Assembly (NCBI GenBank): GCA_037043015.1
Contig: CM073325.1
Coordinates: forward strand, 6,985,001 to 7,049,000
Direction: 5' to 3'
DNA from: Bryum argenteum
Lineage: Eukaryota; Streptophyta; Bryopsida; Bryales; Bryaceae
Length of the DNA: 64,000 nt
This document shows positions 1 to 64,000 of the stretch, piece after piece; position 1 is the stretch's first letter; each line of letters opens with the position of its first letter. Below the pieces are notes generated by a model. That model saw only the letters and a list, made by a program, of their open reading frames with translations, made no database searches and was not told where the DNA came from. The translations under genes were made by a program, and so were the position numbers.

Positions 1-535
1 TGACTAAGAATTACGACGTCACACACAATCCAAAACACATCATTCTTTAAAAGTACGTTTAACAATATAGTCACTTATTATTTATTTTTTGTCCAAACAT
101 TTGAAGTGTACACATCATCCATTTAAGAATTGCAGTAGGTGGAGGTACACAAACTCTCAACATTTTTGAACATAATGGATTACATTATAATGATTTGGGC
201 AAGTTTGAAATAAAGATTCACCCCATAGATGTTGTAATTGATTGACAATTTTTAAGGCAATGAATTTGAAAAGTCTTAGTTGTTACAATTGCTAGGACGA
301 TTCTGACACCTTTTTTCCACATCAAACTAAATAGAATGTACTAATTTTTACTGAATATGGCCATTGTAAGGTAACACCAAGATTTATGCATCACATAACT
401 AAATATGGACTTTGGGTTATTTATGGACTTTACAACATGGTGGGATCCACCCCACCAGGACTCTAAAAGTACATATCTTAAAAATATCTTTGTAGTACCT
501 TGATGCTAGAATTCATTCGCAGCTATTGCTATTAG
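1..535. other. Unannotated AT-rich flank
   Basis: No open frame, RNA gene or repeat end could be supported here. It is the sequence into which the TTAA element starting at 536 is inserted. Confidence 0.4.
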
Positions 536-2254
536 TTAACCCCTAAACATCTAACCTGGCTATTCTTAACGAAAAAACATATTTTTGAAGAAAGTGTCGT
601 AGACAAAAATGAAGATAAGCAATTTAGATCTCAACCGTACAAACTTGTGATAGACTTGTGGAAGGTCATGTGAACCAAAATTTGAGACAGTAGAACTTTT
701 AGATTGCGAGATCGTATCATATCAATACCAAAATTAAGTATAAATTTCATCAATTTCACTTCAAAGTGGAAATTCTACAAACAAATCAATTGCAATTAAA
801 AAAATTACAAACTAGAAAGTTGTTATGCTTCATCTTAAAAAGACCATTACACCAAAAAAACTCATTAGAAGAACTTCTTGCCACAAATGATAGCCTTGCA
901 ATCGCGAAAATTTCCAAAAAAATAACAAAGGACAAATAGTCCAAAATTAGACCCTTTGCACTCAAATCCAAATCTTATCTTCAATACATCTTCTCTCTTG
1001 GTAAGGATTCTACTCTAAAAAAAAAGACTTCAATTGGAAGATATATCTAAAAATAAAAGTGAAATCTAATTGTATAAGAATATATAGCTCTTCAATAATC
1101 ATCCATTCTTTCACTTTTTCTATAATAGAAATCTTATTCCAAATCTTATACCAAAGTTCTTCGGATATAAAAATAAAATCAACCCGAAAGTTGTTAGGAA
1201 TCATCTTGACAACCAATGTTTGAGTCATGTAGTTGGGTTTCCCCTTATTTTGACAAAAATTCTTACATATGAGTGAATCCAACTTTTTCAAATTGTATTA
1301 AATTTGAACACAATCATGGCTATGCTATGATATGTGAGAAAATGAACACGGCTTTAAATACTTCAATAGGACTATTAGAGTTGAAGAAATGAAAGTGAAA
1401 GTCAAGGTGAGCATGCCTTTTGTAAGACTATTCAACAACAGAATCAATTTTAGTGTTCAATACTCATTTATAAATGTATGAGTGTAAAATAAGAAGATGC
1501 AACAAGACGACTATCGTGAAAAGAGATGATTATTGTTGCGTTTTGAGCAATTTCAAGGCACGAACCATGAAAAACATGATCATGTTGTGTTTGAAGGGAC
1601 CTAAAGGTACATACTACCTCTCATTGGGTGTATCTCAAAAAAATTTGATTGAACTGAAGATCTGTAAGCGACTACCATTTTTCAAGATATCTTATTTGGT
1701 TTTCCTTAAAGCCTCATTATTTATAAGTCGGATACTTGAATCGCTTGATCTAGATTTGTTTGTCATACTGCAACTTCTTGACTTCAAATTTTGGCTATTA
1801 ACTTCAAAATGTCCCTATGTCACGGACATGCCATGTTGGTTGTTGTTACTCTTCAACTTATTAATAGTACTTTTTGTAATCTCACTTTGAGTGTCATTTT
1901 CAGTCTTGTGCAAGGAAATCCCTCATTTCTAATCTATCTTCCTATGAGGTCTCCCTCCACTCTCGTCTTTCTTCTTGCCCTTCATTTGTTGTCCGCAACA
2001 CCCTAGTGTCGAAAAACAAAGTTTTGGATAAAGGGCAAAAACTTTGAAAAGCCATAGTTTTCTCATCTTAAGATCAGTTCGAATGAAATCATGCGAGCTA
2101 GGTCTCTAATCAAATCTAGTTTGCAAATCCATACACTAATGTATGAATAAATGACTTGCATCTTAATGAAGACAAAATTAATTTTCGGTAATCAAACATT
2201 GGCAGGTTTTACCATTTTCAAACCAATTATGTGAGATCAGATTTGTTTTTCATG

Positions 2255-2298
2255 ATTCTTTATTTATATATTTATTTATTTATTTATTATTATTTTAC
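2255..2298. repeat. (TTTA)n-like microsatellite
   Basis: A run of TATTTATTTATTTATTATTATT simple sequence inside the TA-1 mosaic. Confidence 0.7.
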
Positions 2299-2767
2299 GC
2301 AAGTGTAATCTTTAAGAGAGGTTCACACCATGCTCGAGAGGTCAAAGATATCCTATGATCTGATTGGTGAAGAGCAAAAGTTTTAACTCTCGGCCTTCAC
2401 ACTTGAGCCGAAAGTCCATGGTTAAAGGTGCCCAGAGTGTCCACAGCCCTACATGGTATCACTTTTTGGTTATTTTGGCGCCAAGATTTTGGATACAATA
2501 ATAATGGAAACCCAAACTATGGTTGAGAGGTCAAAGTCTTTTTTAATCAAATATTTAATGGTCACTTACAGTATTTTTTGAGGAACTTCTCTCTCCACCT
2601 CTCGAGAGGAGTTTGGGCAACAACCTCTCGACTTGGGCGGCATACTCAATAGGCTGTTAGATGCATCCCAACAACTTTGTAGTTGAAAAATTCTTGATCT
2701 GGATAACTTTGGTATTAGATTTGAAAAGATGTTTCTATAATAAAAAAAGTGAAAAAATGGATGATCT

Positions 2768-3748
2768 TTAACCCTTAAACGCCCACGATGTCGAAAAACG
2801 ACATTTTGGATGTACATCAGAAACTTTGAAGAGCCATATCTTCTTCATCCGAGGTCCGTTTTGAATGAAATCACTTGGATTAGGTTCCAAATCAAGTCTA
2901 GTTTGTGTTGTAAAATTCTCAAGCCCATACAATAAAGTATGAATTAATGAATTGCACTTTAGTGAAGACAACTCTTGTTTTTGGGTTTCCAAGCATGGGG
3001 CATGTATTACCATTGCAAGCCAATTATGTGAAATTAAAAATAGTTTTTCATGATTTTTTTTTTTCATGGTCATGATCTTAAGGTGATTCTTAATAACTTT
3101 GAAGTGAGAAGTTTTTTGATCCAAATGATTTTGCTATTGGATTTGCAATGATGTTTTGTCAGCAGAAAAAGTGAGAAAATGGATGATATTTGAGGAGCTA
3201 TATCTCCCTCATCCACCGTTGGATTTCAACTTAATTTTTTGGGATGACCTCCAATTAGAGTCTAGTCTAAGTAGTAGAAACCTTAACAAGATCGAAGATG
3301 TTTTGAAGATAAGGCATGAAATTGAATGCAAAGGGTCTAGTTTTGGACTATTTTTCCTTTGTAAAATGTTCGGTAGTTTTTACCATTCCATGGCTTTTAT
3401 TTGAGCCAAGAATTTTTTTTGATGAATTTTGTTGGGTAAAGGACTTATTAAGATGAAGGTGAACATCTTTCTAGTTGGCGATTTTTTTATTGCAATAGGT
3501 ATGTTGGTAGCATTTCCACCTCAAAGTGAAAATGATGAAAGTTTGCAGTTTGTTTTTGATATTTATATGTTATGATCTCCCAATCTATAAGGCCTCATGA
3601 CTCAAATTCTGGTCCACATGATCTTCGATAAGTCTATTGCAAGTTTGTACAGTTGAGATCTTAATAGCTTCTCTTGATTTTCATCTATGACGATTTCTAT
3701 GGGAATGTGCTTTTCTGCTAAAAATAGGCTCGGGCGTTTAGGGGTTAA
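2768..3748. mobile_element. TA-1: non-autonomous piggyBac-type element with TTAA duplications
   Basis: A 973-bp body (2,772-3,744) is flanked by TTAA at 2,768-2,771 and 3,745-3,748. Its ends are inverted: CCCTTAAACGCCC on the left and, read inward from the right, CCCCTAAACGCCC. It has no coding capacity. It interrupts an older TA-1 copy: left flank GTGAAAAAATGGATGATC and right flank GGAGCTATATCTCC are continuous in paralogues at 43,876-43,905 and 60,545-60,600 (both read in reverse). The target was therefore a single TTAA-like site that is now doubled. TTAA duplication and CCC termini are hallmarks of the piggyBac superfamily. Confidence 0.8.
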
Positions 3749-4929
3749 GGAGCTATATCTCCTATACCCACTGTTAGATTTTGATTTTATTTGTTGAGAT
3801 GGATTGAAATTATAGTATAGTTTTATTGCTAGAAACCTTGACCCGATCAAAGATGTATTGAATATAACACATGGACTTAAGTGCACAGGGTCTAGTTTTC
3901 GACTATTATTTTCTCTTTTGTAAAATGTTTGACATTTTTCACCATTGTAGGGCTACTATTTGAGCCAAAATATTTTATTGATAAACCTTTTGGTACAATA
4001 GAGGACTCTTTTGAGATGAAGATAAACATCTTTCTAGTTGGTGAATATTTGATTGCAAATTTCATGTTGGTAGTATTTTTATTTCAAAGTAAAATGGTGG
4101 TTTTCTATTGCTTGATTTGCTTACTAAAAGGCTATGCTCTTGCAAGGTACCCTGAGTCAATTTTTGGTCCACATCATCTACAACAAGCCTATTACAAGTT
4201 TGTACTATTAAAGTGTGAATAAATTATCTTTATTTCAATCTATTCACACTTTATTTCAATCTATGATTGTCAGATTTTTCAATAATGAATTTTTGGCTAA
4301 AAATACCCCAAGGATGTTCTAGGGGTCAAGATCATACTTATAATAATTCATAAAAATCTGTTTTTGATTTCACATAATTGGCATGCAATGGTAAAACATG
4401 CCCCATGTTTGAAAACCCAAACAAGAGCTGCCTTCACTAAAATGCATGCCAATTATTCATAATCTATTACATGGGTGTGCAATTTTTACCATGACAAACT
4501 AGACTTGATTTGGAACTTAACCCAAGTAGTTTCATCCAAAATGGACTCCCGAATGAAGAGATTACGGCACTTCAAAGTAGCTACGGTCTTCCATCCAGAA
4601 ATGTCGTTTTTCAACATTTTTCGCGTTCAGGGATTAATCTAAGATTGTGGACTATCCATTTATAGTTAATAAGTTAAACATGAGAACTTTGAGGGTTGAC
4701 CTATGTAGCAAATTAGAATTCACCATTTTAAGAACAACTACATGTTCAACTACAAAAATACATAACAAATTCTATATGAGTCCAAATATTTTGATTTAGG
4801 TATGCTTAATCTTCTAAAGACTTTACCCATACACATAATTTATTTAAATAACCAACTTCACTATGACTTTGCCATGTTCATACTTCAACCATCATTGAGC
4901 AAGTTACCCTAACCTACACAATAAAGCAA

Positions 4930-5931
4930 GAACTGAAAGAACTCCAAATAGTCCGTCACAGGTGTCTAGCTTTGCAATGGACGGACCACTTGCTTGTCGG
5001 ATAATGTGTAGAAGGCACCCAAAAAGCTTATCCCTCTCTCGCTTCTTTCGTGCACAGGGCTTTCACTGGACACGGATCTTCCGAGTTTTGTTGTCGTAGA
5101 AGATCGATCGTGCTTTTGGGTGACTGTGCTGCAGCATCAGCTTTTCAAGAACTACAATCGTGCGTGGCTCGGAGTGCACTAGATCGTTTGTTCCACCAGG
5201 GTTTGATATATCAGCTCTCAGCAACGTGTGTGGCGCAGCATGGTCCTTGCCTCCAACTGAATCGAAGCTCACTTACTGCATAACTTGATCTACACTTGCT
5301 GACTTGCACCGGTAAGAAATCTATCCAGAGCTTTCCAAGATTGGGTTGAGTGGTTAAGTCCTGCTTTTTTTAGGAACTGAGTCTCGTTTTTTCATGTGAA
5401 ATGTGATTGTCAGTGTCATTTACTGTTGCTTGAACCGATCGTGAACTCTGGGAGGCGTCAACTTCTGTAAAGCTAAAAACCCCGACCTGGTGGCATGTTG
5501 CGAGTTGGATCTACATTGTCTGTGCTTACAAGCATGGAAGTCTTGTGGTTGAACTTGATTTGGTGATCGATGAGCAATTTCTTTCGTGGCGGAATTCTTT
5601 AGACTATATAGGCTTCACTTGCGAATTTGGTCCTTTGGTCCGCGTGCGTGTAAAAACACCCTAAGTATCATACTAGTCGTTTCTTGGCAAGAGTAGTTGA
5701 ATGGGTCAATAGAGAAAGAAGTGCTCCTCCCTCCATGGCTATTGACAATGGTTGAAAGGCCGACTTTGAGTGTAATTTCTGTCATGTTTGACTGATTGCC
5801 TTTCCTTGCAGAAACAATCACTGGACACGGGTTCTGCAGAGAAATCACATGCACTGTCCGGCATTTGACAAAGTTGATCGTCACCTTATTTGTCGGTATT
5901 GTTCAGCTCTTGTAACCAATTCCTCTTTGGG
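4930..5931 (+). promoter_or_regulatory. Leader / 5' region of kinase copy 1
   Basis: About 600 bp (4,950-5,560) match the leaders of copies 2 and 3, including GAAGATCGATCGTGCTTTTG and the stretch ending in ACAAGCATGGAAGTCTTG. A second leader unit starts near 5,815 but is cut short and runs almost directly into the coding start. Copy 2 carries about 850 more bases at that point. I infer promoter and 5' UTR, possibly with leader introns. No TATA box could be assigned with confidence. Confidence 0.45.
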
Positions 5932-8900
5932 ATGAAATCTCCGTATACATGGGCGAGTTCCTCGTCGTGGCCGTTGCCTTCGTGGCCGTTGCCTTTGTCA
6001 GCACCGACAAGTTTCTTCACTTGTCAATCTGATTCCGAGATGGAGCTTTCGGAATCTAGTCACTTTAGCAAATTGGATGAGTCCGAGACTTCCTCGAAGC
6101 GGCGGTTAGCTGAGGCCAACTATGAGTACTTCGCGAAGTTGCGGAACCACCCTGAATGGGGTGAGTTCTTTCTACCTTCGGGAGATAATATAAGAGTGGG
6201 AAAGAGAATCAGCCATGGAGCCCAAGCGGATATACATGAAGCAGCTCTGATAAACCCTAGTAAGTACTTTAATAATGAGTTCCTTATGGTGGTGAAGGTG
6301 ATGAAAGGCGATGGTCCTCTCCAAGCATATCAAGCGCAATGGCCTATTGGGTTGTTGACATACAGTTTCAACTACAGACAGAAAATCATCAGAGAGAAAA
6401 TGCTTGATTGGCGGCCGCCGCCGTTGTTGAATGTTTGGGGAGCAGTTTTGTTGGAGGACGAGAGATTGAGGGGACGATTTGCTTTCGTGATGGGCAGAAT
6501 GTGGGGTGATTTGCGTTTGTTGATTGATCGCACAATGAAAGCGAGGCCTAAGAAGGGCCCTTTCAAAATGGACAATGCCACCCAGTTCATGTTGACAATA
6601 GCCAAAGATATGGACACCCTTTACACCGACCATGGTATAGTACACAGAGACTTGAAAGCCTCTAATGTGCTTGTCCAAAAAAGAGAGTATCACCCAAGAG
6701 AGTATCACCTTGGAGAGATGCCGATTACAGCTGATGAGGTGTTTGTTGGACACAATGAATTGGTAAAAGTAGAAGTAGCTGATTTTGAGAGTTCTATGGT
6801 TGTGTTGGGTACATCCTTTTGGAGGGCACCGGAGATTTATCAACAAACGAAGAATAGGATTCAAGGTGCGGAAGTGACATTCACTACTATGGCGGATGTA
6901 TATAGCTACGGCATGACATGTTATGAGATTGTAACAGGTCGCATTCCATTTGATCGTAAGTATGAACCATGTAAGTGGGATGAAGTTTTGAGAGGACGCC
7001 GTCCAACTCTTCCTAGTGAATTGCCGTTGTTTTTGAGGAACATCATAGAGAGATGTTGGCAACATGATCCGACGGAGAGGCCAAACTTTTACGAAATCCA
7101 GGAATTGCTAAAGTTCAAGCCGAATATACCTAACTTGCTAGAGTGTAGGCAGAGTCATCCAACAAGTGTTGTGATTGACAATGAAATCCATGATACTGCA
7201 ACTATTATTAGGGTATATCTCTTCACCTAATTACTTTGATTAATGTTTGCCTTACATTCCAGTTGTGATTACGTTATCAGTAGTTTTGTTAGTATCTATC
7301 AATTTTTTTGGACTGTTGTGATTGTAGAATTTGTTCAAGTACATCAAGTTTATGGTTAACATTTGTTCAATGTGTACAAGGTATTGATTTTTACCATCAT
7401 TGAAACTTTGAGTTAGACATTTCCAATGTTTGTAGGTCGTACAATGGAGGCATTGTTTGTCTTTGACTTTGCTTCAAGTCATGGAGGAACTAGCTTGGAT
7501 GGGACAACAAACATTACGAGCTACTACATCGGATACGAGTGATCAAATTGTGTATTGTAAGTCATTATTTTGACACTTTTAAATGGAAAATTGTAAGAGA
7601 GTTCTTATAAATTTGTAGACTTCATATGAACTTCTTCAAAATTGTTTTGCAACCTAATATTGTATCGTACATGTTTCATTATAGATGTGGAGGTCCTCGG
7701 TCCTGAAGGTGTGAAATGTGATGCATATGATGTGGCACACATTGAGAGGGTAAGCATTAATATGATGGGGCATGTAGTATCCATTATACATACTTCTTTA
7801 CTGTGTTTTCATATCTATATTTTCAATAAAGTATCATATTAACAATGTTATGTGAAAATTTTGTTTAGAGTTTCATATTACGTTCATGAGTTATGAATAG
7901 AGCATTGATAGAATTAACTGTCTTTGGTGCACAGACTTTGAGCACGAAGATGACAAAGGTGTTTCACTGGCAAGGACGGTGTATACAAAATGATGTCATC
8001 GAGCACACTTATGTCCTAGAGATAACCATGTATTATATTAATGACTTCCTCACATTTTTAGAACTCTTCTGCGATATGGGCCTCGAAGTTGTCAAAGCCG
8101 AAAAATGGGTTCACAATGGTTGCGGTTGCGTGCAGTATGCGATGCTTGTGCACGGCAAGAAGGGTTGTAGTGTCTATTCACTTTTGCAAGGGTTAGCCAT
8201 TCAGTCACACCGTCGCTGCTATATAGTATTTCACAGCTTGGTTAGAGGGTATGTTGATATACACCTAGAGAACTTCAAACGGGTTATGGCTTCATTTTGC
8301 CCTTCAAGCATGGAAGAATGTCCTTTTGAGAGAGCTACCAGGCCTAAGTCGCCTTGGATGTTTCTTACGGAAGTGGAGTATCACGGCTATCCCTTAGATG
8401 CTAATCATCAAGCAGGATATGTTCTTCTTAAAGAAGGACATATGCATCACGGCGATGCGTTAGATGTTATTCATCGAACAGGATATTGCTCTGCTTCAAG
8501 GTCTTCTCCTCAATGGATTGATACATTATGGCTTTCAAATCAACAAAAACGTGAACATGTGGAGGATCAAGTGAAGTTCAGAGGTTTACCTTTGTTTTTC
8601 AAGGTAATTCCTCAAACTCAATCTTGTCATGTATTCTCATTGAGTTGGATGGAAGTTTTTGTAATATTCTGGTGTGAGTTTCTCTTTGAGAGAAGGAGGC
8701 ATCAACTAACGCTATTACATAGTGCACAAACTACAAATGACGATATCAGTAGACCTATATAAAAATATGATTGCCTTGTAGGATCTAGTACTAATTGGAT
8801 AATCGTGATATTCAATTGGATGTTGAATCATGTGTAGATTGAGAACAACGGAGAAGTTACTTCGATCTGTCTAAGGCGGAGGGCTTTGCAGACAACAAAC

Positions 8901-9050
8901 ATTTGCCGTTGTTGTGGAATTTGCCGTTGTGGTGGACTCGAGGAAGTTTGGCGTCAAGCTTGCAACCAGTTCCACAATCACAGGATGATACTCCCAAAGT
9001 CCACCACCCTAGTACGCAGTGCGGATAAATATTTCTGTTCAGAACTTTGA
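5932..9050 (+). CDS. TKL-like protein kinase with novel C-terminal domain, copy 1
   Basis: Five exons read in frame: 5932-7212, 7436-7556, 7685-7749, 7935-8603 and 8838-9050 (782 codons plus stop). All introns are GT-AG and match copies 2 and 3. Exon 1 encodes the kinase domain. It shows a reduced glycine loop (SHGAQADIHEA), the beta-3 lysine in MVVKVMK, the catalytic loop HRDLKASNVLV, DFE in place of DFG (VADFESS), WRAPE, and DVYSYGMTCYEIVTGRIPF. Exon 4 (about 220 residues, TKVFHWQGR to FRGLPLFFK) is conserved in all copies but is not a domain I know. The last exon is Cys-rich here (CRCCGICRCGG) and differs from copy 2. I took ATG 5932 because the upstream frame lacks an earlier ATG. The N-terminus differs from copy 2 because the leader was deleted. 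Probably a soluble Ser/Thr kinase; the substrate is unknown. Confidence 0.75.
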
Positions 9051-9774
9051 ATTTTCCTGCTCTACTTTATTTCCAATATTAAATGTCTATTTCTCAATTA
9101 TTTAATGAATATGTGATTACTTCATGGTGATGTGTTCGAAGGTTCATGTCCTGCATATGATATGATTCTTTGGTTTCCTCACCTTACAAGTTTACATTGT
9201 AACCCATTTCCACGTGTAGGTATGGAAAGGGGAGATAGCTAAATAACGTAACTACTGTTGGGACAGTAAAGTCAAGTTGGAATAGCATAGTTGTTATCCA
9301 TTTGAATATTGATCAACAAAGAATAATAGGTATGGAACCATGGGGTGTGAGTGTACATGTTCCACTGAAGGTCTTATTCAAGGTGGCTTGGATGCAGAAA
9401 ATGGGTGAACAAAGAGTGCCTTCCCACTTATAGAATTGTTTATTTATTTATTTTCAACTCGTAGAAACATTCGGTATTTCTTTTTGTTTACAAGTGTATT
9501 GGGCTAAGGTGAGTCACAAATTATTGAGCAAGGTGGGCTTTATAAGAATTTAAGTTTTTGTTGTTGGTCCTTGTTTTATGAGGCAACTTCATTTGTAGCA
9601 CATGTACTTTTTATATTACTTAAGTATCAGCAAAGAAAGTTTGAAGTATTTACCAGTAACAAGAAAGGTAATGGCCGTCACCACCTTTATTCTCAAAGAG
9701 ATGTTCAACTAGGTGGTAAAGTATTGACTTCACGAATGAGGAGATTATGTTTGGATTTAGATACCCTTGTTTAG
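9051..9774. other. 3' flank of kinase copy 1
   Basis: Non-coding. Parts recur downstream of copy 2 (about 21,780-23,150) and copy 3 (about 37,200-36,600), so it belongs to the duplicated block. No polyadenylation signal was assigned. Confidence 0.4.
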
Positions 9775-10093
9775 ATGGAATGTAACTGACAAGTAAATAT
9801 GAGGGACCGTTAATTTGAATTTGATATCAAAATAGCATGATGCGCACATTCAACCAATGATCTCAAAAAGGGTGATATAAATTGAGTGTGAATCCCACCT
9901 CACAACACTTTCTTTTTAAACCAAACTTTCTTTGTAAAAGTTTACTTTTTCCAACCAATTAGAGCTCCTGCAAATTCAAAACTAATCAAGATTTACTTTA
10001 TTAGGCTTTTAAAAATTATGGTATTGTATAACCTCTTTTAACAAGAATGCAAGAACTGCGTCCTTGCGTCCAAAGTCAAATTCAATTTAAAGG

Positions 10094-10897
10094 TAAACCC
10101 CTGGAGTGGACTGGGCCTCAAACTGCAAGAAAGTTTGAGAACTTGCAAAACTACCCACTTTCACTTTTGATGCAAGGTGAAAGATTTCAAAGTTTGAAAT
10201 TTTTTTAGGCATGTAACCGTAAAATCTAGTACTTAAATTGTATGTGTATATTGAATTTCATATTCAAATTCCTCACCAATTGTGAGATCATGATGTTCAA
10301 AGTTGAGCAAATAGTTTTTATTCCTTGCTGTTGAAAGGATATTTAGTTTTCTACTTTTTTAAGGACCACATAATCACCTTTGGTAGAAAACTTGACTTTT
10401 ACTCTCGTGCAACCTATAAAAACCTAAAAAGACGCTTGATCATTCACATGAAGGCATGTTAAATTTCAACCTCAAAGGCCGGCCTTGACTATAAAAGTGT
10501 CAGGTGAAAAAGGATTGGATTGGAAATCCAAACTTTGAGATCATACCTCGCTACCTTTTCTACATGTGAAAAACAGTAAACTTGAATAAAAGTAAAATCT
10601 CAATTTTTGGTGGATTTTAAAGTTTCCATGAATTAATCCATTTCGGACAGATTTTGAGAATATACTTCAGTTAGGGCACTTTTTGGGCAGATTTCAAATA
10701 GTCTTCTCAAACTTTGACCATGAATATCTCCTCGAAGTATGAGGAATTTTTAAGCGTGCAATGACTTCCTAGAAAAGTATGAAATACTTTCCAACTTGCA
10801 AAAGGTTTACACTTCATGCAATCTAAAAATAGTAAGTCAGACGCTCACCAAACCCCAAACGACAAGAATATGGCTTCAGTCCACTTCAGGGGATTAA
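10094..10897. mobile_element. TA-5: TTAA element in the spacer of unit 1
   Basis: A body of about 795 bp (10,098-10,892) has ends CCCCTGGAGTGGACTG on the left and, inverted on the right, CCCCTGAAGTGGACTG. The flanks are GTAAA on the left and ATTAA on the right, a decayed TTAA pair. It has no coding capacity. The same insertion, enlarged, is at 34,816-36,314 in the inverted duplicate. Related cores lie at 13,640-14,140, 30,300-30,560 and 45,420-45,970. Membership in the TTAA group rests on the CCCCT ends and target remnants. Confidence 0.6.
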
Positions 10898-11560
10898 TTC
10901 ATGCTTTGGGTTACCTCAAAAATATTGAAAGTCTTACATGTGTTAGAAATTTAAATGGTTCCATGAATTCTGATCTAAATAACTAATTATTCTCTGGAAA
11001 TGCACACAGTAATATACTACCCAATTTAGCTAGTCATACATTAAGGAATTTGATACAAACTTCACCAAATATTGGGACTATGTATGTATCAAAGTGTTGT
11101 ACTACAATCCTTAATGTTCATATGGAGTATTTTAAGGTACAAGTAAATCATAAGCCATCAAATTGGTTCCTCAGTAGCATTGTCATCAATAAGAAAAGTC
11201 AAATGGATAGGTATCTTAATTTATGAAATTAGTGTTATGTTTAATCTCATGTCAAAGTCTTCTTATACATAAGAGGAAAAGAAAGAAGCACACAACAAGT
11301 TCTTGAATTTTGTATGCTTTTATATACATGCATAGGTTCCCCCTGAAATCAAAATAGGATAAGTTAATGAAAACTCCATCCCACCCTAATTCCTTCTGAA
11401 ATGATGAGAGCTCGGTGAGCAAGAGCGAGAGAGATGTTCTGGTCTGGATGCAGGGCCATGCTTTATCTACACTAACAACCTCTAGAGGGTGCGACCACGA
11501 CTCCTTGCTTACATATCGTAAGGTGTTCAATAATGGCTCAATTTTCAGCACGGGGAATCT

Positions 11561-12049
11561 AGAGGGAATGTTCTAGTGCAAGCAATTTTCCTGCATGGGG
11601 AAAATTAGTGGATTTGTAACCTGAATCAATTTTGAAAACTCACAAAGTATGTAGAAGATAGGACCAACTTGAATGACGTATATTGGATTGAATTCTAATT
11701 GGTAATAAATGGTGGATGTGGATCCCACAAGTGAACCCAAAACCACTTGGTTAGAAATGTACTCCATGCACAAATTGACATTCATAGTCAAAACTCTGTT
11801 GTACTCCGACTTGGATTAGCCTAGCCAGTGGTTCAAGGTGTTGTGTGGGATTTGAGCCACCTACATAACAATGATGTTTAGTGAATGACCAAGAAACTCG
11901 TAGTGATTCCATGGTGCTAGAAGATAGTCTAATTAAGGGTTTCCAACCATGACACGATGAACCCATATGATAACTTCAAAGAATGAATATTATTATAGAA
12001 TAATGGAACAACTAGAATTTAGATAGGACTTGAAGCATGAAAAATGGTT
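11561..12049. other. Unannotated spacer
   Basis: No gene could be supported. The last part (about 11,990-12,049) resembles 24,425-24,520, the 3' flank of the TMEM70-like gene, and marks the start of that gene's broken duplicate. Confidence 0.35.
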
Positions 12050-12982
12050 TGTTCTCCAACGAAGTAGCATTGACTCCAGAAAATGTACCCATTCCTCTAA
12101 AACAAAATGTAAAAGTTCATTACTTCTTGGAAAGCTTTTTCAGAAGCTAGGCATGTGAAAGTGTACTGTAGATTATTTCACACATGTTTTTGTTGATGTT
12201 TCTATGCATGATAAACTCATGTACTTCCATTGTAGTACATTCCTTGACAAAGATGATATATGCATTGTTTGAGCATGATAGACTATCTCCCAAAATCTTA
12301 TTAATGCACCTAGAATGCGGGTCGCAAAACACGCCTGAAAATGCGAAGAAGAGGGGGTATGGGAGGGGTCCAAGCTGTAGGGGTCTTGTGGGCAAGTAGT
12401 CTTGGGGGAGCGGATTTACCCCATATCAATTGTAGTTGCTTCCTCCCATGAGAAAGTACTCAAAGAATAAAATTTTAATATTAAGTGCACTCAAGGGGTC
12501 CATGTGGCACCCCCTTAAGGGAGTTCATGTGGAAGGGAAGGCCTAACATTAAATAATTAATGTAAAACTAAGTGAAGGTCACTATGCAACAACATCTCGC
12601 TTACAATGCTCATAGACTATGCTCTGATGAATCAAAGATCATCCAACACCAACACATACGGTTCATGTTGATGTTTTTATGTACAAGAGTTACGAGATCC
12701 TAAGCTTTGATGAGCTTATATATGTTCTATCCCCATTAAATTATTAGAAAGGATACATATATGACTTCAACATATATAAGAAACTACACTTATAGTTGGC
12801 ACAAGGATTAGTGTTGAAAGTATACGGTGGATAAGACAACACATGATGATACCCGTATCATGAAGCATGCTTGATTGCATCCATTTATTCTCAGAAGTAG
12901 TTATCGGTTGTGATTTCACAGTTTGAGAGTATAATAACAACTAAACCCTAAAACTGGATTTTATCATTTAGGAAGGGTAGTT

Positions 12983-13640
12983 CTTAAAAAGGGCAGTTCA
13001 AATTTAGTCCTTTTTTTAGAAGATAAGTTCAAAATATGTTCATAACCAAACCACTACTCAAGTTCCAAAGTGACCCAAGTCGAAAGTTTACAAAGGCAGC
13101 CTCTATAACGTACAAAAACAATCTTAGCAATTTTTTGTTTTTTTTAAAAATTTATTTATTTATTTATTTATTTCTTTTATTATTTTTCTTCGTCTTCTTC
13201 TTCCCAAATTTTACAAACTCATAAAGGCACCTATTGAGCCTTCAACATTTTTCATATGAAAAAAAATATTTAACATGGTGCATGTTTTTTTATGTTGTTA
13301 TGTTGAAACCTTGTTCTATTATAAAACAATTATTTTGCACAAAGGTCAAGAAGGTTGAATGAGTCTCCAAAATTTTGCATGAGCCTACCCAACTTGATTA
13401 CCAGCATGGAAATGAATATGCCCAAATTTTATCAGTTAACAAACTTCAACTTGCCCTTGGTACCATTTACATTGTGCCTAGTGCAATGGCTTGTAAAACT
13501 TTTGCATCAACAATGAACATTACAGTTTAAATGGAGAAGATACAGCAATTGAAAATTTCAGCGGTAGCTGAAAAATAAGTAAGGTACAAGATCCTACGAT
13601 TAGAAGTCTAAAAAGAGAAAATGTTGATTCCCATGGTTGA
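12983..13640 (-). mobile_element. Truncated TA-3 element, reversed
   Basis: Read on the minus strand this follows the internal order of the TA-3 copies at 47-50 kb: the block containing CTTGTACC, then the CATGTAGG-like block, then the part after ATGAACATATT. Both termini are missing. It disrupts the intron part of the TMEM70-like duplicate. Confidence 0.5.
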
Positions 13641-13841
13641 GAGTGCAAGGGATTTTAAATAGGCAGTTTTGAGACCTCTACCTCTCGTAACAACATGGAA
13701 ATTTAGGGTTTAAATGCAACTAGTACAAAGAACGGTCTTTGACAATAAATGGGCATGTGAAAATATCTTGGATTGAAAATCCGAACGGTGAGATCATGTC
13801 TTAGTACCTCTTCTACATATGGTAAAATTTATAACTAAAAA

Positions 13842-13883
<42 letters not shown>

Positions 13884-14408
13884 AAAAAAAAATCTCGATT
13901 TTTGGTGAATTTTTGAAAATTTTGCGTTTTTATCAACTTTGGGCAGATTTTGTGAATAAATGAGCATATAACACAAGTTGGGCAGTTTTGGGCAGATTTT
14001 GAATAGTGATTTCAAACTTTGACTTTGAATATCTCCTAAAGTATGAAGATTTTTGAAGCTCGGATTTTGACACTTTCTATTTTGAGTCTTGGATATTTGA
14101 TATGATTGGGTAAAACATTATAATAAGTGAAAAAATGAAAAGAGGCCATGAATAGCCTAACCAAAATATCATTAGTTTCTCAAACTAGTGAGCAACACTA
14201 CAAAAACGCAACCTTGTTTGTGATTGAAAGCTTGGTGTGAACAATCTGTGATTCTATACAAGTTTCTGAAAATTGGATGTGGTTCTCAACTTACTGAACT
14301 TGTCGAAGACAAATTTTCTCTAAAAATAAAATTAAATTTATAGGTGTCTAGAGCTTTACAATGATTGGGATCGACCATAAAATGGTTGATTGAGCTCTTA
14401 GGGGTTAA
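13640..14408. mobile_element. TA-5-like fragment and a lone TTAA element end
   Basis: 13,640-14,140 matches the TA-5 core (the segments around AATATCTCCTAAAGTATGA and TTTTGGGCAGATTT). A terminus TTAGGGGTTAA stands at 14,398-14,408 with inward sequence CCCCTAAGAGCTC. I could not find its partner end. A poly-A tract occupies about 13,838-13,879. Confidence 0.45.
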
Positions 14409-14569
14409 TACTTTTAATCCACAAATTGCGAAGAGGGGGAGAATGAATACGAGTTATCCAACAAATGTACATTCGAAACTAACCCGTAAATTTCTGCTTG
14501 TTGAAACTGGTACCGCCACAATCGTTACTTTGACCAACAACATCTGAGAGGGCCCAGCCCCAAATTCTC

Positions 14570-14969
14570 GATACAACCAACAGATAGATAGAATACATAG
14601 ATAGATAGAAATTCCGGTCCCTTTCTAAGGGGCCGGCGTGAATGAAGCGTCCGTTCGTAATGCTAACATCCCAATGGCCACCGGACAAGGGGAAATTGGA
14701 ACAATACTACTTCCCCCTCTCGAGGGTGGACACTATAACTACGCTAGTTTCTAGCCTAGTTACTAATGCCTTGAAGATACTTGACATAGTATCCCCCCAA
14801 AGGGCTTTGAGGTACCCATACAACAAGGTCCAAAGACCCCCCACAATAGTTGGGTGGACTATAGTGGTGAGCACCACGCCGGCATGGGGGATAGAACCCA
14901 CGACCTTCTCATTGGGGGCCTAAGCCCTAACCACCAAGCCAAGGCTTGTGGTGCCTGATACAACCAACA
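14570..14969 (-). mobile_element. Full-length tRNA-derived SINE with 13-bp target duplication
   Basis: The body is 14,583-14,956 on the minus strand (374 bp). It is bracketed by identical direct repeats GATACAACCAACA at 14,570-14,582 and 14,957-14,969. The 5' part has a pol III box A-like motif (TGGCTTGGTGGTTAGGGC, 14,924-14,941) and a box B-like motif (GGTCGTGGGTTCTATCCCC, 14,887-14,905), as in plant tRNA-related SINEs. The 3' end is a TCTA-rich simple tail. It inserted into the upstream part of the TMEM70-like duplicate. A 3' fragment of the same family is at 33,898-33,999. Confidence 0.85.
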
Positions 14970-15052
14970 CTATCATATTCAACAACAAATGGCAACCAAA
15001 ATGCTGTAATCCACAAAATAAAGCAACCATGTTGTCAAGATATTAACAAACT

Positions 15053-15965
15053 GACCTGTAAATTTTCTTGTTGTTTTGGGAGCAAGAAGTTTCAAAACTA
15101 CCTTTTAAGTCAAGTGCACTCCCAACCATGTGACACAACTTCTTTTTATCTACTTTTAGACTTTCAACCATAGGATCTTGTATCGTACTTGTTGATGAGC
15201 TACTGCTGAAATTTTCAACGAATGAATCTCCTCCATTTGTAAGATCTAAACTTCCAAAGTTGATGCAAAAGTCTTCTTTGCCATTGCTCGAGACACGTAG
15301 TGTAAATGGTGCCGGGGGCAAGTTGAAGTTTGTTACCCCAAACATTCTAGGCATATTTTTTCCATGTATGTTAACAAGTTGGGTTCGCTCATACAAAATT
15401 TTAGAGACTCATTTTGCAAATTTGACCTTCATGTAGATAACTTTTTAAAAGAATGTCTAAAAACAACAATTCATTAAAACATGCATTTCATTAGATGTAT
15501 ATGGTTCAAGACAAAAAAAAATAAAATTGTGCACTGAGTAGGTACCTTTATGAGTTTGTGAATTTTAATTAAAAAATTTGAAAAAGTTCTAAAATCTCAA
15601 TTTTTTGACCATTCTTAAAAGAGATAATTTCAAAATTACTACAAATATTGTTTTGTAATTTTTTGGAGGGTGCCCTTCTGAAATTGACAAACTTTGCGAC
15701 TTTGGTCACTTTGGAACTTGAGTAGTGATTTTCTCATGAACATATTACTTCAGAAAAATCTTAAAAGAATTCTAAACTTGAAGTTGGGCCTTTCTGGACT
15801 TGAAACCGGAAAGTTTCGACACGAAGGTTTTGAATTTAGACTTTCCCTTTGCAAATTTTACCAATTAAATTTTGCTGTATAGGGAACACATAATAATAAT
15901 ATTGGGCAAAATATCAATTCTAACCCGTTCAGATGAGCTTCTTGAAATCCCACAAAATCATTTTA
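15053..15965 (+). mobile_element. Decayed TA-3/TA-4 element
   Basis: The left end reads TGACCTGTAAATTTTCTTG, a degenerate match to the TA-4 end TTAACCCCTAAATTTCCTTG at 48,311. The interior runs collinear with TA-3/TA-4 (the ATAGGATCTTGTA block, the GTTACCCCAAACATT block near 15,330, then CATGAACATATTAC near 15,735). The right terminus is lost near 15,965. It has no coding capacity. Confidence 0.55.
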
Positions 15966-16364
15966 CGTTATAAAGATACTTACCGGTAAAGGTTCAGCAC
16001 AACCTTCACATAGGATCAATCTGTTTTCAAAAATTCACTTTCACATTTTTCACCAATCATAATGCTAACATAGGGCACCCTAGAGATCCGTATTAGTTTT
16101 TCACTTACATCCCGGGTAAGCGTTCGTAGCAGCTACCAAGGAGGATGGAGGAGGGGTAATGAGCCTCCCAATTTTTTGATGTATAGACATTAAATGCCAA
16201 GGAGTAGGCTTGCCAGGGTAACAGGGGGTCGCAGGCCTCAAACTTGAATTCAAAATTATCAAAAACGGCCTTGGGAGGTCCTCACAGATTCTAGGGTGCC
16301 TCCTTGGTAGCTGATTGCTCTTACGTCCTATGGTATTTATTCGGTAAAAGTCTAAAATGATCGG
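15966..16364. other. Unannotated spacer
   Basis: No gene or repeat could be supported. GGTAGC/GCTACC words recur at 16,131-16,140 and 16,306-16,312, without further structure. Confidence 0.3.
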
Positions 16365-18765
16365 GTATAGGTGCCTCTAGCTCAACAGTGGTCGAACAAC
16401 TTGGTTGTCGGTAATGAACAGTACCCACAAGCAAACCCTAGATCTCTTGTTTCGTGCGCACAGCCTTCAGAGTTTGTTTTCGGAGAAGATCGATCGTGCC
16501 TTAAATCGTGTGGCAGGAGCAGCTTTTATCAAGGACTACGAACTTGGGTGGCTCGGAGTGCACTAGATCATTTATTCCACCAGGGTTCTCGGCCACACGT
16601 TCCTTGACTCCGATCGAATCGAAGCTAACTGATCTGCACTGGCATAGGTACATATCTATCCTGGGCTTTTCAGGATCAAGTGAAATGATGACATCTTTTT
16701 ATTAGAAAGCTGAGTCTCGTTATTCTTGTAAAATGCAGCTGTCGGTATCATACCCTATTTGGTAAGCGGATCGTGAACTCTGGAAGGCTTTATCTTTTGC
16801 TGGGCTACTTAGCTCGATCTGGTTGCTTGTTGTGAGTCTAGTTCTCACTGTCGGTGCTTACAAGCATAAGAGAGTTGTGGTTGATCTTGATTTAAATCAT
16901 ATCCGAATATACGTGGTATACATATGGTAAATGTCTGCAAATAGTTGGTCAGAGGTGTCTCTAGCTTTGCAATGGACGGACCACTTGTTTGTCGGATAAT
17001 GTGTAGAAGGCACCCACAAAGCTTATCCCTCTCTCGCTTGTTTCGTGCACAAGGCTTTTACTGGAGACGGGTCTTTCGAGTTTGTTGTCTTCGAAGATCG
17101 ATCGTGCTTTTGAGTGTGCTGCAGCATCAGCTTTTCAAGAACTAGAATCGTGCGTGGCTCGTAGTGCACTAGGTCGTTTGTTCCACCAGGGTTTGATATA
17201 TCAGCTCTCAGCAACGTGTGTGGCGCAACATGGTCCGTGCCTCCAACTGAATCGTAGCTCACTTACTGCATAACTTGATCTACACGTGCATCGGTAAGAA
17301 ATCTATCTAGAGCTTTTCAAGGTTGGGTTGAATGGTTAAGTCCTGCTTCTTTTGGGACTCAGTCTCATTTTTCTTGTGAAATGCGATTGTTGGTATCATT
17401 TCCTGTTGCTTGAACCGATTGTGAACTCTGGAAGGCGTCAACTTCTGTAAAGCTAAAAACCTCCATCTGGTGGGATGTTGTGAGTTGGATATACATTGTC
17501 TGTGCTTACAAGCATGGAAGTCTTGTCGTTGATCTTGATTTGGTGTTAAATCGATGAGCAATTTCTTTCGTGGCGGAATTCTTTAGACTATGTAGGCTTC
17601 ACTTGCAAACACCCTGGTCCTTTGGTCCTCCTGCGTGTGAAAACACCCTAAGTATCATACTAGTCGTTTATTGGCAAGAGTAGTTGAAGGATCAAGAAAG
17701 AAAGAAGTGCTCCTCCCTCCACAGGCATTGACTGTGGTTGAAAGCCCGACTTTGAGTCTTATTACTTTCTTCTTTACTGCATTCCCTTGCAGAAGCAGGC
17801 AGTGGACGCGGTTTCAGCAGAGAAATACACATGCATTGTCCGGCATTTGTCACCTTATGTGTCGGTAATGTACAGCTCTTGTAAACAATCTTTCGTTCTC
17901 TTCTTCGTGCACAGCTTTTGTCGAGGGCGGATCCTTTCGGGTTTGTTGCCGTGGAAGGTCGACATGCATGCCTTCGATTGTGCTACCAAATGAGCTAGTC
18001 ACAGCATAACGTGCATGATTGGCTTAGATGCACTAGGTCGGCTAACAGAGACTGTGTGGCACAACACGGTCGATGTCTCCGAGCGTAAGGGCGTTACTTT
18101 ACTGCGCAAAACAATGTACTAGTATCAGTTGTGGTCTTTCAGGGTTGATATCGTAAATCCTGTTATCAGAAGCTGTCATTTGTTTCTGTAAACTGCATAT
18201 TTGGGTACACTATAGTTCAGTCGATCATTGTAAATAACTTCTTCTACTCCCTTACAAACCTGGATGTGGCGGCTTGCATGAGTTGATTTTTCAACATGGG
18301 TGCTTGCAAGCATGGGAGTCTTTTTCGTTGTTTGTCATTGAACAATGTCCATTGTGACGGATTCTTTAGTTTGAATCGGCTTCATTTGCATCCTGGAGTA
18401 ACGATGATCCCTTGATTTGTGGTGTGAAGTCATCGAAAGCCGGTCATCGAATCCTACTGGTTTTAGTGGGAGTGTCATGTAGTGGCTTAGGTTGTTGTGG
18501 CAGAGCATTTTGCGACTGGAGACTAATCACATGATTATATTTGCTTTGGCAAATACGTTGGTCGAATGCAGTGCTTTTCAACCTCGTTTGCAGCTCTGAA
18601 TTCACTATCAGTTGTCAAGCTCGAGTTGTTCGAATCAACAGGTACAACATGAAGAGTTATTCGTAAAGTTGAACGCAAGAGGAACATGCTGTGATTGGTG
18701 CAATGGCCACATCCAAGGTTCCTGTGTGAAGACAACCATCTTCTTGTGTAAAAATATCCGTGATC
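16365..18765 (+). promoter_or_regulatory. Leader of kinase copy 2: three tandem leader units
   Basis: Three diverged direct repeats occupy about 16,365-16,920, 16,935-17,560 and 17,790-18,330. Each passes in order through a GTCGGTAATG- or GTCGGATAATG-like word, a CGTGCACA-like word, a GTTTGTTG-like word, a TGCACTAG block, and a segment ending near TGCTTACAAGCAT or TGCTTGCAAGCAT. Copies 1 and 3 have two units. This may be a promoter duplicated in tandem or repeated non-coding leader exons. The sequence alone does not decide. Confidence 0.45.
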
Positions 18766-21678
18766 ATGGCGGGTCCCTCGTCGTTTCCGTTGCTCTCATC
18801 AGCACCAACAAGTTCCTTCAGTTGTCAAACTGATTCGGAGATGGAGTTTTCGGAAGCTAGTCACTTTAGCGTATTGGATGAGTCCGCGACTTCCTCGAAC
18901 TGGTCAGCTGAGGCCAACTATGAGTACTTCACTGAGTTGAAGAATCACCCTGAATGGGGCGGTTTCTTCGGAGATTGGGGACAAGAAATAAGAGTGGGAA
19001 AGAAAATCAGCCATGGAGCACAAGCGGATATATATGAAGCTCGTAAGGGAGAGGATGGTGAGTTTGATTTGGTGGTGAAGGTGATGAAAGGCGATGTTCC
19101 TCTCCAAGCATTTCAAGCCCAATGGCCTACTGGGTTGTTGTCATCTCGTTTCAACTCCATACGGACAGGGTATGATCTGCCGTCGTTGTTTAATATTCTG
19201 GGAGGAATATTGTTGGAGGAGGAGAGGTTGAGGGGAAGGTTTGCCTTCGTGATGTTTAGACGGTGGGGTGATTTGCGGCTATTGATTGATCGTCGAATGA
19301 AAGCAAGGCGTTCTACAGATGGCCCTTTCTCCATCGACCAAGCCATTCATTTGATGTTGACAATAGCGAAAGATATGGACATCCTTCACACTAAGCACAA
19401 TATTGTACATAGAGACTTGAAAGCCTCTAATGTTTTAGTCCGGAAAAAAAAGTATTCTCATGGAGAGATGATTGGAGATGAGGGGATGGTCAGAGACGAT
19501 GAAATGGTAAAAGTAGAAATAGCGGATTTTGAGAGTTCGAGGTTAGTGATGGGTACATCATTTTGGAGAGCACCTGAGATTTTTCAACAATCGGAGAATA
19601 GGGTTCCAAGTGCAGAAGTGACATTCACTACTATGGCAGATGTATATAGTTACGGCATGACATGTTATGAGATTGTAACAGGTCGGATCCCGTTTGATTC
19701 TGAGCATGAACCATGTACGTGGGATGAAGTTTTGAGTGGGTGCCGTCCAACTATTCCTAGAAAAGTGCCGATGTTTTTGAGGAACATTATAAAGAGTTGT
19801 TGGCATCCTGATCCAATAGAAAGGCCAAACTTTTACGAGATAGTGGAATTGCTAAAATACAAGCCAAAGATACCTAACTTGCTAGTGTGTAGTCAAAGTC
19901 ATCCAACAAGTGTTGTGATTGACAATGAATTACATGAAAGTGCAACTATTATTAAGGTATATTACTTCACCTCTTTTCTTTGATATTTTTTTTGCCACAT
20001 ACTCCATTTGTGAATTATTATCTTTGGTTTTGTTAGTATCAATGAGTTATCCTAGATTGTTAAGATTGTAAAATTGTTGAGATTGAACAAATTGTAGAAT
20101 CTGTTCAAATAGTTCTTGTTTATGGTTAGATTTGTTCAACGTGTTTAAGGTAATGATTTTTACCATCATGGAGGATAGTTTGGTTATCATTGAAATTTTG
20201 AGTCAAACATTTCCAATGTTTGTAGGTTGCACAATGGAGGCATTGTTTGTCATTGACTTTGCTTCAAGTCATGGAGGATCTAGCATGCATGGAACTGTGG
20301 ACATTGAGAGCTATTACAGCGTATACAAGTGAAAAAGTTCTGTATTGTAAGTTATTATTTTTGACTTTTTTAGGTAGAGAGGTTTAAGAGAGTTCTTATA
20401 AATTTTTGGACTTCATGTTAATATCTTCAAAATGATTTTGCAACCTAACATTGTTTGATTCATGTTTTATCATAGATGTGGAGGTAGTCGATGATGATGG
20501 TGTGAAAGTATGTGATACAACTGATGTTGCACGCATTGAGAGGGTAAGCATTGTAATAGAAGGGTATCTAGTATCCATTCTACATAGTTCTTCGTTGGAT
20601 TTTCATATATATATATATAATCAATGAAGTATGATATTAACAATGTTATGTGAAAAGTTTGTTTATAGTTTATTATCATTTCAATAAATTATGAAAAGAG
20701 CATTGATGGAAGTAATTGTCTTTGGTGCACAGGCTTTGAGGACGAAGATGAGAAAGATATTTCATTGGCATGGGAGTTATATAGAAAATGATGTCATCAA
20801 GCAAACTTATGTCCTAGAGATAACCATGTATGATAATCATTATTTCCTCAAATTTTTAGAAGTCTTACGCGAATTGGGTCTCCAAGTTTTCAAAGCAGAA
20901 AAATGGGTTGGCAATGGTTGCATGCACTATGCATTGCTTGTGCACGGCAAGAAGGGTTATTGTTATTCTCTTCTAAAAGGATTGGCCTCTGGATGGGTTC
21001 TTCGCTGCTATATAGTATTTCACAAGTTGGTTAGAGGGGATGTTGATATACACTTGGACAACTTCAAACGTGTTATGGCTTCGGTTTGCCCTCCAAGCAT
21101 GGATGAATGTCCTTTTGAAGTGGCTTTAACTAATTCTTCTCCTGAAATGAAGTATGTTCTTCTTGAAGAAGGAAATATACATCACAAAGATGCCATAGAC
21201 GTTCTTCGTCAAACAGGATATTGCCCTAGTTCAAGTTCTCCGCAATGGGTTGATACATCAAGGCTTTCAAGTAGACAAAAACCTCAACATGAGAAGGATC
21301 TGGTGAAGTTCAGAGGTTTACCTTTATTTTTCAAGGTTATTCCTCAAACTCAATCTTGTCTTGTATTCTCATTGAAATTTGATGAATGTTTTTCTTAATA
21401 TTCTGGTGTGAGTTTCTCTTTGAGATGAAGTGGCATCTACTAATGCTATCTCTTAATACGTGAAGTACAAGTGACAATGTCAGTCTATGTAAGGATATGA
21501 TTGTATTGTAGGTTCTAGTACGAGTAAGAAAATCAAGGGGTTTAATTGGATGTTGAGTGATGTGCAGATTGAATACGGAGAAGTTACTTCGATCTGTCTA
21601 AGACGGAGGGCTTTACAGAGGGTACTATTTTCATCAAAGTGGGAGAGTTTCAAGTCAAGAGTCCGAGAATTTACTTAG
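18766..21678 (+). CDS. TKL-like protein kinase with novel C-terminal domain, copy 2
   Basis: Five exons: 18766-19956, 20226-20346, 20476-20543, 20733-21335 and 21568-21678 (697 codons plus stop). All introns are GT-AG and the frame stays open throughout. The start ATG opens MAGPSSFPLLSSAPTSSF; the codon two places upstream is GTG, not ATG. The kinase domain (about residues 60-385) shows SHGAQADIYEA, LVVKVMK, HRDLKASNVLV, IADFESS (DFG replaced by DFE), WRAPEIF and DVYSYGMTCYEIVTGRIPF. The conserved unknown domain in exon 4 runs from RKIFHWHGSYIEND to KFRGLPLFFK. The final exon is short and basic (EVTSICLRRRALQ). HRD and the beta-3 lysine are kept, so activity is plausible. This is the best reference copy of the family in the window. 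Confidence 0.8.
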
Positions 21679-22159
21679 ATCTCAGGAAGACAAGATTCTC
21701 AAGGTCTACCACCATATCAATAGAGCATGCTTTATTTTGTTAGTACTTTGAATTCTCACATTGTACTAATTTTTCCAATTTATCTCTCATATATTAAATA
21801 AATACTTGTGATCACTTCGGGGTGATGTGTTTGAGGGTTCATGTATTGCATATGATATAATTTTGTGGTTATTCCACCTTATAAGTTTACATTGTAGCCC
21901 AATTCCACCTGTAGGTATGGAAATGATAAGTAGCTAACGTAAACTGAGGGGAGACATTAGAAAGTCCTATAAGATCCACCTCGTTTTCCACTTAGTGAAT
22001 ATGAATTTAGAATCTGCAAATAGGTTATTGATTATGGTGGTGTGAGCAATGATTGGGAGATATGTCAGTCTATTATAAATTAGCTGAACGAAGTTGTCAA
22101 ACTTACCATTTCAATTTAAAAGAATTAGGATTTTGTCCAACTCATTTTCTAAATATCAC
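21679..22159. other. 3' flank of kinase copy 2
   Basis: Non-coding. It resembles 9,060-9,300 downstream of copy 1 and 37,250-36,950 downstream of copy 3. Confidence 0.35.
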
Positions 22160-22426
22160 TTAACCCCTAAAGATCGAAGAAAGCCGAAATGGCTTTTGGT
22201 ATTTCCGCAAGGAAAAATATCAGCCAACTTTGGTCACTATAATATCAAATTTGGAGAAAAATTAACGGTTCAAATTTGACATATGAGTAAAGGGACAAGT
22301 TAACATGAAAATCCTACAGTTGGATCTTTTAATGGATGCTTCGATTGAGTTTTTTTGGGCATGAAGTAGAAGAGGGTCCTTTGTGGTAATTTAGACAATT
22401 TTGTATCAAGGATCTTTAGGGGTTAA
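22160..22426. mobile_element. TA-2: 259-bp MITE with TTAA duplications
   Basis: The body 22,164-22,422 is exactly 259 bp, with TTAA at 22,160-22,163 and 22,423-22,426. The ends CCCCTAAAGATC are perfect 12-bp inverted repeats. Next to the left end is a hairpin AAAGCC-GAAAT-GGCTTT. The interior aligns with the second TA-2 at 42,600-42,858, which has the same length. It has no coding capacity. Confidence 0.88.
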
Positions 22427-24520
22427 GTATCATATGGGTACCATCCAAGTATCATATGGATATTACTCAAGTATCATACAGTTATGAGTTAAGTATCATG
22501 CGGGTATCATATGGAATTAATGAATAATTTTATGAAGAAAGAATAATAGTTGGATTGTGTTAAAAACTTCTCGAACAATGGGTGTGAGCATATGTGTTTC
22601 CACTTAAGGTCTTATACATAGTGTTTTATATGTAAAGATGGGTGGATGGTTAGTTCATTTTCACCTCCAATACTTGTAGAGTTGTTTGCGATTTGATCGC
22701 AACAACACAAGAGTTGTTGATTATCTTTACATGAAGATTAGCGTTCACTACCAAATGTTATCCATTACACTATTTTTCAACTCTTTTGATATTTGTGTTC
22801 ACGTTTGGTCGCCTTTGCAATCAACTCTCCTTGTCTTTTCTTCAAGCAACCAATAACACCAATTCCAAAAATTCTTCCACTTGCCAAAAAATTTGCATGC
22901 TCTGACAATTAGTGTTATGTTTTGAAAATTAGTGTTGTAAAACCATGGTGACTTTGTATTTAGAGTTATAGTTCGCAAATAACATTTGTAACACTATTCA
23001 ACAACTCTTTTGTAGTAAAAATATTTTCGCATTTCTTAGGTTGTTTACAAGTGCACAAAGTTAAGGTGAGTTAAGGTAAGTCACGTATTATTCTACAAAA
23101 GATCTAAGTTTCTGTTGGTGCTCCTTTATTAATAAGGCAACTTCATCTGTGCATCCAAAAGCATCTGTATTCATACTCAATTTGTTGTGCGTCAGTAGGA
23201 ATGATTATAAACATATTTCAAGAAAAAATTTAAAAAACTCAGAAAAATAAAAAATAAAACATTCCACGCACCAAGGGTGTACCAACGTTTGCGTCAAAAA
23301 ACTCTGAAGATGAAATTTGACTTTGCATTTTTCTCCTCATACACTTTATACTCAAGAAAATATCCTATAAAAATCTTGGGCAAAAATGTTGATCTTAACC
23401 CCTTCATCCAAGCTGTTTTGGGTTTTTTGGATAGTTAGGGGATAAAACCATACTTTGTGTACTTAAAAGCAAGATCTTGTATTGAATAAATGCCACATGG
23501 TCTAAAATCCTTCCTAGTGTATACGAATGACCCAACATACTATCTTAGATGTATATTAGAATTCACCACATAGACTTGACTTGATTTGGCATCCAAACCT
23601 AAGTCACTTGAATTTTGTATAATGTGTATATGCACGTGTAGGTGTCCTCTTAATACAAAATAGAACGAGTTTATATTTGCAAATGGGGATAAATGAGTAG
23701 TTTTCAAAAGTATTAAATTTTCTTGGCTTGTAGATGTCCCAAAATACAACCTCTTGGCAGTGGGCATCATAATTTCATAAGTGGTAGAACACTCTTTAGA
23801 CTTGCCTATCCACCCACTTTGAAAACGGTGGTGACATTGTGAATCTAATAAAAAAATGACATAACTATCATCACCCTATATATACAATGATGCAATGGTG
23901 AAAACTACCATGGTATTACAAAGGAAAAATAGTCCAAAACTAGACCCTTCACACCCAAATCTATTCCATGTTTACAAGCATCTTCGACTGAATTAAGCTT
24001 TCTACCACAAAGACAAGAATCAAACCAGAATCCAACCACGCAAACAATGTTGAAATCGAACGGTGTATGAAGGAGATGGTAGTTGAAAAACCATGTATTA
24101 TTCTAGTTTTACTTTAGAAACATAAGTGCAGAATTAACACCAAAAGTTTTTGGATCAAAAATCTCCCAACTACAAAGATGTTGAGATTCACCTTAAAATC
24201 TCACTTATGTAAAAAAAAATTCCCAAAAAACTTTTGTACATTCCACATAATTGTTTTGCAAGCTCCAGGTATGAAAACTTTGTGTTTATTACACAAAACA
24301 GACTAGATTTGGGACCCAACCCAAGTGATCTCATTCAAAACGGGCTTTGGATAAAAAAATATGACTCTCCCAAGTTTCTGCCACAAGAAACTCATAAAAA
24401 TATCTCAAAGAATGAAAAGCCAACTTTGTAATAGTATAATGGAACAACATTTTAGCTCATTCAAGAGGCACAAAAACAGCACTCGAAGCATAAACAATCG
24501 TTTGTTCCTGTTCCTGAAAG
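22427..24520. other. Non-coding spacer with a TTAA-element remnant
   Basis: 22,430-22,505 holds a short repeated word, AAGTATCAT(A)TGG, several times. 22,560-23,150 is part of the duplicated kinase 3' flank. About 23,250-23,441 is a decayed element end: read on the minus strand from 23,441 it starts CCCCTAACTATCC and follows the hairpin-side end of TA-3/TA-4. From about 23,880 to 24,420 short stretches resemble TA-1. No gene could be supported. Confidence 0.4.
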
Positions 24521-24559
24521 AAAGTAGCATTGGCTCAACAAAATGTACCCAGTCCTTCA

Positions 24560-25857
24560 TTACTTCTTGGCAAGCTTCTTGAGAAGCTCAGCATGTGGAA
24601 ACGCTTCCTTGTCAATATAATACAGGTTGCCATTGGCTTCGAAGGTGACGGCAGGCCGCTGGGTCAAGGGAGTGCGAACATCCGACAGATTCACACTGCG
24701 CTGCAATGGAGTGGCATTCCACGACAGGATTTCGATCTGCATCTCGTTCGATCCTGGCGTCCACGTGAGGCGGCGCACATACGGGCTCGCAAACCAGTGC
24801 AGAGCTCCTGTTGTTGTGGCACTCAGCATCACCATCAGCGACGCCATGGCTCCCTTGGCTATCACCGACATCTCCGGAGCTGTGAAGAATGTCACAAACG
24901 GCCCCCCTGCAAGCATGGAACCATCACATCACTTGCATTTCAATCTTGAGCTAAACCTCGGATCCAACAAGCTATATCTCCTCGCAAAAAACCTCTCTGC
25001 ATTGATAAACAGGACATGCTTACAACTTCAGCATGATATTCTTTCCATAGCACTTTCGGTGTTGGTTCAAGGATCCGTTTTGAAGGTGAACCACAAATTA
25101 TCCAGCACATGCGGTTTCATGTCCAAAACTTCTGCTACGAGACTCAGCTTTAACAAGATATATTTATGTTCATTCGTAATAAAATCCTCGCTGAATTGAT
25201 AGGAAGGATATGTATACAATTTGAACATAAGTTTGCTCGTTGACATGTTAATTAATCCATGTACAGAAGTTTGCACGATGCGCTCTAAGTCCAAACCCAT
25301 TCATGTTCCGGTGAAATAATGTCCTCGTTGGATTGGTAAAATGGATATGTTAGAAACTATTCTTAGTGCTTGGTTCAAGGATCCGTTCTGAAAGTGTACC
25401 ATAGACCATTCAACACATTGAGTTATAATAATGGATGCCTGATTGGAAGTAACAATATTTTGGTGCTGCGTTTTGACTTTCACAGTTTCGAAGCTAAATA
25501 ACATCTAAACCCTAAAACTGGATCTTGTCATACTGCAAAGGAGTACTTACCGACAACTGAAAGGCAGCAAGTGGTGAGCGAGAGGAGCTTCACACGTCTA
25601 AGAGTGTCTGCCATGACACCCTCGTAGATGACAGGAGCAGCTTTCTCCACGGGCTTCTCCTCTTCAGCAGGAACGGAGCGATTCAAGCCTTTGTAGTTGG
25701 GTGATATTTGAGTAGCCCATCGTTGCTGAAGTAAAGCGTTAGATACGTGGCTCGTGGGGTACAACGCAGCTCTGCTGTATGCTTGCCTCCAGCCTTTCAC
25801 AAACAAGACATCACACATCAGCTTCCATTTCAGAGCTCCCAAGCTTCTACAACTCAA
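24560..25857 (-). CDS. TMEM70-like mitochondrial membrane protein
   Basis: Two exons on the minus strand, 25857-25551 and 24906-24560, encode 217 residues. The donor GTAAGT and the acceptor TTGCAG join in phase to give VVGGPFVTFF. The N-terminus is basic and suits a mitochondrial presequence. The C-terminal two thirds match the TMEM70/TMEM186 family as I know it: an IYEG motif, then a hydrophobic pair of segments around LLSLTTCCLSVVGGPFVTFF and MASLMVMLSATTTGALHWF, then SPYVRRL and a TFEANG-like beta region. In animals TMEM70 is an inner-membrane assembly factor for ATP synthase and complex I. The same role in plants is inference. The gene is divergent from the KGD4-like gene 809 bp away. Confidence 0.75.
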
Positions 25858-26666
25858 GACTGAATTGCAGCAACATTCGAACCTGTCTCAATACTCGTAC
25901 TCCGCAGACAGTGAACACGAGGAACCTAAATACGACTGATCCAACAAATTTACATTCAAAATTCCTGCTATTTAAAACCGGTCATGCCACAATCACTAAC
26001 ATATCAGAGAGCCCAATTTCAAAGTCTCTCATATTCCGCAACGATTTGGCAGCCATAATGCAATAATGTACACAACAAAGCGCCGATCAGAATCTCCATA
26101 ACCTAATTTGCACGCGATCCAGAGGTGAAAGTAAATACCTGCTCTGATCAGAGCAGCACCCACCATCGCTGCAGCTCCTATTTCTCGCAACTCCAAACAC
26201 AAACGGGGTTCTGCCTTTCTCACAGGGTTTTAGGTCCTCAAAAGCCCGAATCGGAAAACCCCAACAGGTGCCACATGTCGTCACATGGCAGGCCAAACGC
26301 TCTACAGATCTGACGTGGAAAATACACTTCACTAAACTTACGGTACCGTGGCTGAAAAGAATCCCATATCCTCTAATCAAAGCAAAAGGTTCTGCAAGAG
26401 AAACTACAAAGCAAGTTTGCGGTGCGAAACAACAAACTGATTGCTATGATGGTGCCAGAAGAGATATAGGAAGGGTTGCGTCCAATGGAAGTTCGCCACG
26501 TCAAGCATACAAGAATCGGAAGTGCAACGCCAAAGTTTGCAGTGGACCCCGCGGTGTCAGAAGAAAGGGCTTTAGCAGGATCGAAGCTTCAATAGGCAGG
26601 GAATGGAAAAGAGCGCTTGTTACGGTCCATCAAAAATTTGTTAAGGTCCAGCAGCAGTCTGTGATC
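25858..26666. promoter_or_regulatory. Bidirectional promoter region between two mitochondrial-protein genes
   Basis: 809 bp separate the two divergent start codons. The segment must hold both promoters and both 5' UTRs. No clear TATA box was found, which would fit housekeeping genes. The part 25,910-26,080 is also present in the broken duplicate (14,430-14,570 and 14,970-15,045). Confidence 0.6.
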
Positions 26667-28830
26667 ATGGCAGCCGCTGCGAAGGTCGCCAGGCGCGTCC
26701 CTCTCATTAAGTTCCCGAATCGCAAAGCCGGCGAGACCCAAGGCGCCCAAGGTATTGGTTCTTTTCTCTCTCAATTGATTACAGGGCTCGATATGGTGGC
26801 AGTTTTTCATGTTTTGCGCGTCACTTAGAATCCCGACTCTGCTCTTTCGATGCTGCCAGTGTTGCACTTTCTCACTTTTTTTGAACATTGAATCGCTGGT
26901 GCAATCTGGACGAGTTTGATGGTCTTGATTGTTTAGGGTTTGAACAGTCTTCCGGATCGCTAAGCAGTTTTGGGTAGCTCAATGGACACTGTTGTGAAAT
27001 TCTTGTATCAGAGACACGAATTGTTGTTGCTCTTTGACGGAATGCTTCGAGGTTCTGTAGTGATGTTGGACTTTGAGCAATGATCAGTGGCAGGTCGAAA
27101 CAATTTTTATGTTGAATTGTTGTTGCATCACGTTTTAGTTATGTTTTCTGAATGTTTTTAACTATAGATATATGGTAGGTTGGAGGATTGGGGTTTCTGT
27201 TTAGATGGATTTTGTGAAATGTTGTTAGTGTTCAGTTGAAGCTTGATGCAACTGGTATTGTAGTTGATATGCATCAGACTCGTATTAAATCGATGGTGTG
27301 GACGATTAGGGTTCGGAAACTCTTCTCGTTTTCACTTGCATTCGTTTATGTCGACGAGAACCAATTTAGGGTTGGAAGACTTAGGTTTGTATTTCAAAGA
27401 ATTGTTGTGTACTTTTGAGTAACGCAGAGGAATAAAGTATTCTTGCTCGATTGCTTCGAATGACAGAGAGCACTTTGCACTTTGAGCATTCGATCAGTGA
27501 CAGACTGAAACAACTTTTAAGTAAATTGTTGTTGCGTCACATTCAGGTTTGTTGTTTTTGAATGTTCTTTCCTATAGATATATGAAAGGTTGGAGAATTG
27601 GGGTTTCTGTTTCGATGAATGTTGTTGAATGCCTGTATGCCGTCAAGGGATCAGTGATATAACACAGAGGTTTGAGTTATAGGTGCTCATGACAGAGATA
27701 TTGCACTTTGAGCTACAATAAGTGAAAGAGTGAAACTATTGCAACAACAAACTTGTGTTGCATTTGAGATGTAGCACATATACTGAATGTTTTCTACGAT
27801 AGTAGCATGATGCGATGCGGTTAATTTCTTTAAAACTTTTAGACTCCTGTAACTGATTGAGTGTTGTTATACTAGCAGCTGCAGTGAATCGAGCCTCAGG
27901 TGGAGGACAGAGTCAACCTATGAGCCAAGCTTCATTACCGTCTGGCACAGCTTCTAGTCAGCCTCCGAGAACCAGAATGTCGGAGGAAGAGATTGAGGCC
28001 ATTTTGGTATGTTCACCACCCTCTCTTCCATGATGCCATAACTCAAATCTTATTGACATCTGAAGGAAACGAAAGTCGCTTCGAATTGTTTGTTTTATGT
28101 CGTATGGCCCAACGTTTCCATATGACTTATCTCAGTCTTGAAGAGATGAGACAGCCTTAACACTGTAGGAGATAAACAGTCTCAACTTCGTTATGGCATT
28201 GGTACGATTTAAGCCATAAAGATCCTTGATGCAGAATTGCCTAATTACCAAAAATAACCTTCTACTTTAGTCCTTATAAAGTACAATCTAAGCATTATTC
28301 AGAAGACCCCAGTGTGAGATCTTAAAGTCGAGTTGAAATTTTACTCACATATCAAATTTGAACTATTGATTCTTACAATGGTAATAGTCAAAATCGGCTG
28401 AGTTTTTTTCCTATGCGAACCTCAAAAGCCATTTTGGTTTCTTGGATTTTAGAGGTCAACTCTGTATAGGATATTATTGAAATAACACAGTTTCCGTGCA
28501 ATATTCGACAACTTTGTTATGGCATTCGGATGATTTTGTTGTGGAGTTTCAATGCATTTTTCTGCTTTTAAACGTTATGATAAGGTTCATTTGTTCATTA
28601 TTGTTATAGCTATCATAGTATAGTAATGAATTTGATGATTATTGTTATAGTTATCATAGTTTAGTAATGAATTTGATGAATATTGTTCTAGGTATCATAG
28701 TATAGGAATGAATTTGATGGTTGTGTAGGTGGTTTGTGGTACAGATTGGTCTTCATATGGACATGGGATCAATCGTTTTAACATGTGGATATTGTTTGCT
28801 TGCTTGCAGCTTGGAGGTGCAGCTCCATGA
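26667..28830 (+). CDS. KGD4: KGD4/MRPS36-like subunit of 2-oxoglutarate dehydrogenase
   Basis: Three short exons, 26667-26751, 27879-28006 and 28810-28830, encode 77 residues. They are too short to show as one open frame. The N-terminus, MAAAAKVARRVPLIKFPNRK, is a basic mitochondrial-type leader with the RRVPLIKFP motif. The middle is Ser/Gln-rich. The C-terminus, MSEEEIEAILLGGAAP, is the signature I associate with the plant KGD4 (MRPS36, YMR31) family, an adaptor that tethers E3 to the 2-oxoglutarate dehydrogenase core. Introns are 1,127 and 803 bp with GT-AG borders. Exon 2 has two in-frame acceptors six bases apart (27,879 and 27,885), so two isoforms are possible. The family was recognised from memory of its motif. 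Confidence 0.7.
27040..27645. repeat. Tandem duplication inside KGD4-like intron 1
   Basis: The segment around 27,050-27,240 recurs at 27,465-27,640. Both share a TTTGAGCA-x-GATCAGTG word, a CTATAGATATATG word and GGGGTTTCTGTTT. The copies are diverged. No open frame is involved. Confidence 0.55.
28600..28725. repeat. About 46-bp tandem repeat, three units
   Basis: Three imperfect units built on ATCATAGTATAGTAATGAATTTG lie in KGD4-like intron 2. Confidence 0.65.
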
Positions 28831-29480
28831 ATTTTGAGAGATGGACTATCTTTGAGATGTAATCCATTCGTAATGCCTTCCTACTTCGCAACTTGGGGAA
28901 GTGGTTGTGTTGATTAGTGTTACATTAATTATTACCATTACAATTGCTGGGAAATGATGTGTGTACAATCTTATTGACTTAGTACTGTAATGTTCTGGTA
29001 CCTCAACGGATGCAATTACTCAGTGGACCAATTTCGTAAGCTTTGTATCCAGCAATTGGAAATCCATCATGCTCTTTATGTATCATAATTTTTTAAGTTG
29101 TGGTTTAAGATTTAGGTTTTTTTGCACCTTTCAGTAATATTTAGTATGCACAACTGGGTATTTTGGGTTTCAACGCACTTGAACTGTTCATCATTATGAT
29201 TCTTATGCTAATTGGGTGCTAAATTTATCTGTAAACCCCAAGCTCATGAAGTACCTATTTCCATAATTACGAGAAATTTTAGTTGCAAGTATGTTCTACG
29301 TGGGCACTAATATAATGACTAGAATTGGATATGATGAGTTGATTTTTTGAGAAATAACTTGACATCCAAATTCTTATGGGTAAAATGTCTTATTTGATTA
29401 TCATACAATTGATCTACAATATATTCATATATGCTCTTCACTTTAACACCCTCGAGCAATAACCCCACATCGTTTATTTG
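28831..29480. other. 3' flank of the KGD4-like gene
   Basis: Non-coding AT-rich sequence that probably includes the 3' UTR. No further gene could be supported. Confidence 0.35.
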
Positions 29481-30245
29481 CAAGCTTATATGTAATTACC
29501 TCCTAGTACATCCTGCATGAACTAAGGATCTCTTACTTAAAATTTAAATCTCCATATTCATAAAGTCAAGATTTTAGTACTTTGTTGAACACTTCTTTGA
29601 GCATTAAGGTGATAATGCCAACCCTTCGTGCCTTGCACGAGCAATCATTGTGGCTGTTGTAATCATTGCGATTGGAGATAGTCTTTAGAGAAGACTTTTG
29701 AAAATTTAGAGAACAACATGTGTTCATTGATTGTGAATATCGCTACGACAGAAGTATGCTAAGATGACATTTTTTTTTAGCAAACTTCCTATGCTTGTGG
29801 AATAGCTTTCTCATTATCATCCTCAAAGTCTCTGAAACAAAGAACATTAATATCACTCGTGCTATTTTCACTGCTTATTTATATAACATAGAAGATTATG
29901 TAGTAAACAACAATGTAGAATAGATACTAGAGCGAATTTTGTATCAATGCTTACCTTCTCATTGCGCCCAACAACATTTGGATCACGAAATGTCTAACTT
30001 CAAGGCATGAGAGTCTACCATAATTCCTTTAACTATTAAAGACAATATTTCAATTACATATGGAAAATAAAGTAGACATACATTAGAGCTAATTGATTAG
30101 GTGAATTACCTAAACAATAGGTGCACTTCCATGGCTTTCATTGTCAATTACAACACTTGTTGGATGACTTTGCCTGTACTCTAGGAAGAAAAAATCATTT
30201 GGCTTGTCCATTAGCAACTTGCATATCTTGTAATAGTGTTGCCTA
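29481..30245 (-). pseudogene. Remnant of a fourth kinase copy
   Basis: On the minus strand, about 30,245-30,107 matches the 3' end of kinase exon 1, including RQSHPTSVVIDNE; the codon before the intron is now TAG. About 30,005-29,955 matches the end of exon 3 with its GTAAGCATTG donor. 29,640-29,560 resembles the 3' flank near 36,700. The kinase core, exon 2 and exon 4 are missing. No protein can be made. Confidence 0.65.
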
Positions 30246-30299
30246 ATTGGGTCTAAAGAAAAGTTTGATTATTCACATGAAATTCATATACGAAGACCA

Positions 30300-30560
30300 A
30301 CTTTTACGGTATAGAAGGTATGTGAAAATAAAGCATGTAGAAAATGCAAACGTGAGACTGTGCCTTGGTACCGTCTTTACAGATACAAAACAGAAAACTC
30401 GAATTTTTTTGTTGAAATTTTAAACTTTCTCCGTCCCAATTGTTTTAGGGCACAGTTTTGATGTTATATCAGAAAAATTGCACTTTTGGGCGTGCGGTAG
30501 TAGTATTTTTGAACTTTGAGAGTGAATATCTCCTGATGTATGAAGAAATTCGAAACATGA
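30300..30560. mobile_element. TA-5 core fragment
   Basis: The segment with GTGAATATCTCCTGATGTATGA and the preceding TTTTGGGC-containing part match the TA-5 core at 10,600-10,760. No termini are present. Confidence 0.4.
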
Positions 30561-30739
30561 ATGATCTTGTTAAAAAGGTGTGAGATACGAGACAGAATCA
30601 TGGATAAATGATCTAGGAATACTAGTGATGAACGCAAACAAACAAGATAGAAAAATCACGGCAAAATATATAAAAGAATGTTCCAAAAAAGGCTCTATCC
30701 AAATACAAACACTTATATGAAAAAAGTTCTAAAATAATA

Positions 30740-31790
30740 AACAGTAAAATACTCAAAAACCAAGAAACACCACCCATTAGACTATATCACAAATGGCAGT
30801 AACAACATACTGACAAGCCCATAATTCATTGCTAATGAAATATACATACAACAATTAATTATTAATAAACCCATCGTTATAACATGTTACCACCTACCAA
30901 ACCAACCTCTAGAGTGCACATCTGGAGTCACACAATAGCCATAGCATGACCTAGAAGGCTTTGTAATAAATAAAAGGGGAGACCCAAAAAACTCCGCTAC
31001 ATACATATTTTGACCAAGAAGCTTTCTAAATTTGCTTAAAATAAATTGCAAAAATCAAAACCCTAGGACGATACTGAATACCTATTCTATCTTGAAGAAC
31101 ATGCCTACAAACTTTCACCACTGACATCTTATTATCATATTTCAAACATTGCTATATACAAAAACAAATTTTCGTATCATGGGAAAGAAGCCTTATATAA
31201 AAAAAGGTGACCCATCTCAACTATCAAACCATAAACCTATAAGGCTAGCCAACACTACATACAAATTCTTTACAAGTACATTAACATCAATACTCTCAAC
31301 ATATGGAGAAAAACACCATGTCAAAAGATGCACATCTAAACAATTACAATAACTAATAGCGGCTTTAGAAGATGCACAATTAACAATGCAAGAATGCAAG
31401 ATACATACTTATTCTAAATAAATTTCAAAAATGCATATGGCTCAATTGATCACGCCCGTCTACTAGCCATTAGCCATAATGAAAGATTTAGGATACCGAG
31501 AGGATGTAGTAATACTAGTAGGAGATATCTACCTTTTAGTCTAAGAATACTTTTATTCTTGAATACTTTGGCTGAACACAAAAATATCCATACAAAGAGG
31601 CACAATACATAGAGATACTCTTAACCTATATCTCTTTCTCATTTTTCTAGAACCACTTATACGGTGGCTACAAAGAGGAAATATGGTTAAACCTTAGGTA
31701 CCTCAAAAACTTCGATAAGTACAGCACGGTATGCGGATGATCTTGCAATCATAACAAACAAAATTCCCTCACTAAGAAGGCAACTCAATG
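30740..31790 (+). mobile_element. Degenerate LINE-type reverse transcriptase fragment
   Basis: Translations in shifting frames recall a non-LTR retrotransposon reverse transcriptase. First comes KKGDPSQLSNHKPIRLANTTYKFF (31,200-31,275), then near 31,438-31,530 a stretch with SIDHARLLAI and GYREDVVILVGDIY. Near 31,700-31,750 ARYADDLAII contains the YADD active-site signature. Stops and frameshifts break the reading frame. Ends and target duplications were not found. Confidence 0.6.
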
Positions 31791-31794
31791 AATG

Positions 31795-32330
31795 GACAAC
31801 TTCTAAGTAGATATCTTTGCTAAGATGGAATGTAAATGATAAGTAATTATGAGGGGTTATGTTGAATTTGATATCAAAATAGCATGGTGTGCACAATTGC
31901 ACAACCAATGACCTTGAACAAGGTGATGTAAATTAGGTGTGAATCCCAGCTTACCGAAATTCCTTTCTAAAAGTTTATTTTTCCCAACCAATTAGAGCTC
32001 TTGCAAATTCAAAACTAATTAAGAAATGATTTATTTTATTAGGCTTTTAAAAATTATTGGATTGAATAATGTTTTTTAACAAGAATGCAAGGACGCCTTG
32101 TCCAAAGTCAAATTCAATTTCAAGATGAACCCCCAAAGGCAAATGGGCCTCAAATTGCGAGAAAGTTTGAGAATTGGCAAAAACTACCCACTTTCACTTT
32201 TGATGCAAGGTGAAAGTTTTAAATTTTGATACTTTTAGGTATGCAACTTAAATTGTATGTGTATATCAAATTTCATATTCAAATTCCGATTAAACCTTAG
32301 AAACACTTTATACACAACTTACTAACATAT
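31795..32330 (+). repeat. Orphan copy of the kinase-gene spacer
   Basis: Collinear with 9,770-10,290 and, inverted, with 36,610-36,190. It includes the start of a TA-5 copy at about 32,130 (ACCCCCAAAGGCAAATGGGCC). With 36.6-36.2 kb it forms an inverted pair around 32.4-36.2 kb. Confidence 0.6.
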
Positions 32331-32389
32331 TATTTTCCTTTTTTCTTTGTTATGTTTTAACACTCTTTATACTATTCATTACTAGGGAT

Positions 32390-32990
32390 TAAGGTCAGAA
32401 TATTTTCGTTCAATACTGATTCAAATTTCAACCGTTGGATATTTGTCATTTGTGAGATCACAACATTCAAATTTTCAGTAGAAGTTTTTTTGGCATTGCC
32501 CGGGAAACTTGGTGCAAATGGGCCAAAGGGCAAGTTGCTGATTGTTACCCCAAACATGTTGCTCATATTTCCATGTAGGCAACTAAGTTGTCTAGGCGTG
32601 TGCAAAAAATTACATCTTGATTTCCTCTTTTAGAACCTTCATCAAAAATATTTTCTACGTGAAGGTTAGAAATGTCACTTTGTGTTTGAAATAGGATAAA
32701 CTCATGTGTAAGCATGGGAATTTAGAACTATAAAAATGTGAATGGTGAAAGTATACCTTTGTAGTTTTGTGAATTTTTGGCACAATTTGTGAATAAAAAT
32801 TGTAAGATCTCAATTACTTATGAATTTCTAATGCTATACTAGTGAAAATTGAGAAATAACTTTAAAGGGCAGCTTAGCAAAGTCGGGCCCTTTCTTCACC
32901 CCTTTCAATCCCATAGCAATAAATGGCCAAACATGTCAAATGGGAAAATGTAGTCATGACCACATGCCATATATGGCGATGAATTGTCAC
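32390..32990 (+). mobile_element. Decayed TA-4-like fragment
   Basis: It carries the internal landmarks of TA-4: TTTCAACCGTTGGATATTTG, TTTTTTTGGCATTGCCCGG, and the GTTACCCCAAACATG block. The left terminus is absent or very degenerate (GGGATTAAGG at 32,384). Confidence 0.5.
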
Positions 32991-33690
32991 ATACATTGAT
33001 GGGCCTTGCCGGAATAGCCACTTTTTGGGCGTAAAAGAGCCACCTCCGCAATAAAAAAAGAACTATAGTACTAGTTAAAGGCCATAATACCAATAATGAG
33101 AATATCATTATGCAGTGGGTATCAGGCTGTGAGCTTCAATGGGCATCACTATCATCGGAGCGAGCAAGCCTTGGCCAGCTTACTATAGATGATTCCAATT
33201 GTGCATTTACAGAGTTAGGTGAACAATCGCCTCTCGGATCTCAAACCTCTAAATTCAATTTCTCAACACTTTATGAAAACACTGCACATTTTTTGGTCAA
33301 TAAACCAACAACATTGTCATACAATTGAGTGCCAATTCAAGTGTACCCCCATGAAAATAAGCACTAGAAGGAACAATCATATGATAGTGGAGATTGTATT
33401 GGCTCTCTTTACTAGTACATATTTGGTTATATATGCAAGAAGGCAGGCCATGTGCTTGCGGCTCTATAGTAAGGTGTTCTTTAAATTGCTCAATTTTCAG
33501 CACTGCAAATCTACAAGGATACTATCAATTCAAGCAATGTTTGTACAGGGAGAAATCATCACAAAGATAGAGCAAGTGGAATCATCAATTTTGGACTCTT
33601 CTACAATGAATTATGAATTTTTGAAATTGGAAATAGAGGTCCAAAAATTATGATACCACTTGCTCAACCTTTCCACAAATTTTCCCATGC
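32991..33690. other. Unannotated insertion in the inverted spacer
   Basis: No gene is supported; open frames are short and overlap on both strands. A hairpin lies at 33,571-33,665, where GAGCAAGTGG returns inverted as CCACTTGCTC and the arms continue imperfectly to about 25 bp. Confidence 0.35.
33571..33665. repeat. Short hairpin, about 25-bp arms
   Basis: The left arm begins GAGCAAGTGGAATCATCA; the right arm ends TGATACCACTTGCTC. The loop is about 45 bases. It could be a very small MITE or an RNA hairpin. Confidence 0.5.
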
Positions 33691-33886
33691 ATGAAAACAA
33701 CTTGCACTGGAATATTCCCTATAGATTTCCCGTGCTGAAAATTGAGCCATTATTGAACACCTTACTATATGTAAGCAAGGAGTCGTGGTCGCAACCTCTA
33801 AGTAGAGGTTGTCAGTGTAGATAAAGGATGGCTTTTCATCTAGACTAGAACATCTCTCTCGCTCTTGCTCACCGAGCTCTCTTCAT

Positions 33887-34010
33887 TTCAGAAGGAACCA
33901 GTTTCCCCTTGTCCGGTGGCCATCGGGATATTAGCATTACGAACGGACACTTCATTCACGCCGGCTCCTTAGAAAGGGACCGGAGTTTCTATCTATCTAT
34001 TCAGAAGGAA
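33887..34010 (+). mobile_element. 5'-truncated SINE with 11-bp target duplication
   Basis: A 102-bp body (33,898-33,999) matches the 3' quarter of the SINE at 14,583-14,956 and ends in TCTATCTATCTA. It is flanked by TTCAGAAGGAA at 33,887-33,897 and 34,000-34,010. The duplicated locus near 11,391-11,402 has the uninterrupted site, which confirms the insertion and shows it postdates the duplication. Confidence 0.82.
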
Positions 34011-34810
34011 TTAGGGTGGGATGGATTTTAAACCAGTACCCTGGTTCGAGGTGCATGCCATTCACTTGTAAACACCCAAAATTGGGTATTAATAGCAATG
34101 AATTCTAAAGTTTTTGGGGACCCATTCAATATCTCAGAAGTGTATCTGTGTAAAATTTGGATTATGTCGTTTGTATTTTGAGGTAACCAATTCAATGATC
34201 ATTTGAGACTTACTTTGGGCTTAGGTAACTTAGTCATGTGATAATGATTTGGTGCCAAGACGAATTACATTCGTGAATGTCCACAAGCTTGGAAAATTTA
34301 ATGGAAAAATAAGGACACTACTGATTCTTACCTATGACTTATCGTGTTTGGATTTCAGAGGGAACCTATGCATTCATATCAAATCATACATATTTCAAGA
34401 ACTTGTAGTGTGCTTCTTTCTTTTCCTCTTATGTATAAGAAGATTTTGACATGAGATTAAACATAACACTTAATCCATAAATTAAGTTACCTATCAATTT
34501 GACTTTTCTTAATGATGACTATGCTATTGAAGAACCAATTTGATGGTTAAAGATTTACTTGTACCTCAAAATACCCAAGATGAACGTTAAGGATTGTAGT
34601 ACATAAGGTCTAACACTTCGATACATACATAGTCCCAATACTTGGTGAAGTTTGTTTCAAATTCCCTAAAGTATTCAGAACTAGATTATGTAGTATATTA
34701 CTGCGTGCGTTTTTAGTAAAACATCACTGATTTGAATCATTATTCATACAAACATAAACATTTCTAACACATGTAAGACGTCCAATATTTTGAAGTAACC
34801 AAGACATGAA

Positions 34811-35661
34811 TTAATCCCCTAAAGTTAACTGAGGCCATATGCTTGTCGTTTAGGGTTTGGTCAACATATATGACTTACCATTTTTAGATCACATGAAGTT
34901 GAATTATTTTGCAAGTTGGAATTTTTTCCATACCTCTCCCAAAAGACATTTCATGCCTGAAAATTGTTCATACTTCAGGAGATATTCATGGTCAAAGTTT
35001 CAAAAAACTATTTGCAATCTGCCCAAAAAGTGCTCACACTATGGTATATTCTCATTTATTCTCAAAATCTATCCAAAATGGATCAGATCATGGTAACTTT
35101 TAAGGTTCACCAAAAATAGATATGTTACTTTTATTCAAGTTTAGTTTTTTTCACATGTAGAAAAGGTAGTAAGGGATGATCTCACCGTTCGGATTTCCAA
35201 TCCAAATTTCTTTTTACATGTTTTTGTTGACAAAGACTGGGTGATAATATGGTTGGCGTACCCAAAAAGGTTGTCTCATGAACAATTGCACTCTATACTC
35301 GTGTGTCAAACATATCCATTTTTAAACTGTAATACAATAAGACTTCATTAAATGTGGTTTTAGTTGTCTATACTCATAATGTGTCAAGAAAAAGAATATA
35401 GAAACTTTAAAAAATATTTTGAATTTTGATTTGATTTTTTAGTTGAAAAAGTAAGTTACGTCTTACTAACCTAGAATCCATAGAATCAAGCAAATGAAAT
35501 TTCGACCATTTTTATTTTAATATGATTTTTGAATGTGACCTACATCTTCTTGTTTAGAACACAAAATATTTTATTTAATTTTTAAAAAATTAAATCATTG
35601 TGCGCGGGAACTCCTGCAAATCCCAAAATTAAGCATTTTTCCCTCATCTATGAATGGATCC

Positions 35662-35692
<31 letters not shown>

Positions 35693-36318
35693 AATTAAAA
35701 AAAAAATCTAAGAGAAACTCTATAGGTATATATACTTTGATTTCATTAAGGTGCATGATATTTTATTTTCCATTTTAGGGTCTTTTTACTTGATTAAAAT
35801 GGACAAATTAGACAAACTTTGGAGGCTTTCAATAAAAATAACCTAATTAGTGTGTCGAAAAGTGATACCTCAAGCTTACCATTGCCCGATTGGCTTTTGT
35901 AGTTGAATTTTAACATACCTCCATGTGAATAATCAAGCATCTTTTTTGGTACAATATGTTCCATGAGATTAAAAATTGCATACACGTTCCTCACTCAAGA
36001 TGTAAAGAGCCAAAAGTCAAGTTTTCTACCAAAATGGTTCCTTTGGCCCTTAAAGTAGGAAATAAACCAGTTACTCTTTCAACAATAAGGGATGGAAACT
36101 TTTTCTTCAACTTTGAACATTACAATCTCGATATTGGTAAGGAATTTAAATATGAGATTTAATAGACATATACACATACAATTCAAGTACTAGGATACAT
36201 ACCTAAAATTTTGTCAAAATTTGAATACTTTCACCTTGCGTCCAAAGTAAAAGTGGGTAGGTTTTACTAGTTCTCAAATCTTATGACAGTTTGAGGCCCA
36301 GTAGACTTTAGGGGTTAG
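34811..36318. mobile_element. TA-5: long copy in the inverted spacer
   Basis: The body is 34,816-36,314, about 1.5 kb. Termini: CCCCTAAAGTTAACTGAGG on the left and, inverted, CCCCTAAAGTCTACTGGG on the right. Flanks are TTAA plus T on the left and TTAG on the right. It is longer than the copy at 10,098 mainly through AT-rich sequence around 35,280-36,150, with a poly-A run at about 35,666-35,689. No coding domain was recognised. Confidence 0.65.
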
Positions 36319-36610
36319 TATAGAAATCAAATTTGACTTCAAAAGGAAGGAAACAGTTCTAAAATTCTTGATAAAAGACGTTATTCAATTCCATATTTTC
36401 TTAAAGCCCAATCAAATAAATCATTGCTTGATTAATTTTGAATTTTGAGGAGCTCTAATTGGTTGGGAAAAGTAATCCTTTAAAAGTAAATTTGGTGAGA
36501 TGGGATTCACACCCAATTTCGATCACCTTGTTTGAGGTCATTGGTTGTACTCACCATGCTATTTTAATAACAAATCCAACATAACCCCTCATATTTACTT
36601 GCCAAATACA

Positions 36611-37338
36611 TTCCATATAAACAAGGATATGCAACTCCAAATATAACCTCCTCACTCATGAAGTCAATGCTCTAGTGCCAAGTTGAACATTTGTTTGAGC
36701 ATAAAGGTGGAGATGGCCATTTACCATTCACGTTCCTAGTAAATACTCCGTTCTTTCTTTGCTGTTACTTATACACAAAGTACACATGCTACAAATGAAG
36801 TTGCCTCATAAATAAAGGAGCAACAACAAGAACTAAATTTCTTTTGAAGCCCTCCTTGCTGAATAATATGTCACTCACCTTACCCCAATACACTTGTAAA
36901 CAAATCAAGAAATATTAAATGTTTCTACGAGTTGCAAATAAACCAGAAATAATTCTACATGTACTAAAAGCGGGAATGCACCCCAATTCACCCATCTTTA
37001 CATCCAAACCACCTTAAATATAACCCTCACCAGATACATGTATGCTTACACCTCCATGGTTACATACCTACATGTGGAAATGGGCTACAATGTAAACTTA
37101 TAAGGTGAAATAACCACAAAATCATTTCATATGCAATACATAAACCTTCAAACACATCACCGATGACCATTTACATGTATTCATTAAACAATTGAGAAAT
37201 AAACATTAAATAAATTGGAAAAAAAGTACAACGGGAGAATTCAAAGTACTAACAAAAAGGAGCATACGTTGCATATATGGTGGTAGACCTTCATGATGTC
37301 GTACTCTGATCTTGAAGTAATTCCTTCAAATTCTAACT
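36611..37338. other. 3' flank of kinase copy 3
   Basis: Non-coding. It is the inverted counterpart of 9,060-9,770 and part of the duplicated block. Confidence 0.4.
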
Positions 37339-40268
37339 TCAAACTCCCTCGCTTTGATGAAAATAGTCATGGGGTATCCTCTGCAAAGCCCATCGTCTTA
37401 GACAAATTGAAGTAACGAATCGGCATGAAATCTGCACATTTGATAACATCCAATTAAACATCATGAGTTACCTACTCATACTACAACCTTCACGACTATC
37501 ATACTCCTACTCATATGCCATTGTCATTTGTACTTTACGTATTAAGTGATAGCATTAGTTGATACTCAAATCAAAGAGAAACTCACATGATAATATTACA
37601 AAAACCTTCCAACCAACTACAATGAGAATAGAGAGTAAGATTGAGTTTGAGGAATTACCATGAAAAATAAAGGTAAACCTCTGAATTTCACCAGATCCTT
37701 GTGATGTTGAGGTTTTTGTCTACTTAAAAGCCATGATGTACTACTCCATTGAGTAAAACTTGAACCAGAGCAATATCCCGATCGACGAAGAACATCTATG
37801 GCAGCGGTATGACGTATATTTCCTTCTTCAAGAGGAACATACTCTTTGAGAGAAAATTTAGGCATAGCTTGATTAAAAGGACATGCTCTCATACTTGAAG
37901 GGCAAAATGAAGCCATAACACGCTTGAAGTTATGCAATTGTATATCAACATCCTCTGTGACCAGCTTGTGAAATACTATATAGAAATTAAGCAGCCCTAT
38001 AGAGGCCATGCCTTTCAGAAGAGCATCCACACAACAACCCTTCTTATTGTGCACAAGCATTGCATAGTGCAAGCAACCATTCTGAAGCCATGCTTCGGCT
38101 TTGAGAACTAGGAGATTCACTTCACAACAAACTTCTAAAAATTTGTGAAAGTCTTCTGTTTGGCCAACAAATAAGTTATCACTGGTTATCTCAATGACAT
38201 AAGTTCCCTTGATATCATCATCGGTTTGTATATACCTCCCATTCAAGTCAAATATCTTTCTCAAATTCCTCCTCAAAGCCTGTGCACCAAAGCAAATTAC
38301 TCTTATAAATGCTTATTTCATAATTCATTTACATAACAATAAATCCTTCATGAACTATTCACATAACATTGTTATTTATATACTTTATTTAGATAATATA
38401 GATAAAAATCCAATCAACATCTATGTAGAATAAATACAAGATACCATTTCGAATCAATGCTTACCCTCTCAAGTTGTGCAACAACAGATGGCCCTTGAAG
38501 TCTCACTCCATTTCCGTCGCCTACCTCCAGATCTATGATATAACATGAATGATACAATGTAAGGTTGCAAAAAAATTCTGAATATATTAACATGAAGTAC
38601 ACAAATTTAAAAGAACTCTCTTAAACCTTCCCACTTAAAAAAGTCAAAATAATAACTTACCATACACAACTTTTTCACTTGTATGCGTTGTAGTAGCTTT
38701 GAATGTCAGCACTTCCTGCCATGCTAGGTCCTCCATGACCTGAAGCAAAGTCAATGACGAACAATGCCTCCATTGTTCAACCTACAAACATTGGAATTGT
38801 GTAAATCAAAGTTTCAGAGATAGCCCAACTAGCCTCCATGATGGTAAAAATCAATACCTTGCACACATTGATCAAATGCTAAACACAAACAAGATCTACT
38901 TGAACAAATTCGACAATGGCAACAATCTAAGATAACTCATTGATACTAACAAAACCAAAGATAATAATTCACAAATGAAATATGAAGCAAAAAAACAAAT
39001 CAAAGTAAAGAGGTGAAGTGGAAGGGGTAAAGAGGAGAAGTGATATACCTTAATAATAGTTGCATATTCATGGATTTCATTGTCAATCACAACACTTGTT
39101 GGATGACTTTGCCTACACTCTAGCAAGTTAGGTATCTTCTGCTTATACTTGAGTAATTTCTTTATCTCGTTAAAGTTTGGCCTTTCCTTCGGATTAGGAT
39201 GCCAACAACTCTTTATAATGCTCCTCAAAAACAACGGCACTTCACTAGGAAGAGTTGGACGATGTCCACTCAAAACTTCACCCCATGTACATGGTTCATA
39301 CTTTGGGTCAAATGGAATGCGACCCGTTACAATCTCATAACACGTCATGCCGTAACTATATACATCTGTCATAGTAGTGAATGTCACTTCCGCACTTGGA
39401 ACCCTATTCTCCAATTGTTGAAAGATCTCAGGTGCTCTCCAAAATGATGTACCCATCACTAACCCAGAGCTCTCAAAATCAGCTACAATTACATTAATCA
39501 ATTTATCATTTGTAACCATCCCCTCATCTTGAATCATGTCACCACAAGAATACTTCCTAGCTAGAACTAGCACATTGGAGGCTTTCAAGTCCCTGTGTAT
39601 AATATTATGCTTGGTGTGAAGTGTGTCCATATCTTTGGCTATTGTCAACATCAAATCGATGGCTTGTTCAAAGCAGAAAGGGCCATCTGCGGAACACCTT
39701 CCTTTCATTTGACGATCAATCAATAACCGCAAATCACCCCACCGTCTCAACATCACGAAGGCAAACCTTCCCCTCAACGGCTCCTCCTCCAACAATATTC
39801 CTCCCAAAATATTAAAATGCGGCACATCGTACCCATACCGATTCTAGTCCAATTCCTAGTCCGCATATAATTGGAGCGAGATGACAACAACCCAATAGGC
39901 CATTGCGCTTGAAATGCTTGGAGAGGAACATCGCCCTTCATCACCTTCACCGCCATATGAAACTTACCATCCTCTCCTATACGAGCTTCATATATATCCG
40001 CTTGTGCTCCATGGCTGATTTTCTTTCCCAATCTTATCGATCGTCCCCAACTTAGGAAGAAACCACCATATTCAGTGTTTTTCTGCAACTGAGCGAAGTA
40101 CTCAAAGTTGTCTTCAGCTGACCAGTTCGAGGAAGTCGAGGAAGTCGCGGACTCATCCAACTCGCTAAAGTGACTAGTTTCCGAAAATTCCATCTCGGAA
40201 TCAGTTTGACAACTGAAGTAAGTTGTCGGTGCTGACGGGACCAACGGACACGAGGAGGGACCCGCCAT
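37339..40268 (-). pseudogene. Kinase with novel C-terminal domain, copy 3, frameshifted
   Basis: Exons on the minus strand are 40268-39049, 38781-38661, 38532-38465, 38279-37659 and 37431-37339. Splice sites match copies 1 and 2. The start MAGPSSCPLVPSAP and the motifs HRDLKASNVLV, VADFESS and WRAPEIF are present. Exon 1 is 1,220 bases, not a multiple of three, and the frame breaks near 39,825-39,870, just after the QAQWPIGLLSSR stretch and before FNILGG. The segment there is longer than in copy 2. Either the gene is dead or one base is wrong in the assembly. All downstream exons stay open, so the break may be recent. The conserved exon 4 domain (RKIFDLNGRYIQ to FRGLPLFF) is intact. Confidence 0.7.
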
Positions 40269-42230
40269 GATTACGGATATTTTTACACAAGAAGATCCTT
40301 GCTTTCGCACAAAATCCTTCGATGTCACCACTGCACCAATCACAGCAGGTTTCTCGTACGTTCAACTTTACGAATGACTCTCCACGTTGTACCTGTTAAT
40401 TCAAACAACTCCAGCTTGTCATACTTATAGTGAATTCAGAGTTGCAAACGAGGTTGAGAAGCACTACATCCGGTCTATCTTCTGCCGAAGCACATACAGA
40501 CATGTGATTAGGTCCCAGTCGCAAGATGCCCTGCAACAACAACCTAAGCTACTACATCACACTTCCACTAAAACCAGTCACCTTCGGTGACCGGCTTTCG
40601 ATAACTTCACACACCACAAAATGAGGGGCTCATCTGTACTCGAGGATGCAAATGAAGCCGGTGCAAACTAACGAAATCAGTTACAATGGACATTATTTAA
40701 TGACAAACAACGAAGATAAGATCAACCGAAAGACTTCCATGCTTGCAAGCACCGACGTTGAAGAATCGACTCATGCAAGCCGCCAGATCCAGGTTTGGAA
40801 GGGAGTACAAGAAGTTATTTTCTATGATCGGTTGAACTACATTGTACCAAATTATGCAGCATACAGAAAGAAATGACAGCTCATGCGAACGGGATTAAAA
40901 TCTATTAAGTTGTAGATTTTGGGTTGAAAACATTGCTTATTTTCTTGGGAGTGGTGCCCCAAAACATTGCCCAAGTAAGCAAGCCCCAAAACATTGCCCA
41001 AGTAAGCAATGTTTGCACAAAAAGCAATGTTTGTAACATTACAAATCCCCCTCTTTTCTAGGAGAAGCTCGGAGACATGGACCGTTCTGTGCCACACCAT
41101 CTCTGTTAGCCGACCTAGTGCATCTAAGCCAAACATGCACATTATGCTGTGACTAGCTGATTTGGCAGCACATTCAAAGGCATGCATGTCGACCTTCCAC
41201 GGCAACAAACCCGAAAGGATCCGCCCTCGACAAAAGTTGTACACGAAGAAATAGAGAACGAAAGATTGTTTACAAGAGCTGTCCATTACCGACACAAAAA
41301 GTGACGATCGACTTTGTCAAATGCCGGACAATGCATGTGTACTTGTTGATACCGCGTCCACTGCCTGCTTCTGCAAGCAAAGGCAATAAATGAAACAAGG
41401 AAGAAATTACACTCAAAGTTGGGCTTTCAACCATATGAGGTCAATGGCTGTGGAGGGAGGAGCACTTCTTTCTCTCTTGCTCTTTTAACTACTCTTGCCA
41501 ATAAACGACTAGTATGATACTTAGGGTGTTCTCACACGCAAGCGGACCAAAGGATCAAATTCGCAAGTGAAGCCTACATAGTCGAAAGAAATTCGAAAGA
41601 AATTGCTCATCAATTTAACACCAAATCAATAACAACCACAAGACTTCCACGCTTGTAAGCACAGACAGTGAAGATTCAACTCGCAACATGCCACCAGATC
41701 GAGGTTTTTAGCTTTACAGAAGTTTACGCCTTCCAGAGTTCACGATCGGTTCAAGCAACAGGAAATGATACCGACAATCACATTTCAGAAGAAAAACGAG
41801 ACTCGGTCCCTAAGAAAGCAGGACTTAACCATTCAACCCAATCTTGAAAAGCTCTGGATAGATTTGTTACCGGTGCAAGTGTAGATCAAGTTATGCAGTA
41901 AGTGAGCTTCGATTCAGTTGGAGGCACGAACCATGCTGCGCCACACACGTTGCTGAGAGCTCATATAACCCTGGTGGAACAAACGATCTAGTGTGCACTC
42001 CGAGCAACGCACAATTCTAGTCCTTGAAAAGCTGATGCTACAGCACACCCAAAAGCACGATCGATCATCTACGACAACAAACTCGAAAGACCGTCTCCAG
42101 TAAAAGCCATGTGCACGAAAGAGAGAGAGAGAGGGATACGCTTTGTGGGTGCCGTTTACACACTAACCGACAAGCAAGTGGTCCGTCCATTGTAAAGCTA
42201 GAGACAGTTGTAACCGCCTATTTGCAGACT
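40269..42230 (-). promoter_or_regulatory. Leader of kinase copy 3: two leader units
   Basis: The inverted counterpart of 16,935-18,765 in copy 2. Units lie at about 42,220-41,600 and 41,390-40,700. A small insertion at about 40,905-41,050 contains a 26-bp direct repeat (CCCCAAAACATTGCCCAAGT twice, at 40,960 and 40,983) and inverted AAGCAATGTTT words; copy 2 lacks it. Confidence 0.45.
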
Positions 42231-42344
42231 TTTACCATATGTACACCACGTTTGTTCCGATATGAGTGGAAAATTGATTATTTGATTCTAATGTACCGTT
42301 TGTTAACTTCATGGTCGGTTACTTCACTAAATTTACCTTTCAAA

Positions 42345-42352
42345 ACAATAAA

Positions 42353-42384
<32 letters not shown>

Positions 42385-42385
42385 A
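42345..42385. repeat. (AAAT)n/(AAT)n microsatellite
   Basis: A run of AATAAATAAATAAATAAATAATAATAATAA-type simple sequence at the edge of the duplicated block. Confidence 0.85.
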
Positions 42386-42595
42386 CTCAATGCAGATTAT
42401 TGTTGTCCTAAACTTATATAATTGATGATTTAGCACCAAGGCTACAGAGACTATGGAGTTCTTTCAGTTGTTGCTATATATATTTATATAGGTTAAGGTA
42501 ACTTGCTCAAGGATGGTTGAAGTGTAAGCATGGCAAGTTTATAGTGAAGTTGGTTCTTCAAATAATTATTGTGTATGGGTAAAGTTTTTAGAAGA

Positions 42596-42862
42596 TTAAC
42601 CCCTAACTCTCCTTAAAACCCGAAACGGGTTTTGGAGGTTCCCGCAGGAGAAAAACTCAGCCAACTTTGACCATTATAATCTCACAAATGAGGAAGAATG
42701 AACGGTTCAAATTTGGTATGTGAGAAGAATGTCAAGTGAACTTTGAGATCTTACGGTTGAAACTCTTAAAGAATGCTTGGATTGAGATTTTCTGAGCTTA
42801 ATCAAAGGAAGGTCAAATTTTGTGACTTAGACCGTTTTTCAACAAGGAGAGTTAGGGGTTAA
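42596..42862. mobile_element. TA-2: second 259-bp MITE, with an empty site elsewhere
   Basis: The body 42,600-42,858 is 259 bp, with TTAA at 42,596-42,599 and 42,859-42,862. The ends CCCCTAACTCTCCTT form perfect 15-bp inverted repeats. Next to the left end is the hairpin AAAACCCG-AAA-CGGGTTTT. The paralogous locus at 4,793-4,830 (read in reverse) has a single TTAA (4,806-4,809) between the same flanks, so excision-free insertion at TTAA is visible directly. Confidence 0.92.
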
Positions 42863-43035
42863 AGATACTGAAATCAAAAAAATTGGGCCCATATAGAATT
42901 TGTTGTGAATTTTTGTAGTTGAATATGTAGTTGAATATGTAGTTGTTCCTAAAATGGTGAATTCTAATTTGTTTCATAGGTCAACCCTCAAAGTTCACAT
43001 GTTTACCTAAATATGGATAGTCCACAGTTTAAAAA

Positions 43036-44340
43036 TTAATTCCTAAAAGCGCCGAATGTTGGAAGATGGCATTTAGGATGGAAGGTAGCTACTTTGGAGA
43101 GCCATAATCTCTTCATCTAGGGTCCATTTTGGATGAAATTTCTTGGGTTGAGTCCCAAATCTAGTCTAGTTTGTGATGGTACAAATTGCACACCCATGTA
43201 CAAATTATGAATAAATGGCATGCATTTTAATTAAGGCAGCTCTTGTTTGAGTTCTCAAACATGAGGCATGTTTTACCATTTGCAAGCGGATTATGTGAAA
43301 TCAAAAATATCTTTTTATAAGCATGATCTTGACCCCTACAGGTCCTTGGGGTATTTTTAGGCAAAAAATCATTCTTGAGAAAAGTGACATAGATGAAAAT
43401 AAATATAATCTATTCAGATATCAACTGTACAAATTTGTAATAGACTTGTTGTAGATCATGTCAACCGAAACATAACTCATGGGACCTTTTAGGTTGCGAT
43501 ATCATTACCATTTAGTTTGCAAATCACGTTAGAGAAAACTATCATTTTCACTTTGAAATGAAGATACTACCAACATGAAATTTGCATTCAAATATTCACC
43601 AATTAGACAGATGTTTATCTTCATTTCAAAAGACTTTATTGTACTAAAAATCTTTATCAATAAAATATCTTGGCTCAAATAGCAGCCTTACAATGGTGAA
43701 TTTTGCCAAACATTTTACAAAAGAAAAATAATTGATAAATGGATCCTGTGCACTTAAGCCCATGCCTTATCTTCAATACATCTTTGATCGGGTCAAGGTT
43801 TCTATCACTAAAACTAGACTATGTTTTCAATCCATCTCAGCAAATTAAATTAAATCTAACATTGGATTAAGGAGACATAGCTTCTTGAAGATCATCCATT
43901 TTTTCACTTTTTTCATTATAGAAACATCTTTTCAAATCCAATACCAAAGTTATCCGGATCAAAAATCTTCCAACTACAAAGTTATTGGGATGCATCTAAG
44001 AGCTAGTTCTCACTATGCCGCCCAAGTCGAGAGGTCGTTGCTCAAATTCCTCTCATTCTTAGGTGAAAGGTGGAGAGAGAATTCCTTCAAAAATTATAAT
44101 AAGTGACCATTGAATATTTGATCAAAAAAGATTTTGGGCTCTCAACCAAAGTTTGGGTTTCCATTATTATTCTAGGAAACCCCTCATTTCTAGTCTATTT
44201 GGATCTTCCTATGAGGTCTCCTCTCAATCTTGTCTTTCTTCTTGCCCTTCTGTTGTTGTTCGCAACACCATAGTGTCAAAAAATAACATTTTGAATAAAG
44301 GGCAGAAAGTCAACGCCCCCTTGGCTCTTCTTGTCCCTTG
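43036..44340. mobile_element. TA-1 mosaic, second locus
   Basis: An old end TTAATTCCTAAAAGCGCC stands at 43,036, the counterpart of the end at 4,637. A second end with CTTGACCCCTACAGG is at 43,329. The interior is collinear (inverted) with 1,980-4,600. 44,000-44,170 matches 2,500-2,660 inverted. It has no coding capacity. It supplies the empty-site comparison for 2,772-3,744. Confidence 0.55.
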
Positions 44341-44449
44341 GCTCCCCTAATCCTCTCGTATAAGGGACCAAATGACCACGCGACTTCTTTTTTTATTGTA
44401 TAAATATACAAGCTTAATACCAACAACCATGTGCATGGATTGTATGAAT

Positions 44450-45169
44450 ATGATTCAAATAAATACTTTGAAACAATTTAGGTAAGAAAACAAAAAGTCA
44501 TAAAAAAACAACTTGCATGCATGGTGAGCAAAAAGCCATGCACCCACAATACACCAACAAAATTGATCAAACAAGCCCTTGACATAGCTCAACAACTCTT
44601 CTGCTATCCTACATGTAACCTTCAATGTCAAATTCCATGCAATGTACATTCTACACCACGAACTCCAAACTATGAATACAAAACACACGACCATCATATT
44701 TTGTACAACCGTGGTACAAGCCCTATACACCCACCTACACCACTACACCCCCCTTATTTGAATCCACCAATTAAAATCACCAATAACCAACTACATTTCC
44801 GATATATTCAATATTAGACCATAAAGAAATCAAAACAAATGATAATTACAAAATCCTAAAAACATACTAAACCTACCTATGCCAATGGAAATGGAAATTA
44901 CCAAATGATATTACATACAATAAATGGATAGCACAAAGAGACCTCTTCCCCACTAAATTTACCAATAACCATACAACACAACACCTCCTTGCTTGCTTAA
45001 TATTAGTACAAAACAACATATATATTACAGGGATTTACTAAATATCCATTTTGTAGTAGAACAATCCCGAGATACAAGACACATACTCCCAACAATGTCC
45101 TTGCACACTACAAAAATTAGTGTAAATGAATGTAACTCTTCAAAAGATATTATCTTCAACCAAAACTCC

Positions 45170-45206
<37 letters not shown>

Positions 45207-45365
45207 AAGATAAAATAGCACACATTTATGATGAAACAAGAAAACACCTTATGACTATACCTATAAACAAAGTAAAATGGCTATGGAATCAATACTCTAA
45301 AGCAAAAGATTTACAACACGGATTCACGCCTCCCACACAAACATTTGAAACAAAATTAATATGAC
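44450..45365 (+). mobile_element. Degenerate retroelement coding region, probably LINE-like
   Basis: Long stretches are open in alternating frames: 44,521-44,817; about 44,890-45,045 (with LPNDITYNKWIAQRDLF); and 44,993-45,364 (with KIAHIYDETRKHL and KVKWLWNQYSKAK). The pattern looks like a decayed transposon protein, but I could not name the domain. A poly-A run of about 32 bases at 45,173-45,204 lies inside. Linking it to the reverse transcriptase at 31 kb is a guess. Confidence 0.35.
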
Positions 45366-45419
45366 TTGTTGTAGAAAGAGTAACTAATTTTTTGAGGGCA
45401 AAACATACCACATTTGGTA

Positions 45420-45974
45420 AAAAATCTAATATGAGGCTCTTTGCCTCTTTGCAATTGTGTTCCTAGGCAATTTAGGAACATGTCTATCAAATTTTTACCC
45501 TCATACGACCTATAAAACCTATAGAAATGCTTAATTATTTGCATGGAGGTATGCTGAAATTTAAATACAAAGGCCACTCTTTGACAATAAAAATTGACAT
45601 GTGAAAAATAATGGGATTGAAAAGCCTAGAAACCTTTTTGACATGAACAAAAGACAAAACTTGAAAAAAGTAAAATCTCAATTTTTGGTGAATTTTTTGG
45701 AGTTTCTGTGATCTAATTGACTTCGGGCAGATGCTGAGAATAAATGAGCATGAACTGAAATTTGGGTAATCTTCGGCAGATTTCAAATCGTGTTACCAAA
45801 CACTGACTTTAATTATCTCCTAAAGTATGAGGAATATCAAAATGAGTAATAACTTTTCTGAAAGGTGTGGAGAAACTCTACAACCTGCAAAAGGTTTCAA
45901 ATTCATACGAGCTAAATATAGTAAATCAGACGCTGACCGAACCCCATCTGCCCTTAGTCCACTTCAAGGATTAA
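45420..45974. mobile_element. TA-5 fragment with right end
   Basis: The core matches 10,390-10,890. The right end reads CTTAGTCCACTTCAAGGATTAA (TTAA 45,971-45,974), the counterpart of 10,880-10,897. The left end was not found. Confidence 0.5.
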
Positions 45975-47009
45975 ATAAAAATGAGCTTGTATTTTGAGTG
46001 TGGCAGTAACAGAAGTTTGAGCTGGAAAATGACTGGATGAAAGAGTCGGTGCAGAAACCAAAGAGAAAGTCCCACAAACTGAGTCAAACTGTCCAATGAT
46101 TCTCCGGGAATCGTGAACCCCCAAACTCACAGCTGTTTGGATATTCAACTTGGAAACAGTAGCATATTCGGTGACGGACTCACTATTGCAAAGAGTCATC
46201 CCTATGAAAAAACTCCGGCACCAGAACAGCAACTTTAGGAGGAGAACGAAATCACCTGTTTAGGTCAACCTAGATAGACTCCAGAATTCGTTCCAGATTC
46301 TGCATCATGCGCAATAATGGCTCAAATTTCAGGATAGGAACTGCAGTGAAGTCAACAACGGCTTACAAATTTCAGGATGGGAACTGTGTAAGGTAGACTG
46401 TCCTAAAAGGGCCACCTTAAGAGATCTGACCTATTTTTAGCACTACTAAATTCAAAATAAAATTATGACCACATTCGAAATAGGTTTTTGGGATTGCGAA
46501 AATTTGCAACATATAATTCGCATTGGTGAATTTTATACAAAATTCCAAAGTGCTAAGTAAGATTTGACCCAAATGCGTTATATACAAATGAGGTACATCT
46601 GTATTTTCACAATCTACAAATGAGGTACAAATCGCTTTTGGGTACAGAGCGCTTTTAGGACTGCCTACCATAGTGAAGTTGGTAGTGGAAACAATTTCTT
46701 GTGCATGGGCAAAGTAAGGGAACTAGAATCATTATATTTTGACTCTACTATAATGTGCTACGTAGACTTGAAGTTGGACTTATAGGTGTTTCTAAAATGG
46801 TGCCCTTAAATAGCACTTGCTATATATGAGTACATTGGACTACAACTGTGCGTGAATAAGTCCAGTGAGCCATTATTGATACTCCTTCATCTCCTAGCAC
46901 TCTACCTAAACCACCAAAGGTCGACAAGGAAATCATACACGATTTCTATCCAACAAAAAAAACCAAGAGCAACCTTGTGTTATATTTCATAACAACATCT
47001 AAGATTTTT
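45975..47009. other. Unannotated stretch with a piece of the kinase upstream repeat
   Basis: 46,670-46,800 resembles 42,535-42,960 (the GTGAAGTTGGT and GCATGGGCAAAG words). Open frames at 45,954-46,232 and 46,417-46,671 on the minus strand have no recognisable domain and are not called. Confidence 0.35.
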
Positions 47010-47354
47010 CCCTTAAAAACTAAGCGTTTCCTCACCCTCCAAAACCAAAAACTGCCATTTTTCACCTTTGTTGGGAATGGGGAAATGGAGACACTTTTTT
47101 TTTCTTGTTTTAGACTTTGAACCATAAGATCTTGTACCTAACTTGTATACAAAGGACTAGTCAAAATTTCAACCGTTCGATGTTTGTCATTTGTGAGATC
47201 ATAACAATCAAAGTTTGTCCAACACTTTTTTTTGTCGTTGTCCGAGAGGCATTGTCTAAATGGTGCCAAGAGCAACTTGATGATTGTTACTCCAAACATT
47301 TTCCCCTCATTTCTTTCCATGTAGGTAATCAAGTTGGGTACGCTCATGTAAAAT

Positions 47355-48287
47355 TTAACCCCTAAAAATCCAGGCATTTCCTCGACCTCCACAACCAAAA
47401 ACTGCCATTTTTCACCTTCGTTGGGAAATGGGGAAATGGAGAAACTTTTCTTTCTGATTTTAGACTTTGAACCGTTAGATCTTGTACCTAACTTGAATAC
47501 AAAGAACTTGTCAAAATTTCAACCGTCGGATGTTTGTCATTTGTGAGATCATAACAATCAAAGTTTGACCAACACTTTTTTTTGCCGTTGCGTGAGAGGC
47601 ATTGTCTAAATGGTGCCAAGGGCAACTTGATGATTATTACTCCAAAAAAATTTCCCTCATTTTTTTTCATGTAGGAAATCAAGTTGGGTAGGCTCATGCA
47701 AAATTTTAGAGACCAATTCCACTTTTTGACCTTAATGTAAATTATTTTATGAAAGAAGGTCTAAAAACAACCATTTAGTAAAACAAGCACCACACATGAT
47801 TTATTTAGTTTAAGAAAAATCTGGACGGTGAGTAGGTGCATTAATGAGAATGTGAATTTCGAAAAAAAAATCTTGGAAAAAATCCAAAATCTCGAATTTT
47901 GGCAATTTTTGAAAGAAAAAATTGTAAAATTACTAGAAATTGTGAAGACTGTTTTTGAAAGTTTTGGAGGCTGCCCTTGTAAAATTGGTAAACTTTTTGA
48001 CTTCGGATACTTTGAAATTTGAATAGTAATTTGGTAATGAACATATTTCTAAAAAAAAATACTTAAAAAAAAATATTTTAAACTGCCCGTTTTTGTCTTG
48101 AAATCTAAAATTTCTAGATAAAGGTTATAAAACTAAAATTTGGCTTTGCAAATTTTACCACATACACATTACAGTATGGGGAGCATCCAGTAAAAATCTA
48201 AGGCAATAATATCAATTTAATTTCTGAAAATGAGCTGCCCGAAATCTCAGAAAGCCGAATCGGTTTTCCTGGATTTTTAGGGGTTAA
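47355..48287. mobile_element. TA-3: inner 925-bp element
   Basis: The body is 47,359-48,283 with TTAA at 47,355-47,358 and 48,284-48,287. The terminal inverted repeats are CCCCTAAAAATCCAGG (16 bp, perfect). The right end carries the hairpin around CCGAATCGG at 48,255-48,263. Both subterminal regions align with the ends of the 5.9-kb piggyBac element. It is inserted in an older copy of itself. Confidence 0.88.
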
Positions 48288-48310
48288 GAGACTCATTCCA
48301 CTTTTTGACC

Positions 48311-49509
48311 TTAACCCCTAAATTTCCTTGTTGTTTTTGGAACCTTGAAACCTCAAAACTGCCATTTTCTACCACTATGTACTCCCGGCGGTACGAGTCA
48401 GATTTTTTTACTTTATTTTGACTTCTAACCGTAAGATCTTGTACAAAACCCTAAGTGGAAAAACTGGTCTAAATTTCAACCGTTAGATGTTTGGCATTTG
48501 TGAGATCATAACGTTCAAAGTTACAACAAATGTTTTTTTGGGTATTGCCTGAGAGACAAAATGTCAATGGTGCAAAGGGCGAATTGATGATGATTACCTC
48601 AAACATTTTGGTCACATTTTTTTTCATGTAGGTTTATGGGTTCTTCATGCTCATGCAAAAACTTGAAAACAGATTTCACTTTTAGAACCTTCACTAAAAA
48701 TGTTTTCCAACTTAGGGTCTAAAATCTCCCATTAGAGTTGAAATATGAAAAAACTTGGTGGTATCTATAGAGTTTTGAATTTTGAAAAAGTGAACGGTGA
48801 GTGGATGCACTCATAGGATTGTGAATTTTGGGCACAACTTTTGTTCAAAACTTTTACAATCTCAATTTGTTATAAATTTTTAAAGATTTACAGTAAGAAA
48901 ATTAGAAAATAAGAAAGGGGCAACCTTACAAAGCTGGACCCCTTATTAGCCTCACTACACCCTTTACGTGCATTCATAAAAATATCAAAGTAGATCTTGT
49001 TGTTATAAATGCAATGGCCTAAATTGGTCAAAGTCGACTTACATTTATGGCATGTGTAAGTAAAATCCAGTTGTGGATAGTGCCACCTATGCGGAATACA
49101 TTGAAATTACATTGAGATTAGTGCTACAGGGGGGGGGGATCATTTAGCATGGCATGTGAGCAACCCCCATTTGCAGATCATGGGTTAGCCATAACCCCCT
49201 TCTTAACTCCCTGCCCATGTCATATTTCTTCTCTCAAAGTGCACGACTGCCCTATTTCTGACAGCAACCCCCATTGGCTTAGAGCCCTGCCCGTTCTGCG
49301 GTCCTGCCCGTTCTCGACTCCAAAACAAAATAATGCCATAAAAGTTGTGAAAATGAGAATTTTACACCAAGATTTTTACAACATCTTCATCATGAAAATG
49401 CCCACCTCCGATAAAAAAATTAGCAAAAAATATCAATTTTTACTACTTCACTTACGCTGCCCAAAACAGCTAAAACCCGTTTTGGGTTTTAAGGAAAGTT
49501 AGGGGTTAA
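48311..49509. mobile_element. TA-4: 1,191-bp deletion derivative of the piggyBac element
   Basis: The body is 48,315-49,505 with TTAA at 48,311-48,314 and 49,506-49,509. Ends are CCCCTAAATTTCCTT and CCCCTAACTTTCCTT. The left part aligns with the right end of the autonomous element (for example ACTCCCGGCGG at 48,381, inverted at 58,570). The right part aligns with its left end (for example GGGCAG and the ATGGCAxxATTTTTGTTTTG region). It lacks transposase. It is inserted in the outer TA-3 between CTTTTTGACC and TGTACATTATT. Confidence 0.85.
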
Positions 49510-50085
49510 TGTACATTATTTTATGAAAGAAGGTTTAGAAACAACAATATAGTAAAACAAGCACCACATATGATGTATTAAGCTTAAGAAAAATTTGGAC
49601 ACTTAGTAGGTGCCTTTATGAGTATGTGTATCTTGAAAAAAAAAATCTTGAAAAAAATCCAAAGTTCCAAATTTTGGCAATTTTTGAAAGAAAAAATTGT
49701 AAAATTTCTAAAAGAAAAAATTGTAAAATTTCTAAAAATTGTGAAGATTGTTTTTGAAAGTTTTGGAGGCTGCCCTTATAAAATTGGTAAATTTTTTGAC
49801 TTCGGAAACTTTAAAATTTGAATAATAATTTGGTAATGAACATTTTTTTTTTGTAATACTTCAAAAAAGCTAATTTTAAATTGCCGGATTTGGACTTGAA
49901 ACCTAAAATTTCTAGATGAAGGTTTTAAAATTAAAATTTGGCTTTGCAAATTTTACCACATACACATTACACTATGGGGAGCACCCAGTAAAAATATTAG
50001 GCAAAAATATCAATTTATCTTCTTAAAATGAGCTGCCCGAAATCTCAGTAAACCAAATCGGTTTTCCTGGATTTTTAGGGGTTAA

Positions 50086-50501
50086 GAAAGAACGGTCTGT
50101 TTGAGTTCAAAAATCTCGGTGTCATCACATTAATGTACACTAGGCATGGATTTGCCACTTCGGCTTCCCTGCGCAATCATGCCTCCATGACAGAAACTGT
50201 CAAATGATGCACGCTCCGCTAAACTAAGCTCTAAAATGATATTGTACACTTTGCTCCTAAGCTTCTGTCAAATGCGAAGCTTCCTGCTCTAGCTGCATTC
50301 TCTCCTCCAATAATACACATGAATCGTAGACTACCCTATCTCACTATCTCATTGACTGGTTTGAAGGCTTTCCGTCAGGAAGAAAGAAAATTGAATGCAA
50401 AATCAAGGATCGGTGTGGATCGGACACCCAAAATTTGTCGAAGTAGCACCACGTTACAGTAGCAGTATGTTCAAAGAATCGTTTGAGAGATGCGTGGATG
50501 T
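50086..50501. other. 3' flank of the GT92 gene
   Basis: Probably includes the 3' UTR of the minus-strand gene. No other feature was seen. Confidence 0.35.
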
Positions 50502-52303
50502 TCACAACGAGCGCTCCCATGCGAGACGCAAGCGATGAAACGAGCTGTCATCGTAGCTTCCGAACACGCTGCGAGTATAGTTCCGCAACCCATAGTCCCA
50601 CACTTCGCAATACCGCTTCTCCCAGTCTGGAGGTTTCACGGCGTGCGTTCCCAGGTCTGGCACGCGGTCCTTGGAGCCGCGGTTACGGTCCTCAGTCCAG
50701 TCCGCGACGTAAGTGGCCGCGCGGCGCCGGAACTTCACCTTGAACTCGTCCCACACCTGAAACTTGTAGTGGTTGATCACGGCCACCCCGCCAGTAATCT
50801 TCACATTTTCGTACCCCTCCTGCAAACTGAAATGGTGGATCACGTTCGAGACGTTCGTGGCCACGGCGTCCAGCTTCACGATCGACTTATGCCGCTCCGG
50901 ATTCCTCATCCGGCAAGTGTACCCCTGCGTCACCCCCTGCGCAGGCGAGCTCGTGCGCATCGACGGCCCGTAGTTGTTACAAAACGTCATGATCTGACCC
51001 ACTGGCTTCGTCCCCACTGCGTCCGCGATGAATTTCGTGAGCTGGGATCCGTTCTGATACTTCTTGTTCGGAAAGAAAAACTCATCGACGTCGATGTAGA
51101 GCATCCACTCGCACTCCGGCCTCGCAAGCAACGAGCAGTGCGAGAATCCCGCTTCTTGCGTCTTCACCCACGGCCATGGATGCTTAACAACGTTAAAACT
51201 GCGATCATTTAAGCTTGAGATTGTGTCCTCGAGGTCGTCTTCGCTATTGTTATCATACAGAAAGAATTTCGTCACGCCGAGGTGCGTGTGGTAATATACC
51301 CATTCGTCCAAAAACTTCGCACCGTTGTAAATCATCGTGCACGCACAAACATCATGACGAGCTTTTGTGCTTACAAGCAAATCATCATGTGGGAAATAAC
51401 GCGCAACCGACGGAAGTGAACGGCCGTCGAATTTCACGGTGATTTTCGCGGGGTGCGGAAACGTTTCAGGTGGGTGCGGGCACCGGAGTACTTCTTGCGC
51501 TTGCGAAGTGACTTGCGTCTCGATCTCGTCATTGAAGACGCATCGAAGAAGCTGAAGATCCTCGCCCCGGGTGTTGTCCATCCCGTGGACGAACACTACC
51601 ACGTCGTCTACCGTGGAAAAAGCTTCGTACACCACATGGTTTGTGGAACTCCACTGAATTCCCGGCTGTTCACCATGGGGCCGAATTTCCTGCCCTTGGT
51701 TTAGTTCGATGGTTAGCGAGCTAACGTTCCATGCGGGCCCAGTCGGTGGCGGACCACACAGAAGCGCGGCGCCTCGCCCTTCCTGGGTCTTGTGAAGCGC
51801 CACCGGGGAGGTGTAGCGGTCACCAAATCGGCACTTGAGCCCATCTTTCGTTGGAAACTTCGTTCCTGAGTGGAGCCGCAGTAAAACCAAAACCTCCCCG
51901 GAGTCGAAGATCACGACGTCTTCGATACGGATACGAGTCGAACCCTGCCCGTTCGAAGGTACCATACTTGGTGCCATGGTGACAAGCGCCTGGTTCAATC
52001 GCCCATCTGCACAATCCATGGCAGTGAATCAAAATTCCAGTACACATCGTATTGGCTGCGACTGCATTCAAGGTGGTCAATCGCATCAATGGACTGAGCA
52101 AATGACTTACTTTGGCTCGTAGGTTCGTAGCTAGTGAAGTTGACGATTGCAAGAAAGGCAAGTGCTACAAGACTGTAGCAGAATCTTCGCAACCAGAGAG
52201 ATTGTCGCAGTTTCAAGTCTCCCGAATTCTGCTTCGTCACCGATGCTTTCGTTCCAAACTCCAGGTCCGCTCCAGCCACCAATGTGCTCGTCGAGTGCGC
52301 CAT
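50502..52303 (-). CDS. Glycosyltransferase family 92 (DUF23) protein
   Basis: Two exons on the minus strand: 52303-52111 and 52006-50502, 565 residues. The two open frames are out of register, but a 104-base intron with donor GTAAGT and acceptor TTGTGCAG joins them in phase. The N-terminus has a signal anchor (RRFCYSLVALAFLAIVNF), giving a type II Golgi membrane protein. The catalytic region contains HDVCACTMIYNGAKFLDEWV, YHTHLGVTKFFLYDNNS and the metal-binding LYIDVDEFFFPNK (about 51,081-51,098). Then come GYTCRMR and IHHFSLQEGY. These are hallmarks of GT92, which includes the plant beta-1,4-galactan synthases; this one looks closer to the general plant GT92 group, so the acceptor is unknown. 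The coding region is GC-rich against AT-rich surroundings. Confidence 0.85.
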
Positions 52304-52779
52304 CGTTCAAACCTTCACCTCTCAAATTCATTCGAAACCCCTCAGCAATAACCTCTATCTATACCAGAATCTGAACACTCCTTCGTTGCAATCGCCACAC
52401 TTTCTATACCTTGAATAAGAACGTAAAGCCACAATCAATCACTGAACCCTCCCGAGATGAAGCTGAAGCAGTTACGTCCCAAATTTGAGCAAATAGGTCT
52501 GACAGCTTTCAAACGAAGGCAGCACGAAGGAATTCTCCAATTCGCAAGCGTACGCGTGAAAGCGTTTGATTTTCACTGACATGCTTCGTTACAAGAACAC
52601 GCGGCTACTGTGAGGGTGATGCAAAGTTGTGAATTTGCGCATGAGGCGTCTGACTGACTAAGTCGGGATTAGCACGCTAACTGACTTAGGGACGCTTTAC
52701 GTGGGGAGTAAATAAGGCCAGTAAACCTCCTAACCAGCTCAATTGGCTTCATGGGCCCCTTCGAGAACACATTAAACAA
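52304..52779. other. Upstream region of the GT92 gene
   Basis: Holds the 5' UTR and promoter by position. The piggyBac element begins 476 bp upstream of the start codon, so its insertion may have altered regulation. No specific site was recognised. Confidence 0.4.
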
Positions 52780-53239
52780 TTAACCCCTAATGAGTCGTAA
52801 AAACCGAATCGGTCTTTTGAGGTTTTGGGCAGGTTCGTTTAAGAAGTCAAATTGGAATTTGGGGCTAAAATTTTTAATGGACGAGGGTAATGTCATGATC
52901 TATGTGTGGTAAATTTTTTTTACCAAATTACTTTTTTTACTACAGTTATGGCAAATTTTTGTTTTGACGCCCAAGTGGGGCAGGGCGGGTAGGGCCCGTG
53001 GCCAACGAGAGCGCTCGACATAATTGGGGCAGTATGGAGGGTTTGCTTATGAAATTAGAGGTGGGCAGGAGGCTTACAATGGGTTTAGCTGACACCCATG
53101 ATTTTAGCAAAGTGAATGCCAGTTAGTAGTCCAACCGCCATTGTAATTGCACAATCCGTTGGCTCTTTTTTATATGTGGATGGAGAAAACGCCTCTTTTT
53201 ACATGACTGTTGAAAGAACAAACTTTCAAAATCTTGCAA

Positions 53240-54592
53240 ATGGAAAATCAAATTTTGTGCACCATGGAGAACATTCAACCTCACAATAGCATTCCAAGTG
53301 CAAATCTCATGCCCATTCCACTCTTTCATTGCACTAAGTGTTTAGAATTCAACAACACATGCTGCAATTGTCGTGAATTTGCACTACAAAACACTCCAGA
53401 GCTTCCTGTAGTGAGAGAAGAATTGCAAGGAGATGGGGTACACACATGTCTCAATATTGGTATAGAGTTTGTGAATCTAGTGGGACCAGTCGAGGGGAAG
53501 AGAGGTGACAGCAGCTTTGCGCTTCCTCCATCAAAGATTCGCCGCTTAGGAGGCCTGTCTGTGGAAGATTCGACGTCGCACCAGGGGAATTCGGAGGTGA
53601 CAGCAGCTTTCTTGGGGTCCAGCGCTGTGCCGCATCAACCTGCAGGAAGCGGATTCGAGTTAGCAAGGCCAACCGGGATTCGGCAGACACAAAGATTCAT
53701 TGAACCGAGAGCAGAGACTGATCGGGGTGGATTAACTGTGCAGGTACCTGCATCGGCGGCACTGCAGACAGCAACGGCCGGAGGTGAAAACTCGGAGGAG
53801 ACTGATCGACGAGGTGTGGAGGTACCTGCGTCGGCGGTGCTCAGAGATCTAGTAGTCGGCGGTTGCAGGTCTCGGCGGTTCCAAGGTTCTACCGATCTAG
53901 TACTCGGCGGTTGCACAGCGGCATCGTTGGGCTCATCTCCAGCGGTCGTAGTCGGCGGTTGCACAGCCGCATCATTGGTCTCCTCTCCGGTGGTCGTAGT
54001 CGGCGGTTGCACAGTTGCATCTTTGGCGGTCGTAGTCGGCGAGTCCAGCTCCGACCCGGGCGGAGGTTGCTTCTCAGGCAGCGCTTGGAAGGCTGATGCG
54101 GTGAATTCCAGCTGCGTCGCTGGTGCGGTCATTTCCAGCTGTGCCGACGGGGCTGGTTGGCTTCAAGGCGACGGCCTGATCGATAGCGGAAGGGCCATTG
54201 CAGGTGGACAACAGCTTGACGGAGGGCGGAGCCTCCTAGGCGACAGACCCAAGGTTCATGAGCTTGAGGGCGGAGATTCCTCACCGACCGGATCTGCACA
54301 TCAAGATTCAATTCGATCTGGTTTGATCTTGTGGGCCGAGAGAAGGAATCTAAGTAGGCAACAAGTTACTAGCATTTTGCTTTTGCTAGATCCAGCACAC
54401 TTGCGTGCTTTGCCACGTCGTAAGAAAACCAAACCTTGGCCACATGCACCGGATGCTAAAACTTATAGACACCACTTCTACAGGCAAGTGGCTCATATCC
54501 TAGGGTGGAGGGAGCAACATAGTTTTGAGGAAGATTTCACAAACCTTGTGAGGAGCTATTGGCCAGAGAAGCAAGATGCCACGCCGCACTAA
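53240..54592 (+). CDS. Accessory ORF of the piggyBac element, unknown function
   Basis: An open frame of 450 codons from the first ATG (the frame opens at 53,210 with TTG). The N-terminus has a small Cys cluster (CTKCLEFNNTCCNC). The middle is GC-rich with imperfect repeats of GGCTAASLxSSP, about 48 bp each, between 53,853 and 54,048. The C-terminal 90 residues look like a folded, basic domain (LSRQQVTSILLLLDP, then RRKKTKPWPHAPDAKTYRHH, then WREQHSFEEDFTNLVRSYWPE) that I do not recognise. The stop overlaps the ATG-side of the next frame at 54,576. It may be a DNA-binding partner of the transposase, or captured host sequence. Confidence 0.55.
   Translation: MENQILCTMENIQPHNSIPSANLMPIPLFHCTKCLEFNNTCCNCREFALQNTPELPVVREELQGDGVHTCLNIGIEFVNLVGPVEGKRGDSSFALPPSKIRRLGGLSVEDSTSHQGNSEVTAAFLGSSAVPHQPAGSGFELARPTGIRQTQRFIEPRAETDRGGLTVQVPASAALQTATAGGENSEETDRRGVEVPASAVLRDLVVGGCRSRRFQGSTDLVLGGCTAASLGSSPAVVVGGCTAASLVSSPVVVVGGCTVASLAVVVGESSSDPGGGCFSGSAWKADAVNSSCVAGAVISSCADGAGWLQGDGLIDSGRAIAGGQQLDGGRSLLGDRPKVHELEGGDSSPTGSAHQDSIRSGLILWAERRNLSRQQVTSILLLLDPAHLRALPRRKKTKPWPHAPDAKTYRHHFYRQVAHILGWREQHSFEEDFTNLVRSYWPEKQDATPH
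53853..54048 (+). repeat. Four imperfect repeats of about 48 bp inside the accessory ORF
   Basis: Units begin GTAGTCGGCGGTTGCA or GTACTCGGCGGTTGCA at about 53,851, 53,900, 53,948 and 53,996; the last is shorter. They keep the reading frame. Confidence 0.75.
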
Positions 54593-57402
54593 GAGAGGAA
54601 AGGAGATGGAGTGGAATAACATTCCAGTTAAACGAAGTGAGAGATTGCAACATGAAGTTAGTCCAACAAACTCACCTCCAACTTCGCCGCTTCTTTGGGA
54701 TCACAATGTGCACATTGAAGTTGGAGACCTCCCGGATCTTGGGCACGGGGTAGAGTTGTTCCAATTCCGGGACACGGACATTCCATTCAATAAAGACTTC
54801 CTTTTTTGTCTCAAGAGGCGGATCGTGAATACCAATGTGATGAGAAACTATTCTATAGTTCGGATCAATCAGACAATGAATTCTCAAGAGGAGGAGGTTT
54901 AGAGGAGATGTTATGGCCACCAGAAATGCTCCTCCTAGCAACAAACTATGGACAAAGACAATCAAGAAAACGTCATGCAATTGATTCACAAGATCTAGGC
55001 AATGAGCAGCTTACAGGAGAGGCTCTGCAGAGGCTTGTAGGAGCAAGTACAAGCAATGAAGCCCCGTCAGATCTTGCAAACGATGGAGAAGCTTCTGAAA
55101 TGGCTGTTGGGGAAGTTGAAGTGGGTGAATCTAGACAGGCGCTCGGTGTTGGGCTCACCGATCAGAGCCTGAAACTTTGCGACGGAGAAACGCGCCGAGC
55201 GCACGACCTGCCAGGCGCATGCGGAGCTCAGCCTCAGTCCAGCGTGGCGCGGCGAACCTGGCGCCAACCGGGCCAACCTCGGGCCAGCCTGTTGCCGTCA
55301 AGACCAGGCCCAGATGGGGCGCTTTCGGTAGGGCAAGAGGCTGCCAGCAGGGCAAGTGCCGGTCACGCCCCTGCCAGCTCCAGCCGGGCAAGCTGGCTCC
55401 GACCCCGGAGCAGGGAAAGCTCCGGTCACGCCCCTGCCAGCGCCAGCCTGACAAGCCAGCGAGGACCCCGCGATGACATGCCCGTTCCGGCCAGTGGAGA
55501 TGGCCCGTCTAGGGCTCCAGCCACATCGGCTCTTATTGGGGGGTCTCCACCAATCGCATGCAAGGAAGGTGGGATGGGGCAGCCAGTAGGCGAGCGCACT
55601 CAGCGAGGGCAACGAAGAAGGACTTCGGCTCCAGTAGAAGTTGCGCTACATCCAGGTATGTTATTTCCCCAAAATGACATGGTAGATGATATTGAACCAC
55701 AAAACTTGGATAATGGAAACATAAGTGAAACGTTGCCGGACATCGTGAGTGATGAAGAAAGTGATGCTGAAAACACAAACATGGGTCTAAAATGGGAATA
55801 TAGAGATGAAACATGGGAGGATCCAAGTATTTTCTATCGACCCATGCCTAAGCCTTTTAGTGGAAGAAGAAGAGGTTTTTCTAATGAATATCGTGTGCTT
55901 CCATCATTCCGGGCCATGTTTGCCTTGTTTTGGACACCGGCTATCTTGAGCACAATTGTGCTTGAGACCAACCGTATGCCAATTCACCATTAGATGGAAA
56001 TGGTAACACAAGGGTGGATCTAGGTGGTTTGATTTGACCATTGATGAACTCATGGCTTTTTTTGCCATTTCTCTTTACATTGGTTTGAAACCCCAAGCTA
56101 ACTATCATAGTTATTGGATGAGGGATTCATTATGGCATTGTCCAATAATTTCCAATATTTTGCCTAAGTACCGATTTCAAGATCTAAGAAGATGTTTACA
56201 CCTAACAAACATGGATGGAATTCAACGAATGATCCGGTTTTGACAAAATTGGGCAAACGCGATGGTTAGTAAACGCAATTGCGGGAAATTGCAAAAATCA
56301 TGGTGTTTGGGTAAGCATCTAACCGTGGATGAAATGATGATTAGATATAAAGGAAGTTACTCACCCATCCGCCAATACATGCCCAAAAAGCCCCAAAAAT
56401 GGGGCTTGAAGGTATGGTGTTTAGCGGATTCCGTTACTAAATATGTTTGGAACTTTGAAGTGTATTGTGGTAAGGAGAATGTTGTGGTGCCCTCCGTAGG
56501 AGATTTGCCTAAACCGGGCCATGTTGTAGGAGAAGCAAGTTTAGCTCAAAATGTTGTATTGAGGCTTGTTGATGGATTGTGGGATTTGGGCCATTGTGTG
56601 ACGGTTGATAATTATTTTTCTAGCATTCCATTGTTTACCACACTTTTGAGTCATGGCATGTATGCATGTGGGACTGTTAGATCAAACCGCATTGGATTGC
56701 CCTCATCATTGAAAAATGTGAAGGCTTTCAAAAATGCTCCACAAGGGACTACTTTGTGGAAAATGCATGTTTCTCGTGGGATTTCTTGTGTCATGTGGAA
56801 AGACAAGAGGCCGGTGTTGTTGCTTTCCACACATAGTATGCCAATCCAAGCACCTTGTGAGAGGAGAGTGGTTACAGTTCCTCGGAGAAATGGTGCGACC
56901 CGAGATTTGATTCAAACATCTCCAGTGCTTTTTGACTACACCACCCACATGCGTGGGGTGGACGTGGCTGATCAGTTGCGAGCTAGCTATTCATGCCAGG
57001 TACGTTCTCACAAATGGTGGCATCGAATTTTTTTTTTTCCTATTAGATGTCACAGTTGTGAACATGTACATAATTTATTTAGATTGTTTGGCTAATGGCA
57101 ATCCAAAAGCTCCACCACGTACACCCATGACCCACTTGCAATTCAAGCAAGGGTTATGTGAGGCACTTTTGGTAGGTTGGCAATGTCGGTCAACTGCACC
57201 TAGCGATTTACCACCACCTCCACGGCTCCCCGTAATTTGCGTGCCGTCTTATACTGCTCTCCGAAGGTATTGTGTTGTGTGCAAAGTCAAAAAACCGCAT
57301 TACTATTGTCACAAATGCGGGGATAAATGGATGTGCCTAAATGAGGGGTGTTATGAGCGGTGGCACACTGATTTGGCACAACGCCGGCAACGCAACACTT
57401 GA
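54576..57402 (+). pseudogene. piggyBac transposase, frameshifted
   Basis: Segments in order: 54,576-54,810 (N-terminal, MPRRTKRGKEMEWNN); about 54,806-55,965 (acidic region ending in FWTPAILSTIVLETNRM); about 56,020-56,230 (DLTIDELMAFFAISLYIGLK); about 56,300-57,030 (catalytic core); and 57,020-57,402. The three catalytic aspartates of the family are visible in TVDEMM (56,328), VDNYFSSIPL (56,607) and RGVDVADQ (56,961). The C-terminus is a Cys/His cross-brace (CVVCKVKKPHYYCHKCG, then CLNEGCYERWH), as in other piggyBac proteins. Frame breaks lie near 54,805 (T run), 55,970-56,010, 56,225-56,305 (at least two) and 57,028 (T run). This copy cannot make a full-length enzyme as read. Confidence 0.88.
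55140..55600 (+). other. GC-rich insertion within the transposase N-terminal region
   Basis: A Pro/Ala/Ser/Arg-rich segment (SRASWLRPRSRESSGHAPAS and similar) in otherwise AT-rich DNA. It has two direct repeats around GGTCACGCCCCTGCCAGC at 55,352 and 55,422. The known family has an acidic, not a GC-rich, spacer here, so this may be captured host sequence or a locally expanded disordered region. Confidence 0.5.
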
Positions 57403-57504
57403 ATTTAGGTAATATCTCCTCTTTCTTTTCTTGTGCATTTGTAATGTTTTTTGGCAAACACTCACTTGAGCACTTATGGCAAAATGTGCAAGGCAATTTC
57501 ATTT

Positions 57505-57665
57505 TTTTTTGTTATACGATTTTAGGTTCCAACTATACCCTCACCAATTTTCATCAACATTGGACACTTTTACAATTGACACTTTCATACTTACTTTCCC
57601 AAATTTCTTGTTCTTATTATTATACAATTTTAGGTTCTAATTATACTCTCACCAATTTATGTGGG
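57505..57665. repeat. Imperfect direct repeat in the piggyBac 3' region
   Basis: The block TTATACGATTTTAGGTTCC...CTCACCAATTT at 57,512-57,550 recurs at 57,618-57,658 with a few changes. It lies between the transposase stop and the right end. Confidence 0.65.
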
Positions 57666-58649
57666 TTCAATTTCAGGCACTATTTCTGTTTGTCATTTCT
57701 ACTGGACAGGGACAGTGAAGAATTATGGACTTATTTCGAGCATGCTGGGTGGTCGAATGGTGAATGCCGGTTAGTCGCCACCTTGGAGATTGCCACGAGG
57801 GCGGAGTCCACGTCGTCAGCAAAGGGTGGAGGTGGCATTCTGCCTTGAACCGGATCACCTCACCAAGGGCTTCCATGAATTTCGCCCAGCAAGGAGGGGG
57901 GGGGGGGGCATAAAAGCCTGACACCCATGGTCATCATTGCCCCCCTGGCCACATCAATGCCCCCATGGCGTCATCACCTCGAAAGGAGGGGGGTACAGGG
58001 GTCCCAACCCGAGTCCTTCAAGGGGTCCAGCCTTGGGAGGCTGCCCTTGCAATGTATGCCTGAATGTGCCATTTTCCTCCCAAAATTTTTGCAAAAATTC
58101 GAGATTTTTGTTTTTCTGAATTTTTTTTTCCACATGGTTTGGAATCTGAAAATGGCATGTGCCCACCGCTGCGATTTGAAAAAAAATTATTTTTGGGTGC
58201 CCTCCTCAAGAAAACACAAAAACTTGACAATTCTAGGCTTTTTACACCTCCTCCCACTAGAAAAATTAGATCAAGGTTCTAAAAGTTGATCCAATATCCC
58301 AAATTTTGCATGCATGTGGAGAGCTCACTTACCTAGGAAAAAAATATGAGCAAAATGTTTGGGGTAACAAACTCCAATTCCCCCTTTGCACCATGGAGAG
58401 TATGCCTTCCGGGCAATGCCCAAAAAAACAAATTTTGAAACTTTGAATGTTATAATCTCGGTAATGGTAAACATCCAACGGTCAAAAATTGGGACACTAC
58501 CTCCAAATTGGGTTTTTTACTAGATCCTACGGTTAAAACTCTAAAATTAGCAAAAAAATTGGCCCAAACCGCCGGGAGTGCATAGTGGTGTAAAATCAGC
58601 GTTTTTGGTTTTCAAGCTCCCAAAAAACAAGCGACTCATTAGGGGTTAA

Positions 58650-60030
58650 GAAAGTGGGGGCCAATTCCTAAAGCCCTTAGGGACAATTTGCAGAAGGAAA
58701 AACAAGACTATGGGGGCCAATTTGTATATTTAACTACATTCCATGCTTTTGATTTGTTCACATCAAAAAATTTCAGTGATCCCCGTTTGCCAAGAGAACT
58801 TGGTAAGCCCTCTTGATGATACCGGTCACTCTCTCTCCTCTAGTTAAGTTGAGTCGGGAAATTTGATGGTGCAGTCACTCATGAAGACAAAGAGCTTTTT
58901 ATCGTTCTTAATTTATTTCAAAGCTACTTACAGTAAAAACTGTGAAATAATACAGCTCAGATGGAGCATGGGGAAGCGCCCTTACATGGGAATTGGGAAA
59001 TGGGCCCTAAGCTAAGCTTGCCAGCCACGGCGGCTGGATGATTCAGTGTATGATTGGTAAACGGATCAAGTCAGGAAGCTTGCGTGCTCACAAGACTGCT
59101 GAAGCTACAGTGAACAGGAATTACAGTAACAAAGAAGCTACTGTAGGCCTGTAGATACAGTGGTGAAGATTCCATGCAACGAGGACGGCGTCCTCGACGT
59201 CAGTAGCTCGTCAGGACCTGTCATTTGTTACCTCAAAATGAGGTATCACCTCCCCACCGGCCACCGCCTGGCCGTTAAAAAATGAAAACTTTTATATCTT
59301 GCATCTTTGGATAGTTGGTGTATCGCCCTCTCCTAGTATTTATAGGGCTTTGAGATTGTAGATGAGTATATTATATTTGTCTCCACTTTGAAGGATGAAA
59401 TTCATCAATAATGTGGATGACAAAAACTACATCCCATCCAATTACAATTCCTCCGAAGAACCATTGATTCATAGTGCACCCGTGATTTGCACTTTTGATA
59501 TTGAACAGAGTTTTGTTTGATTAACACTTTGGGATTGTTAAATAAACAAAAAAGAGTAGATAGAATAAAGAATAAACAAAAAAGAGTAGAAAACAAACTT
59601 ATCCCTAGATTTCATTTGGCGGGTACAGGGCTGGGTAACGGGGTGGGTAACGGGGTGGGATTTAAGGACACAGGGTGCCGTCGCCGCGTCTGCCATTACG
59701 GACTTTGGCTTTTCCGTGAACGTTCCTCATGATAATGTCACCTGGCAATAATTTTGCTGTCCAAGCATCCGGTGCTTAGAACCTGGAAAATCAAGTGCAG
59801 TCTGCTGTTGTGGACCACACTCTTGCATCACGTGGAATGGATTGTTCACCAGGAAATGGCACTGTAAGGGGGAGGAAGAGGCCGAGAGTCCCTTCATTAC
59901 CAAGAAAATCAAAATCATTTTCATGGTCATGGCTCTTGGAATGAGAGTCGTGAACATGACAAATTAAAATTGAATTTTCTGTTGACTTGATCACTCTCGT
60001 AGTGTAAAGTAGATTTGGACCATGACAAGT
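58650..60030. other. Unannotated stretch right of the piggyBac element
   Basis: No gene is supported. A TATTTATAGGGC promoter-like word at 59,336 and C/G-rich segments at 59,200-59,275 recall a solo LTR, but no TG...CA ends with target duplication were found. GGGTAACGGGGT is repeated twice at 59,632-59,658. Confidence 0.35.
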
Positions 60031-61019
60031 TTAACCCCTAAAAATCCTTAAAAGCCAAACTGGGTTTTTGGGATTTTGGGCAGCCCGTTTGAAGGGGTTA
60101 AATCAGCTCATTTTTGCTTAAGATTTTTCCTTGATTCTCCCTATACTGCAAAGTGTATGTGGTAAAATTTGCAAACCCAAATTTCAATTTTAGAACCTTC
60201 ATCTAGGAATTTTAGGTTTCAAGGTTCCAATGGGCAGTTTAAATGTACTAGACTTTTTTTGAAATTTTGTTTTGGGAAGATGTTTATAACCAAACGACTA
60301 CCCAAGTTCTAAAGTGACTCAAGTCAAGAAGTTTACCAATTTTATAAAGGCATCAATAAATAGCCTTGCAACAACGAAAATTGCCAAAGCTTTTATAAAG
60401 GAAATTACTTCAAAACTACACCCCTTGTACTCAAATTCTTGGCTTACCTTCAAAACACCTTTGATTGGTCAAACTTTCTACCACTAAAAATAGACTAAAA
60501 ATAGACCCTAACTAGAATCCATCACAAATATTAAGTCAAAATCCAATAGTGGATGAAAGAGATATAGCTCCTCAAAAATTATCCATGTTTTCACTTTTTC
60601 ATAAGTGATTGTAAAATCATCATTGCAAAACTAATGCCAAAAGTATTTAGATTGAAATTCTTCCAACTAAAAAATTGGTGAATTTCATCCTAAGATCATT
60701 TTGATTATTTTTGTTGAATTAAAAATAGTTCATGAAGAACTATTCTTGATTTCACATAATTGGCTTACATTGGAAAATCATGCCCCATGTTTTAGAACGC
60801 AAGAACAAGAGTTGCTTTCACTAAAATGCATGCCATAAATTCATATCGTATTGTTTGAGTCTGCAAGCCATACCACACAAACTAAACTTGATTTGGGACG
60901 CAACCTATTTAAGTAATTTCATCGAAAATGAACATTGAATAAAGAAGCTATAGGCCTTCAAAGTTGCCGCTTGTCATCTATTGTGTTGATCTTTAATGCA
61001 CGGCACTTTTAAGGGTTAA
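60031..61019. mobile_element. Chimeric TTAA element: TA-3 left half, TA-1 right half
   Basis: The body is 60,035-61,015 (981 bp) with TTAA at 60,031-60,034 and 61,016-61,019. The left end (CCCCTAAAAATCC, then the hairpin-like AAAAGCC-AAACT-GGGTTTT) and about 310 bp follow the hairpin-side end of TA-3. From about 60,350 the sequence follows TA-1, and the right end (CCCTTAAAAGTGCC, inverted) aligns with the left end of the TA-1 at 2,772. It has no coding capacity. Confidence 0.75.
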
Positions 61020-61968
61020 GGCAATGATGTCTCAATACAAACTAGCGTAGCGTTCATCCTAAAAGAGGTTCGTACTTTCATAAGTGGTATTATGACTACT
61101 AGCATAAACATTGAAGAATGGATCAAACAAATGCTTTATTCACATTGACATGGCATAATACTTTTTTCTCCTTCTTAGGTTTTATATTATTTCCTATGGC
61201 ATTGAATTTGATGCATAAGAGCATTCACAATTTACAAACTCTATTACCTTGAGCTCTAAGGGACACGAGAAGACATTGCACAAAAAGAGTTGGAACTTAT
61301 CAAGACTGCCCTTGGCATCAACTCCTAGTTATATTGGCTTAAAGGAAAATTCTCCAAACACTTGACAACCTAAGATCTTCCAAGAGTTTCCATCACCTAA
61401 GACCTTCCACAAGTTTCCATACCTAAGCTCTTACGAAACTTTCTTCCTCAATATGCGTCCCTACCTCTCCTTGGAGAAGATACTTTCACAGCCACGTGGA
61501 GCCACTTACACCAATTTTCACCCGGATAATTATCCTTTTGTTGCAGATGCGGAGGAAAGTAGAATGAGTAGCATAGAGACGCATGGTTTGTCGAGAATCG
61601 TGGCATGGCGACCGTTTTTGTCACACTACAACGGAAGAGAGAACTTACGGCAAGTGAGATAAATTTGACGGGACAGGGAGCTAGTTGGCACCAGATGACA
61701 AAATGACGTGAACCTTAGCGATCTCACTGGGGCAAGAAATTGATCTCATTGGGGCGAGAATATTTAGAAGCACTGTGCAAGAGGTGTTGCCGGGAGTTAT
61801 AGGGGCGGCATTGACGATTCTCTGAGTTGATGAAAAGCAACAATCATAACATGGGGATAGTGACAAGAAAATGGAGATTAATTCTGATAAAAGATAAATT
61901 AACAGTCAACAGTATCGGAACAATTCAAGGTCATTTCAGGATTGATTTTCTAAATATGGTCAAATCCA
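61020..61968. other. Unannotated stretch
   Basis: An open frame at 61,453-61,662 has no recognisable domain and is not called. The words ACCTAAGACCTTCCA and GATCTTCCAAGAGTTTCCA are repeated around 61,370-61,420. Nothing else was seen. Confidence 0.3.
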
Positions 61969-62190
61969 CTACATTAAATAGGTAGATTAGTGTTAGATTT
62001 TTATAAGATTTGAAAATGCTATAAGTTTTTACTTTTGGTACAAAAAAATGACCAAGAATGTTAATTCCAATACTATGTAAGGATCCCCATCTTGTCAATG
62101 TAGAGGGTAAAAATATTTACGAACAATAAAAACTTATAACATGTTTATATAAATTAGTGTATCTAACACTAATCTACCTATTTAGTGTAG
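61969..62190. mobile_element. Short MITE-like inverted repeat, 222 bp
   Basis: CTACATTAAATAGGTAGATT at the left returns inverted at the right (AATCTACCTATTTAGTGTAG) with one mismatch, and pairing continues past TAGTGTTAGAT to about 30 bp per arm. TGGTCAAAT lies just outside the left arm and ATTTGACCA about 20 bp outside the right arm. The ends do not fit the TTAA group, and no clear target duplication was found. Confidence 0.6.
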
Positions 62191-62750
62191 ATTGGTGTTG
62201 CAAACTTGTCAATTTGACCACTGTTTTGGATGAGATGTTTTTAAGGCTTTTGTTTTGGCAATCAAGGCCCACTGCTTTACACCAATGATCTGGAAAAACT
62301 GACGGCTAGTTCATTATCAGTTGATGGAAATAACCCGGTGAAAATTATAAGAAATTTTCTATTCACAGTTTACAATGAGACAATTGCCGGGATAGTTTCA
62401 CCTAAAGCCGGTTGGACAAGGGAACTATAGGATATTAGCCAGTACTGTAAGGATGAAATTATTTCCTAAACCTTACTTATCACTCTCGATGCATTGACTT
62501 CAAGGTAGAAGCACCTCTAACCAAACACTCCTCCTTTTAATCCTTAAAGTGGAAAGGCCTCACAACAACCAAAAACCCTCAAAACAACCCCCTTTCAATA
62601 CAAAGTGAAAATTTTCACTTTTTAATGTATTTCGAGTGAAGTAACCGTAAGATCTAGTACCTTACTTGAACATGTACAGTGCCCTACAGTTTGATTACGA
62701 TTTTCTCTATAGAGGGAGATTTTGTAAAACGTTTGACAATGCATTGTGAA
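62191..62750. other. Unannotated stretch with a decayed TTAA-element end
   Basis: About 62,533-62,700 begins TTAATCCTTAAAGTGG and includes AACCGTAAGATCTAGTACC, as in the left part of TA-3/TA-4. The rest shows nothing recognisable. Confidence 0.35.
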
Positions 62751-62751
62751 G

Positions 62752-63515
62752 TTAAAAATGATTTCGTAAATTGTGGTGGAATCACATCAGAGTGTACTAA
62801 AGAAAATATTTAATAGAAAATCAAATCCTCTTCGTTCCTTATTTGATTTGACATATTACAATTATCTCATACAACATTACCATTGAGTGCTCCTCCTTTT
62901 TGTTTTATTTAAGATGTTCAGTTCGATTTCAATTTTCGAATTAGCTTCACAAGTTGTTCTTGGGTTACATACACACATGTTTGTGATATTATTGATATAC
63001 TTCTTCATTGGTTTTGACTTGTAGAAATTTCTTAATAAGTTCTAACAACTAATAAACTTCACCCAAAATATGTGGAAGCCATTTCACACAACTACATATG
63101 TCCACGAAGGATGGTTGGAGGGTATTAGACTAGTAACTCTCATGCCTAGCGTAAATTCTTATAGTATTCTTGTCAAGTTTTATAGATGATTCAATTTCCA
63201 CTGTGAGTTTTAATTGGAGACTTTCATAAGAAGCTAGTCCAATGTCAAAGAATTCAAAAGAGGAAATTCTTTGATTATTCAAGTATGTACCTAAGTAACC
63301 CAAGAAATTTGGAAGCTGATTTGAAAATTGAAATCGAAATGAACATCTTAAATAAAACAAAAAGTAGGAGCAATAAATGGTAAATGGTGTATGTAGTAAT
63401 TTTAATATGTTAAATTAAAAAATAAAGAGGATTTGATATTCTATCATGATGTCGTAGTACACTGTAATGTAATTCCAAAATACTTTGTAGATTTCAAATC
63501 CGATCATTTTTAAGG
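62752..63515. repeat. Long imperfect inverted repeat, arms about 240 bp
   Basis: The left arm, about 62,752-63,000, and the right arm, about 63,275-63,515, are reverse complements with scattered differences. Shared words include TTTTTGTTTTATTTAAGATG (left) with its inverse near 63,345. The spacer is about 280 bp. The transcript would fold into a long stem. Origin is unknown; an old foldback-type element is possible. Confidence 0.65.
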
Positions 63516-63580
63516 ATTTGAACCTATATGTGGGGTCCATCAAGGTTGTCAAACCGGGCAAGCACGCCGCCCGCCGGACT

Positions 63581-63992
63581 TGCCAGCCCGATTGAGCTCC
63601 CGCTCGCCCGATTGAGCTCCCGCTCGCCCGATTGAGCTCCCGCTCGCCCGATTGAGCTCCCGCTCGCCCGATTGAGCTCCCGCTCGCCCGATTGAGCTCC
63701 CGCTCGCCCGATTGAGCTCCCGCTCGCCCGATTGAGCTCCCGCTCGCCCGATTGAGCTCCCGCTCGCCCGATTGAGCTCCCGCTCGCTCGATTGAGCTCC
63801 CGCTCGCCCGATTCACCTCCCGCTCGCCCGATTGAGCTCCCGCTCGCCCGATTGAGCTCCCGCTCGCCCGATTGAGCTCCCGCTCGCCCGATTGAGCTCC
63901 CGCTCGCCCGATTGAGCTCCCGCTCGCCCGATTGAGCTCCCGCTCGCCCGATTGAGCTCCCGCTCGCCCGATTGAGCTCTCGCTCGCCCGAT
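63581..63992. repeat. 20-bp minisatellite, about 20 copies
   Basis: The unit CGCTCGCCCGATTGAGCTCC is repeated head to tail with very few variants (units at 63,781, 63,801 and 63,961 differ). It is GC-rich in AT-rich DNA. The last 8 bases of the window leave the repeat (ATAGGGTCAT from 63,991). Because 20 is not a multiple of 3, any open frame repeats every 60 bases; the long minus-strand frames here are artefacts. Confidence 0.95.
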
Positions 63993-64000
63993 AGGGTCAT

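Follow-up and report, generated by a model that had tools for sequence, protein, structure and literature searches.

The element described here, with a conserved second gene that is kept under selection across divergent subfamilies, raises the question of what a piggyBac transposon might gain from an accessory protein. PiggyBac is in wide use for gene transfer, and the form of it that is best known encodes a single protein. The element lies in a window (the whole stretch of DNA analyzed, 64,000 nucleotides, C5:6985001-7049000) of the Bryum argenteum assembly, which comprises 258.8 Mb in 25 contigs, with at least 252.3 Mb in C1 to C11. Apart from the element, the window contains three related protein kinase frames (PF07714; 5890-7227, 18760-19980, and 38899-39825), each accompanied by a frame of 219 to 289 amino acids without a Pfam match (7893-8759, 20691-21395, and 37620-38276 [minus]); kinase and companion frames constitute a repeated two-gene unit. 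At 63586-63992, a 20-bp unit is repeated ~20 times with 98% similarity between copies, and the array is open in one minus-strand frame.

A preliminary description of the window had claimed a 5,862-bp element with perfect 14-bp inverted ends between TTAA sites, and its boundaries, 52784 and 58645, proved exact to the base. The left TTAA (52780-52783) is followed by the left terminal inverted repeat, CCCCTAATGAGTCG (52784-52797, plus strand), which is also present on C11. The right terminal inverted repeat (58632-58645, minus strand) is an exact 14-bp inverted match to it and is followed by the right TTAA (58646-58649). With up to two mismatches allowed, the 14-mer was found at only two sites in the window, both of them element ends; shuffled controls gave a mean of 0.15 occurrences, and 0 of 100 shuffles reached two. 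In the piggyBac superfamily, the short inverted ends start with CCC, as do CCCCTAATGAGTCG and the ends of related copies in this genome, CCCCTAATGATC and CCCCTAAAGGCCCA.

Next, the target site was examined. The window flanks were fused at one TTAA and used as a genome query, and the best 40 of 705 candidates were scored. This yielded 41 matches, 38 of which spanned the junction at 75 to 84% identity; of the other three, two were the halves of the window site itself and one started at the junction. Six of the 38 cluster in a single stretch of C3 (7.61 to 7.67 Mb). Four of these 38 paralogues of the target repeat were fetched, and all four carry a single TTAA at the uninterrupted site. One TTAA at the empty paralogous sites, set against the two that flank the element, indicates that the element inserted into a repeat and that TTAA was duplicated. 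These sites confirm the window element as a true insertion of piggyBac type. An empty-site test with a copy on C4 (L070/L083) was weak, its relatives matching only up to ~8 bases beyond the TTAA, and we therefore rely on the window's own empty site. Excision of piggyBac without a footprint, through hairpin ends, is a mechanism treated in the available part of PMC3878927. On its left, the insertion adjoins a long single-frame glycosyltransferase family 92 gene on the minus strand (50505-52019; PF01697, E value of 2.6e-29).

Since piggyBac is best known from animals, the contig might belong to a plant-dwelling animal or fungus. The preliminary description had assigned the element to a plant genome and named contamination as one finding that would refute it; tested here, the plant host was upheld. 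Contig C5 itself bears clusters of RuBisCO small-subunit genes (PF00101) at 4.0 to 4.7 Mb, and a LEAFY gene at 15.18 Mb. The 62 genome-wide matches to PF00101 are crowded in a C5 cluster at 4.0 to 4.2 Mb, with smaller groups on C2. The C5 LEAFY domain differs from PDB entry 4bhk at 4 of 106 residues (E value of 3.7e-72), while the other four LEAFY chains found matched it with E values of 2.7e-50 or worse. We take 4bhk to be LEAFY of Physcomitrella and 2vy1 to be LEAFY of Arabidopsis. The D and C at two positions of the C5 domain are presumably moss-type residues, and residue D312 of LEAFY is linked with moss. Moreover, copies of the family are present on each of C1 to C11, so that a misjoin would have to have hit every large contig. 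We consider the probability of contamination to be close to nil, and the element is treated below as part of the moss genome.

The transposase gene occupies 54576-57402 on the plus strand and was compared with the C11 copy and with the copy at locus L049. In the window it is frameshifted and is split into pieces at 54576-54902, 54806-55993, 56034-56243, 56262-57095, and 56932-57402, a point absent from the preliminary description. All three transposase motifs that had been reported there (TVDEMM, VDNYFSSIPL, and RGVDVADQ) reside in the 277-residue frame at 56262-57095, which matched Pfam PF13843 (DDE_Tnp_1_7) with an E value of 1.9e-45; a second stretch, 56034-56240, matched the same family with an E value of 2.4e-10. 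The reported Cys-rich tail is present as well (CVVC..YYCHKC..MC..CY..WH, 57262-57402, plus strand), though in another frame (56932-57402) than the catalytic motifs. Because the transposase is frameshifted, the window copy cannot be called complete; "complete-ended," the term originally chosen, is right.

A near-identical copy of the window element, on C11, measures 5,867 bp and has 99.3% identity to it (5,852 aligned bases, 40 mismatches, and 11 gaps). There, the catalytic and Cys-rich parts share one frame, which has no stop from midway through the N-terminal part onward; one stop interrupts the transposase at residue 129, counting from the overlap ATG described below, within the N-terminal part. 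Introns were considered as an explanation for every frame break in the window copy and were rejected, because the near-identical C11 element has no break in its catalytic and Cys-rich regions. With its transposase frame broken, the window copy would be immobile alone and mobile only in trans.

The C11 protein matched the piggyBac transposase structure 6x67 (E value of 1.2e-27) and piggyBat, 9c0f (E value of 2.7e-26), with the Asp motifs in register. For an alignment within the family, 20 of 33 transposase-bearing loci were tried; L013 was dropped because of an in-frame stop. The 19 remaining rows represent 18 places, L007 and L049 being one and the same. The first catalytic Asp codon (56328-56330, plus strand, in TVDEMM) aligns with LTIDEQL of 6x67 and is Asp in 19 of 19 rows. 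The second (56607-56609, plus strand, in TVDNYFSSIPL) and the third and fourth (within 56961-56972, plus strand, in RGVDVADQ) were placed by the PDB alignment; Asp occupies the second and third positions in all 19 rows and the fourth in 18, with N in L028. The element thus carries a PF13843 transposase with the catalytic Asp residues of T. ni piggyBac. Over the catalytic region, the median omega was 0.08 (range, 0.06 to 0.24) in the 78 of 171 pairs with a finite dS greater than 0.1. The Cys-rich tail, a candidate for the C-terminal zinc-binding domain of the superfamily, gave only a weak RING-like match in Pfam (E value of 0.05); its Cys/His spacing resembles that of the piggyBat tail, but the tail stretch aligned at a below-zero score.

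A search of the host assembly for other copies flanked by TTAA, which had been suggested together with the original claim, was then carried out, and copies bounded by both ends were found. The exact 18-mer of TTAA plus terminal repeat occurs four times in the assembly, bounding the window and C11 elements, so the ends do recur as boundaries; another 61 elements, the end-to-end copies of the L050 subfamily, have related ends. With the 277-residue frame as query and the best 140 of 740 candidates scored, 147 matches merged to at least 140 transposase loci; given this scoring depth, the number is a lower bound. A stop-free frame of at least 780 amino acids is present at 35 of the 140 listed loci, and one of at least 880 amino acids at 18; some of the 35, for example, L050 with a frame of 786 codons, leave the frame before the Cys-rich tail. 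One relative with an open transposase is L049 (C5:17.02 Mb), an element of 5,902 bp with ends CCCCTAATGATC, TTAA on both sides, and a 915-residue open frame, whose transposase matched PF13843 with an E value of 3.7e-74.

For the L050 subfamily, whose ends are CCCCTAAAGGCCCA, search patterns that included the TTAA matched exactly at 61 5' ends and 62 3' ends. All 61 of the 5' ends pair with a 3' end, giving elements of 5,690 to 5,708 bp across C1 to C11, a minority of which were read internally; 61 of the 62 3' ends are paired, and the one left over is on C6. The 24 bases preceding the TTAA were all different in the 20 5' ends that were cut out (drawn from 41, from the best 40 of 641 candidates). 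Over ~3.7 kb, ten copies of the subfamily differ at 17 substitution columns, several of them beside gaps, and at 15 indel places, mostly homopolymers. The L050-subfamily copies are young, and their similarity suggests that the subfamily may be currently active. With 61 identically ended copies, this moss genome also provides a natural record of recent target choice. At C2:1907221-1918618, two end-to-end copies of this subfamily stand head to head with one common TTAA, which indicates that one copy probably inserted precisely at a TTAA flanking the other. After KWWHR (L050, 4947-5021; also L011, L019, and L021), a T run comprises 6, 7, 8, or 10 T's among near-identical copies, and hence these copies do not all read the C-terminal part in one frame; slippage, sequencing error, or frameshifting may be responsible. 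Contig C1, the largest (at least 40.46 Mb), is poor in elements. From its size relative to the genome, about 9.5 of the 61 L050-type copies would be expected there, and 1 is present (binomial probability of 4e-4); of the 140 listed transposase loci, about 22 would be expected, and 4 are present (1e-6). C1 might represent an unusual type of chromosome, such as a sex chromosome.

Upstream of the transposase lies a second gene that the preliminary description had overlooked. This frame, ORF1, is open for 460 amino acids (53210-54592, plus strand); 53210 is a TTG picked by the program, and the first ATG is at ~53240. The C11 copy of ORF1 has one inner stop. The frame has two parts. In tblastn comparisons with the loci in hand, the first ~370 residues matched only the near-identical C11 copy; this N-terminal part is repetitive and family specific. 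The last ~85 residues (54326-54589, plus strand; core, LRSLPVRKKSRAWP..P.ANNYRHHFYRQ.AHILGW) showed 51 to 61% amino acid identity to other subfamilies in the same comparisons, with one piece of L058 at 37%. In a genome search with this C-terminal domain, every candidate scored (the best 150 of 356) matched.

The single-ORF layout that is typical, although not defining, of piggyBac is therefore not the layout of this element, unless ORF1 is a chance frame or a dead passenger in an ordinary single-gene piggyBac. Insect piggyBac does have one ORF, according to the portion of PMC10512250 at hand, and the ORF1 N terminus is repetitive without conservation between subfamilies. The position of the domain, however, argues otherwise. 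It lies upstream of the transposase, on the same strand and within 6 kb, at 113 of the 140 listed transposase loci (1,367 to 4,134 bp; median, 1,654), while the control positions, on the opposite strand or downstream within 6 kb, gave 0 of 140 each. Conversely, 113 of the 150 listed ORF1 matches have a listed transposase downstream, and 27 of the 140 transposase loci are without an ORF1 domain among the matches listed; the scoring depth of the two lists may account for misses in either direction.

The sequence of the domain points in the same direction. In the domain alignment, amino acid identity to the window copy was 48 to 56%, and among eight sequences, the mean pN/pS was 0.39 (28 pairs). 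Ten of these pairs were saturated; in the 18 with finite dS, omega was 0.10 to 0.31. Most of these dS values were above 1, and the omega values are for that reason rough. By these ratios, the ORF1 domain appears to be under purifying selection. Against this stands L049, in which most of the ORF1 domain is gone and only its end is left, despite intact ends and the long open frame; loss of ORF1 in an otherwise intact-looking element suggests that ORF1 may be dispensable or may act in trans. Taken with the linkage, the conservation leaves a single-gene element with a passenger frame strongly disfavored, at a very low probability.

ORF1 was then compared with known protein families. The domain had no significant match in Pfam (best E value of 0.045, to DUF629, for one of eight members), none in NCBIfam (two sequences), and none in the PDB with the window sequence, where the best E value with a profile was 0.97. 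No relative was found among the pattern stretches from viral contigs (48 for the transposase and 33 for the ORF1 domain), and no relative of ORF1 was found among 35 pattern stretches from prokaryote genome contigs.

ORF1 and the transposase gene overlap. The transposase reading frame of the window copy, MPRRTKRGKE-MEW, opens with an ATG at 54576 within the end of ORF1, in the +1 frame, and the ORF1 stop lies at 54590-54592, which defines a 17-nucleotide overlap (54576-54592, plus strand). Comparison of subfamilies showed a +1-frame ATG, 28 or 31 nucleotides past a V-R-S-x-W-P-like motif, in 9 of the 10 readable sequences: the window and C11 copies taken together, L049, L050 (with 20 kin), L059, L020, L084, L085, L086, and L087. 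The last four sequences end soon past this ATG, and L088 ends too early to be read. In the 10th, L058, ACG replaces the ATG, and the frame is otherwise alike.

Such a constant relation could also mean that ORF1 is the N-terminal part of a very long transposase, made through a programmed +1 frameshift within the conserved overlap or an undetected splice. The +1 relation of the frames holds in all 10 readable sequences, even in L058 with its ACG, and candidate introns of variable presence (GT-AG, between a short first exon and the MEW start) occur just before MEW in L050 and L049, as a fusion would have it. The same region also speaks for separate starts: a transposase-frame ATG is kept at the same place in nine of the 10, removal of the candidate L050 intron would not bring ORF1 into the transposase frame, and no intron precedes MEW in the window or C11 copy, nor is the candidate intron found in L020. 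We regard a fused protein as unlikely, although appreciably less so than a passenger frame.

The reading that we favor, and judge probable, is that of a cut-and-paste transposon of the piggyBac superfamily in the moss nuclear genome, belonging to a lineage that encodes two proteins, of which ORF1 would be an accessory. Cut-and-paste movement at TTAA follows from superfamily membership (TTAA duplication, terminal inverted repeats, the PF13843 match, and the Asp residues). From the linkage, the selection, and the conserved overlap, we infer the production of two proteins and a role for ORF1 in assisting transposition. The element would be transcribed as one unit, from which ORF1 and the transposase would be produced as separate proteins, and the transposase start may be reached through re-initiation or leaky scanning over the overlap. 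For T. ni piggyBac, end binding, cutting, and joining at TTAA are established; the moss transposase would likewise bind the ends, cut, and join at TTAA. ORF1 may aid the transposase in DNA binding, nuclear entry, or evasion of silencing. More tentatively, at somewhat below even chances, mosses may harbor a distinct lineage of piggyBac elements that depends on, or benefits from, a second protein, which would belong to an undescribed domain family and be encoded in a conserved overlapping frame; this would be among the first clearly documented lineages in land plants and may still be active. The moss elements are also a possible plant-adapted gene-transfer tool.

The superfamily had been called little described in land plants at the outset. 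This agrees with the open-license PMC literature, with the reservation that PiggyBac labels or mentions do exist in the consulted text of PMC4438587, PMC6890710, and PMC10813416. In the sections at hand, PMC4438587 names PiggyBac as one of the superfamilies present in every group that it covers, including land plants, PMC6890710 reports 1,230 PiggyBac pieces from C-fern (122,417 bp, averaging about 100 bp), and PMC10813416 refers to piggyBac isolated from insects, fungi, and plants. The corresponding excerpt of PMC5963040 applies the label to the haptophyte alga Tisochrysis lutea, that of PMC3325252 states that PiggyBac was not found in switchgrass BAC ends, and the word occurs once each in the accessible text of papers on grass pea, bamboo, and cork oak. 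A paper on the moss N. japonicum was set aside as a piggyBac report, its available text containing only "piggybacking." No description of a moss piggyBac or of a two-gene piggyBac was found, by title and abstract opening, among the open-license PMC papers listed. The larger result is a piggyBac lineage of moss, within a known superfamily, that carries a second conserved gene.

Among known systems, PIF/Harbinger is a two-gene DNA transposon that encodes a transposase and a Myb-like protein. The moss elements resemble it in having a putative accessory gene beside the transposase, conserved between families; they differ in transposase superfamily and target, and the moss ORF1 domain has no significant Pfam match. 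Likeness to piggyBat (9c0f) extends over 415 aligned residues of the catalytic region, at the E value given above, whereas no significant relative of ORF1 was found among PDB sequences. Insect piggyBac has inverted ends that also start with CCC. The structures 6x67 and 6x68, which we take to be from Trichoplusia ni, represent a related transposase with four Asp residues in the same motifs, a TTAA target, and a Cys-rich tail. Plant and algal surveys share the superfamily label with the moss elements, and the text of theirs that was compared (PMC6890710, PMC4438587, and PMC5963040) gives no element structure. In the consulted portion of PMC10512250, T. ni piggyBac measures 2,475 bp with a single ORF, compared with 5.7 to 5.9 kb and two ORFs in the moss elements, whose transposase is about 900 amino acids long (L049), has a long N-terminal part, and is overlapped at its start by the second conserved gene.
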